A model generated the notes under the pieces. It was not told the origin of the DNA. It did not search any database and saw nothing but the letters and a program-made list of their open reading frames with translations. Shown piece after piece: positions 1 to 49,627 of a stretch of 49,627 bases of DNA. Source of the stretch: a virus; IMG/VR virus record IMGVR_UViG_3300026512_000018, positions 1-49,627 of that record, one strand, 5' to 3'. The position numbers and the translations under genes were made by a program. Position 1 is the stretch's first letter, and each line of letters begins with the position of its first letter.

Positions 1-16
1 TACAAGGAGGTATACT

Positions 17-1057
17 ATGAAATACGAAACAAAATATGGAACTTTGGAGATTTTATTAAAAGAAAATGATTTGTTTGAGGTTAAATGTGATGTTCCATTT
101 ATGGAATATAGTAAAAACTATTCTTCGCTTGCTTCGGCGAAGAAAGAATATAGCGAATTAAAAGAGGAATTGGACGCTCTTATAGAAAAGATGGAAGCAA
201 AAAAAGAGAAGACAATTTCAGAGGAGTTGCCCATATACAAGACAGTGCGAAATGCACTGTCTTTAAGTGGAGCGAAACGTATTTTATTATACGGACCAAC
301 TGGCACAGGCAAAACAAGAACCTTGTATGAATTGGCGAAACAAATGAAAAATAAAGGCGAGATAAATGATTTTCTTTTATTTGTATGCTCAACAGGTATG
401 GAAGACCTCGACTTTTTGGGGAAGTTTGTTCCCAAGTCGGGTGGAGAGTTAGTATTCGAGGAAAGTATATTCACCAAATATGTTAAAAGAGCAAAGACAG
501 AAAAAATCTTAATTATTCTGGACGAATTTAATAGAGCAAAAGCAAAGGCGTTAAACATTTTAATACCCTTGCTTGACGCAAAAGATGGAGTTGTTCGTCT
601 CAACAATTTCATTAATGGTGAAATAATAGAAGTTCCAGAGGAAAATATTATGTTCTTTTTAACTGCGAACTTCGGTGGCGGATATGCAGGAACGAATATC
701 ATTGACGCGGCTCTATTAAACAGAATTGATGTGGCATTGTTTGTAGATTATCAAGCAGAATTAGAGGAAAAACTCGTTGAAGATTTGTCTAATGAAAAAG
801 CCCAGTTTTTAAAAGAGTTGGTTAAGTTCTTACGTAAAATGTATCAATCAGGACTTATTGAGCCTTTTTCTACAAGAGATTTAATTACGGCAAAACAAAT
901 AATAGATAAAGTCAACATAGAGGATAAAAAGAAAGTATATCAACATCTTTTGCCTATATTATACAAGTTGGTTAAATATGACCAACTTGGGTATCCAGAC
1001 GAAGAAGTTTTAACAGACATTGAGAAGTTTATAAAGGAGGGAAAATACGATGAATAG
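17..1057 (+). CDS. MoxR/CbbQ-type AAA+ ATPase
   Basis: 346-aa ATPase of the MoxR branch of AAA+ proteins, which act as chaperone motors that remodel partners carrying a von Willebrand A domain. Walker A is GPTGTGKT at residues 93-100, Walker B ILIILDE near 164-170, and a sensor-1 region with an Asn (LTANF) lies near 215. Residues 40-70 are a charged helix. The start follows AAGGAGG with ideal spacing. It overlaps the next gene by 8 bases, and that gene encodes an HExxH plus VWA protein, the usual MoxR partner arrangement, so the two are probably translated together and work as a complex. The substrate is unknown. Family call is firm; role in the phage is inference. Confidence 0.88.
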   Translation: MKYETKYGTLEILLKENDLFEVKCDVPFMEYSKNYSSLASAKKEYSELKEELDALIEKMEAKKEKTISEELPIYKTVRNALSLSGAKRILLYGPTGTGKTRTLYELAKQMKNKGEINDFLLFVCSTGMEDLDFLGKFVPKSGGELVFEESIFTKYVKRAKTEKILIILDEFNRAKAKALNILIPLLDAKDGVVRLNNFINGEIIEVPEENIMFFLTANFGGGYAGTNIIDAALLNRIDVALFVDYQAELEEKLVEDLSNEKAQFLKELVKFLRKMYQSGLIEPFSTRDLITAKQIIDKVNIEDKKKVYQHLLPILYKLVKYDQLGYPDEEVLTDIEKFIKEGKYDE

Positions 1058-2342
1058 TTTTAGACCTTATGATTTTGTGGACGAATACTTCGCTACTCGC
1101 AGGCTCGAAAGAAGCCTGCGAAAAAAGGGACATACTTTCGAAAAAATATATCCTTCTTCTGGAATAGAAGCATTTAGTAATTTATATTCAGGAGCAATAT
1201 ATTTACCCTTTAAATATCCGTTCGATATGTTTGATTTAGAAACTTTGTTAAATCACGAAGTAGGACATTTTGAAATTACACAAGAACCTGCGGAGATTAA
1301 TGTTATGCAGTTTGATTTCGAGAAAGCCAATACCGCAATGAATATTATTGAGGACATTCTCGTAAATGGCGAACTTCCACGAAGAAGTTTAGAAAGAGTT
1401 AATAAAAAATATACAGGAGAAAAAAGTTCTTTAACTTTATGGGAGCATTATACAAAGGAAGAAAGAAAAAAGGTAATTGAAATGTGGATTGAACACGGAA
1501 TTTTAAAAGAAGGAGAAATAGAAGAAATATATAATGTTATAGAGAAAACTATTAAAAAGAGAAAGAAATATGATAGTGCAAAGGAATTTTATGAAAAAAA
1601 CGAGAAGGGCGTTTTTACCGATTTTTACAATCTTTTAACGGACAGCCCGAAAGCCCCAGGAATAGGAGATGGACCAGCGACGATGATGGAGAAACCAAAT
1701 CATCGAAATGAAAGATTATTTAAGGAGTTAGACAAGATATTCAGAAGGTTCAACACTCAAAGAGTTGTGGAGCAGTTAGAGGAATCCTTTATAGGGTCTC
1801 GCATTAGTAGAAGATATGTTGAAAGCCCTTTTGAACTATACCCTTTTGTAAAAAACAAAGAAAAAATTGCTATCGAAAAACCTCAAATTCTTGGGGTTAT
1901 GGATTGTTCGGGTTCTATGGTGGGAAAAGCAGAAATACTTGCAAAAACATTTTTGGAAGCATTAGTTGCAAATACTGACGCCTCAATTATTGCAATGAAC
2001 GAGGATTATCACAGACTTGTAAAATCTATTATGGAAATAGAAACATTAGTGATGGGAGATGATGAAGGATTTGAAGAATTACCCTCTGTTGCTTTTGAGT
2101 TGGGAGTTCAACCAAAAGCGGACATTTTTTTAATCATTACGGATATGGTATTAGCAACAAATGAATTAGAAGGACTTGATTATTTTGGTAGCAAAGTAAA
2201 AGCCTCTCGAAAATATTTGTTATGTGTAGAGGCTTCTCGTGTATTTGAACACGAAGAATATTTTAAGGATTTCAAGAGGATTCCATTTGAAAAAGCAGAG
2301 AACGCAATAGAACTCGCAAAAAGGTTAGGAGGATTAAGATGA
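1050..2342 (+). CDS. HExxH metallopeptidase-like protein with C-terminal VWA domain (DUF2201-like)
   Basis: 430-aa protein with two recognisable parts. The N-terminal part has HEVGH at residues 69-73, a zincin-type HExxH motif, followed by a Glu-rich helix that could supply the third zinc ligand. The C-terminal part starts near residue 278 and has the MIDAS signature DCSGS (285-289) of a VWA domain. This combination is the DUF2201-type partner of MoxR ATPases. It follows the ATPase gene with an 8-base overlap. The family is usually chromosomal; in a phage early region it may remodel or cleave a host target. Function is inferred; the motifs are seen directly. Confidence 0.8.
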   Translation: MNSFRPYDFVDEYFATRRLERSLRKKGHTFEKIYPSSGIEAFSNLYSGAIYLPFKYPFDMFDLETLLNHEVGHFEITQEPAEINVMQFDFEKANTAMNIIEDILVNGELPRRSLERVNKKYTGEKSSLTLWEHYTKEERKKVIEMWIEHGILKEGEIEEIYNVIEKTIKKRKKYDSAKEFYEKNEKGVFTDFYNLLTDSPKAPGIGDGPATMMEKPNHRNERLFKELDKIFRRFNTQRVVEQLEESFIGSRISRRYVESPFELYPFVKNKEKIAIEKPQILGVMDCSGSMVGKAEILAKTFLEALVANTDASIIAMNEDYHRLVKSIMEIETLVMGDDEGFEELPSVAFELGVQPKADIFLIITDMVLATNELEGLDYFGSKVKASRKYLLCVEASRVFEHEEYFKDFKRIPFEKAENAIELAKRLGGLR

Positions 2343-2524
2343 AAGCGTATGTCGTTTTCATTAAGGATAACAAAATGATAATTCAAGAGGCAGATAAAGA
2401 ATTTGATGGAGTTTGGGTTGCAACATATCTGGATAGAGAGCCTCCCATTCTAATTGTAAATCCTACATATAGTAGATTAGATTATAGAGAAAAGATAATT
2501 GATTTAATAAATGCAATTTTATAA
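2339..2524 (+). CDS. hypothetical protein, 61 aa
   Basis: Small soluble protein starting with an ATGA overlap on the VWA gene, so translationally coupled to it. Mixed alpha/beta composition, no recognisable motif and no membrane segment. It is the last gene of the MoxR/VWA group before a non-coding, origin-like stretch. Function unknown. Confidence 0.6.
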   Translation: MKAYVVFIKDNKMIIQEADKEFDGVWVATYLDREPPILIVNPTYSRLDYREKIIDLINAIL

Positions 2525-2561
2525 GTTGTGTATAACTTTTTATCGAATAATAAAGAAAAAT

Positions 2562-2671
2562 AGATAAACAGAATAGTTCTAACTTGTGTATAAAATGTGA
2601 AGATTTTCAATTTGAATATAAAAGATTGTTAATTTGGTGTTTAAAAAATGTAAGGACTATTCTGTTTATCT
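2562..2671. repeat. 16-bp perfect inverted repeat with ~78-nt spacer
   Basis: The left arm at 2562-2577 is AGATAAACAGAATAGT; the right arm at 2656-2671 is its exact reverse complement. One further mismatch would extend it to about 20 bp. It could form a long stem in DNA or RNA. It lies between two DnaA-like boxes and the AT-rich tract, in DNA without a convincing gene. Confidence 0.85.
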
Positions 2672-2769
2672 GTGTTTGTTTGATTTCACATTTCCTTCAC
2701 ATTTCGAGAGAAAGGGTAAGGGTGTTTGCTTTGTTATTTTTTGTTCTATTAGCAATGAATTTGCTCATT

Positions 2770-2799
2770 AATAATATTTTTATTTATAAAAATATTATT
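2770..2799. repeat. 30-nt A/T hairpin, copy 1 (inverted copy at 45839-45868)
   Basis: AATAATATTTTTA, then TTTA, then TAAAAATATTATT forms a 13-bp stem. The exact reverse complement of all 30 bases occurs at 45839-45868, in the control region at the other end of the early transcription unit. Confidence 0.8.
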
Positions 2800-2916
2800 T
2801 AATTATTTAATAATAAAATATATTATATATAAATAAATAATAAATAATAATATTAATATAATATTAATAATATAATAATAAATTATTATATTATAAGCGA
2901 AAATAATTTTAAACTA

Positions 2917-2945
2917 TTGACATACGATTTTTGTTTTGCTATAAT
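2917..2945 (+). promoter_or_regulatory. Sigma-A promoter for the Sak4-like gene
   Basis: Consensus -35 TTGACA at 2917-2922 and consensus -10 TATAAT at 2940-2945, separated by 17 bases. Transcription would start near 2952, giving a very short leader that begins at the GGGAGG ribosome binding site of the gene at 2963. Confidence 0.85.
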
Positions 2946-2962
2946 AAAATTGGGAGGTGAAA

Positions 2963-3493
2963 ATGAAAACGTTAATTATAGGGAAACAGGGAGCAGGAAA
3001 AACGAGTTTATTAATTAAACTCCTTGTTTATATGAAAAAACCAATACTGTTTTTTAGCGAACTTCCGAAGTCGGGATTGGAAGCCCTTGCAAAAAATATA
3101 GGCGTGGAGTTATCGGAAGTCGAATTGATTGAGCAACGCCCCTCCATAGATGCGATTATTGGTTTATCGCAGTCTTTCGAGACGATTATAATTGACCATT
3201 GGAGAAGGATAAAAGACGCCGACACGAAGAAACAACGGAATAAACTTTATGACTATTTGGAGAAGTCTAATAAAGATTGGTGGATACTCGCTCATACACT
3301 TAAAGGAGCAGAACCTGACGACCTCGCAAGCGGACGCTGGATTTCGGGACTTGACAGTGTCGTGGACGTAGCATTGGGGCTATCGAAAATCGACAACTAC
3401 CGTCTGTTAAAGGTTCTCAAAGATAGATATTATGTTTTTAAGGGCAAAGAATATTTGCTCGGAAAAGATGTTTTAAAATTACTTGACAAGTGA
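2963..3493 (+). CDS. Sak4-like RecA-fold ATPase (AAA_24 type)
   Basis: 176-aa single-domain P-loop ATPase. Walker A GKQGAGKTS is at the very N-terminus, and a Walker B-like strand (TIIIDH) lies near residue 75. The length, N-terminal P-loop and absence of added domains fit phage Sak4/AAA_24 proteins, RecA-like factors that help anneal single strands in phage recombination. ATG at 2963 is chosen over a GTG six bases upstream because GGAGG is correctly spaced to it. It has its own strong promoter. The helicase, OB-fold and Cas4-like genes downstream support a replication/recombination role. Confidence 0.7.
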   Translation: MKTLIIGKQGAGKTSLLIKLLVYMKKPILFFSELPKSGLEALAKNIGVELSEVELIEQRPSIDAIIGLSQSFETIIIDHWRRIKDADTKKQRNKLYDYLEKSNKDWWILAHTLKGAEPDDLASGRWISGLDSVVDVALGLSKIDNYRLLKVLKDRYYVFKGKEYLLGKDVLKLLDK

Positions 3494-3511
3494 TATTTTT
3501 TTTGCTATAAT
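3483..3511 (+). promoter_or_regulatory. Sigma-A promoter
   Basis: TTGACA at 3483-3488 and TATAAT at 3506-3511 with a 17-base spacer. It overlaps the last codons of the Sak4-like gene and drives the gene at 3528. Confidence 0.85.
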
Positions 3512-3527
3512 ATGATTAGGAGGCAAG

Positions 3528-3845
3528 ATGAAAAAGTATATAGCACTTGTTTATAAATATTATCGAGCATTGGGCATCCCCATTGAATACGCTCCTAAAA
3601 AACGTATTCAATTAGAGGCTCTCTCCTTTCGGCGAATTTCGGAGAAGGTTGGCGAAAAGGTTTTTGAATTGATTTATAATTATGGCATAAAGCATTCGCT
3701 TAATATTTTTACGCTTGAAGCCAACCTTCCTGAAATCTTAAAAGAAGTGATTACTATCGACCCTGAATGGGAGTTAAAAGAGGGATACAAATATACAAGT
3801 GCAGAAAAAATTCAAAAATATTTAGAGAAAGTCAAAAGAGATTAA
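3528..3845 (+). CDS. hypothetical protein, 105 aa
   Basis: Basic, mainly helical protein preceded by AGGAGG and by a perfect promoter ending at 3511. No motif that I recognise. Its position between the Sak4-like ATPase and the DnaB-type helicase suggests a replication accessory role, but nothing in the sequence proves it. Confidence 0.65.
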   Translation: MKKYIALVYKYYRALGIPIEYAPKKRIQLEALSFRRISEKVGEKVFELIYNYGIKHSLNIFTLEANLPEILKEVITIDPEWELKEGYKYTSAEKIQKYLEKVKRD

Positions 3846-3863
3846 GGAAAGGAGGTGATTTAG

Positions 3864-4058
3864 ATGAGAGATAGAGTTAATGTAAAAATTACCATTGATA
3901 ACAATAAACAAGGTTATTGGATGGCAAATTATACAGTTAAGATTAATGGGGAAATAGTAGATGATGGTATAGATTACGGAGATGTAGATACTGCATTTGA
4001 AGGGATATATGAAATTTTATCTGTATTAAAAGAGATATCAAAGGAGGTGATGAAATGA
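3864..4058 (+). CDS. hypothetical protein, 64 aa
   Basis: Small acidic protein with alternating strands at the N-terminus and a C-terminal helix, preceded by GGAGGTG. It overlaps the next start by four bases (ATGA). No recognised domain. Confidence 0.6.
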   Translation: MRDRVNVKITIDNNKQGYWMANYTVKINGEIVDDGIDYGDVDTAFEGIYEILSVLKEISKEVMK

Positions 4059-4288
4059 AGCAACTTAAAAAGGCTTTAAAAGCGTTGGGGTTTGTGATAG
4101 TAAAAGATAACGAAGTAAGTATGATAGTTTCGTATCTTGGAAACCCTCTAAAAATAATGAAAACAAAAAAAGGAATAACAGTAGACGGCGGTTTTTTTAG
4201 AATAGAAAAGGAAACTTCAAGAGAAATCGTTGACTTAATTAAGGAATGGATACTATTGCTCCCAATAAATATGGAGGCTAATAATTAA
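4055..4288 (+). CDS. hypothetical protein, 77 aa
   Basis: Small protein coupled to both neighbours by ATGA/TAATG overlaps. The N-terminal helix is lysine-rich, followed by short strands. No family recognised; part of the run of small genes leading to the helicase. Confidence 0.6.
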   Translation: MKQLKKALKALGFVIVKDNEVSMIVSYLGNPLKIMKTKKGITVDGGFFRIEKETSREIVDLIKEWILLLPINMEANN

Positions 4289-4473
4289 TGTGGGAAAAAT
4301 TGAGAGAAAAATTAAAAAAGCAGGGATATATTTGCACTCATAACTGTTGTTGGAGTAAAAATGTTGTTATTGTTCACGTTGAGTGGAAAAATGTTAAATA
4401 CTATAAGGTAATCAAAAATCGACACGAATATGTCGCTCATAGCGAGGAGGAAGTCGAATGGCTAATATCTTAA
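4288..4473 (+). CDS. hypothetical protein, 61 aa
   Basis: Small basic protein with a Cys-Thr-His-Asn-Cys-Cys cluster near residue 16, which could bind metal. It overlaps the helicase start by 16 bases. No family recognised. Confidence 0.55.
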   Translation: MWEKLREKLKKQGYICTHNCCWSKNVVIVHVEWKNVKYYKVIKNRHEYVAHSEEEVEWLIS

Positions 4474-5681
4474 AAGATATATTACACGATTATATCGAGC
4501 GGAATTCTGATATTCAAATAGAGCGACAAGTTATTGGTGGTTTATTAGTTGAACCTGAACATCTTGAAGAATTTTCATTAACCGACGATGACTTTGTAAG
4601 CGAAAGCCATAAGCGACTGTTTTTTGCTATTTTACTTGTTTACGGTGATGGTAAAGATGTTAATCCTATAACAGTCAAAGATAAACTTTTTGAGATTTAT
4701 GGAGAAGATAATCTTATTATAAATGAAATGGCAAATTGTTTAGAAAGTGCAATTACTCCTGTAAATACTACTGTTTATATGAAAAAATTGCGTGAACTCT
4801 CGCTTAAAAGAAAACTTATTATAGGATTGTTAAAATCTGTTGAAGAATTACAAAACAAACCCATTGAAGTTGTTAGAATGAATGTTGAATATCTACTTGC
4901 AAATATAAATCCTGAGCAAGGAGTTAAACCTGTTAGTGAAGATTTTGATTGGGAAGAGGTAGAAACTCTTATAGAGGCAAAAACTTTTCATACACATTTA
5001 TCGACGCTTAATAACACAGCCCGCATTACAAAAGGAGAACTCATATCAATTGTTGGTGATACGAGTAGGGGAAAAACAATGTTCACGCTAAATATTGTGG
5101 ACGATATTTTGAAACAAGAAGGGAAGGTTTTGTATTTTAGTTTGGATATGTCGAGAATTCAACTTATTATGCGTTTTGCGTCAATGCACCAGCAGATACC
5201 GTTGCACGAGATTAAACCTGATAATCCGAACTTTAAGCAAATTTTGGAAACTGAAATCAAGCAAAAATATATGAAAAATCTATTCGAATTTCATAAAAGT
5301 GCGGAGATTTCTACGGCGATAAATGTAGCGAGAGCCATAAAACCTGACGTAGTTGTTTTCGACTATATCCAAAATTTTCGAGACAGAAGATATGAGATGA
5401 GTAGGTCGCAGGAGTTATCAAATATTATGCTTGCTCTTCAACAGGAAGCAATGAAATATCCCGTAATTGCTTTAAGTCAGGTAAGCAAAGGAGAGGGAGA
5501 TGATTTTCTTGCAAGAGCAAAAGGTTCATCAACGATAGCACAGGCTTCATCACTTGTTATTGAAGTGGACAAAAACGAAGATGTGTATAAATACAAGATA
5601 AAAAAGAATAGGACGTGGGGGACAACAACAGGTTGGATTAATTTGCGTATGATGTATGGTTATTTAATGGAGGAGATATGA
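4458..5681 (+). CDS. Replicative DNA helicase, DnaB type
   Basis: 407-aa replicative helicase that unwinds the fork as a hexamer. Residues 20-110 match the DnaB N-terminal helical domain (IERQVIGGLL...HKRLFF). The RecA-like motor has Walker A GDTSRGKT at 200-207, a Walker B-type VVVFDY near 298-303, and the SQVSKG region near 335 typical of DnaB motifs. Slightly shorter than cellular DnaB (about 450 aa). The start follows GGAGGAAG. No primase or polymerase is recognisable nearby, so those are probably supplied by the host or too divergent to recognise. Confidence 0.9.
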   Translation: MANILKDILHDYIERNSDIQIERQVIGGLLVEPEHLEEFSLTDDDFVSESHKRLFFAILLVYGDGKDVNPITVKDKLFEIYGEDNLIINEMANCLESAITPVNTTVYMKKLRELSLKRKLIIGLLKSVEELQNKPIEVVRMNVEYLLANINPEQGVKPVSEDFDWEEVETLIEAKTFHTHLSTLNNTARITKGELISIVGDTSRGKTMFTLNIVDDILKQEGKVLYFSLDMSRIQLIMRFASMHQQIPLHEIKPDNPNFKQILETEIKQKYMKNLFEFHKSAEISTAINVARAIKPDVVVFDYIQNFRDRRYEMSRSQELSNIMLALQQEAMKYPVIALSQVSKGEGDDFLARAKGSSTIAQASSLVIEVDKNEDVYKYKIKKNRTWGTTTGWINLRMMYGYLMEEI

Positions 5682-5977
5682 GATATTTTAATTACTATAA
5701 AACAATTTATCACTATGTAAATCGTTCAGGAAAGTCTAACTGGATTAAAAGAGTTTTGCTAAAAGATGAAGAATTTTTAATAGAAGCCAATGAATGGTGC
5801 GAACTCCATTATTTATATCCTAAAAAATTTCCTCTTAAAAGAGGGTTAAAAGAAATCATAAATAAATATGCAAAGCAAGCGTTAAGCACGCAATTTTTTG
5901 TTCAATATGTTCCTGATAGAGTTAAAGAGCGTATTTATAGAAAGATTAACAAATCCCTTGACACAAAGAGTAAATAA
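5678..5977 (+). CDS. hypothetical basic protein, 99 aa
   Basis: Very basic, Tyr- and Lys-rich protein starting with an ATGA overlap on the helicase gene. No recognised domain. The charge and coupling to the helicase would fit a nucleic-acid-binding accessory such as a loader, but this is inference only. Confidence 0.6.
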   Translation: MRYFNYYKTIYHYVNRSGKSNWIKRVLLKDEEFLIEANEWCELHYLYPKKFPLKRGLKEIINKYAKQALSTQFFVQYVPDRVKERIYRKINKSLDTKSK

Positions 5978-5986
5978 TGTTATAAT
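5958..5986 (+). promoter_or_regulatory. Sigma-A promoter
   Basis: TTGACA at 5958-5963, a 17-base spacer, TATAAT at 5981-5986. It lies at the end of the preceding coding sequence and drives the gene at 6024. Confidence 0.85.
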
Positions 5987-6023
5987 ATAATAGAAAGATA
6001 AAAAAACTACAAGGAGGTGCATT

Positions 6024-6617
6024 ATGAAATATAAAGCAGGGGACAAAGTAAAAATTAAAGATTTGGGAAAGATTAGGGAGATTTTCCCTAACGAGTTCAC
6101 GTATGTAAACGGTGTTTGTTTTGAAAACGATATGGAGAGATTTTGCGGTAAAATAGTCACAATAAAGAAAATAGAAACAATATTTAATCGTCAAAGATAT
6201 GAGATAGAGGAAGACGAAAAGAAATATAGTTGGACTGATAATATGATAGAATGTAAAGTAAGTAAAGATAAGAGAAGCGTAATATATTATGAAAAAGTTT
6301 TAAACAAAGATGGAGATAAACTTATTAAGATTGTTGATTGGAGAAATGTAAGAAGAGAGGAAGAACTACCAAGACGATATTTAAACAGCGCCCCTAATTA
6401 TTTTGAGAATTGGCGTGGCGATACCATTTTGTTGCATATAGAAAGCCCTTATTATGCAAAGTTTATTGGGAAAGGAAAAATGTATTCTGCACGTGAGTTT
6501 GGTGAATATGTTAAAGCAATGAAGAAAGCAGGAGCAAGACTTACTCAAATTAATAAAGAGATAAAAGAAAAAAAAGAAAACTGGGAAGACAATAAAAAGC
6601 ATAAAGTCGTAATTTAG
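6024..6617 (+). CDS. hypothetical protein, 197 aa, N-terminal SH3-like region
   Basis: Starts after AAGGAGG. The first ~75 residues (KAGDKVKIKDLGKI...KIVTIKKIE...YSWTDNMIE) resemble the small beta-barrel modules of many phage proteins that bind nucleic acid or protein. The C-terminal half is a lysine/glutamate-rich helix. Function unknown; the barrel reading is by eye. Confidence 0.6.
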   Translation: MKYKAGDKVKIKDLGKIREIFPNEFTYVNGVCFENDMERFCGKIVTIKKIETIFNRQRYEIEEDEKKYSWTDNMIECKVSKDKRSVIYYEKVLNKDGDKLIKIVDWRNVRREEELPRRYLNSAPNYFENWRGDTILLHIESPYYAKFIGKGKMYSAREFGEYVKAMKKAGARLTQINKEIKEKKENWEDNKKHKVVI

Positions 6618-6626
6618 GAGAATTAT

Positions 6627-6761
6627 ATGAATACGATTACAAACATTAAAATAGATTTTGGTGCAATTATATTTATTATAATAATTCTCATTCTATTTTT
6701 TAAGCATATTATCGGACTTGAATGGTTTTTACTTTATTTAATACTTTTATATAAAATATAA
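6627..6761 (+). CDS. small membrane protein, 44 aa
   Basis: Short gene with TAGGAG upstream. Residues ~13-25 and ~31-43 are strongly hydrophobic (IIFIIIILILFF and WFLLYLILLY), suggesting one or two membrane segments. No family recognised. Confidence 0.55.
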   Translation: MNTITNIKIDFGAIIFIIIILILFFKHIIGLEWFLLYLILLYKI

Positions 6762-6768
6762 GGATAGT

Positions 6769-6957
6769 ATGATGAAAGCAGACCCAAAAAGAAAAGATTT
6801 AGCAAATGCGACAGGAATTTATGTAAGAGCATTACGAGACGGTAAATGGGACAGTGTTGATATTGCAGAACTTGATAAATTGTCTTTGGAGGAATGGTTA
6901 AAAGATTTATCAAAAGAAGAACTTATTCGAGTTATTGAGATTATATTTGGACATTAA
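6769..6957 (+). CDS. small helix-turn-helix-like protein, 62 aa
   Basis: All-helical small protein. Residues 8-35 (KDLANATGIYVRALRDGKW) read like a helix-turn-helix of the lambda-repressor class, followed by an acidic C-terminal helix. Two adjacent ATG codons follow AAGGA; the first is used here. A regulatory role is inference. Confidence 0.5.
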   Translation: MMKADPKRKDLANATGIYVRALRDGKWDSVDIAELDKLSLEEWLKDLSKEELIRVIEIIFGH

Positions 6958-6968
6958 TGGAGGTGCAA

Positions 6969-7256
6969 ATGGACTGGAACTTTCAAATTAAACAGTTAGA
7001 AGAAACATACGAAGAGGCTCTTAAAAAGTATCAGGAGTTAGCAGAGGTTCTACAACACGTAGATGTTGATACATTAACTTCCGCACAGTTGCAAGTTGAG
7101 CAGTTGAGCGGATATTTGGCGTCTTTGAGAACGCAATTATTACCCTTTAAAGGTATAGTAAGTAGAGTAGAAGAGTTTAATAAAATTGCTACCGACACGA
7201 TAAATAAAACTCAGCGGGCTATCAGTCAAGCAATAAAAGAAGCAAAAATGTTGTGA
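6969..7256 (+). CDS. coiled-coil protein, 95 aa
   Basis: Long heptad-like helix from about residue 5 to 85, rich in Leu, Glu and Gln, with no globular domain. ATG 6969 is chosen because GGAGGTG is ideally spaced to it. Function unknown. Confidence 0.6.
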   Translation: MDWNFQIKQLEETYEEALKKYQELAEVLQHVDVDTLTSAQLQVEQLSGYLASLRTQLLPFKGIVSRVEEFNKIATDTINKTQRAISQAIKEAKML

Positions 7257-7263
7257 GGCGAAT

Positions 7264-7455
7264 ATGAGATATAATATAATTTGTCGGCTATCGGTAAAAG
7301 GCTCTTCGGAAAAATATACAGCAAGATTACTTCTTACAGAAGAACAAATATTTGAGGAACTTATAGAACCTTTGATAGGAGAGCATAAATATATATTAGA
7401 TGAACTTATAATTATGGAGGATAAATATGAAAGCGTGGAAAAACACAGAAATTGA
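7264..7455 (+). CDS. hypothetical protein, 63 aa
   Basis: Small protein overlapping the next gene by 29 bases. An N-terminal strand pair is followed by acidic helices. No recognised family. Confidence 0.5.
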   Translation: MRYNIICRLSVKGSSEKYTARLLLTEEQIFEELIEPLIGEHKYILDELIIMEDKYESVEKHRN

Positions 7456-7738
7456 AGTTGCGAGACTACTTAACGGAAAAAGATTAGAACGAACAAATTA
7501 TGGAAAATCGCAACCAGATGTTATTACTGATAAGTTTGTTGTGGAGTGTAAATCAAGAAAAACACTTCCCGTTCTTTTTTTAAAGGCGTGGAAACAGGTG
7601 TTAGGATATATAAAAGAATACAAAGATAAAATACCTATTGTGATTTTTCATCAATCGAGAAAAAGAGGCTACGGAAAATACTTCGTAATCATAGAGTTAA
7701 GCGACTTTCTTAAACTTCTTAATAAGGGGGACAAATGA
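7427..7738 (+). CDS. PD-(D/E)XK nuclease, Holliday-junction-resolvase-like
   Basis: 103-aa nuclease-like protein. N-terminal NTEIEVARLL helix, then PDVITDKFVVECKSRK at about 26-41, giving the D...ExK catalytic pattern of Hjc/VRR-type restriction-like nucleases. Length and layout match archaeal and phage Hjc-type resolvases, which cut branched DNA before packaging. It starts after a GGAGG inside the upstream gene and overlaps the methyltransferase start by four bases. Resolvase versus other structure-specific nuclease cannot be settled by eye. Confidence 0.65.
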   Translation: MKAWKNTEIEVARLLNGKRLERTNYGKSQPDVITDKFVVECKSRKTLPVLFLKAWKQVLGYIKEYKDKIPIVIFHQSRKRGYGKYFVIIELSDFLKLLNKGDK

Positions 7739-8700
7739 GAGTTTTAAGTTTGTTTGATGGGATAAGTGTCGGTAGAGTAGCCTTACAGCGTGCGGGTATA
7801 AGAATTGACGAATATTATGCAAGCGAAATTGATAAGAACGCAATTGCAGTTGCGAAGTATAATTTTCCTGATACTAAATTTATTGGAGACGTAAGAAATA
7901 TCGATGGTAATAAATTTAAAGGAATTGATTTATTGATTGGAGGTAGTCCTTGTCAAAACTTTTCCTTTATCGGGTTAAAACAAGGAATGATTACAAAAAC
8001 TCAAATAGAAGTAACAACATTAGAGCAATATTTAAAATTAAAAAGTGAAGGTTTTGAATTCGACGGGCAATCGTATCTATTTTGGGAATATGTTAGAATT
8101 TTAAGAGAGGCTCAACCTAAATGGTTTTTATTAGAAAATGTAAGAATGGCAAAAAAATGGAAAAAAGTAATAAGCGATACTTTGGGAGTTAAGCCTGTTA
8201 TGATAAATTCTGCATTAGTCTCCGCACAAAATCGAAGAAGATTATATTGGACAAACATTCCAATTAGCGGATTACCAGAAGATAAAGGAATTATAATCAA
8301 GGATATTTTAGAAGATGAAGTTGATGAAAAGTATTTTATAAACAAACCTTTTAAATACTTACCAGAAAAGCCTGGTTTTATAATTGACCCCTACAATAAA
8401 AGAAATGTGGAAAATGGAAAAGCAACTACATTAAGAACTAATTATAGTAATGGTAACTGCTGGATCAATGAAAGATTTAAAGAGAATTCGGCATCTAATC
8501 TTAGAAAATTAAAAATCAGAAAACTCACACCATTAGAATGTGAAAGGTTACAAACTCTCCCCGATAATTATACGAGATTTGGTAACTTTGATGGAAAAAT
8601 TAAAAAAATCTCTAAAACACAGAGATATAAAATGATAGGAAATGCTTGGACGGCAGATGTTTTAGCGTGGATATTTTCACACTTGACAAAAAAACAATAA
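7735..8700 (+). CDS. C5 cytosine DNA methyltransferase
   Basis: 321-aa modification enzyme that transfers methyl from S-adenosylmethionine to cytosine C5. Motif I LFDGISVGR is at the N-terminus, motif IV GGSPCQ near 69-74 with catalytic Cys73, motif VI ENV at 134-136, motif VIII QNRRR at 165-169, and motif X GNAW near the end. The target-recognition region (~185-265) is short. No partner restriction enzyme is seen, so it probably protects phage DNA from host restriction. Complete; overlaps the upstream nuclease gene by four bases. Confidence 0.93.
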   Translation: MRVLSLFDGISVGRVALQRAGIRIDEYYASEIDKNAIAVAKYNFPDTKFIGDVRNIDGNKFKGIDLLIGGSPCQNFSFIGLKQGMITKTQIEVTTLEQYLKLKSEGFEFDGQSYLFWEYVRILREAQPKWFLLENVRMAKKWKKVISDTLGVKPVMINSALVSAQNRRRLYWTNIPISGLPEDKGIIIKDILEDEVDEKYFINKPFKYLPEKPGFIIDPYNKRNVENGKATTLRTNYSNGNCWINERFKENSASNLRKLKIRKLTPLECERLQTLPDNYTRFGNFDGKIKKISKTQRYKMIGNAWTADVLAWIFSHLTKKQ

Positions 8701-8711
8701 AATATTATAAT
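8683..8711 (+). promoter_or_regulatory. Sigma-A promoter
   Basis: TTGACA at 8683-8688, 17 bases, TATAAT at 8706-8711, overlapping the end of the methyltransferase gene. It drives the HicB-like gene and the genes after it. Confidence 0.85.
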
Positions 8712-8728
8712 ATAATTAGGAGGCGATT

Positions 8729-9025
8729 ATGGGAAACGAAATACGAATACAAACAAAAGATGATGAAATGACGATTATGTTTAAAGATAATATAAATAAC
8801 GAGCAATTAGCAAGAGCGTTTTCTTATTTACCTTATACTTTTGAACTTTTTCCGTTAGATGACGGAACTTGGGGCGTTGAAGTGAAAGAACTTGAAGGCT
8901 GTATGTCTTTTGGTAGAGACCCGAACGAGGCAATTCAAAATATAAAAGATGCCATTGCGGGTTATATAGAAACTCTTTTGGAAGATGGGCGAGATATTCC
9001 TCTTCCAGAAATTATAAAAGAGTAA
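8729..9025 (+). CDS. HicB-like antitoxin-fold protein
   Basis: 98-aa protein with the HicB partial RNase-H fold signature: WGVEVKELEGCMSFGRDPNEAIQ pattern at about 47-70, followed by the helix NIKDAIAGYIE. HicB normally neutralises HicA, but neither neighbour looks like HicA (no small GHxxYxHP-type protein). It lacks an added DNA-binding domain. It may counter host HicA-like toxins or serve another role; that is inference. Confidence 0.75.
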   Translation: MGNEIRIQTKDDEMTIMFKDNINNEQLARAFSYLPYTFELFPLDDGTWGVEVKELEGCMSFGRDPNEAIQNIKDAIAGYIETLLEDGRDIPLPEIIKE

Positions 9026-9036
9026 GGAGGTGAAAA

Positions 9037-9243
9037 ATGAACGATATAAAAATAAAATTTCTAAAAAATGGAGGCTTTGTAATTCAATGGGGTTTTTGCA
9101 CAAAAGTAGTTGAGTCAGATGAGTTTCTTACAGTAGACGAAGAAAGAATTAGCGGAAAAGATTTTGTGAAAGTTTTAAGTGTTGGGCTTGGATATCTAAA
9201 CGATAAATATACGGTCTTCGACGAAGAAGGTGGGCAGGTATGA
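9037..9243 (+). CDS. hypothetical protein, 68 aa
   Basis: Beta-rich small protein after AGGAGGTG; overlaps the next start by four bases. Not HicA, since the characteristic histidine is absent. Function unknown. Confidence 0.55.
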   Translation: MNDIKIKFLKNGGFVIQWGFCTKVVESDEFLTVDEERISGKDFVKVLSVGLGYLNDKYTVFDEEGGQV

Positions 9244-9443
9244 AAGAATTTATTGAGTGGTTATGGAAAAATAATTACTACTTTACGGTTTATAAAGATA
9301 CCATAACAGTTATAACTAATCAAAAAACATTAACATTTGAGTTTATGAAAAATGATGTTTTTATAAAAGAAATTACTAACGACACAGGAAAAATATTTAG
9401 TATAAAAAATAATCTTAATGCATTAAAGGAGGTGTTGATGTGA
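9240..9443 (+). CDS. hypothetical protein, 67 aa
   Basis: Small protein with an N-terminal amphipathic helix followed by strands, coupled to both neighbours. The arrangement (short helix, then YF/TV-rich strands) recurs in the proteins at 4055 and 13566, suggesting a diverged small-protein family within this phage. Function unknown. Confidence 0.5.
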   Translation: MKEFIEWLWKNNYYFTVYKDTITVITNQKTLTFEFMKNDVFIKEITNDTGKIFSIKNNLNALKEVLM

Positions 9444-9787
9444 AATTTTACCTTCCAACAGAAGGAATAATATGCGAGCAAAGCGATGTTGAGGAAATTT
9501 ACTGGAACGGGATAGATTGGAGTGTAGTTATTGGAAATGTTGAGTTTGAAGCATTACCTCTTGATAGTAAGGAGGTATTAGCATTAATTAAAAAAGGAAG
9601 TAATGTTATTTTTGATAAAGACTATGCTGAAAAATTAGCAGAGAAGCATTGGCAATATATTGAGGGAATTTTGAAAAAAGAAGGGACGCCTGAACAGGAA
9701 ATAAATCGTATTGGTTATCATTATAAAACTGCATTTGTTCACGGATACAAACACGCAATCGAGAGGATAAATGAGTTATCGAAGTAA
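9440..9787 (+). CDS. hypothetical protein, 115 aa (GTG start)
   Basis: GTG start overlapping the upstream ATG-TGA, with GGAGGTG eight bases before it. N-terminal half beta-rich, C-terminal half helical (EQEINRIGYHYKTAFVHGYKHAIE). No family recognised. Confidence 0.55.
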   Translation: MKFYLPTEGIICEQSDVEEIYWNGIDWSVVIGNVEFEALPLDSKEVLALIKKGSNVIFDKDYAEKLAEKHWQYIEGILKKEGTPEQEINRIGYHYKTAFVHGYKHAIERINELSK

Positions 9788-10049
9788 AAAGAATAGAGAG
9801 TTTGCAAAAATTAAAAGGAAATATTTAGAGAACCACCCTTATTGTGAGATACATTTACAGTTAGGAATGCAAATTCCCGCTACGGACGTTCATCACATAA
9901 AAGCAAGATGGCACGGAGACAATAGTTCTGAAAATCTTGTTGCGGTTTGTCGACAATGCCATCAAGCAATACACGGGCAATATGGAAGTCTTGAATATCA
10001 GACTAAAATTAAAAGAATACTAAATAAAATAAAGGAGGTAAAAAAATGA
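9771..10049 (+). CDS. HNH endonuclease
   Basis: 92-aa nuclease with the beta-beta-alpha-metal core: DVHHIKARWHGD at about 40-51, NLVAVCRQCHQAIHG at about 56-70, giving the H-N-H triad with a zinc-type CxxC and an upstream HPYC. Small, stand-alone HNH proteins in phages nick or cut DNA and often act in packaging; this one lies in the early block, far from terminase. It could be free-standing and mobile, but no split gene flanks it. Confidence 0.85.
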   Translation: MSYRSKKNREFAKIKRKYLENHPYCEIHLQLGMQIPATDVHHIKARWHGDNSSENLVAVCRQCHQAIHGQYGSLEYQTKIKRILNKIKEVKK

Positions 10050-10252
10050 ATTTAACGATTTTTATTATGGCTAATGATAGCGAAACGGAATATGTTAGTT
10101 TTAATACTCGAAAAAAGGAGGTTAAAATTCGGACAAAAAATTTTATTGAGTGGTATCCTTTCAACGAAGTTCTTGTTGAGTTAGATGATGAAGAGATTTC
10201 GTTAGAAGAATTATTAAAGGAGATAAAAGATGAGTTTAAAAGTTGGAAATAA
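10046..10252 (+). CDS. hypothetical protein, 68 aa
   Basis: Acidic C-terminus (VELDDEEISLEELLKEIKDE), N-terminal strands. Coupled by ATGA overlap to the HNH gene and overlapping the next gene by 23 bases. Function unknown. Confidence 0.55.
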   Translation: MNLTIFIMANDSETEYVSFNTRKKEVKIRTKNFIEWYPFNEVLVELDDEEISLEELLKEIKDEFKSWK

Positions 10253-10544
10253 ATTTTGTAAGGTGTGCGCATTCTATAATGCGACAACTCACGAATGTGA
10301 TTTAAAGCATAACGAATATTGCGGGGGAGAAGATTTCGAGGTAAGCACCTATCGGGTTGTCGTTAATGCTCTTGACCTTGCCTTTTGGTATTATCGTTTC
10401 GGAAATGGTCATAAAAAGCGAATTGGCATAAAGGATATTTATGAATTTTGTCGGTGTGAAGATGACGACTTTTTCAAAATTGAAAATCCAAAAAATTTCT
10501 GCAAAGATTTTTTTAGGGAGATAAAAAAGGGAGGCGAAAAATGA
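10230..10544 (+). CDS. cysteine-rich, probable zinc-binding protein, 104 aa
   Basis: Residues 10-33 contain CKVC, then Cys, then YCGG, a four-cysteine layout that could bind zinc; further Cys residues occur at FCRCED. A GGAGAT site precedes the start. No known family, role unknown. Confidence 0.55.
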   Translation: MSLKVGNKFCKVCAFYNATTHECDLKHNEYCGGEDFEVSTYRVVVNALDLAFWYYRFGNGHKKRIGIKDIYEFCRCEDDDFFKIENPKNFCKDFFREIKKGGEK

Positions 10545-10819
10545 AGGAATTAAGAATTATAGGCGGAACAAGTGAATTAATAATACGAGATAATCCTGAC
10601 GCAGAAATATCTGTCAACGGGAAAAAAATGTCCGTATCACAATTTTTGGAAATTGTTGAAAAAGGATTAAAGGATAAAGAAGATTGTCTATCTGCTTATT
10701 GGAGAGGTTATTGGGAGGGTTATTGGAGAGGTTATAATGATAACAAACCTAACTATTATTGGAGTGAACCTAATGGAACGATTATAATAACAAATGAGAG
10801 CGAAAATGAAACAACTTGA
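10541..10819 (+). CDS. hypothetical protein with YWxG tandem repeat, 92 aa
   Basis: The N-terminal 45 residues form a small beta/helix unit. Residues ~53-65 are YWRGYWEGYWRGY, encoded by three near-identical 12-base units at 10697-10732. Aromatic-glycine repeats of this type suggest recent slippage expansion of a surface loop. Overlaps the upstream stop by four bases. Confidence 0.55.
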   Translation: MKELRIIGGTSELIIRDNPDAEISVNGKKMSVSQFLEIVEKGLKDKEDCLSAYWRGYWEGYWRGYNDNKPNYYWSEPNGTIIITNESENETT

Positions 10820-10994
10820 CTATAAGATTGAAAAAATAGATGATAACAGAGTTCAGATTTGGTTCGGCGATGTGGCTCTTATTGTTCGTGTCCCATTAAA
10901 AAATAACGATAGAGAATTTATAAGAAAGAACTGTTCCGAAAATATAAGTAAAGAAATAATTAGCATTCTTACGAAGGAGGTGAAAAATGGATAA
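10806..10994 (+). CDS. hypothetical protein, 62 aa
   Basis: Small protein; ATG 10806 is preferred over the ATG at 10794 because GAGAGCG lies just before it. Overlaps both neighbours. No recognised motif. Confidence 0.5.
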   Translation: MKQLDYKIEKIDDNRVQIWFGDVALIVRVPLKNNDREFIRKNCSENISKEIISILTKEVKNG

Positions 10995-11169
10995 ATTTGA
11001 AGATATTTATGAGGCGTTAGAGGCTATCAAAAATGGCATAATAAACATCGAAAATGCCAAGAAAATAAGAATGTGGCAACTGTTAGATTTAGCAAAAGAA
11101 CAAATACAAAATGGATACAACTATATCGAAAAACATATAGACAGCAAGGAGGTGAAAAATGATAATTAG
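10987..11169 (+). CDS. hypothetical helical protein, 60 aa
   Basis: Two predicted amphipathic helices (EDIYEALEAIKNGIINIENAKK and QLLDLAKEQIQNGYNYIE). Preceded by AGGAGGTG. Overlaps the next gene. Function unknown. Confidence 0.5.
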   Translation: MDKFEDIYEALEAIKNGIINIENAKKIRMWQLLDLAKEQIQNGYNYIEKHIDSKEVKNDN

Positions 11170-11335
11170 ATTTCTTAACGATAAGGAAATGACCGACTGG
11201 ATTAAAAAACAGAAAAAAGATATAGATATGTTTGTAGATTTTGATGACAACACAATTTATACAGAAGGAGACGCTATTAGAAAGAGAGCGGAACTGTTTA
11301 AGGAAAAATATGAAAATAAGCCCAACAAAAATTAA
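11159..11335 (+). CDS. hypothetical protein, 58 aa
   Basis: Begins after AAGGAGGTG with ATG at 11159 and reads MIIRFLNDKEMTDWIKK. Acidic, alpha/beta composition. It overlaps the Cas4-like gene by 26 bases, which also fixes that gene's start. No family recognised. Confidence 0.55.
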   Translation: MIIRFLNDKEMTDWIKKQKKDIDMFVDFDDNTIYTEGDAIRKRAELFKEKYENKPNKN

Positions 11336-11948
11336 TACATTTAGATGGTGTAAAAGACAGTATTACTATAAATATATTTTAAAATTACCCACTATTCAAA
11401 CTCCTCAAATGGAGCGAGGGGTATATGTTCACGAATTAATGTCGGCATATATTCGCAACGCAGAACTACCTATGCACGAAAATGAATGGATATTGGAGAG
11501 TGGACATCAAATATTTAGTAATATACTAAAAGGCTGGGAAGATTTAGGATTTAAAAATGGAATTTCTGAATTTGAGATTTGGAAACGTGAAGGTGAAGAC
11601 GAGATTGGCGGAATTATTGACTTCTTTAACAATGATGTGATTGTTGATTTTAAGGCGGTTGATAAACTAAAAGAATGGCGAAATCCGATACAATTGTCGA
11701 TTTATCGCTTTGTAATAGGAAGAAGATATAGATATTTTTACTTACAAGCAAATGAAACAAACTATAAAATACTTGAACTTACAAATAGAGATATGGATTT
11801 TTGGGAGATAGAATGGCGAAAAACAATAGATGAAATTAAAGAATATGAAATGAAATACTTTTTAGCAGATATTCCTTTTCCTGCTAAAAGAACAAAGTAT
11901 TGTAAACAATATTGTAGTTTTTATGAGCAATGCAATAAAAAAATATAG
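11310..11948 (+). CDS. Cas4/RecB-like PD-(D/E)XK nuclease with iron-sulfur cysteines
   Basis: 212-aa exonuclease-like protein. The start MKISPTKINTFRWCKRQYYY fits the RecB/Cas4 entry motif, including its first cysteine. The nuclease core is GGIIDFFNNDVIVDFKAV (D...DxK) with a QLSIYRF helix (Q-x3-Y). The end has CKQYCSFYEQC, the other three cysteines of a 4Fe-4S cluster. ATG 11310 has AAGGA at correct spacing; a longer reading adds an N-terminus unlike the family. With the OB-fold protein just downstream and the Sak4-like ATPase upstream, it likely resects DNA ends for recombination. Confidence 0.8.
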   Translation: MKISPTKINTFRWCKRQYYYKYILKLPTIQTPQMERGVYVHELMSAYIRNAELPMHENEWILESGHQIFSNILKGWEDLGFKNGISEFEIWKREGEDEIGGIIDFFNNDVIVDFKAVDKLKEWRNPIQLSIYRFVIGRRYRYFYLQANETNYKILELTNRDMDFWEIEWRKTIDEIKEYEMKYFLADIPFPAKRTKYCKQYCSFYEQCNKKI

Positions 11949-11957
11949 GAGGTGTTT

Positions 11958-12485
11958 ATGATTTATACAGTCAAAGACATTAAAAACGTAGGGCTTACGA
12001 AAAAGGGCGGAAAATTCTCGCAGGTTATTTTGACCGACGGGAAAGACGATTATGCAGTTACAATATTTGATAAAGAGATAATGAAGGGCGATAAAGTTGA
12101 CGGAGTTATGGGAGAATATAACGATAAGTTTAACAATTATAAATTTAAAGTTAATTCTATTCAACGCACCGCTAATAGCGTAAAAGGAACAAGCGATGAT
12201 GAGAGACAATCTAATATTGCTTTTGAGAGTTTTTACGCCTCTACTTGTCAACTGTTTAGCGGTAAAGGAGAAATAGGAAAAGCGATTGCAGTTACGGTTC
12301 AACTTCATCATTACTTGACGACAGGGGAATGGATTATGCTCGCAACTCCCGAACAAATTAAGTCCATTGTGGGTAAGTTCGGCTCATTAGAAATTGCACG
12401 AGGTATAGTTTGGGAAAAATATCATATTCCTTATTTGCATTTACTCACTTATCAGCAAGCACAAGAAGTTCTCTCAGAAGGATAA
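11958..12485 (+). CDS. OB-fold single-stranded-DNA-binding-like protein
   Basis: 175 aa after TAGGAGGTG. Residues 1-70 show an OB-fold pattern (YTVKDIKNVGLTKKGGKFSQVILTD..., then GDKVDGVMGEYNDKFNNYKFKV) like replication and recombination OB proteins. The C-terminal ~100 residues form a helical domain. It follows the Cas4-like nuclease directly, so it may coat or hand over single strands. It is not a canonical SSB with an acidic tail; the call is by pattern. Confidence 0.6.
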   Translation: MIYTVKDIKNVGLTKKGGKFSQVILTDGKDDYAVTIFDKEIMKGDKVDGVMGEYNDKFNNYKFKVNSIQRTANSVKGTSDDERQSNIAFESFYASTCQLFSGKGEIGKAIAVTVQLHHYLTTGEWIMLATPEQIKSIVGKFGSLEIARGIVWEKYHIPYLHLLTYQQAQEVLSEG

Positions 12486-12775
12486 TAGTAAAAGACTTAA
12501 TAAGATTAAACAGATTTTACTCTTTTGGTAGAGGGGTTCTCCCTCTACCAAAGAAGACAATAAGACAGTTATTTAAACTTATTCCTTTTATTAAAAAATA
12601 TTATCCGAAGGCAGAAGATATTAGAGTTGAGAATTTTTTTGACCCAGAAGACGGTATTGAAATATTATCTGTCATTATTTATTCAAGATATGACCCTGAT
12701 AATTTGTTTAATTTAACTTTTGAGGCGGCAAAAAACGGAATTGATATTTTTATAATGACAGGTTTAAGGAGGTAA
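12410..12775 (+). CDS. hypothetical basic protein, start uncertain
   Basis: Open frame of up to 121 codons. Clear coding character begins only after 12485 (DLIRLNRFYSFGRGV...). The only standard start is TTG at 12410, which has no ribosome binding site and lies inside the preceding gene; there is no ATG, GTG or TTG in the part that looks coding. Translation may start at ATA after AGAAGG near 12484 or enter by frameshift. A perfect 12-bp hairpin lies at 12524-12552. Function unknown. Confidence 0.4.
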   Translation: MGKISYSLFAFTHLSASTRSSLRRIIVKDLIRLNRFYSFGRGVLPLPKKTIRQLFKLIPFIKKYYPKAEDIRVENFFDPEDGIEILSVIIYSRYDPDNLFNLTFEAAKNGIDIFIMTGLRR

Positions 12776-12778
12776 ATA

Positions 12779-13234
12779 ATGTTTAGAGTTTGGGACACGA
12801 ATGAAGAAAAAATGTTCTATAACAACTTTGTAGTTTCTTCGACAGGGCAGGCATACTATATTATAAACAGAGATAATGACGAAATTATAGCACAAAAAAT
12901 TAACGGGACCGTTATGAAAAAAACAAACAAGCGAGATAATCAAGGAAAAAGAATATATGTTGGCGATATTCTCGAATGGACAAACTCGCAATATGACTAT
13001 GATATGTTTTGTCCGTTTTCCTTAAACGAAAAAGAGAGAAGAGAGTTCTTTGCGACAAAACATAAGGGGATAGTAAAAGAAAACTCATCATCTTGGTTGA
13101 GATATAAGGTTGATAATTATTCGTTGCAAGAACTGCTTGAATATCACGATAATGTAAAGATAATTGGAAATATTTTTGAAAATCCAGAATTATTAAAGGA
13201 GGTAAAAGATGACAAATATAATCAACAAACTTAA
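12779..13234 (+). CDS. YopX-like protein
   Basis: 151 aa with the YopX layout: FRVWDTNEEKMFY at the start, then a central NKRDNQGKRIYVGDILEW, and NVKIIGNIFENPELL at the end. YopX proteins are common in Gram-positive phages and prophages, form beta-rich oligomers, and have no settled function. Start after AGGAGGT. It overlaps the next gene by 26 bases. Confidence 0.85.
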   Translation: MFRVWDTNEEKMFYNNFVVSSTGQAYYIINRDNDEIIAQKINGTVMKKTNKRDNQGKRIYVGDILEWTNSQYDYDMFCPFSLNEKERREFFATKHKGIVKENSSSWLRYKVDNYSLQELLEYHDNVKIIGNIFENPELLKEVKDDKYNQQT

Positions 13235-13454
13235 AAAAGAATATAAGATTAAAAAAATTCCTGATAGTGAAACACCTGTCCAGCATTGGAAGATAGAGGA
13301 TAAATTTGATATTTTTTATGGTCCTCAATGTGATATATTTGTGATGCAAAAGGGTAAAAAAATTCTTTGTATAGGAAGTTTTGATAACGCTGGTTTAAAA
13401 GATATAAAGGAAATTGTTGAAGAAGGGGAAAAGGAAGTAAACAATGACGATTAA
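13209..13454 (+). CDS. hypothetical protein, 81 aa
   Basis: Lysine-rich, alpha/beta protein preceded by AAGGAGG. No motif recognised. It overlaps the broken small gene at 13444. Confidence 0.55.
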   Translation: MTNIINKLKKEYKIKKIPDSETPVQHWKIEDKFDIFYGPQCDIFVMQKGKKILCIGSFDNAGLKDIKEIVEEGEKEVNNDD

Positions 13455-13569
13455 TAGACAGCAGTTCGGCGAACTCTATGAAATTATCGCTGAGGCGATG
13501 TAAGACAACGACCCGGGGTTAGTTTTGCGGGCTGTATTGGGATATCTAAATATCGAGGTGGAAAAATGA
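13444..13569 (+). pseudogene. Small gene interrupted by an in-frame TAA
   Basis: From ATG 13444 the frame reads 19 codons (MTINRQQFGELYEIIAEAM), then TAA at 13501-13503, then 21 more codons in the same frame (DNDPGLVLRAVLGYLNIEVE...) to TGA at 13567-13569, which overlaps the next ATG exactly as intact neighbours do. The whole would be a 41-residue helical protein. Either a recent nonsense mutation, a readthrough site, or a host that re-reads TAA; the last is unlikely because all neighbours end with TAA. Confidence 0.55.
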
Positions 13570-13847
13570 AAGAAATAATCGATTGGATGTTAGATAAAGG
13601 TTATTGCAAATTTGAAGTTGAATACAATTGTTTGAGATTAGGGGATATGGAAATAATATTCCTTGATAACAAAATAAAAATGTATGATTTTGACGGTTCG
13701 CCTGATGAGGATGAGCCATTTAATTTAACATACAATGATTTAGATTTCATAAAACATACAATAGCGTCAAAATTTGTTTCAGCAGAGGAGGTTAAAAATG
13801 AAGAAGAAGCAGAAGAAAAATACAGAAAACTCAGAGCAACTTTTTAA
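13566..13847 (+). CDS. hypothetical acidic protein, 93 aa
   Basis: Starts after GAGGTGG with an ATGA overlap on the broken gene. N-terminal helix, short strands, then acidic helices. No family recognised. Its end overlaps the next gene by 50 bases. Confidence 0.55.
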   Translation: MKEIIDWMLDKGYCKFEVEYNCLRLGDMEIIFLDNKIKMYDFDGSPDEDEPFNLTYNDLDFIKHTIASKFVSAEEVKNEEEAEEKYRKLRATF

Positions 13848-14076
13848 TGTGTTTTTCCCTCTCTCCGTGGATAAAAACGAAGTTTATCGTTTTGTCGAAC
13901 TTATGCGGAACAGAGGGCACGAATGTGGGATACTTCCGGATAATCCGCTTGTTGTTCAGGTAAGATGTTCCAAAAAGGAACTCAAAGAAGTTTGCGAGTA
14001 TTATCCGGTGCAGAGTATCGATGCGTTAACTAAAACGCAAAATAATTTACACAAAGGAGATAAAAATGAAAGATAA
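13798..14076 (+). CDS. hypothetical basic protein, 92 aa
   Basis: ATG 13798 is chosen because GAGGAGG precedes it; an upstream ATG lacks a site. Lysine-rich start, then an alpha/beta body with FPLSVDKNEVYRFVELMRN. Codons are less AT-rich than in neighbouring genes. Unknown function. Confidence 0.55.
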   Translation: MKKKQKKNTENSEQLFNVFFPLSVDKNEVYRFVELMRNRGHECGILPDNPLVVQVRCSKKELKEVCEYYPVQSIDALTKTQNNLHKGDKNER

Positions 14077-14293
14077 AAAAATTAAAGTTTATGTAATTGC
14101 AAGTCAAACGATACATTATAGAGTAAGGTTAGATTCTGCGGAAGATAGCGATGGCTTTTGCCCTGTACCCGTTGAACTAACCGACGAGGAGTTAGGAGAT
14201 TTCGTAGAAGTTTGGAACGAATGGGAGAGATGGCAAAATATATTGCAAAGAAAGATGGAATCAGTATTAAAAGAGCGTTCTATTGATAAGTAA
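14066..14293 (+). CDS. hypothetical protein, 75 aa
   Basis: N-terminal strand followed by an acidic linker and a long helix (DEELGDFVEVWNEWERWQNILQRKME). Preceded by AAAGGAG. No family recognised. Confidence 0.55.
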   Translation: MKDKKIKVYVIASQTIHYRVRLDSAEDSDGFCPVPVELTDEELGDFVEVWNEWERWQNILQRKMESVLKERSIDK

Positions 14294-14309
14294 AAGCAAG
14301 AGGGCAAAG

Positions 14310-14495
14310 ATGAGTTTAAAGGTTATTCACTATTATATTGCGATTGAGAAAAAAGATAGGGATGAATTGATAGACAGGATTACTTTTTGGGTAGGCAGTA
14401 GAGAAAAAGCCGAAAAGATTATGGACTATATAATTGGTTATTTAGATTTGGATGTAGACGAGTGGGGAGGTAAAGATGATAAACGAAATAATTGA
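14310..14495 (+). CDS. hypothetical protein, 61 aa
   Basis: ATG 14310 follows AGAGGG; the frame is open 27 bases further up but without a site. Alpha/beta, with FWVGSREKAEKIMDYIIGYL. Unknown function. Confidence 0.5.
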   Translation: MSLKVIHYYIAIEKKDRDELIDRITFWVGSREKAEKIMDYIIGYLDLDVDEWGGKDDKRNN

Positions 14496-14547
14496 AGAAT
14501 TAAAAAAAAGTAGAGGTAAACTCTTATTACATCAATTGTATTCTTAA
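14476..14547 (+). CDS. very small protein, 23 aa
   Basis: MINEIIEELKKSRGKLLLHQ.. preceded by GGGGAGG at ideal spacing and overlapping the upstream gene by 20 bases. It could be a real microprotein or a leader for the phosphoesterase gene that follows. Confidence 0.35.
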   Translation: MINEIIEELKKSRGKLLLHQLYS

Positions 14548-14573
14548 AGACGCAAAAGAGAAGAGGAGGTCAA

Positions 14574-15629
14574 ATGACTGAACAAGAAAAATTAACGATT
14601 AAAGAACTACGAGATAAAGGTTTTTCCTATTTTGAAATTAGTAAAATGACGGGTATTAGTCAGGACGCTATTAGAAATTTCTTTTATAGAGAAAGAAAAA
14701 AGGAAACAAATATTGATGACACTATTTCTTATTTGCTTAAACGTATACAGTCTTTGGAACGAGAAAATAGAAAATTAAAGGCTCAACATCTTTCAGACGA
14801 GGCTTTTGCAAAACTTATTGAAGTTGAAAAATTTCACTTTGAGAACACGAAATTAGCAGATGTTAAAGAAGAGGCTGGGTTGATAGTTTCCGACTTGCAC
14901 TCTGGGCTTGAATACGAAGGAAGCGATAATAAGTTCAATATGGATATTGCAAAAGAGCGAGTTCAGAGATTGTTTAATGATACAGGAGAAATACTTCGCA
15001 AATATTATCCTCACGTTAAAAATCTGCACGTTTTTCTTGCAGGTGATATTGTTGACGGAAGCGGAATATTTAAAGGACAAGAATTTAGCACAGCCCCCAT
15101 TACGGAGCAGATTGAGAAAACTCCCTCAATGATAGTTGAAGGGTTGAAACTTGTGTCTGATTTTAATCTTCGCTTATATGGTGTTGCAGGTAATCACGGA
15201 AGAGTGGCAAAAGGTGTTTCTCAACATAATTGGGATAATGTTGTTTATCGTATTATAGAGCAAATGATTGATATTCCATTTGAAATAGCGTCCGATTTTT
15301 ATTTGCCCGTAGAAATAAAAGGTCATAAGTTTATATTATTGCACGGAGACAATATAACTCACAGTAAAACGCCTTCTTCTTATATTGAGAGAGCCGTTGG
15401 AGAATTCACTCGAATGTTTAAGGATATGGGGATATATTTCGAGAGTTTATTAATGGGACATTTTCATTCCGCACAATGGCTTCCACACGCAATAGTAAAT
15501 GGGAGTATTTGCGGGAATACCAATTTTACGATTGGTAAACTTCACTTAAATGAACCTGCGAGACAAGTTCTTTTCTTTGTAGATGAAAAACACGGAATTA
15601 CCGAAGTAAGAAAAATTCAAATACAATAG
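14574..15629 (+). CDS. Calcineurin-like metallophosphoesterase with N-terminal helix-turn-helix
   Basis: 351 aa. Residues 1-45 are a helix-turn-helix of the kind seen in resolvases and small terminases (LRDKGFSYFEISKMTGISQDAI), then a coiled linker. The enzyme domain carries the five metallophosphoesterase blocks: SDLHSG, AGDIVDG, GNHGR, LLHGDN and GHFH. The family includes SbcD/Mre11-type nucleases and phage phosphatases. A DNA-binding N-terminus favours a nuclease acting on DNA, but the substrate is not shown. Preceded by GAGGAGG. Confidence 0.85.
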   Translation: MTEQEKLTIKELRDKGFSYFEISKMTGISQDAIRNFFYRERKKETNIDDTISYLLKRIQSLERENRKLKAQHLSDEAFAKLIEVEKFHFENTKLADVKEEAGLIVSDLHSGLEYEGSDNKFNMDIAKERVQRLFNDTGEILRKYYPHVKNLHVFLAGDIVDGSGIFKGQEFSTAPITEQIEKTPSMIVEGLKLVSDFNLRLYGVAGNHGRVAKGVSQHNWDNVVYRIIEQMIDIPFEIASDFYLPVEIKGHKFILLHGDNITHSKTPSSYIERAVGEFTRMFKDMGIYFESLLMGHFHSAQWLPHAIVNGSICGNTNFTIGKLHLNEPARQVLFFVDEKHGITEVRKIQIQ

Positions 15630-15638
15630 GAGGCGAAT

Positions 15639-15923
15639 ATGAATACAAAAAGCATAATAGAGCAACTGCTACGCAAGCAGTTTGAGATGGTCGGGTTAGA
15701 CTACGATAAAGATGGAGATATAGTAAAAGACGATAAATGGTATATGAAGTATTGTTGGACGGAAAAACAAGAAAAAGAGTTTATAAAGTGGGCAAGAGAT
15801 TTACTTACGAAGAAACATCATTATACCATACGAGGAGCAGAAGAAATTATTAGTTTTTATATATTAGCCTATGGTTGGACTATATGCAAGGAGGGACAAA
15901 ATGACATTAAAGGAAATGCTTAA
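15639..15923 (+). CDS. hypothetical protein, 94 aa
   Basis: Charged alpha-helical protein preceded by TAGGAGGCG. A 7-bp GC-rich hairpin (arms 15664-15670 and 15676-15682) lies in its first codons. No family recognised. Confidence 0.55.
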   Translation: MNTKSIIEQLLRKQFEMVGLDYDKDGDIVKDDKWYMKYCWTEKQEKEFIKWARDLLTKKHHYTIRGAEEIISFYILAYGWTICKEGQNDIKGNA

Positions 15924-16140
15924 AAAAAACGACATTAAGGCTATTCAGGAATTGTTAAGAATTATAGAGAGCGACAATTGGGAAAAGAAATTTATTGAGA
16001 GCGTAAACGGGATTGAAGAAAATGAAATCGAAACACTTATAGTAATGATGGCTATTCTCATTAGACAACTAATAGACCTTATTAAGTTGGAGGCGATTAA
16101 TGCACAGAATAAACATCAAGAAGAAATCAAAAAGGTTTGA
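15901..16140 (+). CDS. hypothetical helical protein, 79 aa
   Basis: ATG 15901 follows AAGGAGGG; the longer open frame upstream lacks a site. Predicted all-helical. Overlaps both neighbours. Unknown function. Confidence 0.55.
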   Translation: MTLKEMLKKNDIKAIQELLRIIESDNWEKKFIESVNGIEENEIETLIVMMAILIRQLIDLIKLEAINAQNKHQEEIKKV

Positions 16141-16429
16141 GATAAAGTCTTCTTGGAAGTTTGCAAGTAAAGATGGGTGGGAATATTATATTGTAAGTTT
16201 TGATGGATTGAAACTTATAACCAAGCCAGATTGGGGATTTTATATTGTTTTTTACGGAGAATTAATGCCTTTTGAGTTAGATAAAGATAGAGACCATTTA
16301 CGATATTTTTACGCAAAAGATTATACGTGGTCGCCGCAAGTTCAAATATCTCATCAGGACGCAAATGGTTGGATACACATTAAAACGGAGGCGGGAACAT
16401 TTAAGTGGCGCTGGCTTACAAAGCGATAA
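16100..16429 (+). CDS. hypothetical aromatic-rich protein, 109 aa
   Basis: Preceded by TTGGAGGCG. Many Trp/Tyr/Phe residues alternating with charged residues, suggesting a beta-sandwich. No family recognised. Confidence 0.55.
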   Translation: MHRINIKKKSKRFEIKSSWKFASKDGWEYYIVSFDGLKLITKPDWGFYIVFYGELMPFELDKDRDHLRYFYAKDYTWSPQVQISHQDANGWIHIKTEAGTFKWRWLTKR

Positions 16430-16950
16430 AAAGTAAAGATTTATTTTTTGACCCTCCTTATATATCGCTTACTGAATGGAACGGAGTTATCTGTGCGGTG
16501 TTTCCTTTCAATAAAAATGGAACTTATGATGTGGGGTTAACAAAAAGATGGTGGGAAAGACATAAGCGAGTAGAGTTTGTTAGTTTTAAGAATGATTTTA
16601 CTTATTTCGGCAGAAGAGCAATTGCATTTATGAGAAATTTAGAGCGGTTCTTTCAATTTGAAACCTATGGTGAATATCCCTACTTAATAAAAGAAACAAT
16701 GAAATATGCTACAAGAGGGATACTTGTTCTTAATAGGGCTGAATTAAATGAAAATAAAAAAAGGACGCTGGACTATATAAGCCAGCGTCCCTATCTAATA
16801 AGAACCTATGCTGATAAAACTACTCGTGGAGAAATGCGAAGAATTAAAGCCTTACTTAATAAAATAAAAGTTCCTCTATATTACTGGGAAATTGTTGGAG
16901 ATGATGAGTTCTATAAAAAACTTACAAGGAGGAGTTATGGAAAAAAATAA
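16405..16950 (+). CDS. hypothetical protein, 181 aa (GTG start)
   Basis: GTG start at 16405, with GGAGG 13 bases upstream. Alpha/beta protein with basic C-terminus (RRIKALLNKIKVPLYYWEI). A 9-bp GC-rich hairpin at 16763-16790 is preceded by seven A residues, so it forms a terminator-like structure on the opposite strand. Function unknown. Confidence 0.55.
   Translation: MALAYKAIKSKDLFFDPPYISLTEWNGVICAVFPFNKNGTYDVGLTKRWWERHKRVEFVSFKNDFTYFGRRAIAFMRNLERFFQFETYGEYPYLIKETMKYATRGILVLNRAELNENKKRTLDYISQRPYLIRTYADKTTRGEMRRIKALLNKIKVPLYYWEIVGDDEFYKKLTRRSYGKK
16756..16790 (-). terminator. Terminator-like hairpin on the antisense strand within a gene
   Basis: GGACGCTGG (16763-16771) pairs with CCAGCGTCC (16782-16790). 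On the minus strand the stem is followed by seven T residues (16762-16756), the form of an intrinsic terminator. It would stop antisense transcripts crossing the early block. Confidence 0.5.
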
Positions 16951-17068
16951 AGCAACAAGTTGGGTTCAGTATTCTCGCTTTAAAAGACTGCGTCGTAAAT
17001 GGAAGAGACTTAAACATAAAATTGAGCGTAAAAAAGTTAAAGAGGAAATACGACGCATTTTGCGTTAA
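16937..17068 (+). CDS. very basic small protein, 43 aa
   Basis: After AAGGAGGAG; nearly half of the residues are Lys or Arg (SRFKRLRRKWKRLKHKIERK). It could bind nucleic acid. No family recognised. Confidence 0.5.
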   Translation: MEKNKATSWVQYSRFKRLRRKWKRLKHKIERKKVKEEIRRILR

Positions 17069-17104
17069 CTAAAACAAAAAACAATCAACATAAGGGAGAC
17101 AAAA

Positions 17105-17851
17105 ATGGAAAAAGTAAAACACATAGTTAACTTTTCTGGCGGCAAAGATAGCACGGCAATGCTTTTCAAAATGCTTGAAAATGGCTATAAAATAGATTAT
17201 ATTGTATTTTGTAATACGGGAGTTGAGTTCCCAGAAATGTATAAACACATAGAACAAGTAAAAAAAGAGTTAATAAAGTTTAATTTAAAAATTATCGAAT
17301 TAAAGCCAAATCACTCTTTTTTTTATTGGCTAACTGATTATAAAAGAACAAGAGGGGAATATAAGGGATTGCCTTACGGTTTTCCGTCTTGGAAAAACCG
17401 ATGGTGCACCACTAACATAAAATTACGACCGTTGTTTAAGTTTGAACAACAATTAATTAAAAAGGGCTTTACGATTATCTCATATGTCGGGTATAGTTTA
17501 GACGAAACGAAGAGGGCTACTAAAATTAAAAAGAGGGAAACAAAGAACAAGAAATTTAAATTCCCGCTAATAGAGGATTTCAAAATGACAGAAAAAGATT
17601 GTTTGAAATATTCTTACAATTTAGGGTTTGATTGGGACGGTGTTTACGACAAAGTATCAAGATTATCGTGCTATATATGCCCTTTTAGTAGATTGAGCGA
17701 AATCAAATTTTTGATGACTGAACACCCCGATTTATGGGAAAAAATAAAACAAACAGAGGCAGATTTAAAGAAGCGAGGCATACCTTATTGGAAGTTTACT
17801 TCTCGATATTCGTGTGAAGAAATAGAGCAACTGATAGCAAAACAAAAATAA
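17105..17851 (+). CDS. PP-loop ATPase, PAPS-reductase/DndC-like
   Basis: 248 aa with the PP-loop SGGKDST at 11-17, the FCNTGVEFPE strand-loop near 45, RWCTTNIK near 103 and a CxxC (SCYICPF) near 200. This is the phosphoadenosine phosphosulfate reductase-type fold used by sulfonucleotide reductases, DndC and nucleotide-modifying enzymes. In phages such proteins are common and mostly uncharacterised. No DndDE partners are seen. It could modify nucleotides or nucleic acid with sulfur; that is inference. Preceded by AAGGGAG. Confidence 0.75.
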   Translation: MEKVKHIVNFSGGKDSTAMLFKMLENGYKIDYIVFCNTGVEFPEMYKHIEQVKKELIKFNLKIIELKPNHSFFYWLTDYKRTRGEYKGLPYGFPSWKNRWCTTNIKLRPLFKFEQQLIKKGFTIISYVGYSLDETKRATKIKKRETKNKKFKFPLIEDFKMTEKDCLKYSYNLGFDWDGVYDKVSRLSCYICPFSRLSEIKFLMTEHPDLWEKIKQTEADLKKRGIPYWKFTSRYSCEEIEQLIAKQK

Positions 17852-17871
17852 TTAACATAAGGGAGGTAAAA

Positions 17872-18306
17872 ATGATATATTTAATTATAGGAATATTATT
17901 AATAATAACCCCTTTTATTGCTCTTATAATTAATAAACAGAGAGACACAGATGAACCTGCTTTTATTTTTTGGGGAATTGTCTTTATTATTGTATTTTTT
18001 ATTATGATGATATTAGGAATAACAACTTATCCTCGTTTGCTTTCCGAAAGAGCAGCCTGTATTGGATATAAAAATGCAATCACGGAAACGGCTAAAATTT
18101 ACACAACTACAATTCCTGTTCAATCTATAAGTCAATTAACGCAATATGCAAGTTTAGTAGCAACCTATAATTCTGATTTACAAACAGCCCTAACGAAAAA
18201 GAAAATGTTAACGAGTAAAATATTTGGTTCTGCATTATTTATAAGCGACAAAATTTATGATTTGGATTTTATAGGAGGTGCAAATGTTAACAGCAGAGGA
18301 AATTAA
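17872..18306 (+). CDS. membrane protein, 144 aa
   Basis: Two strongly hydrophobic segments (about residues 2-20 and 31-52), then a soluble helical region with Thr/Gln-rich sequence. After GGGAGGT. No family recognised; perhaps an envelope-associated early protein. Confidence 0.6.
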   Translation: MIYLIIGILLIITPFIALIINKQRDTDEPAFIFWGIVFIIVFFIMMILGITTYPRLLSERAACIGYKNAITETAKIYTTTIPVQSISQLTQYASLVATYNSDLQTALTKKKMLTSKIFGSALFISDKIYDLDFIGGANVNSRGN

Positions 18307-18781
18307 AAAAGCGGGGCTTATAACCCCGCTTGTGGAAAAAGTTAAATGTGGTTTATCATATGGATTAGAGCCTAACGGATATACTATAAGATTAAGTAAT
18401 GAATTTTGGTATCCAAAAGAAAAGCAAATTCTTGACCCATTAAATAAAAAAGGTGAGTTAGAAGTAGTTAAAACTAATATTTTTATTTTAAAGCCGAAAC
18501 ATTATGTTTTGGGAAAGGCTATTGAGTATATTAATTTACCTAAAAATATAAGTGCAATAGCGTTGACGAAGTCATCTTACGCTCGTATGGGCGTATTTGC
18601 CAATATAACAACAATAGACGCTGGCTGGCACGGATACTTAACAATAGAAATTGCTAATCTTGGAAATAATCCTGTTAAAATCTATGCTAATTATGGTATA
18701 GCAGAGATATTGTTCTTTGAACACAAGAATACGCAAGGGTATGAAGGCAACTATCAAGATTTAACAACGATTAAAATTTAG
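18284..18781 (+). CDS. dCTP deaminase / dUTPase family protein
   Basis: 165 aa. The trimer-forming fold is visible from TKSSYARMGV near 103-112 and TIDAGWHGYLTIEIAN near 118-133, matching the conserved RSSxAR and DAGW(H/E)G blocks of dCTP deaminases. The enzyme makes dUMP for thymidylate synthesis or removes dUTP, and fits the ThyX and ribonucleotide reductase genes on the other strand. ATG 18284 follows GGAGGTG. Deaminase versus dUTPase activity is not decided. A GC hairpin lies at 18309-18331. Confidence 0.85.
   Translation: MLTAEEIKKAGLITPLVEKVKCGLSYGLEPNGYTIRLSNEFWYPKEKQILDPLNKKGELEVVKTNIFILKPKHYVLGKAIEYINLPKNISAIALTKSSYARMGVFANITTIDAGWHGYLTIEIANLGNNPVKIYANYGIAEILFFEHKNTQGYEGNYQDLTTIKI
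18305..18331 (-). terminator. Terminator-like hairpin on the antisense strand within the dCTP deaminase gene
   Basis: AAGCGGGG (18309-18316) pairs with CCCCGCTT (18324-18331). On the minus strand the stem runs into six T residues (18310-18305). Same geometry as the element at 16756-16790. Confidence 0.45.
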
Positions 18782-18791
18782 AGAGGGAATA

Positions 18792-19166
18792 ATGAGAGCG
18801 TTTAAGAATGTTCAAGAATTTGAAAAAGCATTTAAAGAATTTACAAAAAATCGTTCTCCTTTTTATTTTTGGGACGAAGAATATGATGGAAGTTGCCCTT
18901 GCTCGGAGGGAGAAATTGTAATAGGAAAGCACTTTATACATATAGAAACAAATTGTTGGAGAATATCTACTTTTTATGGATATCAAGACCTACTTATAAA
19001 AACAGATAACGGGACGTTTACTGATTTAGGGGGAGAATGGATTAAACTTATTTTAGACGAGTTAAATAAAACTAAATGGTATAATTCTTATCGACTGCAT
19101 TATGTTGAAGTAGAACGAGGAAATGAAACCAATTTGGAAAACGAAACAGATTTTTTTTATGAATAA
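18792..19166 (+). CDS. hypothetical protein, 124 aa
   Basis: Last gene of the plus-strand block, preceded by AGAGGG. Acidic, aromatic-rich, with CPCSEGE near residue 38 that could bind metal. It ends immediately before the bidirectional terminator. Function unknown. Confidence 0.55.
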   Translation: MRAFKNVQEFEKAFKEFTKNRSPFYFWDEEYDGSCPCSEGEIVIGKHFIHIETNCWRISTFYGYQDLLIKTDNGTFTDLGGEWIKLILDELNKTKWYNSYRLHYVEVERGNETNLENETDFFYE

Positions 19167-19197
19167 AAAAAGCCCGCTTTATGCGGGCTATTTTTTT
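19165..19197. terminator. Bidirectional intrinsic terminator between converging units
   Basis: AGCCCGC (19171-19177) pairs with GCGGGCT (19183-19189), with six A on the left and seven T on the right, so it works for both strands. It ends the rightward early block and the leftward late and nucleotide-metabolism block. Confidence 0.92.
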
Positions 19198-19536
19198 ATC
19201 TATCTCTATACTGATTTAGGTCATAAGATTTTCTTTGTTTAAATTCTTTTTTCTTTCCTTTGTTAAAACTATCAATAGGTCTTATGAACATTCTGTTGCT
19301 TTTATGACCTCTAATGAGGCGGTAGCAAATTTCTTTGCTACTCTGCATATTGCTATGCAGTTCGGACTGTTGCTTCACTCAATATGAGTGCCGTTTCGTT
19401 CAGTCTCTCACGGTGGGTTTTACCCCTTCCGCCTCGTTGTCCCATAGGGAGTTCCGAGTCAATTAGAAACGGTTTAAGGTGAGCATCATCTACCCACCAC
19501 TCTCGTAAATTTAATAAGTTTTTGTTTCTTCTTCAT
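19196..19536 (-). CDS. Split glycyl-radical domain of class III ribonucleotide reductase, interrupted by a group I intron
   Basis: The coding exons are 19536-19492 and 19288-19196. Exon 1 (15 codons, after GGGAGGG) ends ...KFTRVVG; exon 2 starts FIRPIDSFNKGKKKEFKQRK. Joined they give a 45-aa protein with RVVG-F-I-RP followed by the NxGKxxEFxxRxxY pattern, which is the C-terminal glycyl-radical segment of anaerobic ribonucleotide reductase. Gly15 would be the radical site. The nrdD gene two genes upstream lacks this segment. The arrangement resembles stand-alone glycyl-radical spare parts such as GrcA. It must associate with NrdD in trans. Motifs are direct; trans-assembly is inference. Confidence 0.8.
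19289..19491 (-). ncRNA. Group I self-splicing intron, ~203 nt
   Basis: Hand fold on the minus strand. P1: exon GGUGGGU pairs with GCUCACC (19484-19478), with U.G at the splice site. P3: CCGUUUC (19472-19466) with GAAACGG (19397-19391). P4: CUCG/CGAG. P5: hairpin UCCCUAUGGGA. P6/P6a: GGGGUAAAACCC. P7: GACUG (19405-19401) with CAGUC (19369-19365). P8: CACUCA-UAU-UGAGUG. P9: 7-bp stem with GCAA loop (19360-19343). P9.1: 8-bp stem with GAAA loop (19341-19322). The end is ...AGAAUG, final G 19289. P10: intron AUGA with exon UCAU. It carries no ORF and is near the smallest group I size. Confidence 0.82.
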
Positions 19537-19537
19537 A

Positions 19538-20131
19538 TTATCCCTCCCAATACTGTTTATATTTAATATCAAATGTAATGGGTGCTATCTCTGAAAGTTT
19601 ATAATAAATAGCCCACGCAACTTTTCTAATTTCCCATTGTGCCGTCTTATCCATTCTTAATTTCAAGAAATGCAACCACGCTCGTGCGTTTCCACTAACA
19701 GTAAGAGCAGTAGAAACGCCTTGTGGTAGAATAAAACGAGCGTCTTCTTTTCTTACTCCGTTTAAAATCATCTCATTATATAACTGAATTGCCTGTTGCG
19801 TTAACTTATAATATTTATCTGCATACCCTTTTAATTTATCTGGGATAACAAAATCATTAACTTGCGTATATCTTTGTGATTGTTGAACAAATGATAAATG
19901 TCTATGTCTAACAAATTGATGAGAGCAAACTCTTGAAATTCCACTTACGTTAAATGTGAAATATGCGTGTTCAAACACGGAATAATGTCCTGACTTAAAT
20001 GCAACTTCAATTAAATGAGAAACTCTACGCTTATCTATATCAATAACAGGAGTGCTTGAATGGCTCTGTCTCATTGCTGTCGCAATGATTTTGTCTGGGT
20101 TCGACGTATAATTTAATAATTTAACTTTCAT
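19538..20131 (-). CDS. thyX: Flavin-dependent thymidylate synthase ThyX
   Basis: 197 aa, makes dTMP from dUMP using methylene-tetrahydrofolate, FAD and NADPH. The ThyX signature RHRHLSFVQQSQR is at 75-87, followed by YTQ; the C-terminal FLKLRMDKTAQWEIRKVA block is complete. Slightly shorter than cellular ThyX (about 215-250 aa) but nothing essential is missing. It sits between nrdD and its detached radical domain, so its insertion may have split nrdD. Confidence 0.97.
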   Translation of the reverse strand: MKVKLLNYTSNPDKIIATAMRQSHSSTPVIDIDKRRVSHLIEVAFKSGHYSVFEHAYFTFNVSGISRVCSHQFVRHRHLSFVQQSQRYTQVNDFVIPDKLKGYADKYYKLTQQAIQLYNEMILNGVRKEDARFILPQGVSTALTVSGNARAWLHFLKLRMDKTAQWEIRKVAWAIYYKLSEIAPITFDIKYKQYWEG

Positions 20132-20132
20132 C

Positions 20133-22835
20133 TTATACTCCTATAATAAATTCAGGACCATTCTCATTATCTTTATTACTTTCTGCTTCGCAATAAGGGC
20201 AATAATCAAAATTACCGGGAATGTATCCGTGTATGGGACATATTCCAAAAGTGGGAGTTATCGTGAAATACGGAATATCAGTTCGCTCAATAATTGTTTT
20301 AATAAATGCTCGAAGACTATTTAAGGAGGGAGTTTCATCTAAAAAGAAATGAACAACAGACCCCGATGTAAACTTGGAGACAAGTTGGTCTTGATTATCT
20401 GCTAATTTGAACGGGTTGTTGGTTGAGGATACGTGAGGAAGAACACCGTTAGTAAAATAAGGCGTCTCTTCATCTGCCGTTATTATATCTGGGTGCAACT
20501 CTTTCGCCTTCATAGCGAGACGATACGAAGCCCCTTCGGCGGGAGTTTCTTCAAGATTAAATAAAAACTCATATTTTTCTTGTAATTTTAACTCTTTATC
20601 GAGCATAAAGTCTAAAACTTTTTGAGCGAACTCTTTATGAGTAAACATATTATATTCTTTTCCAAAGAGATTTTTAATAGTTTCTTCCATTCCTATCATT
20701 CCAATAGTCGAGAAATGATTTGCCGTATAACTTCCATATCTCTTTTTTACATCTCCATAATAATAGGCTATATACGGGGTCAAACCTTTTTCAATTGTAT
20801 CTTCTACAATCTCTCGTTTTATTTTATGATACTCTCCCATTTTCTCCATTATATTATCTAATTTTTGAAAGAATTCTGCTTCACTATTACTCTCGTATGC
20901 AAGTAAAGGAAGATTAATTGTTGAAACAGCCACCGAACCCGTTTTTTCAGACGAACCAAACAAGCCTCCCGTAGAGTGATGATGTTTTCTTAATTGAGAC
21001 AAATCTAAACGAAGACGGCAATTATGTGTTAAAACTCCACTTGTCCCAACAGTAAACATAGGCACATCATCTATAACTTCAAAACAATAAGCGGTGTCTG
21101 TTCTGTTATTATATATTATTTTGTCTATTTTATACCAAATATAGCCGTCCTCTTCGAAATACTTATCGCCGTAGTTTTTATAAGTTAAGGTATTAAACGT
21201 AACTACGTAGTTTGTGTTATGTCCGAATCTCCCCTCTCTGTTATCTTCAAATATAGAAGTAATCATTCCAAGAGATGATGCAAGCATAATAAGACTGTCT
21301 TTCATTTTAGGAGATGAAGTTGAAATTCTATATATATTTTGAGTTGTAACGCCATCTGTGGCGTTATAACCATCTAATAATCCTTGTCTAAATTCTTTAC
21401 TCATTTCAAAAACAATTCCATTTAGTTCTTTATCAAGAGCATTGCTCCCATTTACGAATTGTGCAACATACGAAATTAGAGCGGGAGATTTTGCTATCAC
21501 AAATACTACTTTATCATTATTTTTAATGTTAATTTGTGTAGAAGATGTAAAATATTTAACTATATACTCTTTAAGTTTGTTTACAACCGAGAGTTTTGTT
21601 GTATTATTAAGAGAAAAAATTACTTGATATTCATCTTTACTCCCATCACCAGCATACGCTCCAACAATATAGCCTAATTCGTAATTCCCTCCTTCACCAT
21701 CATAGGCTTTTATAGAATATGGAAGATAATACCCTTCTTTTAACTGCTGCCCCGTTAATTCTTCTATTGGCAAGCCTTTTTCTTTTTTAACGAAATTTAG
21801 ATGGTTTACCGACATTTTTATTTGGTGATGATTTGCTAACTTAACAGTCATCATTTCTTGATTTGGGTGAACTTGAAATTTTCCGTGAACAAATTTTCCA
21901 TCGCTATAAATTTCATATATATCTTTGCCGCCAAGTTTACCAATTTCAATAAGTTTTAGATTACCTCTGTCTCTAATAAGAACTTTCTCGTGTTTATCAA
22001 GCGGACACATTGACCTTGCGTCATTAGGGTCTAAAACAGAATTTACATAATTGGCAAAATAGAAGTTTCCATATTTTTTAGTATTTTCTAATACTAAATC
22101 AAAGAGTTCAGAATTAAAATCAAAATCTTTACTAATATTAATTGTAGGAATAGGGAAAGTAAAAGTTTGTCCCATTCCATCGCCTTCCGTTAATATCTCT
22201 GTGAAGGCTTTAAATATCATTAACCTTTCTTTTTTAAAGTCTTTATATGTTTTATCTTTTAAATATTTACCAGCATAAACGACTATCGTATCATCAAGGT
22301 CTTTATTATAACCGTCAAGCGTAAGATTGGTAAAGGGAGATTGTGAACCTGCTCTTAATGGTTGATTGAGCGAATATATAAAATTTTGAAGTGCCTGTTT
22401 TACTTCGTTATAAGATAATTTATCATAATATACATAAGGACTTAAAAATGTATCAAAATTACTAAAAGATTGAGCGCCAGCACTTTCAGTTTGAAGCAAA
22501 AAGAAAAAGTTCATTATTTGTCCAAGTAGAGCGTCAAAATGTTTAGCGGGTTTTGACCTTACAGTGCCGATTTTTCCATTCCATAAGCCTTTAAGAATTA
22601 AATCTTGAAGACTATGTCCCATACAGTAAAGAGTAATTCCCATACCTAAATCGTGTAAATGAACATAGCCCTTATTGTGTAATTCTCGAATGTCTTCTGG
22701 TAATTTTTCAAGAGTATAAAGTGCCATATCTTTATCGGCGACATAAGAACGCATTGCACCAATACTAATTATTGAATTAGCATTTTCATTTTTTCTCCAA
22801 TCACTTAAATATTCTTGTGTGAAATTTTCCCGCAT
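20133..22835 (-). CDS. nrdD: Anaerobic ribonucleotide reductase (class III) catalytic part, with intein, lacking the glycyl-radical end
   Basis: 900 codons; 571 residues after removal of a 329-aa intein. Reduces ribonucleotides without oxygen. It has the class III N-terminal barrel (HLHDLG near 59-64, LYCMGH with a cysteine at 71, QSFSNFDTF) and the active-site motif SMC at 275-277. After the intein come CRLRLDL and a C-terminal zinc ribbon CPIHGY...CPYC. No ATP cone is present. It stops at ...GPEFIIGV with no RVxGY motif, so it has no radical glycine of its own; that piece is at 19196-19536. Its start overlaps nrdG by 31 bases. Confidence 0.93.
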   Translation of the reverse strand: MRENFTQEYLSDWRKNENANSIISIGAMRSYVADKDMALYTLEKLPEDIRELHNKGYVHLHDLGMGITLYCMGHSLQDLILKGLWNGKIGTVRSKPAKHFDALLGQIMNFFFLLQTESAGAQSFSNFDTFLSPYVYYDKLSYNEVKQALQNFIYSLNQPLRAGSQSPFTNLTLDGYNKDLDDTIVVYAGKYLKDKTYKDFKKERLMIFKAFTEILTEGDGMGQTFTFPIPTINISKDFDFNSELFDLVLENTKKYGNFYFANYVNSVLDPNDARSMCPLDKHEKVLIRDRGNLKLIEIGKLGGKDIYEIYSDGKFVHGKFQVHPNQEMMTVKLANHHQIKMSVNHLNFVKKEKGLPIEELTGQQLKEGYYLPYSIKAYDGEGGNYELGYIVGAYAGDGSKDEYQVIFSLNNTTKLSVVNKLKEYIVKYFTSSTQINIKNNDKVVFVIAKSPALISYVAQFVNGSNALDKELNGIVFEMSKEFRQGLLDGYNATDGVTTQNIYRISTSSPKMKDSLIMLASSLGMITSIFEDNREGRFGHNTNYVVTFNTLTYKNYGDKYFEEDGYIWYKIDKIIYNNRTDTAYCFEVIDDVPMFTVGTSGVLTHNCRLRLDLSQLRKHHHSTGGLFGSSEKTGSVAVSTINLPLLAYESNSEAEFFQKLDNIMEKMGEYHKIKREIVEDTIEKGLTPYIAYYYGDVKKRYGSYTANHFSTIGMIGMEETIKNLFGKEYNMFTHKEFAQKVLDFMLDKELKLQEKYEFLFNLEETPAEGASYRLAMKAKELHPDIITADEETPYFTNGVLPHVSSTNNPFKLADNQDQLVSKFTSGSVVHFFLDETPSLNSLRAFIKTIIERTDIPYFTITPTFGICPIHGYIPGNFDYCPYCEAESNKDNENGPEFIIGV
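21021..22007 (-). mobile_element. LAGLIDADG intein inside NrdD
   Basis: Encodes residues 277-605 of the NrdD precursor. It starts with Cys (CPLDKHEKVLIRD), has a splicing block B-like region near 340 (MSVNHL), and ends GVLTHN followed by Cys606. Two LAGLIDADG-type motifs are visible, LGYIVGAYAGDG at 387-398 and QGLLDGYNATDG at 484-495, so a homing endonuclease is probably intact. Splicing would rejoin SM to CRLRLDL. Inteins favour such catalytic motifs. Confidence 0.93.
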
Positions 22836-23500
22836 ATAGCCTCCATTTCTTTTTTAATTTTAGTTTCAAAAGTTTCTGCTTCCATTGAGGTGCTATCCTC
22901 AAACTTAAATGATGGGTCTAATGTGTTTTGATAAAGTCCTTGTTGAACGTGATAATGATTAGCGTCTGTGAATTCACATAATTCTTTTGCCATTTGTTGT
23001 AGTAAATCATCGTGATAACCTTTTAAATAAGTTGTTCTAATAATATAATTCGATTTATGAATTAGTCGAACGCTTTCAAGATACTTATTTTTATCAAATG
23101 GTTTTCTAATTAGGTCGGAGTATTTATCGAATGTAGTTTTATAGTCAACAGCCCAAAAATCTACGTATGAAAGTAAATCATCAATAACTTCTGGATTACT
23201 TCCATTGGTGGCAATCATTATGCGAAAACCTTTATTAAAAAGTTCTTTAACAAAGTCAGACAAGTCTCGATAAATGGTAGGCTCTCCGCCGATTATCTCG
23301 ATATGATTTATACCAAATCTATCTTTATCGTATTCTAATTTTTCAATAACTTTATCTTCTGAAATTAATCGGTCGGGCTGTTTTAAGAGGTCTCTCTGAA
23401 AACAATATCTACATCGCCAATTACAACCATAAGTGAAAACAATATTAGTCAAAAAACCGTCCCATTCAATTAGGGACGGCTGTATATCTCTGATTAACAT
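22805..23500 (-). CDS. nrdG: Anaerobic ribonucleotide reductase activating enzyme, radical SAM
   Basis: 231-aa radical-SAM activase that abstracts hydrogen from the NrdD glycine. The cluster motif is C26-x3-C30-x2-C33 (CNWRCRYC), followed by IIGGEPT near 67-73. Longer than classic NrdG (about 155-175 aa), with a C-terminal extension. Its target glycine is here on a separate polypeptide. A terminator-like hairpin lies within codons 8-17 on the coding strand. Confidence 0.9.
   Translation of the reverse strand: MLIRDIQPSLIEWDGFLTNIVFTYGCNWRCRYCFQRDLLKQPDRLISEDKVIEKLEYDKDRFGINHIEIIGGEPTIYRDLSDFVKELFNKGFRIMIATNGSNPEVIDDLLSYVDFWAVDYKTTFDKYSDLIRKPFDKNKYLESVRLIHKSNYIIRTTYLKGYHDDLLQQMAKELCEFTDANHYHVQQGLYQNTLDPSFKFEDSTSMEAETFETKIKKEMEAICGKISHKNI
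23451..23479 (-). promoter_or_regulatory. Possible intragenic attenuator at the start of nrdG
   Basis: On the coding strand CCGTCCC (23479-23473), a 9-nt loop and GGGACGG (23463-23457) are followed by TTTTTT (23456-23451). This is an intrinsic-terminator shape inside nrdG codons 8-17. Translating ribosomes would mask it, so it could reduce transcription of nrdG-nrdD-thyX when translation lags. Function is inferred. Confidence 0.4.
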
Positions 23501-23503
23501 AAA

Positions 23504-23779
23504 CTATTTAAGTTTCTTTCTATTTTTAATTACACTCTTCGGGATAACTAAACCATTAAGTAATTGATAGTCCTCTGCGATAGTTTGAACAATGGTAATA
23601 TATTTGTCATCTTCTTTAACTACAAAACCAAGAGTTTTAACGACAGGGCAAGAGTGGTCAATTTCATCATATTCAACCCAAGCATTTGATATAGTGTGAA
23701 TATCTTCCCACTCTATTAGTTCAGGAGTTAATTTATTAAAATCGACATCATCTATTGTTAAATTTATTTTTTTGTGCAT
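23504..23779 (-). CDS. hypothetical protein, 91 aa, first gene of the nucleotide operon
   Basis: Starts after GGAGGG and ends three bases before nrdG. Alpha/beta, acidic in the middle, basic at the end. No family recognised. Position suggests a link to ribonucleotide reductase, but there is no direct evidence. Confidence 0.55.
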   Translation of the reverse strand: MHKKINLTIDDVDFNKLTPELIEWEDIHTISNAWVEYDEIDHSCPVVKTLGFVVKEDDKYITIVQTIAEDYQLLNGLVIPKSVIKNRKKLK

Positions 23780-23812
23780 TTTCCCTCCTTCTCATTTTTA
23801 TGAACCAAACAT

Positions 23813-23842
23813 AACAAATTTGTTAAGTTAGGTGTATTATAA
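23813..23842 (-). promoter_or_regulatory. Probable -10 box and palindromic operator of the nrdG-nrdD-thyX operon
   Basis: On the minus strand TATAAT lies at 23842-23837, and the 14-bp perfect palindrome TAACAAATTTGTTA spans 23813-23826, just downstream where transcription would start. The -35 box is weak, which would suit activated or repressed control. Confidence 0.4.
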
Positions 23843-24037
23843 GTAGAAGCCCGCATTTTCTTTTTCTCTGATAAAATGTAGAGTTTTATTTATAATTTCT
23901 TTAATTGTTTCTCCTACAAAATAAACATTAACAAACTTTTCGTCTTTATATGAGTATTTCAAATGAAGAATATATCCATCTCTTGCGTGTATTAATTCTA
24001 TATCATATTTATTAATTATTTCCGTTAAGTCTTTCAA
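23837..24037 (-). CDS. hypothetical protein, 66 aa (TTG start)
   Basis: TTG start at 24037 is supported by GGGAGG seven bases before it; the frame has no better start. It overlaps the upstream gene by 26 bases. Alpha/beta small protein, unknown function. Confidence 0.5.
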   Translation of the reverse strand: MKDLTEIINKYDIELIHARDGYILHLKYSYKDEKFVNVYFVGETIKEIINKTLHFIREKENAGFYL

Positions 24038-24722
24038 TTAATTCCTCCCTTGCTTTGGGTGTTAACATTGGCACATTTCTTAATGTGCCTGAATAAAACT
24101 GCTTTATTTCGACATCGTTAAACATAAATTGAGGGCTATAAAAAGAAGGAAGAACTCTAATCTGTTGCAGTGGCGTTCCAAGAGTGGTTTCTAAAAGATA
24201 ATATCTTCCATCTTTATGCCATACTACCCAAGCGTGTCCATAAATTCCAGATTGAAGACTAACAGTTCCAATCTCTGCGTATATATCGTGATATCCCATA
24301 GCATTTAAGATTGAGGTTAGTAAGAATGTCCCGTCTTCACAATCTCCATAAAATCCGCCCGTCTGCTGTATAATAGATAAAGTGAGTAGAGGTTTTTGCC
24401 AATAGTCAGTATTTTCTCTAATTGTTATTCGACCATCAGAAAAAGAAATATCGCTATCAGGAACATAGTGATAATTTTTTTCTAACCAATTATAGGCGTT
24501 TATAATTGACGTCTGCTCATCTTCCGCTTTTAATTTATTTGCTATATCAATTATTGCTGGGTCATCGCTCTGTATCCAACTACGAAGATAACCACCTTGC
24601 CCAAAAAGTTTATTTTTCATATAATAACGCTTGATAGATACGGGAATTTTATTATGCGGAAACACAAACAAAAATACTGCAATAATAATAGTTAAGACGG
24701 TTATAATACCTGCTTTTTTCAC
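24012..24722 (-). CDS. Transglutaminase-like cysteine enzyme, membrane-anchored
   Basis: 236 aa. N-terminal membrane segment or signal at ~5-22. The transglutaminase-like papain fold is shown by GDCEDGTFLLTSILNAMGY with Cys128, GHAWVVWH with His163 and YYLLETT with Glu178 as the third catalytic residue. The family contains peptidases, amidases and cross-linking enzymes. It lies beside the holin and the cell-wall hydrolase, facing outside the membrane, so it may act on peptidoglycan peptides or a surface protein. Exact activity unknown. Confidence 0.72.
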   Translation of the reverse strand: MKKAGIITVLTIIIAVFLFVFPHNKIPVSIKRYYMKNKLFGQGGYLRSWIQSDDPAIIDIANKLKAEDEQTSIINAYNWLEKNYHYVPDSDISFSDGRITIRENTDYWQKPLLTLSIIQQTGGFYGDCEDGTFLLTSILNAMGYHDIYAEIGTVSLQSGIYGHAWVVWHKDGRYYLLETTLGTPLQQIRVLPSFYSPQFMFNDVEIKQFYSGTLRNVPMLTPKAREELIERLNGNN

Positions 24723-24730
24723 ATCGCCTC

Positions 24731-24886
24731 CTATGGATTAAGAGCCTTCAACTCCATCACGGCAGACGGAGGAAGCCCTATATTTTTCATTGTTATTTGT
24801 GTGTATTTAACACTTGTTAATGCAAATAGCAATATAATAAGAGCAATTATACTTATAATTTTAAATTTCAATGGAAGTTGCTCCAT
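24731..24886 (-). CDS. small single-pass membrane protein, 51 aa
   Basis: ATG 24886 follows GGAGGTTGG, within the end of the upstream gene. Residues ~10-27 (ISIIALIILLFALTSV) form a membrane helix; the rest is short and soluble. Position in the lysis group suggests a spanin- or antiholin-like role, not provable here. Confidence 0.5.
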   Translation of the reverse strand: MEQLPLKFKIISIIALIILLFALTSVKYTQITMKNIGLPPSAVMELKALNP

Positions 24887-25710
24887 ACCCAACCTCCATC
24901 GTGACATTGTATCCTCCACGCTCCCGTTATAAATGTGAAGTGACTAATATTATCAATTTTATATACTATTCCAATTTTAGCAGAACGATAACCAGTCTTT
25001 TCTATTTTGTAATCTTTTACTCGCTTTACTTGACCACTGATTATTTGGTCAAGACGATAAGCATAAATATTAGGTTTCAAAAATAATTTATAAGTCTCTC
25101 CACGCTCGAAAAAAGACACGATATAATCGTGAAGACTATCGTGTGTAAATTTCTCTAAAAATACATAATCGTTTTCTGTCATAGTCTTATCAGGGTCTAT
25201 ACTTTTTCTATATTTATTAATAATCTCTTTTGTTACTGGATAATCAACAGTCTTATAGCCGACGAATACTTTTCTATATTGAGGGCTACCTTTATCAAGA
25301 AGATATATTTGTCCCGTTATATGCCATTTTCCTTTTATATTAGAACAATAGCCGTCAAATTTATTGTCTATTATCGGAACAGTAAATCCTCCAACTTTTG
25401 GCAAAACACCATCAATAAACCCTTGAACATTTTTACCAAATTGTCTGTCGTAATACGTTCTCAAATTCATATCTTCATCGCCAGACAAGTAAATATGAAA
25501 TTTAACAGGTTGAGTAAACCAGAGCCAATTATACTTATAATCGTCAAGTCCGTTATAAGTTCCATTGATAGACATTTGCTTTTTAATAGCCCCAAGTCCC
25601 GTTTTCCAGCCGATAACATTAAACAGCATTAATATAATAACAATAACGGCAAGGACAGACATTACGAGAGATTGAACATCACTCCACGAGTTGATTTGTA
25701 GTTTTTTCAT
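24868..25710 (-). CDS. membrane-anchored hypothetical protein, 280 aa
   Basis: N-terminal membrane helix at ~14-29 (VMSVLAVIVIILMLFNVI), then a large extracytoplasmic domain rich in aromatic strands. No family recognised. It follows the holin-like gene and precedes a small membrane protein and the transglutaminase-like enzyme, forming a group of exported proteins. Confidence 0.55.
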   Translation of the reverse strand: MKKLQINSWSDVQSLVMSVLAVIVIILMLFNVIGWKTGLGAIKKQMSINGTYNGLDDYKYNWLWFTQPVKFHIYLSGDEDMNLRTYYDRQFGKNVQGFIDGVLPKVGGFTVPIIDNKFDGYCSNIKGKWHITGQIYLLDKGSPQYRKVFVGYKTVDYPVTKEIINKYRKSIDPDKTMTENDYVFLEKFTHDSLHDYIVSFFERGETYKLFLKPNIYAYRLDQIISGQVKRVKDYKIEKTGYRSAKIGIVYKIDNISHFTFITGAWRIQCHDGGWVWSNFH

Positions 25711-25721
25711 TACACCCTCCT

Positions 25722-26063
25722 TTATTTTTGAGCGGGCTTTTTAGAATTTTCAGTAGCGTTTCTGATAGACTGCAAAACGTCGTGAACAAAATTTGAACCT
25801 CTCGACAACACAATACCCGTAAACAACCAATCTATTACAGGAACTGCCCAATTGAAACCAACGGCTTCAAATATTCCAGTATGAGTGTTAAGAACAACGA
25901 TTGTGGAGATTATATAAGCAACAACCGTTGACCAAATAATTGATTTATTTTTCCAATCAACTTTAACAATAGCGTTTACGACAGCCTCGATAAGAATTGA
26001 CAAAACGGTAAACTGCAAAATAAAAGTCCCGATGTTCCCGCCAAACATATTGATTGATGTCAT
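25722..26063 (-). CDS. holin-like protein, 113 aa
   Basis: Three hydrophobic segments (about residues 12-32, 42-58 and 64-86) and a charged C-terminal tail, the layout of a class I holin that forms membrane pores and lets the lysin escape. It overlaps the lysin gene by four bases. Sequence family not identified; call rests on topology and position. Confidence 0.65.
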   Translation of the reverse strand: MTSINMFGGNIGTFILQFTVLSILIEAVVNAIVKVDWKNKSIIWSTVVAYIISTIVVLNTHTGIFEAVGFNWAVPVIDWLFTGIVLSRGSNFVHDVLQSIRNATENSKKPAQK

Positions 26064-27013
26064 TTCGACCTCCTTAATTTATAAATTATATATACGTAAT
26101 ATTTAGAATACTTTTCGTAATAGTCGCCGCTTTGAAATTGCGGTGGCTGTTTATACGGAAAGTAGATTGCATAGAGTTTATTTATGATATTTATCTCTTC
26201 GTTGCGAGTTATCTTATTAATCCACCATTTAGAAGTCGGCTTTATTAATCCTTTACTGATAGCCCACGCACCCGCAGATGTGTATACTTGCTTATCTTCA
26301 CGAATAGGAAATAACATATACATATCTCTAATAAATTGTCCTTTACTTACATATTTATCAAATGATTGCGATAAATCATAGTCTTTGTTCGTGAAATTTT
26401 GATAATATTCGTTTTCGGCAATAGCAAGAGTTTTTTGAGGTTTTCCAAGTTTATATGCAAGCATATTCATTATATTTGCAATCTTATTACACCATTGTTT
26501 ATCGCTTGCATAATGAACATTTATATCTCGTAGAGTATCACCTTCATACCATAACCCGCTCTCCGTTAAATATTCTTTTGCTATATAACTGCTTACTTGC
26601 TGAACACATTCTCGATACGAAGCGTAATAGTTAGCAGACCAATAAGGCGAACTATCGTATGCACCAAACCCAAATAGATTATGCTTATAGCGAGCAATAA
26701 ATGATGTTCCCCAAGCACTTTCGTGAATTGCGTGGGCTGTCAAATAAAGAGAGGATATATTATTCTGCCAAGCGTAATATGAAAACCAAAAACCAAGCCC
26801 TTCAAGTTTTGTTCCTTTCAAAATAGAGTTTAATTGCTCTCCCGTATAGCCATCAAAATTGTCAACAGAACTATCAGCAGTATATATAGCAGGATACGAA
26901 GTATTGTAAGAGGGAAGAAGAGGGATTTCGTGAATTATGCCCACATTATAACCTAAAACAAAAGCAATAATTATAAGAACAACAACTATTATTTTATTTT
27001 TAATCGTTCTCAT
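26060..27013 (-). CDS. Glucosaminidase-type (GH73-like) lysin
   Basis: 317 aa. A membrane/signal segment at ~7-24 is followed by a glucosaminidase domain with TAHAIHESAWGTS, in which Glu98 is the likely catalytic acid, and NLFGFGAYD. It would cut glycan chains of host peptidoglycan. The C-terminal ~110 residues resemble SLH-like modules (KGQFIRDMYMLF...AWAISKGLIKPTSKWWINKITRNEEI), which anchor to the cell wall. The signal segment suggests secretion or membrane tethering before lysis. Confidence 0.85.
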   Translation of the reverse strand: MRTIKNKIIVVVLIIIAFVLGYNVGIIHEIPLLPSYNTSYPAIYTADSSVDNFDGYTGEQLNSILKGTKLEGLGFWFSYYAWQNNISSLYLTAHAIHESAWGTSFIARYKHNLFGFGAYDSSPYWSANYYASYRECVQQVSSYIAKEYLTESGLWYEGDTLRDINVHYASDKQWCNKIANIMNMLAYKLGKPQKTLAIAENEYYQNFTNKDYDLSQSFDKYVSKGQFIRDMYMLFPIREDKQVYTSAGAWAISKGLIKPTSKWWINKITRNEEINIINKLYAIYFPYKQPPQFQSGDYYEKYSKYYVYIIYKLRRSK

Positions 27014-27105
27014 ATTTTTAATATAGGATAAGGGAAAGGGAAATAAGGTGGAATTAAAATAGTAAGCACAAATAAACCTAATATAATTTTCGTAATTTTG
27101 TTCAT
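27010..27105 (-). CDS. small hydrophobic protein, 31 aa
   Basis: MNKITKIILGLFVLTILIPP, one membrane helix, preceded by GGAGATGATG; its TGA overlaps the lysin ATG. Probably membrane-associated and coupled to the lysin. No family known. Confidence 0.5.
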   Translation of the reverse strand: MNKITKIILGLFVLTILIPPYFPFPYPILKI

Positions 27106-27122
27106 ATCATCATCTCCTTTTA

Positions 27123-27881
27123 TTAAAAATTAAAGCCAAACATCGTTGCATTATCGTGTTGTGCTGGGGTATATATAACGTTTATTTCATTACTAAATGT
27201 TGAACCGACAGCATTAGTTGTTAATATTTTATAATAATTATTACCGATTTGTGGGGCTGTATCTATATATGATGTTGCACTTGTAGATATGGTTGCATAT
27301 AACGTTTCGTTACCTGAACTTGTTCCTCTATATACTTTTTGAGATGTGAGATGAGTTCCTCCATCATAAGCCTTACTCCAACTTAAATTTATCTGACTTC
27401 CGTTAACACTTCCATTTAAATTTGATATTGCGGTAGGTGCAGAAGCAGGACTATAATAAACAGTTATTTTTATGTAATTAAGCGTGATGGTCGTGTGAAA
27501 AACGGCGGGAATTTTAATGTTAAATAAGTCATCGTAGTAAAGTTCATTTGCTCCCCATAGGTCAGTGCTTCCTCCGACAAACACGCTACTCATTGATTCG
27601 GTCAAGGAAACAGTCTTGCTTCCAGCGAGAACGCTGGGACTTCCACAGCCATCACTTTGTCTATATAAATAGATTGTTGGATTGAAACTTCCGCTTCTTT
27701 TAGCATTAATCTCGACCTGTATACCATCTATTTTTTGATTATTTGCGATGGAAGTATTAAATAAAACGTATAATGCAACGTTAAAACCTCCCGATAAATC
27801 AACAGTGTTAGTGGTATCCAGCACATAAGACGCATTTGTAATTCCACAAGCGGAACTTCCAAGCGTGGTTATTGAACTCAT
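27123..27881 (-). CDS. Tail fibre-like protein with fibronectin type III domain
   Basis: 252 aa. The N-terminal ~145 residues are a Ser/Thr-rich beta domain; residues ~148-240 (APTAISNLNGSVNGSQINLSWSKA...SYIDTAPQIGNNYYKI) form a fibronectin III module. Such modules in phage tails bind carbohydrate or extend fibres. No catalytic motif. Last structural gene before lysis. Confidence 0.65.
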   Translation of the reverse strand: MSSITTLGSSACGITNASYVLDTTNTVDLSGGFNVALYVLFNTSIANNQKIDGIQVEINAKRSGSFNPTIYLYRQSDGCGSPSVLAGSKTVSLTESMSSVFVGGSTDLWGANELYYDDLFNIKIPAVFHTTITLNYIKITVYYSPASAPTAISNLNGSVNGSQINLSWSKAYDGGTHLTSQKVYRGTSSGNETLYATISTSATSYIDTAPQIGNNYYKILTTNAVGSTFSNEINVIYTPAQHDNATMFGFNF

Positions 27882-27896
27882 ACTATTTTTCTCCTA

Positions 27897-28670
27897 TTAT
27901 GAAAAATCAAGACTCGCAACCCCATAGTAGTTTACTCCGTCGTAAAAGAACGAAATTATATCTATTGCCCCACCACTCGTTGAAAGAGTTGGGGCAGTTC
28001 CGCCAGCCCATTTTACATTTGACGGAAAAGTTAAAGTTCTCCCTCCCGTGCTATCCTGAATCACCATTAAAAGTAAATTGCAAGGCTTACTTGGTGCTGT
28101 AAACACGAGAGTTTCATTTCCGCTCCCAAACGTAAACTTCGCTTTATTGCCTTTTGTCCAATCTATTGTTGTTGTCCCGACATTTCCCGTATAAGTTTGA
28201 AGCGTAAAACCTATACTGTGTGACTGTGCGTCTAATTCCCCACCCAGTTTCGGGCTGGTATCATCTTCCACTTTCGTAATTGCCCCAATCTGAGATGGAG
28301 TTACATTATGAGGATTAGAAGTATTATTGACGTGAGAATTGATAGTCGCCTCGTTGTTTTCTATATTATTTTCTAAATTATCAAAGTGTTCAGCAATTAC
28401 TCTTGCAGATAGTTTTGTCCCACTATTATGAGACGAGGCTGAACTTCCGCCAAAAGATGTCAAACCTCTAACAACCGTTATTGTGTTATTAGTAGTATCG
28501 ACAGATGTTACCTCAACTATTTCGTTTGTATCCACAAAAGTTAAATATAATCCGTGTTCATTAAGCACGGGAATAGCCCCCGCATTATCAATATGTAGAA
28601 CAGTATCGGTATCCGTGCAGGCTTGCGTTAATACAACACTTAAATTGTTTTTATATGTTCCGTGATTCAT
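27897..28670 (-). CDS. Tail fibre protein
   Basis: 257 aa. The N-terminal part contains an RGLTSF-type beta unit, then the HVNNTSNPHNVTPSQIGA motif (~113-130) common to phage fibres, and a C-terminal beta-sandwich typical of fibre tips (ILLMVIQ-like ... SFFYDGVNYYGVA). Likely trimeric receptor-binding fibre. Family by motif; receptor unknown. Confidence 0.75.
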   Translation of the reverse strand: MNHGTYKNNLSVVLTQACTDTDTVLHIDNAGAIPVLNEHGLYLTFVDTNEIVEVTSVDTTNNTITVVRGLTSFGGSSASSHNSGTKLSARVIAEHFDNLENNIENNEATINSHVNNTSNPHNVTPSQIGAITKVEDDTSPKLGGELDAQSHSIGFTLQTYTGNVGTTTIDWTKGNKAKFTFGSGNETLVFTAPSKPCNLLLMVIQDSTGGRTLTFPSNVKWAGGTAPTLSTSGGAIDIISFFYDGVNYYGVASLDFS

Positions 28671-28671
28671 A

Positions 28672-29433
28672 TTACCCCCTTACTGATTTCATTATTAAGG
28701 GTTTAAGTTCTCCTCTGTTTGTATAAGGAACAACTTTTATCCATTTTCTTTTATTTATCATAATCCCAAATAAATACACAAGCGAGGTTGTTGTTTTTAC
28801 TAATTCCCAGTTGCCGTATGGCGAATTACTCATATAAATTTTAAATCCTTCTATATCAGGATTTATTTGTCTTAACCACGCCAATCTAAACCAAGATACG
28901 GGTAAGTTAGCACCATAATAAAATTTAAGAGTATAATGAATGATTAATTCTCTTAATTGAGCGAGATGGAAATAAAATTTTAATAGATAATCAAAGTTTT
29001 TGATAGTCTTAAATACGTGATTAAAAGAGAAATTAAGAGTATAAAAGAACTGTTTGATATATGTTTTAATAAAAGAATAAGTGAATTTCAACTGATAGTT
29101 AAAAAATACTCCAACAATATGAGATATATTGAATTTTAAATTGTATGTAAAACGCTTAAAAACAGAAACAATAAACTTATAAATAAAATTCAGATTATAA
29201 TTGATTGATTTTACAATTAAATTATAGTGATGATAAATAAATTTAAGAGAATATTCAACAGAATAAACTAAAACACGAGTTATTGACGATGTATAGATAA
29301 AATTGAGAGCGTAGGCAAACCCTCTACGAGTTTGCCTCCTCTCATCTAAAAAGAACTTTAATAAATAAGAAATTGCTTTAAGCCAGAATGAAGTTCCGTT
29401 AAACTCCGCTCTATTAAACTCTATATCATTCAT
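28672..29433 (-). CDS. Aromatic repeat protein of the tail (YxL[KN]F repeats)
   Basis: 253 aa. From about residue 41 to 180 there are eight units that start with Y-x-L-(K/N)-F, spaced 16-20 and mostly 18 residues apart: YALNF, YSLKF, YNLNF, YNLKF, YQLKF, YTLNF, YLLKF, YTLKF. The region is rich in Tyr, Phe, Ile and Lys. The C-terminal ~75 residues resemble a fibronectin III-like unit. Regular spacing suggests a solenoid or a string of strands. Location between fibre genes indicates a virion tail role. I know no family for it. Confidence 0.6.
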   Translation of the reverse strand: MNDIEFNRAEFNGTSFWLKAISYLLKFFLDERRQTRRGFAYALNFIYTSSITRVLVYSVEYSLKFIYHHYNLIVKSINYNLNFIYKFIVSVFKRFTYNLKFNISHIVGVFFNYQLKFTYSFIKTYIKQFFYTLNFSFNHVFKTIKNFDYLLKFYFHLAQLRELIIHYTLKFYYGANLPVSWFRLAWLRQINPDIEGFKIYMSNSPYGNWELVKTTTSLVYLFGIMINKRKWIKVVPYTNRGELKPLIMKSVRG

Positions 29434-29791
29434 TTCCTTGAACAGAACTTAATGTTGCCGTTATCTGCAAACTATCTCCGTTAGATACATTAATAGCCCC
29501 GAACGTGCTTCGTGTTAATATATCTCCCCCCGTCGAGGCATTAAAAATACCCATTTCAGTAATAGCCTGACTTGCAGAGAAACTAAAAGTATGAACAAAT
29601 TGAAGTTCGTTATCATTAAGAGTGACTGTTGCCTCTCCTCTATCAATTTCATTTTCTAATGCAGTATCAGACGCACTTGCAGTAGTAGTCCCTGTTCCAA
29701 TTGCAAGATACTTAAACGGGTTTACTGTCTCTACTCCGCCAATCATCGCCATAACTCTATTAATCCCGTGAGATGTAATTATATCCGCCAT
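29426..29791 (-). CDS. Tail fibre/appendage protein, 121 aa
   Basis: Beta-rich Thr/Ser/Asn protein with FKYLAIGTGTTTASASDTALENEI, a motif shared by many phage fibre N-domains. Overlaps the repeat-protein gene by eight bases. Probably connects the fibre to the baseplate. Confidence 0.6.
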   Translation of the reverse strand: MADIITSHGINRVMAMIGGVETVNPFKYLAIGTGTTTASASDTALENEIDRGEATVTLNDNELQFVHTFSFSASQAITEMGIFNASTGGDILTRSTFGAINVSNGDSLQITATLSSVQGNE

Positions 29792-29833
29792 AATGCCCTC
29801 CTAATTTTAAAAAATGCATTTAATAAACGTGAT

Positions 29834-30037
29834 TTAAGCGTTGGAGGCAGTTCTCGATACTCTATTATTTTCCCCTTTCTTCGAAGAATTATCTTGTATT
29901 TTACTCTGAATTTCGCTTTCATTTAGCCTCCTTAATTTTTCGTTATATAATTGAATTAATTCTTGACGCTTTGCGTCAAGCATATCTATTTGTCGTCTTA
30001 TATCAAATAACTCCGCTTTTAATTGAGTAATATTCAT
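29834..30037 (-). CDS. small coiled-coil protein, 67 aa
   Basis: Residues 3-40 form a heptad coiled coil (LKAELFDIRRQIDMLDAKRQ), with a polar tail. Located among tail genes; may be a chaperone for the neighbouring fibre. Preceded by GGAGG. Confidence 0.55.
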   Translation of the reverse strand: MNITQLKAELFDIRRQIDMLDAKRQELIQLYNEKLRRLNESEIQSKIQDNSSKKGENNRVSRTASNA

Positions 30038-30046
30038 TTATCCTCC

Positions 30047-32230
30047 CTATTGTGCTATAATAACATCTGTTCCGTCGGATTTATGCCAATAAAGCGTGTC
30101 GCCGCTATTCCAAATATACCTTCCCCCATTCATATAAATTTTCCCAGAACTTACAGTTAGCGGTCCCTGCGAAAGAACCACGCCATAACTCGAAGATGGG
30201 TTTAAATATATGTAATAGGCGGCTTCAAGATGTAGATGTCCTTGCGATGTCAAATAAGAGTTTGTCCCATCTATATTATACCATTGCCCAGTAGTGTTGT
30301 TTTGATAATATTGAGTAAAAATAACACCATAAGTTCCAGCCTCTAACGTCAAAGAAAGATAACCATATTGGTCGTAGATTGACAGTTTCCCATTAAAAAG
30401 TTCAGTTCTTTTAGATGGATAATTACTATTTCGTGTAATAATTTGTCCATCAGACAAAACAAAATCGGAAGTATTTAAATTCCAATAAGAGTTTCCATCG
30501 GCAGAACGTATATATCCCGCCGTTATTGTTCCTAAATCAGCAGTAATAGCCGACAATTGCGATACGTTTAATTTAGAGGCGTCGATACTTCCTGCTTTTA
30601 TGTTGTTTGCTGTTATAGAACCTGTTTGTATATGGTCGCCATTTATTACAGTTCCCATAGAACCAAGTTTTTGAACATCAATGGTATATTGCCCCAGATT
30701 AGAAGAATGGTAAGTGTATAACATAAATAAAACAACTGCATTGCTTTCACTCGGATAAGATGTAGAACTCAATAACGAATATGTTCCAGATACAGGGTTT
30801 CCTTCTGCGTCTATGGTCGGAAGAATATAAACATACACATAGGGAGAATTCACATTAGCAGAAATAGAAGCGGAATTAGTGTTTAGCGTAACTGTTCCCC
30901 ACCCATTAGTAGCAGAATAAGATACTAAATCAACAGAACCAGCATTAAAATTTACTGCCTGATAACCATTACTTGAATTAGGATATATATTATAGGTTAT
31001 AGTATTTTTCTTCAACCTGTTAACAAATGTGCCATTATAAGTTAGCAATGCCCCTGTTGCTATTTTATCGGCGGTTATAGCCCCTGCTTGTATTTTTTCT
31101 TTACTAACCGAACCATCAGCCAGAGCGTTATATAAAGAATTCGCCTGAACATCTGTGTCTGTTAATTTGTAAGGAATAGCGTCAACAGGTCCGACAAAAT
31201 CAGAATAGCGTCCGCTTGTCGATACCGCTCTCACCCAATAATAATAAGTAGTTCCAGCATTTAAATTATTATCAAAATAAACGGTAGATTGACTTTCTCC
31301 TATTTTTGTAGCAGAGGATATATCGTCTGTTGTGTTTCGATAAACCTCGTAAGAAAAAACATTTGCACTTGAAGACGCTATCCAATGCAAGACAATTCCA
31401 CGAGGGGGCTGACTACCAGCGGTTAATGTTGTTGGTGCTGATATTTCATCATTAATGGGTGTAGTAATTGACGCTTCTACCCAATCTGAATAGTTGCCTG
31501 CCAAATCAACAGCCCTCACACGCACATAATAAGTCGTGTTAAGTTTAAGCCCCGTCCAAGCCATCATTGTGGAGGAGTTAAATTTTGGGTCAGGTTTATC
31601 ATCGTAATGGGTATTATCATTTTCCGATATATCGCTTTCATATCCTTGAAGGTCATTATGAATAACAGCGTCCCAATTTGCTTTTATGAAAGCAAAAGGA
31701 GTTTGCCCTTTACCTACGTCAGAGGGATAATAAACTCCTGTTGTTAAAGTTAATCCCGTAATTGCAGGGGGCGGGTCGTTTTCAAATTCCTCATCATTAT
31801 CATTTTGCGTTCCATTTTGAGGAACATAAGGAACAGCGTCGCTTAATGCTCCAAGATATTTTGTAGTGGCTTTACCGATAACGACAATATCTTGCTGTCC
31901 ATAAATAGGATATTCTAATTTTTTAGGTAATTGTCTTGCCCTAACAAATATCTTTGCTCCTACAATAAGTTTACTCTCTTTATCCATTAAATACTCTTGA
32001 ACCGTCATTAACAGCCCGACACGATATTTTTTGCCGTCGGCTGTCTGATAAGAGACAGACCCGTTTCCTTGAATTATCGTAGGCTCATCGTAAAAACGAT
32101 TATTGAACTGAACCTCAATTAATTGAGCGTCAGGGCTGTTAAGTTGAACTGAAAGATGATGTAATTCTGTTCTTAATTGTGGTTCAATTGCTTTTTGTTT
32201 TAGAATTGAACTTACTTTATCTCTAATCAT
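30047..32230 (-). CDS. Tail tip/host-recognition protein with fibronectin III domains
   Basis: 727 aa. N-terminal ~150 residues are a beta-rich tail-tip domain; two fibronectin III modules follow (~155-265 and ~268-355). A short helical linker contains SVSKEKIQAGAITADKIATG, the pattern found in phage central tail and fibre proteins, and the C-terminal region from ~540 (SAITADLGTITAGYI) forms a beta-shaft and tip. Probably the main adsorption apparatus. Overlaps the upstream tail gene by eight bases. Confidence 0.75.
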   Translation of the reverse strand: MIRDKVSSILKQKAIEPQLRTELHHLSVQLNSPDAQLIEVQFNNRFYDEPTIIQGNGSVSYQTADGKKYRVGLLMTVQEYLMDKESKLIVGAKIFVRARQLPKKLEYPIYGQQDIVVIGKATTKYLGALSDAVPYVPQNGTQNDNDEEFENDPPPAITGLTLTTGVYYPSDVGKGQTPFAFIKANWDAVIHNDLQGYESDISENDNTHYDDKPDPKFNSSTMMAWTGLKLNTTYYVRVRAVDLAGNYSDWVEASITTPINDEISAPTTLTAGSQPPRGIVLHWIASSSANVFSYEVYRNTTDDISSATKIGESQSTVYFDNNLNAGTTYYYWVRAVSTSGRYSDFVGPVDAIPYKLTDTDVQANSLYNALADGSVSKEKIQAGAITADKIATGALLTYNGTFVNRLKKNTITYNIYPNSSNGYQAVNFNAGSVDLVSYSATNGWGTVTLNTNSASISANVNSPYVYVYILPTIDAEGNPVSGTYSLLSSTSYPSESNAVVLFMLYTYHSSNLGQYTIDVQKLGSMGTVINGDHIQTGSITANNIKAGSIDASKLNVSQLSAITADLGTITAGYIRSADGNSYWNLNTSDFVLSDGQIITRNSNYPSKRTELFNGKLSIYDQYGYLSLTLEAGTYGVIFTQYYQNNTTGQWYNIDGTNSYLTSQGHLHLEAAYYIYLNPSSSYGVVLSQGPLTVSSGKIYMNGGRYIWNSGDTLYWHKSDGTDVIIAQ

Positions 32231-33821
32231 ACCTGTGAACTCCTCCTCCGCCCCCTACGCCGTCATTGGGATTAGGAATAACATCGCACGAATTAGACAA
32301 TACTTCCTGACCATCATAAATAGCACCTACATAAACATTATAAGATGTTCCATTGATTAAGTTATTAATAACAACATAAATTGGTTCGCCGTTAGTGGGT
32401 GTTATTGTTTGATTGACGACATTGTTTAGATAAATTTTATATTCATCAGCCCCTACTTGCGGAAAATATACACCTATTTTTTGGTCTCCTCCTTGACAAA
32501 ATATAGTTGGTGCAACCTTTGGGAATTCGTCAGGTTTATACCAACTAAATGTGGCGGAAGTTGTCATTAACCCATTGCTGTATCCCCAACTTACATTCTT
32601 ACATACATATAAATCATTAATATGTAAATTAACCTCCTCATTATTTAATGCAAAATTGTAAACCTTTTGGTCGAATTTTATCCAGTTGCTAAAATTCACA
32701 GCCATTGAACGATATAAATCCATTATTTGCGTCATTACCGACAATCCAATGGCTTTCGCCGCAGAAACTTTCTGCCCATTTATTTCGAGGTCTTTTATAT
32801 CGGGAGATTTTATAATACCAATGCTCCATTTTTTATCACGCATTCTTGCACCAGATTGCCCGCTATTTTCTATAATAGCAGAACTATCAGCCGTCGATAC
32901 AACGACATAGCCACGAATATTGCTATCATCTAAACCATATTTAACTTCAATGACATCTATGGGGTCAACGTGGGTCGAAGTCGGTTCATTGTGAAGTAAA
33001 ATTTCTGAACTTCCAAATAATGTTTGAGTATCATCATTGTAATTGGGAGGGACAAAGAAAAACACGGGACGAGGGACGCTATCTATGACTATATCTTTTA
33101 CATAAAATAGATAGCCCGTGTAATTCTTAAAAGTTTTAATAAAGTCGTAAACATACTTCATATCAAGAATTTGCTCATCTGCTTTTTCTTGGGCGGGACT
33201 AAAATACATATTAGTGGAATAAAATATTTCTCCATCAGGAGTTAATGAACCATTACTATCGTTATCTATATGCCCATCTTTATGATAATGCCAGACACCA
33301 AGTTTATGTAAAACATCGTGAATTATTTGCCCGACAGACATAAGGTCGTAAGCCCAATCGTTAGGAGGATATTGCCATATTTTATTGGTGCTGTTATATG
33401 CAACAGCCCGCATAGGATATTTCATTAAATCTTGCCCATTAAGAGAGAGAATTTGTGAGCCTAACGCCTGATTTATTTTATTAATACGAAATATTCCCAT
33501 TAAGCGTTTAGTTCTTTCTACATCGTTAAGACTTTGCCATTCCTCATAAGAACCTTTTGCTACGAAAAACTGTCCGTCGGGAACAAAATAGTCTCGCCAA
33601 TCACTAAAAGGAATAGGTTGATTAAATATGTTAGTAGAAGAACCTGCATAATCAGAATTAAATATGTTTCGAGGATTTTTCACCACTAATGAAATAGTTT
33701 TGCCGTTTCCTTGTATAAAATCGTTAGAGATGTTTAGGCTTTGCACCATTGTATCGTCAAAGTAATAGGACGACAAATCATCTGACATTGGTTTATAAAA
33801 TTGAATAAAGAATTTAGCCAT
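32223..33821 (-). CDS. Baseplate/tail protein with C-terminal fibronectin III module
   Basis: 532 aa from ATG 33821 (GGTGG before it; a TTG 21 bases upstream is less likely). The N-terminal ~430 residues, with PMSDDLSSYYFDD and SNDFIQGNGKTISLVVKN, are a tail-tip domain like those after distal tail proteins; residues ~440-515 form a fibronectin III-like unit. It ends in a glycine-rich tail (GVGGGGGV). Peptidase activity is not evident. Confidence 0.6.
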   Translation of the reverse strand: MAKFFIQFYKPMSDDLSSYYFDDTMVQSLNISNDFIQGNGKTISLVVKNPRNIFNSDYAGSSTNIFNQPIPFSDWRDYFVPDGQFFVAKGSYEEWQSLNDVERTKRLMGIFRINKINQALGSQILSLNGQDLMKYPMRAVAYNSTNKIWQYPPNDWAYDLMSVGQIIHDVLHKLGVWHYHKDGHIDNDSNGSLTPDGEIFYSTNMYFSPAQEKADEQILDMKYVYDFIKTFKNYTGYLFYVKDIVIDSVPRPVFFFVPPNYNDDTQTLFGSSEILLHNEPTSTHVDPIDVIEVKYGLDDSNIRGYVVVSTADSSAIIENSGQSGARMRDKKWSIGIIKSPDIKDLEINGQKVSAAKAIGLSVMTQIMDLYRSMAVNFSNWIKFDQKVYNFALNNEEVNLHINDLYVCKNVSWGYSNGLMTTSATFSWYKPDEFPKVAPTIFCQGGDQKIGVYFPQVGADEYKIYLNNVVNQTITPTNGEPIYVVINNLINGTSYNVYVGAIYDGQEVLSNSCDVIPNPNDGVGGGGGVHRYD

Positions 33822-34164
33822 CGTCAACCACCGTGAATACAACGCTCACTTCATATAAATCTCCCTCTACAACGGGACGCTGATTTATAGTAAAAGAAGC
33901 ATAAACATTATAAGTATAATTTCCAATCTTTAAAACCCCATATCGAGAATGAGTTCTGATATATTCGGTTATTGGAACATTATTAATCTCTTTATTCACC
34001 CAAGTAATTTTCATTGAGATTGTGGAGTTCTTACTTTGAACATAAAAAACGGGAACGCCATCTATTTTGCCCGCCTGCTTAACATTAGAAGGAGATGCCC
34101 ATTTAATAGATTGAACAGGGAAAAGATTAATTTCTTCTCCATTTGTGGGAGTATAACTTATCAT
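33814..34164 (-). CDS. Tail protein, 116 aa (baseplate/distal tail candidate)
   Basis: Beta-sandwich-like small protein between tape measure and tail-tip genes, coupled to both by overlaps. By position it may be a distal tail or baseplate hub component; sequence alone does not identify the family. Confidence 0.5.
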   Translation of the reverse strand: MISYTPTNGEEINLFPVQSIKWASPSNVKQAGKIDGVPVFYVQSKNSTISMKITWVNKEINNVPITEYIRTHSRYGVLKIGNYTYNVYASFTINQRPVVEGDLYEVSVVFTVVDDG

Positions 34165-36521
34165 AATGCACCTCCTTCTGTTCCCGTAGGTTCATTCATT
34201 TTCCAAGTATAATTTTCTAACTGCTTACCAACAGCCTCCTTTATTTCGTCAACCGTATTAGCATTTATTACAAATTGAGGTTGTAGTAATACTGTTGATG
34301 TTAATTGTGATTGAGTTGGGCGAATTACAGCGGTTGGAATATTCCACCAAGTAGATTTAAGTTTTTCAGATATTTCTAACATATCTGCGAGTGCCTGTCT
34401 TGCCTTTGCAAGTTCCAGATTTTTCTGTTTCCAAAGTTCAGTTCCCGCTTTTAATGTTTGAAGTTCTTTTAAATCCTCATTAATAATAATTTTTAACTGC
34501 TCTATGTATTTTTGTTTCCAATATGCGGCGAGTTTAGTGTATTGACTATCGTGTTTTGCGGCGTCGCTATATGCTTGATACATTTGACGATAAAAATCCT
34601 TTATAGACATAACAGTTGTTGAAGAAGTTTCAAGATATTCTTTCGCCTTTTTCTTTATGTTATCATAATAATTAGAAACGCTTCCATATAAATCCATATA
34701 AATACTCTTAATCTCTAATGCTTTTTCGGCGGCATTTTTTGTATTATCTGCTTGAATTTGTTTTATACGTGCGTTAATATAGGCGGCGTTGCTTTCCAGT
34801 AATTCAGCATAAGTAGTGTCAATTAAAATCTTTCGCCATTTTTTGTATTGTTCATTTAATTGGTCAACATTTTTAATTTGTTTTGTAATTGATTTAGATG
34901 AAAGCGTCAATAATTGATTTAAGAAACCCAATCTTTCATTATTAGTAGTGCCACCGTTTAAAATACTCATTAAAGTATTCCACTTGTCAATGGCTTCTTG
35001 TGAAGGTCCTTCTTCTAACGGTTTAAGTCCTGCTTGTAATTCAGCAGACCTTGTTTCAGCCTCACCGAGTAGAGACGCAATCTTTTTGATATAATAAGCG
35101 GCAGCGCCAAAAAAGTCTGTTGGTCGTTCTTTTGCGGCAGATTTTTCTGCTATGAATTCGAGTGTTTTAGCATATCTTTCAAATGGGTCATTAATATCTC
35201 GTATTACATTGCCAAATTCCTTATATTTAGAAGTAACTTTATCAATAAGAGAGTTTAAATCACTAAACTCAACTTTGACAGTTGACGAAGTTTCCCCAAG
35301 AGACGCCAATTCTTCACGCAGTCGCTTCATCGAGCGAATACTTTCATTTACTTGCTCGTTATAATTTTGCAACCATCTAATAATTCCAATAATAGCCATC
35401 GCTACGGCGGCATAAGAAGCAACTTTACTTCCTATCCCAATAAGCCCAGAACGCACATTAAGCGTCTCTTCTTCTGCTAACGCACGCTCACCCATCATTT
35501 TAGCCCGAAGAGTTTGATATTCTGTTTGCAGTTCTTCAATCATTGCTTTTTTCTGCTCTTCGGTTAAAAGCATTTGCTTTCCTGTTTCTGCATTAATTCC
35601 CGCTCTTACTGCATAAATTTTTCTTTGTATATCAAGAGATTGCATTTGTAATCGAATACTCTCTTGATAGTGAGCGTTATTTTGAAGAATTTTAGTAGAA
35701 ATTCCTCTTAATATTCTTTCAGTTCCCGCATACAAATAAAGTCCAGACTGAACAGCACGAGTTAATTTATTTACTTCTGCAACCCATTTATTAGAATATC
35801 CAAAAATGTCTTGAAGAGTTCCTCTGATAGCCCAAGAGATAGACCATACAGACCAGAAAGAATTTACCGCATTAGAATTATGTGCAAGAAATAATCTATA
35901 TTGCTTATTCCATTCTGCAATATTTTGTCCAATCTTTGAGGTTTTCTCAATATTTTGATTAAGAATATCTTCGGCTTCAAATCCTACTCCTAAAAAGTGT
36001 GCTTCTGTCGCTCCGCTTCTTATCTCATTAGTAACAACATCTCTATTAAAGTTTCTCGGTCCGTCGAAACGACTTGTGCGAAAATCCTTAAAATATGTAT
36101 CTCTAATGTCTCTCGACGCAATTTTTAAATCACGCAGAATGTTTTCAGTATTAGAAGAAAAATTGAGAGGTGTAGTTTTCGCTAATGTTTTTTGAGTTTG
36201 AGCGAGTTTTTGAAATAATTGAAGTTCTTCTGCTATGCGAGAGAGTTCTTTATCGGAAAAATCAAGCGATTGCTTTTTAGTATCAGTAATTTCTCGTAAA
36301 ACGCCTTGAAGTCTTTTATTTAATAATAAACTTTTAGTATCAGTAGATAGTTGTTTAGACGCACCTTTGAGAATATAATCTAAAACATTATCTTTTAGTG
36401 GATTGAAATGAGAAAGATTTAATTTTTCAAATTTTTGTTTTATTTCCTCTATGGTTTTTTGAAGACTTACTACATCAATTTTAGTCTCAATTAAAAAGGA
36501 AATTTTCTTATTGTCGTTCAT
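34161..36521 (-). CDS. Tape measure protein
   Basis: 786 aa, the longest structural protein apart from NrdD and encoded directly after the frameshifted chaperone pair. Mostly alpha-helical with long coiled coils, and a hydrophobic segment near ~365-385 (VASYAAVAMAIIGIIRWL) as expected for tape measure proteins that sit in the tail tube and pass into the membrane. By the usual length ratio it would fit a tail of roughly 120 nm. Confidence 0.85.
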   Translation of the reverse strand: MNDNKKISFLIETKIDVVSLQKTIEEIKQKFEKLNLSHFNPLKDNVLDYILKGASKQLSTDTKSLLLNKRLQGVLREITDTKKQSLDFSDKELSRIAEELQLFQKLAQTQKTLAKTTPLNFSSNTENILRDLKIASRDIRDTYFKDFRTSRFDGPRNFNRDVVTNEIRSGATEAHFLGVGFEAEDILNQNIEKTSKIGQNIAEWNKQYRLFLAHNSNAVNSFWSVWSISWAIRGTLQDIFGYSNKWVAEVNKLTRAVQSGLYLYAGTERILRGISTKILQNNAHYQESIRLQMQSLDIQRKIYAVRAGINAETGKQMLLTEEQKKAMIEELQTEYQTLRAKMMGERALAEEETLNVRSGLIGIGSKVASYAAVAMAIIGIIRWLQNYNEQVNESIRSMKRLREELASLGETSSTVKVEFSDLNSLIDKVTSKYKEFGNVIRDINDPFERYAKTLEFIAEKSAAKERPTDFFGAAAYYIKKIASLLGEAETRSAELQAGLKPLEEGPSQEAIDKWNTLMSILNGGTTNNERLGFLNQLLTLSSKSITKQIKNVDQLNEQYKKWRKILIDTTYAELLESNAAYINARIKQIQADNTKNAAEKALEIKSIYMDLYGSVSNYYDNIKKKAKEYLETSSTTVMSIKDFYRQMYQAYSDAAKHDSQYTKLAAYWKQKYIEQLKIIINEDLKELQTLKAGTELWKQKNLELAKARQALADMLEISEKLKSTWWNIPTAVIRPTQSQLTSTVLLQPQFVINANTVDEIKEAVGKQLENYTWKMNEPTGTEGGAL

Positions 36522-37361
36522 TTAACACCTCTACATACGCAATAACTCTCTCAACACAAAATTTTACCCAATAAAGCGGTTTTTCTTTTGGTAAAAAACT
36601 ATTGTAAATTTTATCTATTTTTTTAAGATTGGACAAATTAACATTATAAGGCATATCTGGAACACTATCTTTTATAGCCCTCCATTCATCACTAAATAAG
36701 AGCGGGATTAAAAAGGGAGACCAAATCCCTCCGTTAACCCAGAATAAACGTCCATTAATAATTGAAAATCAGGATAAGATAAATTTAAAATAAAATCGAG
36801 TGCTTTTTCTTTATCATTAAAATAAGGTGAACCGTCTTCTTTTTCGGCGGTATAAATTATCCAAAATATTTTTCGGAATCTATTTTTTACAAAATCATCA
36901 GTTTGAATATATAACTCATTTCTATATTGCTCGTATTCGAATGCTTTCTTTATAATTGGCGTCTCTATATATTTTTGCTGTAAGTGTCCGTATTGTTTCT
37001 GATAATAATCAAGATATTTTTTTAATTCCTCATCAGATAACTCCGCTATTTCTTCGGGAGTTTTTAAAAATCTTTCATCGGGAGTTTCTAATTCGCTTAA
37101 AGAAAGCAATATCTCTCTCTTCTTTTTTTCAGCCTCTTCTATAACTTCATAAAAATCAGGATATTTTTTTAACAAATCTTTTTCAGCGTCATATTTAGAG
37201 TAGCCCGTCAAAATGTCTTGATTTTTTTCAAAAAACTCTCGAAGTCTCTTATTTATAGTTGGCGTAAGGCGGGCGATATCGCCCGCCGTAGGAACTTTTA
37301 AGACGATAGGAGGGTCTAATTTTACTGTAATTTTACCCGCTAATATATCGCTAACCTTCAT
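36508..37361 (-). CDS. Tail assembly chaperone G-GT type fusion made by -1 frameshift
   Basis: If ribosomes slip -1 on CCCTTTT (36717-36711), the chaperone reads past its stop and gains 66 codons ending at TAA 36510-36508, which overlaps the tape measure start. The extension is helical (DKIYNSFLPKEKPLYWVKFC...). Zero-frame and extended products with a shared N-terminus just before the tape measure gene are the classic arrangement (lambda G/GT). The extension contacts the tape measure, the shorter form the rest of it. Confidence 0.8.
36708..37361 (-). CDS. Tail assembly chaperone (unshifted product)
   Basis: 217 aa, acidic, helical, ending ...GFGLPF-TAA. ATG 37361 is used; a TTG four codons upstream is less likely. 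The last codons contain the slippery heptamer. A perfect 20-nt GC palindrome at 37268-37287 lies in its 5' half. Confidence 0.78.
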   Translation of the reverse strand: MKVSDILAGKITVKLDPPIVLKVPTAGDIARLTPTINKRLREFFEKNQDILTGYSKYDAEKDLLKKYPDFYEVIEEAEKKKREILLSLSELETPDERFLKTPEEIAELSDEELKKYLDYYQKQYGHLQQKYIETPIIKKAFEYEQYRNELYIQTDDFVKNRFRKIFWIIYTAEKEDGSPYFNDKEKALDFILNLSYPDFQLLMDVYSGLTEGFGLPF

Positions 37362-38055
37362 ACTGATAAGCAACCATTACTTCTGAAATGCTTGACGGGA
37401 CTGTTAAGGTTGTTCCAGAAACACTCCATTCGCCATTAGAAAGAATAGTTCCCGTAGTTGTATCTACAACGAAATATGTGTAATTGCCATCACTATCCAC
37501 ATTTGCAGGTAAGAACTCTTTTCCTTCAAACGTAACGGGAGTATGACTTAAAGTTGCAGAACCAGAGGTTACGGGGAGAATTTCAATTATCGCTTTTCTG
37601 GGAAGTTTTAAAATCATAGAGGCATTCACGCTATATTGCGAAGTTAACGCACCCTTTAACGGAACATTTTCTTGATTAGAATTCACAATAACAGACGGAA
37701 GCCAAGTCGCCTGAAACTCCGCATTAGTATTATTATCAAAATGACGTAAAAGCATATATACAGGTTTAGTTTTTCCAAGAGTTTCCCCAGCAATATCTTC
37801 TCCATCTCCAAGTCCAAGAATAAGTCTCATAAAATCTACATTATCAGACTTATAAATATTAATATTTCCACTTACGGGAGTATCGTTAATCTCTTTAAAT
37901 CCATAAATCGGTCTTGTCTTGCCAATAGCAGACAAAAATGTCGAAGTTGCACTTTCAGTAGCGTTTAAATCCTGTGCAACTGAAATTTCTTTAAATGTTT
38001 TTAGGTTAGCAACAAATATTTTTGTATGCGAACCCGTAGTTATTTTTAAACTCAT
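37351..38055 (-). CDS. Major tail tube protein
   Basis: 234 aa, beta-rich, Ser/Thr-rich, placed directly upstream of the tail chaperone pair. Middle region with LPSVIVNSNQENVPLKG fits tube proteins. The C-terminal part (TSGSATLSHTPVTFEG...) looks like an added surface domain. Assignment rests on order and composition. Confidence 0.75.
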   Translation of the reverse strand: MSLKITTGSHTKIFVANLKTFKEISVAQDLNATESATSTFLSAIGKTRPIYGFKEINDTPVSGNINIYKSDNVDFMRLILGLGDGEDIAGETLGKTKPVYMLLRHFDNNTNAEFQATWLPSVIVNSNQENVPLKGALTSQYSVNASMILKLPRKAIIEILPVTSGSATLSHTPVTFEGKEFLPANVDSDGNYTYFVVDTTTGTILSNGEWSVSGTTLTVPSSISEVMVAYQYEG

Positions 38056-38453
38056 TGCTTCCTCCTAATAGTTATTATAATTGTATCAACCATAGAGTTT
38101 CCAAAAGGTGTTTTAAAAACTGCATTATCAGGCATAGAAATTGTGCAATCATAGTTGAAATTCGCAGTTCCCGATGAAAAATCGTAAACCTGAAAAGATT
38201 GCTCGCCCGCTGATTTTATTGTCAAGTATTGGTCAACTTTACGCCAAAAGTTATGTTTATTATTATCGTAAAGATAGATTAATAGCGTAATGATTCTCTT
38301 TTTATATTCATCTCCAACAGTTATTAGTTCGGGAGTTATACTCGACAATGTTATAAAATCATCTTCTAATTTCCCGTCGCTATTATCTATTGCAACAGAA
38401 ATCCCGTTATCTTGAAAATATTTTTGAACAGAATATAACAAATTTTCAATCAT
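38052..38453 (-). CDS. Tail terminator candidate, 133 aa
   Basis: Alpha/beta protein (MIENLLYSVQKYFQDNGISVA...) in the tail-terminator position between the gp10-like gene and tail tube gene. Compact fold with N-terminal helix and central strands; family not confirmed. Confidence 0.55.
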   Translation of the reverse strand: MIENLLYSVQKYFQDNGISVAIDNSDGKLEDDFITLSSITPELITVGDEYKKRIITLLIYLYDNNKHNFWRKVDQYLTIKSAGEQSFQVYDFSSGTANFNYDCTISMPDNAVFKTPFGNSMVDTIIITIRRKQ

Positions 38454-39058
38454 AAATATTTCTCCACTATTTTCTCAACTCCTTCAAGAACTATATCGCT
38501 TAACTCCTCAAATAGCCAATCCCAAGCCCGTATATCGTAAGGCGGAGTTGTTCCCCAACCCTCAAATTCAATCTTTGAAGTATAAAACGGGTGTTTTTTT
38601 CCGCCGTATATAACGAACGAAGATATATATGCCATATTGGGATTTAACCCACCACCCGTAGAAATCACGGGAATATATTTGAACGCACTTTGAGTATATG
38701 TTAAAGCACGAGAAACTCTTTCATAACGAGTTTCAAATGGAGCATATCTATCGTGAAGCGCCATTACGCCAGCAGGGCGTAAAGAAGAGATAAATTTTAC
38801 AATATCGCCAGAGTAAAATTCAGCAATATAAGAAGCCACATATTCGCCAGTATATACGGGAATTTTGGGCGATATTGCGTTTAATCTATTTAATGCTGTA
38901 ATTAACTTATCTGAAAGATAATCTCTTAATTCTTCTTGAAAGTCTTTATTGCGAAAAACTTTATTTAAATGAAATTGAGCATTATTTAATGCACTTCGAC
39001 CGATATTTATGCTCCATTTCTCTATTGAAGTTCTCGGTCTTACACCTATTTCAATCAT
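38450..39058 (-). CDS. Head-tail connector / gp10-like minor protein, 202 aa
   Basis: Has a long N-terminal helix, basic middle (SALNNAQFHLNKVFRNKDF) and YTQSAFKYIPVISTGGG... consistent with HK97 gp10-type or virion morphogenesis proteins. Overlaps neighbours by four bases on each side. Motif support is modest. Confidence 0.5.
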   Translation of the reverse strand: MIEIGVRPRTSIEKWSINIGRSALNNAQFHLNKVFRNKDFQEELRDYLSDKLITALNRLNAISPKIPVYTGEYVASYIAEFYSGDIVKFISSLRPAGVMALHDRYAPFETRYERVSRALTYTQSAFKYIPVISTGGGLNPNMAYISSFVIYGGKKHPFYTSKIEFEGWGTTPPYDIRAWDWLFEELSDIVLEGVEKIVEKYL

Positions 39059-39651
39059 ATTGTATTACCAGACATTTTAAACCAAGCAAAGGCTTGGTCT
39101 TGCAACCCCTTCGCCACCTCTGGATAATTAGCCCAATCTGAAAAAGAGGAGAACTCTCTTTTTATTTGTTCAGGCATACTTGCCTTCATTAATAACAGCG
39201 TCCCAGCAGTCGCATATATATCCAAAAAAGTTCCGCTTATTTGAACATTAGTTGCCTCACAATAAAAAGTATTTGTAGTTTCGTCATAAGTTATAACATT
39301 GCCATTAGTCTCCTCGAAATGAATAGGATAATAAGGAAGAGGCATTACCCATTTATTATCTCCTATTGACAATAACGATAAAGTAAGATTTTTATATACA
39401 GATACGCTATTTATTACTTCGTCAGGAAACCATACAGCCTCATATCTTACATATACAGTCCCGTCCAATATAATATCGGGCGTAAAAGTCCCATTTTTAC
39501 TATTAAGAGTTCCCGACACATCAACGCCATTTAATTTCACTATTGCACTAATAACGGGATAATGTGCAAACTGTATTACATTTTGATTATGTGCTGTAAA
39601 CGTATCCTCGTATACACGAGGATTGTCGCCTATTAAGTCTCTAATTACCAT
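39055..39651 (-). CDS. Head completion protein candidate, 198 aa
   Basis: N-terminal beta domain with DTFTAHNQNVIQFAHYPV, often seen in phage structural proteins between the connector genes, and a helical C-terminus. No firm family. Confidence 0.45.
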   Translation of the reverse strand: MVIRDLIGDNPRVYEDTFTAHNQNVIQFAHYPVISAIVKLNGVDVSGTLNSKNGTFTPDIILDGTVYVRYEAVWFPDEVINSVSVYKNLTLSLLSIGDNKWVMPLPYYPIHFEETNGNVITYDETTNTFYCEATNVQISGTFLDIYATAGTLLLMKASMPEQIKREFSSFSDWANYPEVAKGLQDQAFAWFKMSGNTI

Positions 39652-40007
39652 TGTTGTTTATTCTCCTCAATCGTCATTTTTGCCATAGGAATATAATGTC
39701 TATCAGCCAATAATTTTATACCCATTTCATAGCGTTTCTCCGCAACATTGTCGGGACGTGCGTCTGCTGGAACGACTTTTGCTATTAATTGAGCAATTAC
39801 CCCGTGAACATTTAAGGCGGAAAGAAAACTTAATAGATTTGTATTTTCTACGGGAAGTTGATATCCATACAAAAACAAATACCCGTCTATTTCGTTCGAA
39901 ACAACCTCCCCGATGGAGGCAAGTTGTTTCTCATCGGGGAGATTATGCTGTTGAAAGAAACTATAAGACTTTAATGCCGCCTTAATGTCTTCAACCGTGC
40001 AATACAT
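39645..40007 (-). CDS. Mu gp36-like head-tail connector (DUF1320)
   Basis: 120 aa beginning MYCTVEDIKAALKS and containing VVSNEIDGYL, both typical of DUF1320/gp36 connectors that join portal and tail. ATG overlaps the capsid stop. The coding sequence at 39898-39941 can form two mutually exclusive hairpins. Confidence 0.72.
   Translation of the reverse strand: MYCTVEDIKAALKSYSFFQQHNLPDEKQLASIGEVVSNEIDGYLFLYGYQLPVENTNLLSFLSALNVHGVIAQLIAKVVPADARPDNVAEKRYEMGIKLLADRHYIPMAKMTIEENKQQW
39898..39941. repeat. Overlapping, mutually exclusive inverted repeats
   Basis: Stem A is GAAACAAC (39898-39905) with GTTGTTTC (39923-39930), extended by CCTCC/GGAGG inside. Stem B is CTCCCCGATG (39906-39915) with CATCGGGGAG (39932-39941). 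Both cannot form at once. Confidence 0.7.
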
Positions 40008-40933
40008 TATGACAATACGTCTTTAATCAGATAACCCGCATTATTATGTATCATATTATAACCAACGGCTTCTCTTGCAATGACTTTTTGAGACATCGTT
40101 TCGCCGTCAATCGGGAATCTCTGAACAATAGCGTCGGAAAGAAGAGCCTTCACAACAAACGGATAAGTTCCCTTCCCAAGAGGTTGAGTTGTCATAATAA
40201 TAACATCATCGCCCCAAAGATTTTGCGGGTTATACGCAGATTTCTTTTTAGGTTTTCCGTAAGTGGTGAATGCGGGCATTATAATATTGGGAATTTCAAA
40301 AAGGTCTTTAAGAAATGCAGGAGTTGCGTAATTTCTATCTACATATACATTCTTAAAAGAAGGAGCAAACTTAATTTTAGTCCAAACAGAATAGGGAAGA
40401 ATAAGAGTATCAGGTTTTAGTCCAACATCGGAGAGTTTTGAAATACCCGCTTGAATATCTGCTACAATATCAGCGGTAGGGTCGTCCCATTTAGTAGAGG
40501 GAGTTGTGCTAAATCCAGAGGCATAATTAGAGGTCGTAGTTAAAAGGTCGTGCAATTGTTTCTCTTTGGAAAGCACTATCATTCTCTTCAAATCAGAAAC
40601 AACCTGATTTTCGATTAAATTTACCATAGATTTGGGCATATCATTATCGGTATGAATTTTTTTAAGGTAATCCTTAAACGCATACCAATAAGCCCGAAGA
40701 GTGAACTCTCCGCCTTCTCCTTTATAGAAGGTCTGAACCTCTGTTCCTACTTTCCATCTTCCGTCAATTTCAAACACAGGAGAGGTAAAGTCATAACCAA
40801 TAGAACTCTCGGTAGTTACGGGAGCAGTAGGAATTACATTACTATTTACAACAGCGTCTTTAAAAACAGGGAGAGAAGTATATACTCTCTCTAAAAGTTT
40901 ATCTCTATGAGGGAATGCACCGTAATCAATCAT
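40007..40933 (-). CDS. Major capsid protein, HK97-fold
   Basis: 308 aa. Sequence with ADIVADIQAGISKLSDVGLKPDTLIL..., helix-strand pattern and C-terminal IAREAVGYNMI region is typical of HK97-fold shells. Position downstream of protease/scaffold and decoration genes fits. No N-terminal delta domain, since the scaffold is separate. Confidence 0.85.
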   Translation of the reverse strand: MIDYGAFPHRDKLLERVYTSLPVFKDAVVNSNVIPTAPVTTESSIGYDFTSPVFEIDGRWKVGTEVQTFYKGEGGEFTLRAYWYAFKDYLKKIHTDNDMPKSMVNLIENQVVSDLKRMIVLSKEKQLHDLLTTTSNYASGFSTTPSTKWDDPTADIVADIQAGISKLSDVGLKPDTLILPYSVWTKIKFAPSFKNVYVDRNYATPAFLKDLFEIPNIIMPAFTTYGKPKKKSAYNPQNLWGDDVIIMTTQPLGKGTYPFVVKALLSDAIVQRFPIDGETMSQKVIAREAVGYNMIHNNAGYLIKDVLS

Positions 40934-40944
40934 ATATTACCTCC

Positions 40945-41286
40945 TTATACCGTTCCCTTTACGGGAATAAACTGCACTTCTTCATCAATAGCGGCGTCGG
41001 TGATTGCCACAAAGAAATAAGGATTTCCACTCGTGGTTTCGGGAATTACATTACCGTGAGTATCCACAGTAAGTTTATCACCAGCCGTAATAGTTGCACC
41101 AGCATATCCGTGCAAAACTTCATTTATCAGTTGAACGGGAACATTTTCTCCCGATTTAACGCTTTGAAGAACAACACCTATAATTGTATCTGTATTTTCG
41201 GTTGCCTTGCCAACAGATAGTTCACCTGTAAGTTTTACAACATTTAATTGTTCGAGGTCTTCACTTGCCGTAAAAGTATAAATCAT
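40945..41286 (-). CDS. Head decoration protein candidate (DUF2190-like), 113 aa
   Basis: Beta-rich; motif DTIIGVVLQSVKSGENVPVQ with AGDKLTVDTHGNV resembles DUF2190 capsid-stabilising proteins that sit between scaffold and capsid genes. Preceded by GGAGGT. Confidence 0.65.
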   Translation of the reverse strand: MIYTFTASEDLEQLNVVKLTGELSVGKATENTDTIIGVVLQSVKSGENVPVQLINEVLHGYAGATITAGDKLTVDTHGNVIPETTSGNPYFFVAITDAAIDEEVQFIPVKGTV

Positions 41287-41297
41287 ATATTACCTCC

Positions 41298-42485
41298 TTA
41301 TATTAACCCTTTTTTAGCCATCTCAACTCTCGCCTCTGCAAAAGTGAGGTTATGCTCATCAGCATACTTTTCTATTTTGGTAATTTCATCAAACGCCTGT
41401 TCGCCCTCACTTGAACCAATAGCACCTTTGGGAAGAACTTGCCCTCTCGCTTCAACAAATTTCTTGGCGTATTCTTTATCTTTAATATACATTTCGGTAA
41501 AGAGTTCTTTTTCTTTTGCAAGAATTCTATTATTAGCAAGTTCTTTTTCCACCCACTCGTGTGCCTCGCTCATAAGCAGGGCTTTATCTTTTTCTGCAAT
41601 TTCATTTTTAAGTTTTTCAACTTCGGCTTTAATAGCCTTATTTTCTTCTGTAAGTTTAAGAACTTCATCTTTATATTTTGCAAGTTCTTCACTTAATTTA
41701 ATGACATCTTCGTTAGCCATATCTCCTCCTCTAAATGCATTTTTTTGTATATCTTTTGGAAGTTTCGCTTTTATTCTCCGCTCTATAATTTTCTGCTCTT
41801 CGGGAGAATAAAATGCTCTATTACTTGGTTTGCTAAAATACTTATATGCCGCCATTACTCTTTCAGGTGTATTTAGCGGATAACGATAATTCACAGGGTC
41901 AGCAAATTCATCGTCAGGGCAGTCGCTATATTCAGAAGGCTTTGTTAAATGTCCATCTGGTCTAACGTGTATATGATACTTCTTTGAGCGAGCCTCTGCT
42001 TTCTTATGTAAATCATCACGCTCCGACAAAGATATGCTGTCCTGTCCTTCAATAAATGGACGATTAGTAAGAGCAACTGCCATTAATGTTATTCCTCGAT
42101 TTTGTCCTGTTTTTTTGTCAATATAATTGGGGTCTATTTCAGCAGATACATATCTAAATTCATCATTCATTATATATTCTCTTGCTCTCGGCGTCCATTT
42201 AATTTTTGCATATAAAGACCCTTTTTCGTAAAATAAATCTTTCACCCAACCAGCCGCCTTTGATTTGTCAGGCTCAATCTCCATAGAACCGTGATTATAA
42301 TCAACAACAAGTTCAGTAGGGGGGTTGGGTCTAATTCCCTTTTTAAAATTTTCAACTATGTGTTTAAGGTCTTCTTCCGTGAATTCAATTTCACGTCCTC
42401 CATAAACCCATTTACCTACCCTCAAAACCTCCACAATGGAAGTTTTTTCTTCGGGCTTTACAACATCATTAAATATTAAAAACAT
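41298..42485 (-). CDS. Mu gpI-like prohead protease and scaffold
   Basis: 395 aa. Residues ~1-155 match the Mu I protease (YNHGSMEIEPDKSKAAGWV; RYVSAEI; ALTNRPFI) that cleaves capsid and scaffold in the procapsid. Residues ~160-255 are a separate DUF6582-like domain (KYHIHVRPDGHLTKPSEY...). The C-terminal ~140 residues are coiled coil and act as scaffold. In Mu an internal start gives the scaffold alone; ATG within GGDMANEDVIK (near codon 256) after GGAGGAG could do so here. Confidence 0.82.
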   Translation of the reverse strand: MFLIFNDVVKPEEKTSIVEVLRVGKWVYGGREIEFTEEDLKHIVENFKKGIRPNPPTELVVDYNHGSMEIEPDKSKAAGWVKDLFYEKGSLYAKIKWTPRAREYIMNDEFRYVSAEIDPNYIDKKTGQNRGITLMAVALTNRPFIEGQDSISLSERDDLHKKAEARSKKYHIHVRPDGHLTKPSEYSDCPDDEFADPVNYRYPLNTPERVMAAYKYFSKPSNRAFYSPEEQKIIERRIKAKLPKDIQKNAFRGGDMANEDVIKLSEELAKYKDEVLKLTEENKAIKAEVEKLKNEIAEKDKALLMSEAHEWVEKELANNRILAKEKELFTEMYIKDKEYAKKFVEARGQVLPKGAIGSSEGEQAFDEITKIEKYADEHNLTFAEARVEMAKKGLI

Positions 42486-43630
42486 TATTTCTTACCTCCA
42501 ATTGGGATTTCAAATGCTTCAAAGATATAGGTTTTTAAACTCTCTTTTTCTTCCGGTGTTAAATCATTTAACACGACATCTTTCAGCGCCGCAAGTGCGT
42601 AGGCTTTATCGGAAAAATCTTTTGCAGATATACCACTTGCCACAATAGTAGGATATTTATCGGTATTAAAATTAATTTCGACAGCCTCTTTAATTAATTC
42701 ATTAAAAGCCATCGATATATCTCTCGCTATCGCCGCAATTCTATTATAAAAAGGCGGCGCTAATGAGTTTCCAACCGCTCTTGACCCTCTATTAGAAGTC
42801 GCAAGCGAAAGCATATTAGCACTTTGGGAAGCATTAGTTGACTGCCATAAATAATCCAATAATCCATCAGGTTTTGGTAAATTTCCCTCTATTGCTTGAA
42901 AACGAAACTCTACATCACCTTTTTCTGCAAAATACGCTTTATCAGATACCGTTATTTGTTGCAACATTTCAAGAATTTGTTTTTCATCATCAGCAGTAAT
43001 ACTATCTGGATAATGTGCAACAGGAATACCCATTAAGTTTCGTTTAAGTCCTGTCGCCGCCGCTACCGTAATTTCTCGTTCAAGCACAAAATCACGATAA
43101 AGTGTTCTTACAATAGGTTTGCCAATCGGAGTAAGTCCCTCCCAATCATTTACAATTAAAAACAACTTTTTATAAGGAATTTCTACGCTTCCGCCAGCCG
43201 TCATTTGAGTGACTGAAATTATTTTATTTTTTTCTGTATCTACATTCCAAGTTAAAATCGTATAAGGATAACGAGGTTGAAGTTCAATATAGTGTCTTCC
43301 TTTTTTGGGAACATATACTTTCTCAAATATCATCGAACCATAATCAAGATATTTGAGAACATCGTTAAGCAATTTATAAAAATTTAATTCATTAAATAAC
43401 CAATCCTCAACATACTTAACAACACGTGCAGAAGCCCCATTATCTTTAACTTTCCAAATAGCGGTTTTTATTGGGTCTTTTATAGCATTTAACAACCCCT
43501 CTATTCGTGAGGAGGTGTTAATCATATCTGCTATAATTGAAAATCGCTCATTAGAAGTCCAATTCGGGTTGTTGTCGTTTCTTATTAACGGTCTTCCAAC
43601 CAACTTATTGACTTTCTTTTTATTTGCCAT
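42485..43630 (-). CDS. Portal protein (Mu gp29/DUF935-like)
   Basis: 381 aa, ATG 43630 overlapping the terminase stop. Features: SSRIEGLLNAIKDPIKTAIWKVK, GLTPIGKPIVRTLYRDFVLERE and a C-terminal helical region, consistent with DUF935 portals, though shorter than Mu gp29 (~510 aa). Forms the dodecameric DNA gate of the head. Confidence 0.8.
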   Translation of the reverse strand: MANKKKVNKLVGRPLIRNDNNPNWTSNERFSIIADMINTSSRIEGLLNAIKDPIKTAIWKVKDNGASARVVKYVEDWLFNELNFYKLLNDVLKYLDYGSMIFEKVYVPKKGRHYIELQPRYPYTILTWNVDTEKNKIISVTQMTAGGSVEIPYKKLFLIVNDWEGLTPIGKPIVRTLYRDFVLEREITVAAATGLKRNLMGIPVAHYPDSITADDEKQILEMLQQITVSDKAYFAEKGDVEFRFQAIEGNLPKPDGLLDYLWQSTNASQSANMLSLATSNRGSRAVGNSLAPPFYNRIAAIARDISMAFNELIKEAVEINFNTDKYPTIVASGISAKDFSDKAYALAALKDVVLNDLTPEEKESLKTYIFEAFEIPIGGKK

Positions 43631-44874
43631 TACCAAATCTCCTTACTACGCTCAAAATTAAATCGTTGCAACTTGGGAACTATTATCTTTGCGTGTGTAG
43701 GACGCCTCATTCCACTTACAAGATATCGTATAGCGTCGCAAGCGTCATCGTCCACCTTTACAACCTTACCGTTTTCATATCTATAAGACTTAATTTCTTC
43801 TAAAAATTTTGGTGCTTTACAAATACGCAATTCACCGTATTGAAATGCGTCTTTGACAAGACCAATTCCATATTCTATATTGTGGTCCGCCATAAAAGTT
43901 CGAAGACCACGAGAAGCAAACTCTTTACGAATTTCTGGACGCTCGTGAGACATATAAAATCTTGCAAAAGCACCGTATTTTTCTGCTAACTTAACACCAA
44001 TATCTGCAAGTTGACTTGCGGTTTTGCCTTTAACTACAACTTCTTCCACTACATACCAAGTGTTGTTGTGTAAAACACCGACCTCAAAAACTGTCGGGTG
44101 AGCAAAACCAACGTCAACGCCTATTACTACATCAGTATAAGACTTCGGACATTCTTTCGCAACTATTTCGCTTTCCTTAAAATCATAAATCGTTCCTTCA
44201 TAAGCAACAAAATCAGCATATAATTCCTGTCGCTTGAATTTATCGTCTATAACGGAGCGTTCGATAACGCTTACCACCTCGTCGGAATGGTAAGGGTTAT
44301 CAAATGTCGACCATCTAATAGCAAAGTATTTTCCGTCTTCTGATACCCAGCCGTGTCCTACTTGTTTTCCTGATAATGCGTGAGACACGACTTTATTATA
44401 CAACCAATTAAATCCTTTCGGTGTAGATGTTAACCAAATTTTCCCTTCTGGTTGCAACGCCATTAGCATACTGTCAAATAACTTACTGTCTTCCAGATAT
44501 GCCGCCTCATCAAAATATATCCAATGCGGGTGAATACCACGCAAACTATCCGGACGATGTCCTGAACGAAGTATTATTGAACTCCCATTTTTAAAGACAA
44601 TTTTTTGCTTAAATTTATTTTTAACCAAAGACATATCGATGTATTCATCAATAATAGGGACAAGGTCGTCCAGCAACATTTGATTGTTAGGGGAAATCAT
44701 TACCCCATAGTTGGGAACGGGAAGTTGCCCTTTAAGACCGTTTATCGCCGCCGCCAAGCACTCATTAACTCCCATTACAGATTTACCGCTATTTCTTCCC
44801 GCAACGGCGGCACGAATTTTCGCCTTCGAGGCGTGAAATTCTATTTGAAACTTATGCGGTCTATAAACGCTCAT
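43630..44874 (-). CDS. Terminase large subunit
   Basis: 414 aa packaging motor and nuclease. Walker A AGRNSGKS near 25-32, Walker B WIYFDEA near 117-123, coupling motif LTSTP, and the nuclease's first acid in VIGVDVG near 228. ATG 44874 follows AAGGAGAT and overlaps the small-subunit stop. A longer start is possible but lacks a site. Confidence 0.95.
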   Translation of the reverse strand: MSVYRPHKFQIEFHASKAKIRAAVAGRNSGKSVMGVNECLAAAINGLKGQLPVPNYGVMISPNNQMLLDDLVPIIDEYIDMSLVKNKFKQKIVFKNGSSIILRSGHRPDSLRGIHPHWIYFDEAAYLEDSKLFDSMLMALQPEGKIWLTSTPKGFNWLYNKVVSHALSGKQVGHGWVSEDGKYFAIRWSTFDNPYHSDEVVSVIERSVIDDKFKRQELYADFVAYEGTIYDFKESEIVAKECPKSYTDVVIGVDVGFAHPTVFEVGVLHNNTWYVVEEVVVKGKTASQLADIGVKLAEKYGAFARFYMSHERPEIRKEFASRGLRTFMADHNIEYGIGLVKDAFQYGELRICKAPKFLEEIKSYRYENGKVVKVDDDACDAIRYLVSGMRRPTHAKIIVPKLQRFNFERSKEIW

Positions 44875-45281
44875 TTTATCTCCTTCTGCCAATCAAGTTC
44901 TTTTTTAGTATTTATTTCGTGAGTTTCGGTAACTGTCGGTTTCCCATTCCCAAACTTATCGTATAACTCAACAAGAAAACTACCGAAATTTTTAAGCACT
45001 TTTATTTTGGCGGCTCGATTGTTTCCAAGACTTGCAAGCAACGCTCGATAGCCCTGTATTACTTCTTCTATGCTCGTAATTACTTCTTGGGATACTCGAT
45101 ATTCTCTATCGGTTAAAGCACGCCAATTTATATTTAAATATCTGCGAACTGAACTATGCGAAACTTCAACTCCATATTTATCTTTTATCCACTCTGCCGT
45201 TTCTCGTAAGGAGTGAGTTTTCGCATAATCAACAATCGCTTTAACCTCCTTTTCTGGTAAATTTCCTAACTTCTTCGCCAT
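44871..45281 (-). CDS. Terminase small subunit
   Basis: 136 aa. N-terminal helix-turn-helix (RETAEWIKDKYGVEVSHSSVRRYL) of the kind that binds pac/cos DNA, then helices for oligomerisation, and a C-terminal arm. Adjacent and coupled to the large subunit. Confidence 0.8.
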   Translation of the reverse strand: MAKKLGNLPEKEVKAIVDYAKTHSLRETAEWIKDKYGVEVSHSSVRRYLNINWRALTDREYRVSQEVITSIEEVIQGYRALLASLGNNRAAKIKVLKNFGSFLVELYDKFGNGKPTVTETHEINTKKELDWQKEIK

Positions 45282-45426
45282 TATTCAACTCCATATTAGC
45301 AATTAACTCTATTGCCGATAGCAGAACATTATTAATCGCTTCTTTATAATCTTCATCTACATCTGATAGAGATACCTTGTAAACCAAATCAAGTAACTCG
45401 TGGCAAATCTCCTCTCCTAAAACCAT
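45241..45426 (-). CDS. small acidic protein, 61 aa, first gene of the late block
   Basis: Helical, acidic (DVDEDYKEAINNVLLSAIELIAN). Preceded by AAAGGAGTG. Overlaps the terminase small subunit by 41 bases. Unknown role; perhaps regulatory for packaging. Confidence 0.55.
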   Translation of the reverse strand: MVLGEEICHELLDLVYKVSLSDVDEDYKEAINNVLLSAIELIANMELNNGEEVRKFTRKGG

Positions 45427-45532
45427 TTTATCACTCCTTTCGCCGCACGAATTATCGAACTCACTCGATAACGGTGCAAGCGATATTGATTAGCATTGAC
45501 AATGCAATTTTCTACCCATTTTTATACAGAAT

Positions 45533-45585
45533 AGAGCGAAACCGCAAGCGGAATTTATCGGACTATCGCCGATTCATATCGCTCT
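45533..45585. other. Predicted three-way-junction structure
   Basis: AGAGCGA (45533-45539) pairs with TCGCTCT (45579-45585), enclosing two hairpins: CCGC-AA-GCGG (45542-45551) and ATCGG-7 nt-CCGAT (45557-45573). The fold exists on both strands; if transcribed leftwards it would be the 5' leader of the terminase transcript. Confidence 0.5.
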
Positions 45586-45838
45586 TGAAGAGGATACTTT
45601 TAACCGTAGAACACGGGTGATTTTTCACTGACGGAAAAATCGATTTTTCTCCCCTTCCACTTATATATATATATTGGTCCAACAAACATAGATAAAATCT
45701 AACTCCATTAAGGGAAAAAAGTATCGAAGCCGGGCTATATTTGCCCTAACTCCCTATAAGAGAAAGAAAAGTTTCCTTAATAATCTTTTAAAAGAAAGAG
45801 AATAAAAAAAATAATATATAATATATTAATAATATAAT

Positions 45839-45868
45839 AATAATATTTTTATAAATAAAAATATTATT
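45839..45868. repeat. 30-nt A/T hairpin, copy 2
   Basis: Exact reverse complement of 2770-2799. Lies in an AT-rich tract. Confidence 0.8.
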
Positions 45869-45936
45869 ATAAAGAACAAAACTCTTAAAAGTAAAGATAA
45901 AAACTAATCTTTTCTCTCTTAATTGTTATTTTAAGA

Positions 45937-45992
45937 ACAATGCTAACGCATTGTTTATTCTCCTAAACGGAGAATAGAGCGTTTTTTTGTTG
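45937..45992 (+). terminator. Two tandem stem-loops followed by a T run
   Basis: ACAATGC (45937-45943) pairs with GCATTGT (45948-45954); ATTCTCC (45957-45963) pairs with GGAGAAT (45969-45975); TTTTTTT follows six bases later. Terminator-like for rightward transcription, though the T run is not immediately adjacent. Confidence 0.4.
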
Positions 45993-46078
45993 ATTTTAAT
46001 TGAATTTTCTCCTTAATTGCAATATAAAAACAAAGTGCCAAAATATAAGGGCTTGTGAATTTTTTAACTTTTATCGTT

Positions 46079-46231
46079 TGTCATAGTTTTTATGACATTA
46101 GAGTTTAATTACATTCTCTTTTGGCTCATTTTAGGCTCATTTTGGCTCAAATTGCGATAAAATCTTATGTCATAGTTCTTTATTTAGCGTCATAGTCGAT
46201 AAAAATTGGCTTATGACAACTTTTTATGACA
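46079..46231. promoter_or_regulatory. Cluster of GTCATA/TATGAC sites and GGCTCA iterons
   Basis: GTCATA on the plus strand at 46080, 46169 and 46189 (approx.), and TATGACA at 46091, 46212 and 46225. The first pair forms an inverted repeat. Between them, GGCTCA occurs at 46123-46128, 46134-46139 and 46144-46149, spaced about one helical turn. The pattern fits binding sites for an initiator or regulator. Confidence 0.55.
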
Positions 46232-46543
46232 AAAAATGTTAAAAATTTTTACAATTTTCGAGAAAATAAGAGTTTTTCAAGGCTTTTTCGCCGTGTTTTA
46301 GCATAGATTTTTACTTGCTTTTTTCAACTTTGAATTGCAAAGTTCTTTGCGTTTAAGAGTTTGTAAACATCTCTTTACGGTTTGAACCAAATAAATTGCG
46401 TGCGGGCTATCGGGACATTTCCGTCTCCCTTATCTCAATAATCTACTATAAGACATAAGGCAATTATAAAATCGTTACAACCGCATTAAGAGAACTATGT
46501 GGCACACATCGCCTATTGGGAGTTTTGCCCCCCCGGGGGGGTA

Positions 46544-46557
46544 CGAACATTTGTTCG
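46544..46557. promoter_or_regulatory. LexA/DinR-type box
   Basis: CGAACATTTGTTCG matches the Gram-positive SOS-box pattern CGAAC-N4-GTTCG. It lies 54 bases upstream of the -35 of the right early promoter, so host LexA may sense phage entry or DNA damage. Confidence 0.55.
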
Positions 46558-46611
46558 GGCGTTGAATTGAAAAAAGTTCAAAAAAAGTGTTGATTTTTTT
46601 AAAAAAAACTC

Positions 46612-46639
46612 TTGACAAGAAGAATTTTTTTCGTATAAT
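46612..46639 (+). promoter_or_regulatory. Sigma-A promoter of the right early block
   Basis: TTGACA at 46612-46617, a 16-base spacer and TATAAT at 46634-46639. It drives the rightward group from 46693 onwards. Confidence 0.88.
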
Positions 46640-46692
46640 GTAAGTGAAAGATAGAGAAAAAACAGAACCGGAGCAGGAGCAGAACATTGAAA

Positions 46693-46800
46693 ATGATAGC
46701 AAAACCTAAAAAGGATGGTGGTGCTGTCGCAACTACTCTATACCCGAGTACGCAACCGACAGCCCGCCGAAAAAAATTTAAATTAGGAGGTGCAAAATGA
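46693..46800 (+). CDS. possible small basic protein or leader peptide, 35 aa
   Basis: MIAKPKKDGGAVATT... is the first open frame after the promoter and its TGA overlaps the ATG of the next gene. The upstream site is weak (GGAGCAGGAG is 13+ bases away). It may be a leader that couples translation. Confidence 0.35.
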   Translation: MIAKPKKDGGAVATTLYPSTQPTARRKKFKLGGAK

Positions 46801-47096
46801 AATTCCGAAACACAGATTGTTTTATCGTTTTTGAGCAAAGCAACAAAAAAGAGAAAAAAATTGAGGTGCAGGAAGCAAACAAACCGCTACCTGCTGGAAG
46901 CGTTATTCTCGCAGTTTTTAATTTTAGCGAGGATAATATAGTAACAACAGGAGTTGATAGCCGCTCACTCTCTCTTTATGTTAAAGATGTTTTATTGCCT
47001 GCAATGAATGAAGAATGCTGGGCGAGCAACGAAACAGAACAAGATATCCTGTTTTATAGGATGTCCCTGATTAAAGAATATTTCCCGTTATCATAG
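46797..47096 (+). CDS. hypothetical protein, 99 aa
   Basis: Preceded by TAGGAGGTG. Alpha/beta, acidic at the C-terminus. No family recognised. Confidence 0.6.
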   Translation: MKFRNTDCFIVFEQSNKKEKKIEVQEANKPLPAGSVILAVFNFSEDNIVTTGVDSRSLSLYVKDVLLPAMNEECWASNETEQDILFYRMSLIKEYFPLS

Positions 47097-47105
47097 GAGG
47101 TAATT

Positions 47106-47402
47106 ATGGCAAAAATAAAATTTATTGACAGACAAAAAAGGTATCCCGAATACGGGGATGCCTACGGACGTTATATTGGGGATTACCGATTTTCCCGGTA
47201 TGGTATCGGGAGCGTATACGCTCTCGATACGCCATACGGCGTGAGGCTGGATGCCTACTTCCGGGAAGGCGACCCAGCATCGGATTGGGAGCGCACCCGT
47301 AATGGTTGGGCAGATTACGCTTACACGCACGGTGGAAGTACGTACCGTGCACGCTGTCAGATACTTCACGACCTTGCAGTCGAAATAGGGCTATACGACT
47401 AA
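47106..47402 (+). CDS. GC-rich, Tyr/Gly/Arg-rich protein, 98 aa
   Basis: Starts after TAGGAGGT. Composition (YGDAYGRYIGDYRFSRYG) and codons with many G/C third positions differ sharply from all neighbouring genes. At least five hairpins lie within its coding region, including a 28-nt near-perfect palindrome at 47203-47230. Likely acquired from a GC-richer source, or also acting as structured RNA. No family recognised. Confidence 0.6.
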   Translation: MAKIKFIDRQKRYPEYGDAYGRYIGDYRFSRYGIGSVYALDTPYGVRLDAYFREGDPASDWERTRNGWADYAYTHGGSTYRARCQILHDLAVEIGLYD

Positions 47403-47416
47403 AACACAACACAACA

Positions 47417-47456
47417 CCGCCCGTGGGGAAAACCCCTTAAACTTCAAGGCGGGCGG
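47417..47456 (+). other. GC-rich stem-loop in the radC leader
   Basis: CCGCCCG (47417-47423) pairs with CGGGCGG (47450-47456), with an inner GGGG-AAAA-CCCC hairpin. It ends 17 bases before the radC start codon and lacks a T run, so it is not a terminator; it may control translation or protect RNA. Confidence 0.6.
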
Positions 47457-47472
47457 GGAATGGAAGGTAAAG

Positions 47473-47907
47473 ATGAAATACAAAATCAAAACTTTTCAGG
47501 TGCAGTTAGAACTGCACGAGAAAGGAGAAAAAATAACAGACGCCCCCGAAGCCGTCAAAATTGCCCGGTCTATTTTCGACACGCTTGACGCCGATCGAGA
47601 GCATTTTGTTGCTCTGTTTCTTAATAGAGCGAACAAAGTTGAAGGATACAAGGTTTTATTTTCCGGGTCTCCTAATCAGACACCTGTTTTTATTCAAACT
47701 CTATTTAGGTATGCTTTGCTTGCAAACGCTTCTGCAATAATCGTTTGCCATAATCACCCGGCTGGTTCGTTAAAACCCAGCCCCGAAGACATACAAATAA
47801 CAGAGAAAATAAGAGAAGCAGGGGAACTTTTAGGCGTTCCTCTACTCGATCATATTATTTTGACAGATGACGATTATTTGTCAATGCAAGCGGAGGGGTG
47901 GGAATAA
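47473..47907 (+). CDS. radC: RadC/JAB-type metalloprotein
   Basis: 144 aa consisting only of the JAB (MPN+) domain. The metal motif is HNHPAGSLKPSPED (His-x-His...Ser...Asp), with an upstream Glu in the preceding helix. It lacks the helix-hairpin-helix part of chromosomal RadC, as is usual in phages and plasmids. Its role is not established; suggested links are DNA repair and anti-restriction. TAATG overlap with the next gene. Confidence 0.88.
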   Translation: MKYKIKTFQVQLELHEKGEKITDAPEAVKIARSIFDTLDADREHFVALFLNRANKVEGYKVLFSGSPNQTPVFIQTLFRYALLANASAIIVCHNHPAGSLKPSPEDIQITEKIREAGELLGVPLLDHIILTDDDYLSMQAEGWE

Positions 47908-48083
47908 TGTATTTGCTCGTAATCGGAAGAGGTCGCCGCTGGGAGTATGGCGACCTCTCAAAACTCAAAAAAATTGTGAAGCAATACAAAAAAAACACAC
48001 TTATAGGCGTGTGGAAAGTTAATGTTAAAAGGGATACGCTTATATATGCGGGGCGTATCGATGGCTGGGAGGTGTTAAAATGA
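47907..48083 (+). CDS. hypothetical protein, 58 aa
   Basis: ATG 47907 overlaps the radC stop. Alternating strands and basic residues. Unknown function. Confidence 0.5.
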   Translation: MYLLVIGRGRRWEYGDLSKLKKIVKQYKKNTLIGVWKVNVKRDTLIYAGRIDGWEVLK

Positions 48084-48181
48084 AATGGGGAGATAATTTT
48101 TATTCGTTTGTTATCGGCTCGGCGATTATCGCCGGGCTGATAACTGTCGGCTATTTCTTAATTTATTTCAAAAAACTATAA
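48080..48181 (+). CDS. small membrane protein, 33 aa
   Basis: GGGAGGTG precedes ATG 48080, overlapping the previous stop. Residues 10-29 (FVIGSAIIAGLITVGYFLIY) form one membrane helix. Unknown function. Confidence 0.5.
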   Translation: MKWGDNFYSFVIGSAIIAGLITVGYFLIYFKKL

Positions 48182-48194
48182 GAGGAGGTGTATT

Positions 48195-48383
48195 ATGCAA
48201 AAATTTCTAAAAGACATTAAGGACGAAGAGATTGAAAGTAAGAAGTGCTTTTTGGGGTATTATGGCAAATTAAAACCAATAATCGCTGTTAATAGGCGAG
48301 ATTGGTTAATTAGATGTGGCAGTAAAAATCACTATCAAACGTTCGCTGGAACGCCATTTACAATTGTGGAGGTGAAAGAATGA
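48195..48383 (+). CDS. hypothetical protein, 62 aa
   Basis: After GAGGAGGTG. Basic, with a central SKKCFLGYYGKLK segment. Overlaps the next start by four bases. Unknown function. Confidence 0.5.
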   Translation: MQKFLKDIKDEEIESKKCFLGYYGKLKPIIAVNRRDWLIRCGSKNHYQTFAGTPFTIVEVKE

Positions 48384-48697
48384 GTTACGAATTATTAATT
48401 GACGAGACATCTCGGAGAAATTTAAAGGACGCCCCGGTCTTATTTAATCAAATTAGAAAAGAGTTTAAGAGTTTGGAAGAAGTCAAGGCGTTTTTAATTG
48501 AACGCTATAATAAACTTCCAAGAAATGGATATGACGTATTTATTGACGGTGAAGATGGCAAACCTGTCAAAGTTGGGTTTACGTATTCTTTTTGGCAGGA
48601 TTACTATCCTTACGATGGCAAGAAATATTATCAAACCGATTGGATAGTAATATATAAGATTGAACGTAAACCAATAGATTGGAGGGAATGGAAATGA
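48380..48697 (+). CDS. hypothetical protein, 105 aa
   Basis: Preceded by GGAGGTG. Alpha/beta with Tyr-rich C-terminal half (FWQDYYPYDGKKYYQTDW). No family recognised. Confidence 0.55.
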   Translation: MSYELLIDETSRRNLKDAPVLFNQIRKEFKSLEEVKAFLIERYNKLPRNGYDVFIDGEDGKPVKVGFTYSFWQDYYPYDGKKYYQTDWIVIYKIERKPIDWREWK

Positions 48698-49017
48698 CGC
48701 ACGACAAAACAGGTGTATTATCAAGATTGCAGTATTACGAACGAGGTTATTACTTCACCAGTGGTGCTATGGATTTTTTCCATAGCACCGTAATGGATTG
48801 TGTTGAGACAGAAAGACACTTTATAGTGCTTGAACGGTTAAGAGATAGTCACAATCGAGTAATATATAGAGTGGACGTTCTCGATAAAGAAACCGGGGAT
48901 GTCGTGGTTTATATCGAGGGAAAAAGAGAAAAAATAAAAAAGATTTATAATTATTTAGTTAATGATTATTGGTATAATAAGGGCGTGTTAATAACGCCAC
49001 CTTGGATAAGGAGGTGA
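48694..49017 (+). CDS. hypothetical protein, 107 aa
   Basis: ATG 48694 with GGAGG eight bases before it. Beta-rich N-terminus, helical C-terminus. A 10-bp GC hairpin with T6 loop (48763-48789) is in the coding region. Unknown function. Confidence 0.5.
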   Translation: MTHDKTGVLSRLQYYERGYYFTSGAMDFFHSTVMDCVETERHFIVLERLRDSHNRVIYRVDVLDKETGDVVVYIEGKREKIKKIYNYLVNDYWYNKGVLITPPWIRR

Positions 49018-49019
49018 AG

Positions 49020-49172
49020 ATGATTAGTTATTGGGTGTTCAGTGTATCATTGTTTGGGCTACTATTATGCGTAGTTTATCTCGTATCGTTTGCTTTGGAG
49101 ATTGTTTTAAGATTATTTTTCCCAAAGTTATGGAGAAGAATAACCTACTATTTTAAAAGTCATTTGATATAG
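49020..49172 (+). CDS. membrane protein, 50 aa
   Basis: GGAGGTGAAG precedes ATG 49020. One long hydrophobic segment (~4-32), basic tail. Unknown function. Confidence 0.5.
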   Translation: MISYWVFSVSLFGLLLCVVYLVSFALEIVLRLFFPKLWRRITYYFKSHLI

Positions 49173-49187
49173 AGAGAAGGTGAAAAA

Positions 49188-49328
49188 ATGAGTTGGCTAT
49201 TTTTAATTGGGATTATGTTTTATATTAGGGCATTACTTACGCCAAGCAAAAAACTTAAAACTATTTATGCTTGGTGCGGAATTATTTGCTTTCTCATTGA
49301 CATAGGGAGAACTTATGCTCATTATTAG
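49188..49328 (+). CDS. small membrane protein, 46 aa
   Basis: GAAGGTG precedes ATG 49188. Two hydrophobic stretches (~2-12 and ~27-38) with a basic loop between. Overlaps the next gene by 14 bases. Confidence 0.45.
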   Translation: MSWLFLIGIMFYIRALLTPSKKLKTIYAWCGIICFLIDIGRTYAHY

Positions 49329-49476
49329 TCGGACAAAAGCCGACGGACGCAAGTTGGTTAAAATAGTTAAAAAGAAAAAAACCTACTTAATCGTCGGCGA
49401 AAGAAAGCAGGTGTTAAGAGAGGCGAGATTGCATCTCTCGAAGGAAGATTTTATGAGATTGTGTCTCATTATATAA
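49315..49476 (+). CDS. small basic protein, 53 aa
   Basis: Starts inside the previous gene (MLIISRTKADGRKLVK). Two short hairpins with similar sequence, GAGATTGCATCTC and GAGATTGTGTCTC, lie near its end. Unknown function. Last gene of the phage before the poly-A tract. Confidence 0.45.
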   Translation: MLIISRTKADGRKLVKIVKKKKTYLIVGERKQVLREARLHLSKEDFMRLCLII

Positions 49477-49483
49477 CAACAAC

Positions 49484-49511
49484 AAAAAAAAAAAAAAAAA
49501 AAAAAAAAAAA
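49484..49511 (+). repeat. 28-base poly-A run
   Basis: An uninterrupted A28, far longer than any other run in the window. It sits exactly between the phage genes and a transposon-gene fragment; may be an assembly or linker artefact, or slippage. Confidence 0.85.
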
Positions 49512-49627
49512 GAAACAGGAACTGTAGGAATTGACATAGGAACACAAACAATAGCAATAGTAAGTGATAAACAAGTAAAACTATTAGAACTAGCACCCGA
49601 AGTAAATGTAATATATAAAAAAGAAAA
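49512..49627 (+). CDS. TnpB-like transposon nuclease fragment (partial)
   Basis: The open frame reads ETGTVGIDIGTQTIAIVSD..., the RuvC-I region of IS605-type OrfB/TnpB, where GIDIG holds the first catalytic Asp. The gene continues beyond the window. The usual ~130-180 residue N-terminus is not upstream: the frame runs back through the poly-A into phage sequence. Codons are unusually A-ending. Probably a fragment or false join. Confidence 0.6.

Follow-up and report, generated by a model that had tools for sequence, protein, structure and literature searches.

Ribonucleotide reductase (RNR) is essential, and its class III (anaerobic) form is described with the radical glycine in the catalytic chain. 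In the window, the whole 49,627-nt stretch of viral DNA that was analyzed, nrdD encodes a chain that stops short of this glycine, which raises the question of where the radical segment is encoded and whether two separate gene products could make up one enzyme. The genes concerned lie on the minus strand of the phage in the order nrdG–nrdD–thyX–small radical gene and form one operon, in which nrdD, thyX and the small gene each have their own Shine-Dalgarno sequence and start codon (Table 1).

Table 1. Features of the split nrdD locus; a slash in the intein row marks the predicted protein junctions.
Feature	Position	Strand	Evidence or remark
nrdG, radical-SAM activase	22805..23500	(-)	Pfam Radical_SAM, E 9e-25; overlaps nrdD start
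nrdD core, without glycyl-radical segment	20133..22835	(-)	NRDD 1-531/562; Shine-Dalgarno GGAGG
LAGLIDADG-type intein, 328 aa, first residue Pro	21021..22004	(-)	between the two finger-loop cysteines, SMC/P...THN/CRLRL
Zinc ribbon C-x2-H...C-x2-C, end of core	20190..20240	(-)	sequence and alignment
thyX, between core gene and small gene	19538..20131	(-)	Pfam Thy1, E 4e-62
Small radical gene	19536-19196	(-)	beyond thyX
Small gene, exon 1: MKKKQKLIKFTRVVG	19492..19536	(-)	last codon GGT = radical glycine; Shine-Dalgarno GGGAGGG
Group I intron, 203 nt, no ORF	19289..19491	(-)	directly 3' of the radical-glycine codon
Intron helix P1	19498-19492/19484-19478	(-)	helix search
Intron helix P3	19472-19466/19397-19391	(-)	helix search
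Intron helix P7	19405-19401/19369-19365	(-)	helix search
Intron helix P8	19390-19386/19380-19376	(-)	helix search
Small gene, exon 2: FIRPIDSFNKGKKKEFKQRKSYDLNQYRDR and stop	19196..19288	(-)	NRDD 533-562
Terminator-like hairpin and T run	19171..19189	(-)	directly 3' of small gene

The NrdD chain, 900 aa long with its intein, matched the Pfam NRDD profile with an E value of 4e-133 over positions 1-531 of 562. Apart from the radical segment, the sequence features of a class III RNR could be identified: a core with the finger-loop cysteine pair (SMC...CRLRL flanking the intein, compared with SMCCRLR in most relatives), a C-terminal zinc ribbon (CPIH...CPYC) and the NrdG activase encoded alongside. 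The glycyl-radical motif is located on a separate gene and not in this chain, which ends in ...CPIHGYIPGNFDYCPYCEAESNKDNENGPEFIIGV and is terminated by a stop codon after the zinc ribbon; RVxGY is absent, as had been noticed in the sequence-only reading. The FIIGV at the C-terminus of the core was considered as an alternative site for the radical glycine and rejected, since none of the invariant residues (Arg, Pro, Asn-x-Gly-Lys, Glu, Arg) accompanies it and the codons for its Gly and Val overlap the Shine-Dalgarno sequence of thyX. A profile search of the phage record revealed no second NRDD gene and no full-length NrdD elsewhere, the two NRDD matches being the halves on either side of the intein.

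The small gene supplies the missing segment once its intron is removed. Unspliced, it yields a product of only 16 residues, MKKKQKLIKFTRVVGR, whereas joining of the exons after removal of 19491-19289 gives MKKKQKLIKFTRVVG followed by FIRPIDSFNKGKKKEFKQRKSYDLNQYRDR, a protein of 45 aa. This product matched Pfam NRDD at positions 533-562 (E 2e-5) and TIGR02487 at positions 551-581 (E 6e-6), in line with the earlier proposal that the gene beyond thyX encodes the missing radical segment. The two halves of the NRDD profile are thus complementary with zero overlap, 1-531 in the core and 533-562 in the small protein. NRDD was the only Pfam family matched by the small protein and NrdD-type models were the only matches in NCBIfam; homology to the C-terminus of pyruvate formate-lyase (PFL; Gly_radical family), which characterizes GrcA/YfiD, was not found. 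In relatives, such as L003 (...SRVVGYLSPLSNWNDGKKTEFEYRKAFKI), the same radical segment is fused to NrdD.

To define the exon junction, 3598 possible single-deletion joins were scored against a profile of NrdD radical segments. The best join scored 54.2 bits, with one tie that gave an identical product, and placed a U at the end of exon 1 and a G at the end of the intron. This cut is, to the base, the one expected from group I intron rules: P1 has a U-G pair at the 5' splice site (GGUGGGU/GCUCACC) and the intron a terminal G, helices P3, P7 and P8 form a pseudoknotted core, a topology that passed the same filter in 1 of 1000 dinucleotide shuffles, and the loops of P9 and P9.1 are the GNRA loops GCAA and GAAA, respectively. 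Chance can be excluded because the protein profile, the U-G pair of P1, the P3/P7/P8 pseudoknot and the GNRA loops all fit jointly. The Rfam group I intron model did not match the intron at the gathering score or at E values up to 10, so that the assignment rests on anatomy; with 203 nt, the intron may be too small for the model. A search of phage DNA for relatives of the intron returned just short, chance-like pieces.

The same split could be identified in cells. Among 38 Halanaerobiales genomes, 36 contained NRDD and in none was it full-length; a separate frame for the radical segment was present in 34 of the 36, and the remaining two cores are fragments. Of 60 sampled Elusimicrobiota genomes, 45 had NRDD, and 23 of these carried the split form, each with a separate radical gene. 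Several archaea and Patescibacteria also have a split NrdD. Several of the split genomes are metagenome-assembled and possibly incomplete, whereas the Halanaerobium and Orenia records are from named strains. In these two genera nrdG lies between core and radical gene (core–nrdG–radical gene), and in other split genomes core and radical gene are adjacent. The presence of thyX between the two parts of the phage enzyme, as described in the sequence-only reading, is incidental. The interruption is also not confined to one assembly, as dozens of other genomes have their nrdD split at this very place. When 15 split-NrdD genomes were tested for other reductases, no class I/II RNR match was obtained in five of them (three Elusimicrobia, one Woesearchaeota and one Patescibacteria), and the match in Halanaerobium was weak and partial. 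In these five genomes the split enzyme is therefore likely the sole reductase and presumably works. Some cellular genomes combine a full-length NrdD with an extra glycyl-radical domain (GRD), namely G077, G078, G079 and four Elusimicrobiota.

In viruses, the search for nrdD genes lacking RVxGY, which had been suggested as a check, yielded eight other loci with a GRD-less core, and a separate GRD ORF was found in all eight. Around 40 further viral records contain a stand-alone GRD and no core in the record; in the ANMV-1 virus such a GRD is located within 38 kb. All 90 distinct stand-alone segments have the radical glycine, and none deviates at the invariant Arg, Lys, Glu or Arg; conservation at these positions is likewise 100% in 125 one-chain segments. 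A single origin of the split was rejected, as the tree of 147 cores needs nine changes, at least four of which are forced by starred branches. The phage NrdD forms a long branch in the tree of cores (1.9 changes per column) and could therefore not be placed; constraint may be relaxed in the NrdD of this one phage. A terminase search for relatives of the phage gave remote matches at best.

The best reading of this two-gene anatomy is, as had been proposed, a class III RNR that assembles in trans from two chains; the small one would dock in the core and be activated by NrdG, and we assign to this reading a probability of about 0.88. The large chain would contribute the ten-stranded barrel, the finger-loop cysteines and the zinc ribbon after its intein has been spliced out, and the 45-residue chain would be translated after the group I intron has self-spliced from the mRNA; both splicing events are predicted from sequence. 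The small chain would bring the RVVG-F radical loop and an anchoring segment and would be docked, non-covalently, beneath the finger loop of the core. By analogy with GrcA/YfiD and cleaved PFL, NrdG most likely acts in trans, and Gly15 of the small chain would lose a hydrogen to it. The glycyl radical so formed would be passed on to a finger-loop cysteine, and nucleotides would be reduced as they are by one-chain NrdD.

Other explanations have to be weighed against this. The small protein might mainly be a GrcA-like spare part for the NrdD of the host, for instance when oxygen has cleaved that enzyme at the radical glycine, with the phage core secondary or unserved. The viral records that carry a GRD and no core, as well as the ANMV-1 virus, would suit such a role, and a spare part would likewise fit those cellular genomes in which an extra GRD accompanies a full-length NrdD. 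However, the phage has a core of its own that lacks the segment and is encoded in the same operon as nrdG, and this core would be dead without the small protein; a mainly host-directed function is therefore unlikely.

Even less probable is that the locus represents a decaying nrdD, broken by thyX, intein and intron, of which the pieces are remnants. The long branch of the core and the two self-splicing insertions could be taken as signs of decay, but every frame is open and preceded by a ribosome-binding site, removal of the intron at the sites predicted from the ribozyme exactly restores an invariant motif, and the same split is fixed throughout a bacterial order. Joining of the pieces into one chain, by RNA trans-splicing or by a split intein, is hardly credible: the group I intron is complete inside the small gene, from P1 to P9.2, the core ends in a stop codon with neither an intron half nor a split-intein half, and the small gene has its own Shine-Dalgarno sequence and start.

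The proposed two-chain enzyme shares with one-chain NrdD (Thermotoga maritima, 4COI and 8P23; phage T4, 1H78) the barrel core, the finger-loop cysteines, the zinc ribbon, the radical motif RVxGY...WNxGKxxEFxxR and the NrdG partner, and differs in having its radical segment made from a gene of its own. Like the PFL spare parts GrcA/YfiD and T4 Y06I (Andorfer 2021, PMC8683613), the small protein is a free-standing glycyl-radical module for a separate chain. It belongs by sequence to NrdD, however, and not to the PFL glycyl-radical family, and it appears to be an obligatory subunit, whereas the PFL modules are repair parts for a cleaved enzyme. In the Pseudomonas class II RNR NrdJa/NrdJb, according to Crona 2015 (PMC4520616) the one split RNR to have been found outside viruses, two cistrons also give one enzyme, but this enzyme is B12-dependent and the part split off is a C-terminal redox tail instead of the radical carrier. 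Split RNR genes of phages, i.e. Aeh1 nrdA with mobE and phiAS4 nrdD in three fragments, likewise consist of pieces with mobile elements nearby; in the parts of that report consulted, the radical segment is not isolated on its own gene (Dwivedi 2013, PMC3653736).

Neither a split NrdD nor NrdD spare parts were described in the open literature searched, which agrees with the earlier statement that no natural example was known, yet database searches show the arrangement to be widespread among both cellular organisms and viruses. No family model in Pfam, NCBIfam or PHROGs is dedicated to the stand-alone radical genes of 40-60 residues, which are easily skipped in annotation. It is somewhat probable that carrying the glycyl radical of class III RNR on a free-standing subunit is a general biological device. 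The sole RNR of several anaerobic lineages would then require this subunit as its obligate second chain, and in dozens of viruses the subunit would be encoded on its own, by a small accessory gene, and would re-arm, repair or take over the host NrdD. If so, PFL would not be the only glycyl radical enzyme with spare-part proteins. Whether others have them was posed as an open question by Andorfer 2021 (PMC8683613), and the viral stand-alone segments are direct, testable candidates. A natural two-chain class III RNR, apparently the sole RNR in some anaerobes, would also provide a clean system for inter-protein radical transfer and radical cofactor exchange.

The intein within NrdD had not been mentioned in the sequence-only reading. 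Its matches to LAGLIDADG_3 and Intein_splicing were weak and under the curated cut-offs, but the same intein, with 48% identity, occupies the same site in the Aenigmarchaeota sequence L196. An intein starting with Cys was rejected, as it would leave a single finger-loop Cys compared with two in nearly all relatives. The start at Pro1, which gives a mature NrdD of 572 aa, is backed by the identical SMC/PLD junction in L196.

The Pfam NRDD profile matched the NrdD of the window in two stretches flanking an insert and was reached only to position 531 of 562, which confirmed the claim of the sequence-only reading that the protein stops past its zinc ribbon without the radical segment. After the ribbon, the C-terminus reads EAESNKDNENGPEFIIGV. 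The insert, a LAGLIDADG-type intein, lies between the two cysteines of the finger loop, which is SMCCRLR in nearly all relatives and SMC-PLDKHEKVLI...THN-CRLRL in the window. The intein apparently starts with Pro, not Cys or Ser, since only a Pro start keeps both cysteines. An Aenigmarchaeota nrdD (locus L196), itself split, has the identical SMC/PLD junction and an intein 48% identical to that of the window; therefore, judged from these sequences, a sequencing error is an improbable source of the Pro. Related inteins were also found at loci L217 and L105. In nrdD of Nitratidesulfovibrio phage SRB7757 (L006, 2306-6081) an intein occupies the same cysteine site, and the gene is further broken, before its C-terminal piece, by an HNH-like homing endonuclease stretch, probably an intron.

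The window is a virus contig of 49,627 bases. The genes nrdG, nrdD, thyX and the small radical gene follow each other closely on the minus strand, the last three each preceded by a clear Shine-Dalgarno sequence.

Features of the window; entries marked (s) are phage genes assigned by sequence alone
Feature	Position	Strand	Remark
nrdG	23500-22805	minus	
nrdD	22835-20133	minus	900 residues
Intein in NrdD	22004-21021	minus	LAGLIDADG-type
thyX	20131-19538	minus	
Small radical gene	19536-19196	minus	
Terminator-like hairpin	19189-19171	minus	after small gene
PAPS-reductase-like	17105-17851		(s)
dCTP deaminase/dUTPase-like	18278-18781		(s)
DNA cytosine methyltransferase-like	7735-8700		(s)
RadC-like	47473-47907		(s)

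Excision of 19491-19289 from the small gene joins GGT, the glycine codon, to TTC and yields MKKKQKLIKFTRVVGFIRPIDSFNKGKKKEFKQRKSYDLNQYRDR. This chain matches the C-terminal end of NRDD (533-562) and of TIGR02487 (551-581), which bears out the proposal that the joined exons encode the missing radical segment. When 3598 alternative joins were scored with a profile built on NrdD radical segments, the best one fell at the radical-glycine codon and coincided with a group I cut, in which U ends exon 1 and G ends the intron. The intron has P1 (GGUGGGU/GCUCACC, splice site at the U-G pair), P3, P4, P5, P6, P7, P8 and P9 to P9.2, with a GCAA loop on P9 and GAAA on P9.1. The P3/P7/P8 topology filter was passed by 1 of 1000 dinucleotide shuffles, and an Rfam search gave no match to the intron. 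Predicted self-splicing elements thus interrupt both radical-bearing sites of the enzyme: the intein parts the finger-loop cysteines and the intron follows the radical-glycine codon. Mobile introns and inteins commonly occupy conserved sites.

No natural example of a split class III reductase had been known to the sequence-only reading, but the window is not unique, as split NrdD was found in other viruses and in cellular genomes. In eight of the viral loci surveyed (L014, L015, L016, L021, L040, L052, L078, L118) the NrdD core stops near position 530, and the same locus holds a radical gene of its own. The L015 core (record G045) carries one in-frame TGA and one TAA. Among 80 cellular loci found with the stand-alone form as query, which biases the counts, 23 were split and 51 one-chain; in 5 the locus contained a radical gene but no core, and 1 had both. 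Whole genomes were surveyed with the NRDD family. Of 38 genomes from the order that includes Halanaerobium, 36 contained NRDD, none at full length; a separate radical gene accompanied the core in 34 of these 36, and in the remaining two the core was a fragment. The named strains of Halanaerobium saccharolyticum and Orenia metallireducens have the gene order core-nrdG-radical gene. NRDD was also matched in 45 of 60 genomes sampled from the phylum Elusimicrobiota; 23 of the 45 were split, each with a radical gene. Five more Elusimicrobiota genomes (G092, G105, G110, G123, G137) encode core and segment in a single frame with a long extra linker of about 45-75 residues, possibly intermediates between the one-chain and split forms. 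The arrangement is apparently widespread.

The chain is broken past the zinc ribbon and ahead of the radical loop. Among 90 distinct stand-alone segments there is no variation in the radical glycine, in the arginine before it or in the downstream Pro, Lys, Glu and Arg, which are kept at least as tightly as in 125 one-chain segments. A tree of 147 cores requires nine changes of the split state, at least four of them forced by well-supported branches, indicating that splitting or refusion occurred repeatedly. Fifteen split genomes were tested for a class I/II RNR, and five of them (three Elusimicrobia, one Woesearchaeota, one Patescibacteria) gave no match; in Halanaerobium the match was weak and partial only. 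In these genomes split NrdD is likely the sole reductase, which argues strongly for a working split enzyme. The reading of the window as encoding a split class III reductase is supported and extended.

In one-chain NrdD the radical glycine loop is held against the finger loop within the barrel. Structures have been solved for T4 (1H78) and T. maritima (4COI). In the simplest view the separate small chain, having the same residues, would dock like this loop, and NrdG would activate it once docked in the core. Such activation would resemble that of YfiD, which is thought to be activated while complexed with cleaved PFL (Andorfer 2021, PMC8683613). Docking, activation and turnover are predicted steps. 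Only two spare-part proteins have been validated, both for PFL, and others may exist (Andorfer 2021, PMC8683613). Split NrdJ was described as the sole split RNR to have been found outside viruses (Crona 2015, PMC4520616), the part of Dwivedi 2013 (PMC3653736) on split phage RNR genes lists none that isolates the radical segment, and in a 2024 survey class III RNRs showed the canonical glycine only (PMC11528403). Searches of open full texts turned up neither an NrdD split by its radical segment nor a stand-alone radical protein of the NrdD type.

The newest part of the findings is the orphan viral radical genes. With the radical segment as query, 80 loci were collected from IMG/VR contigs (L093-L172), and in more than 60 the segment is a stand-alone small frame of 41-264 aa. 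Apart from the eight split viral loci, about forty viral records, some of 60-90 kb, encode the radical segment and have no core; some of these records may be incomplete and so lack a core that the virus has. A named example is the archaeal virus ANMV-1 (KP703175; L008, 4698-5132), whose 145-residue protein was deposited as 'anaerobic ribonucleoside triphosphate reductase'. Stand-alone viral segments are candidate spare parts for the host NrdD, a putative role. Seven genomes combine full-length NrdD with an extra stand-alone segment elsewhere (frames of about 101-127 aa), as expected of a spare part or a provirus gene: G077 (Desulfobacterales), G078 (Methanophagales), G079 (Patescibacteria) and G091, G094, G103 and G106 (Elusimicrobiota). 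Many stand-alone viral frames have a preceding zinc-ribbon-like CxxC...CxxC part. At L069 (record G050) a full-length NrdD match contains three in-frame TAG codons, possibly TAG recoding.
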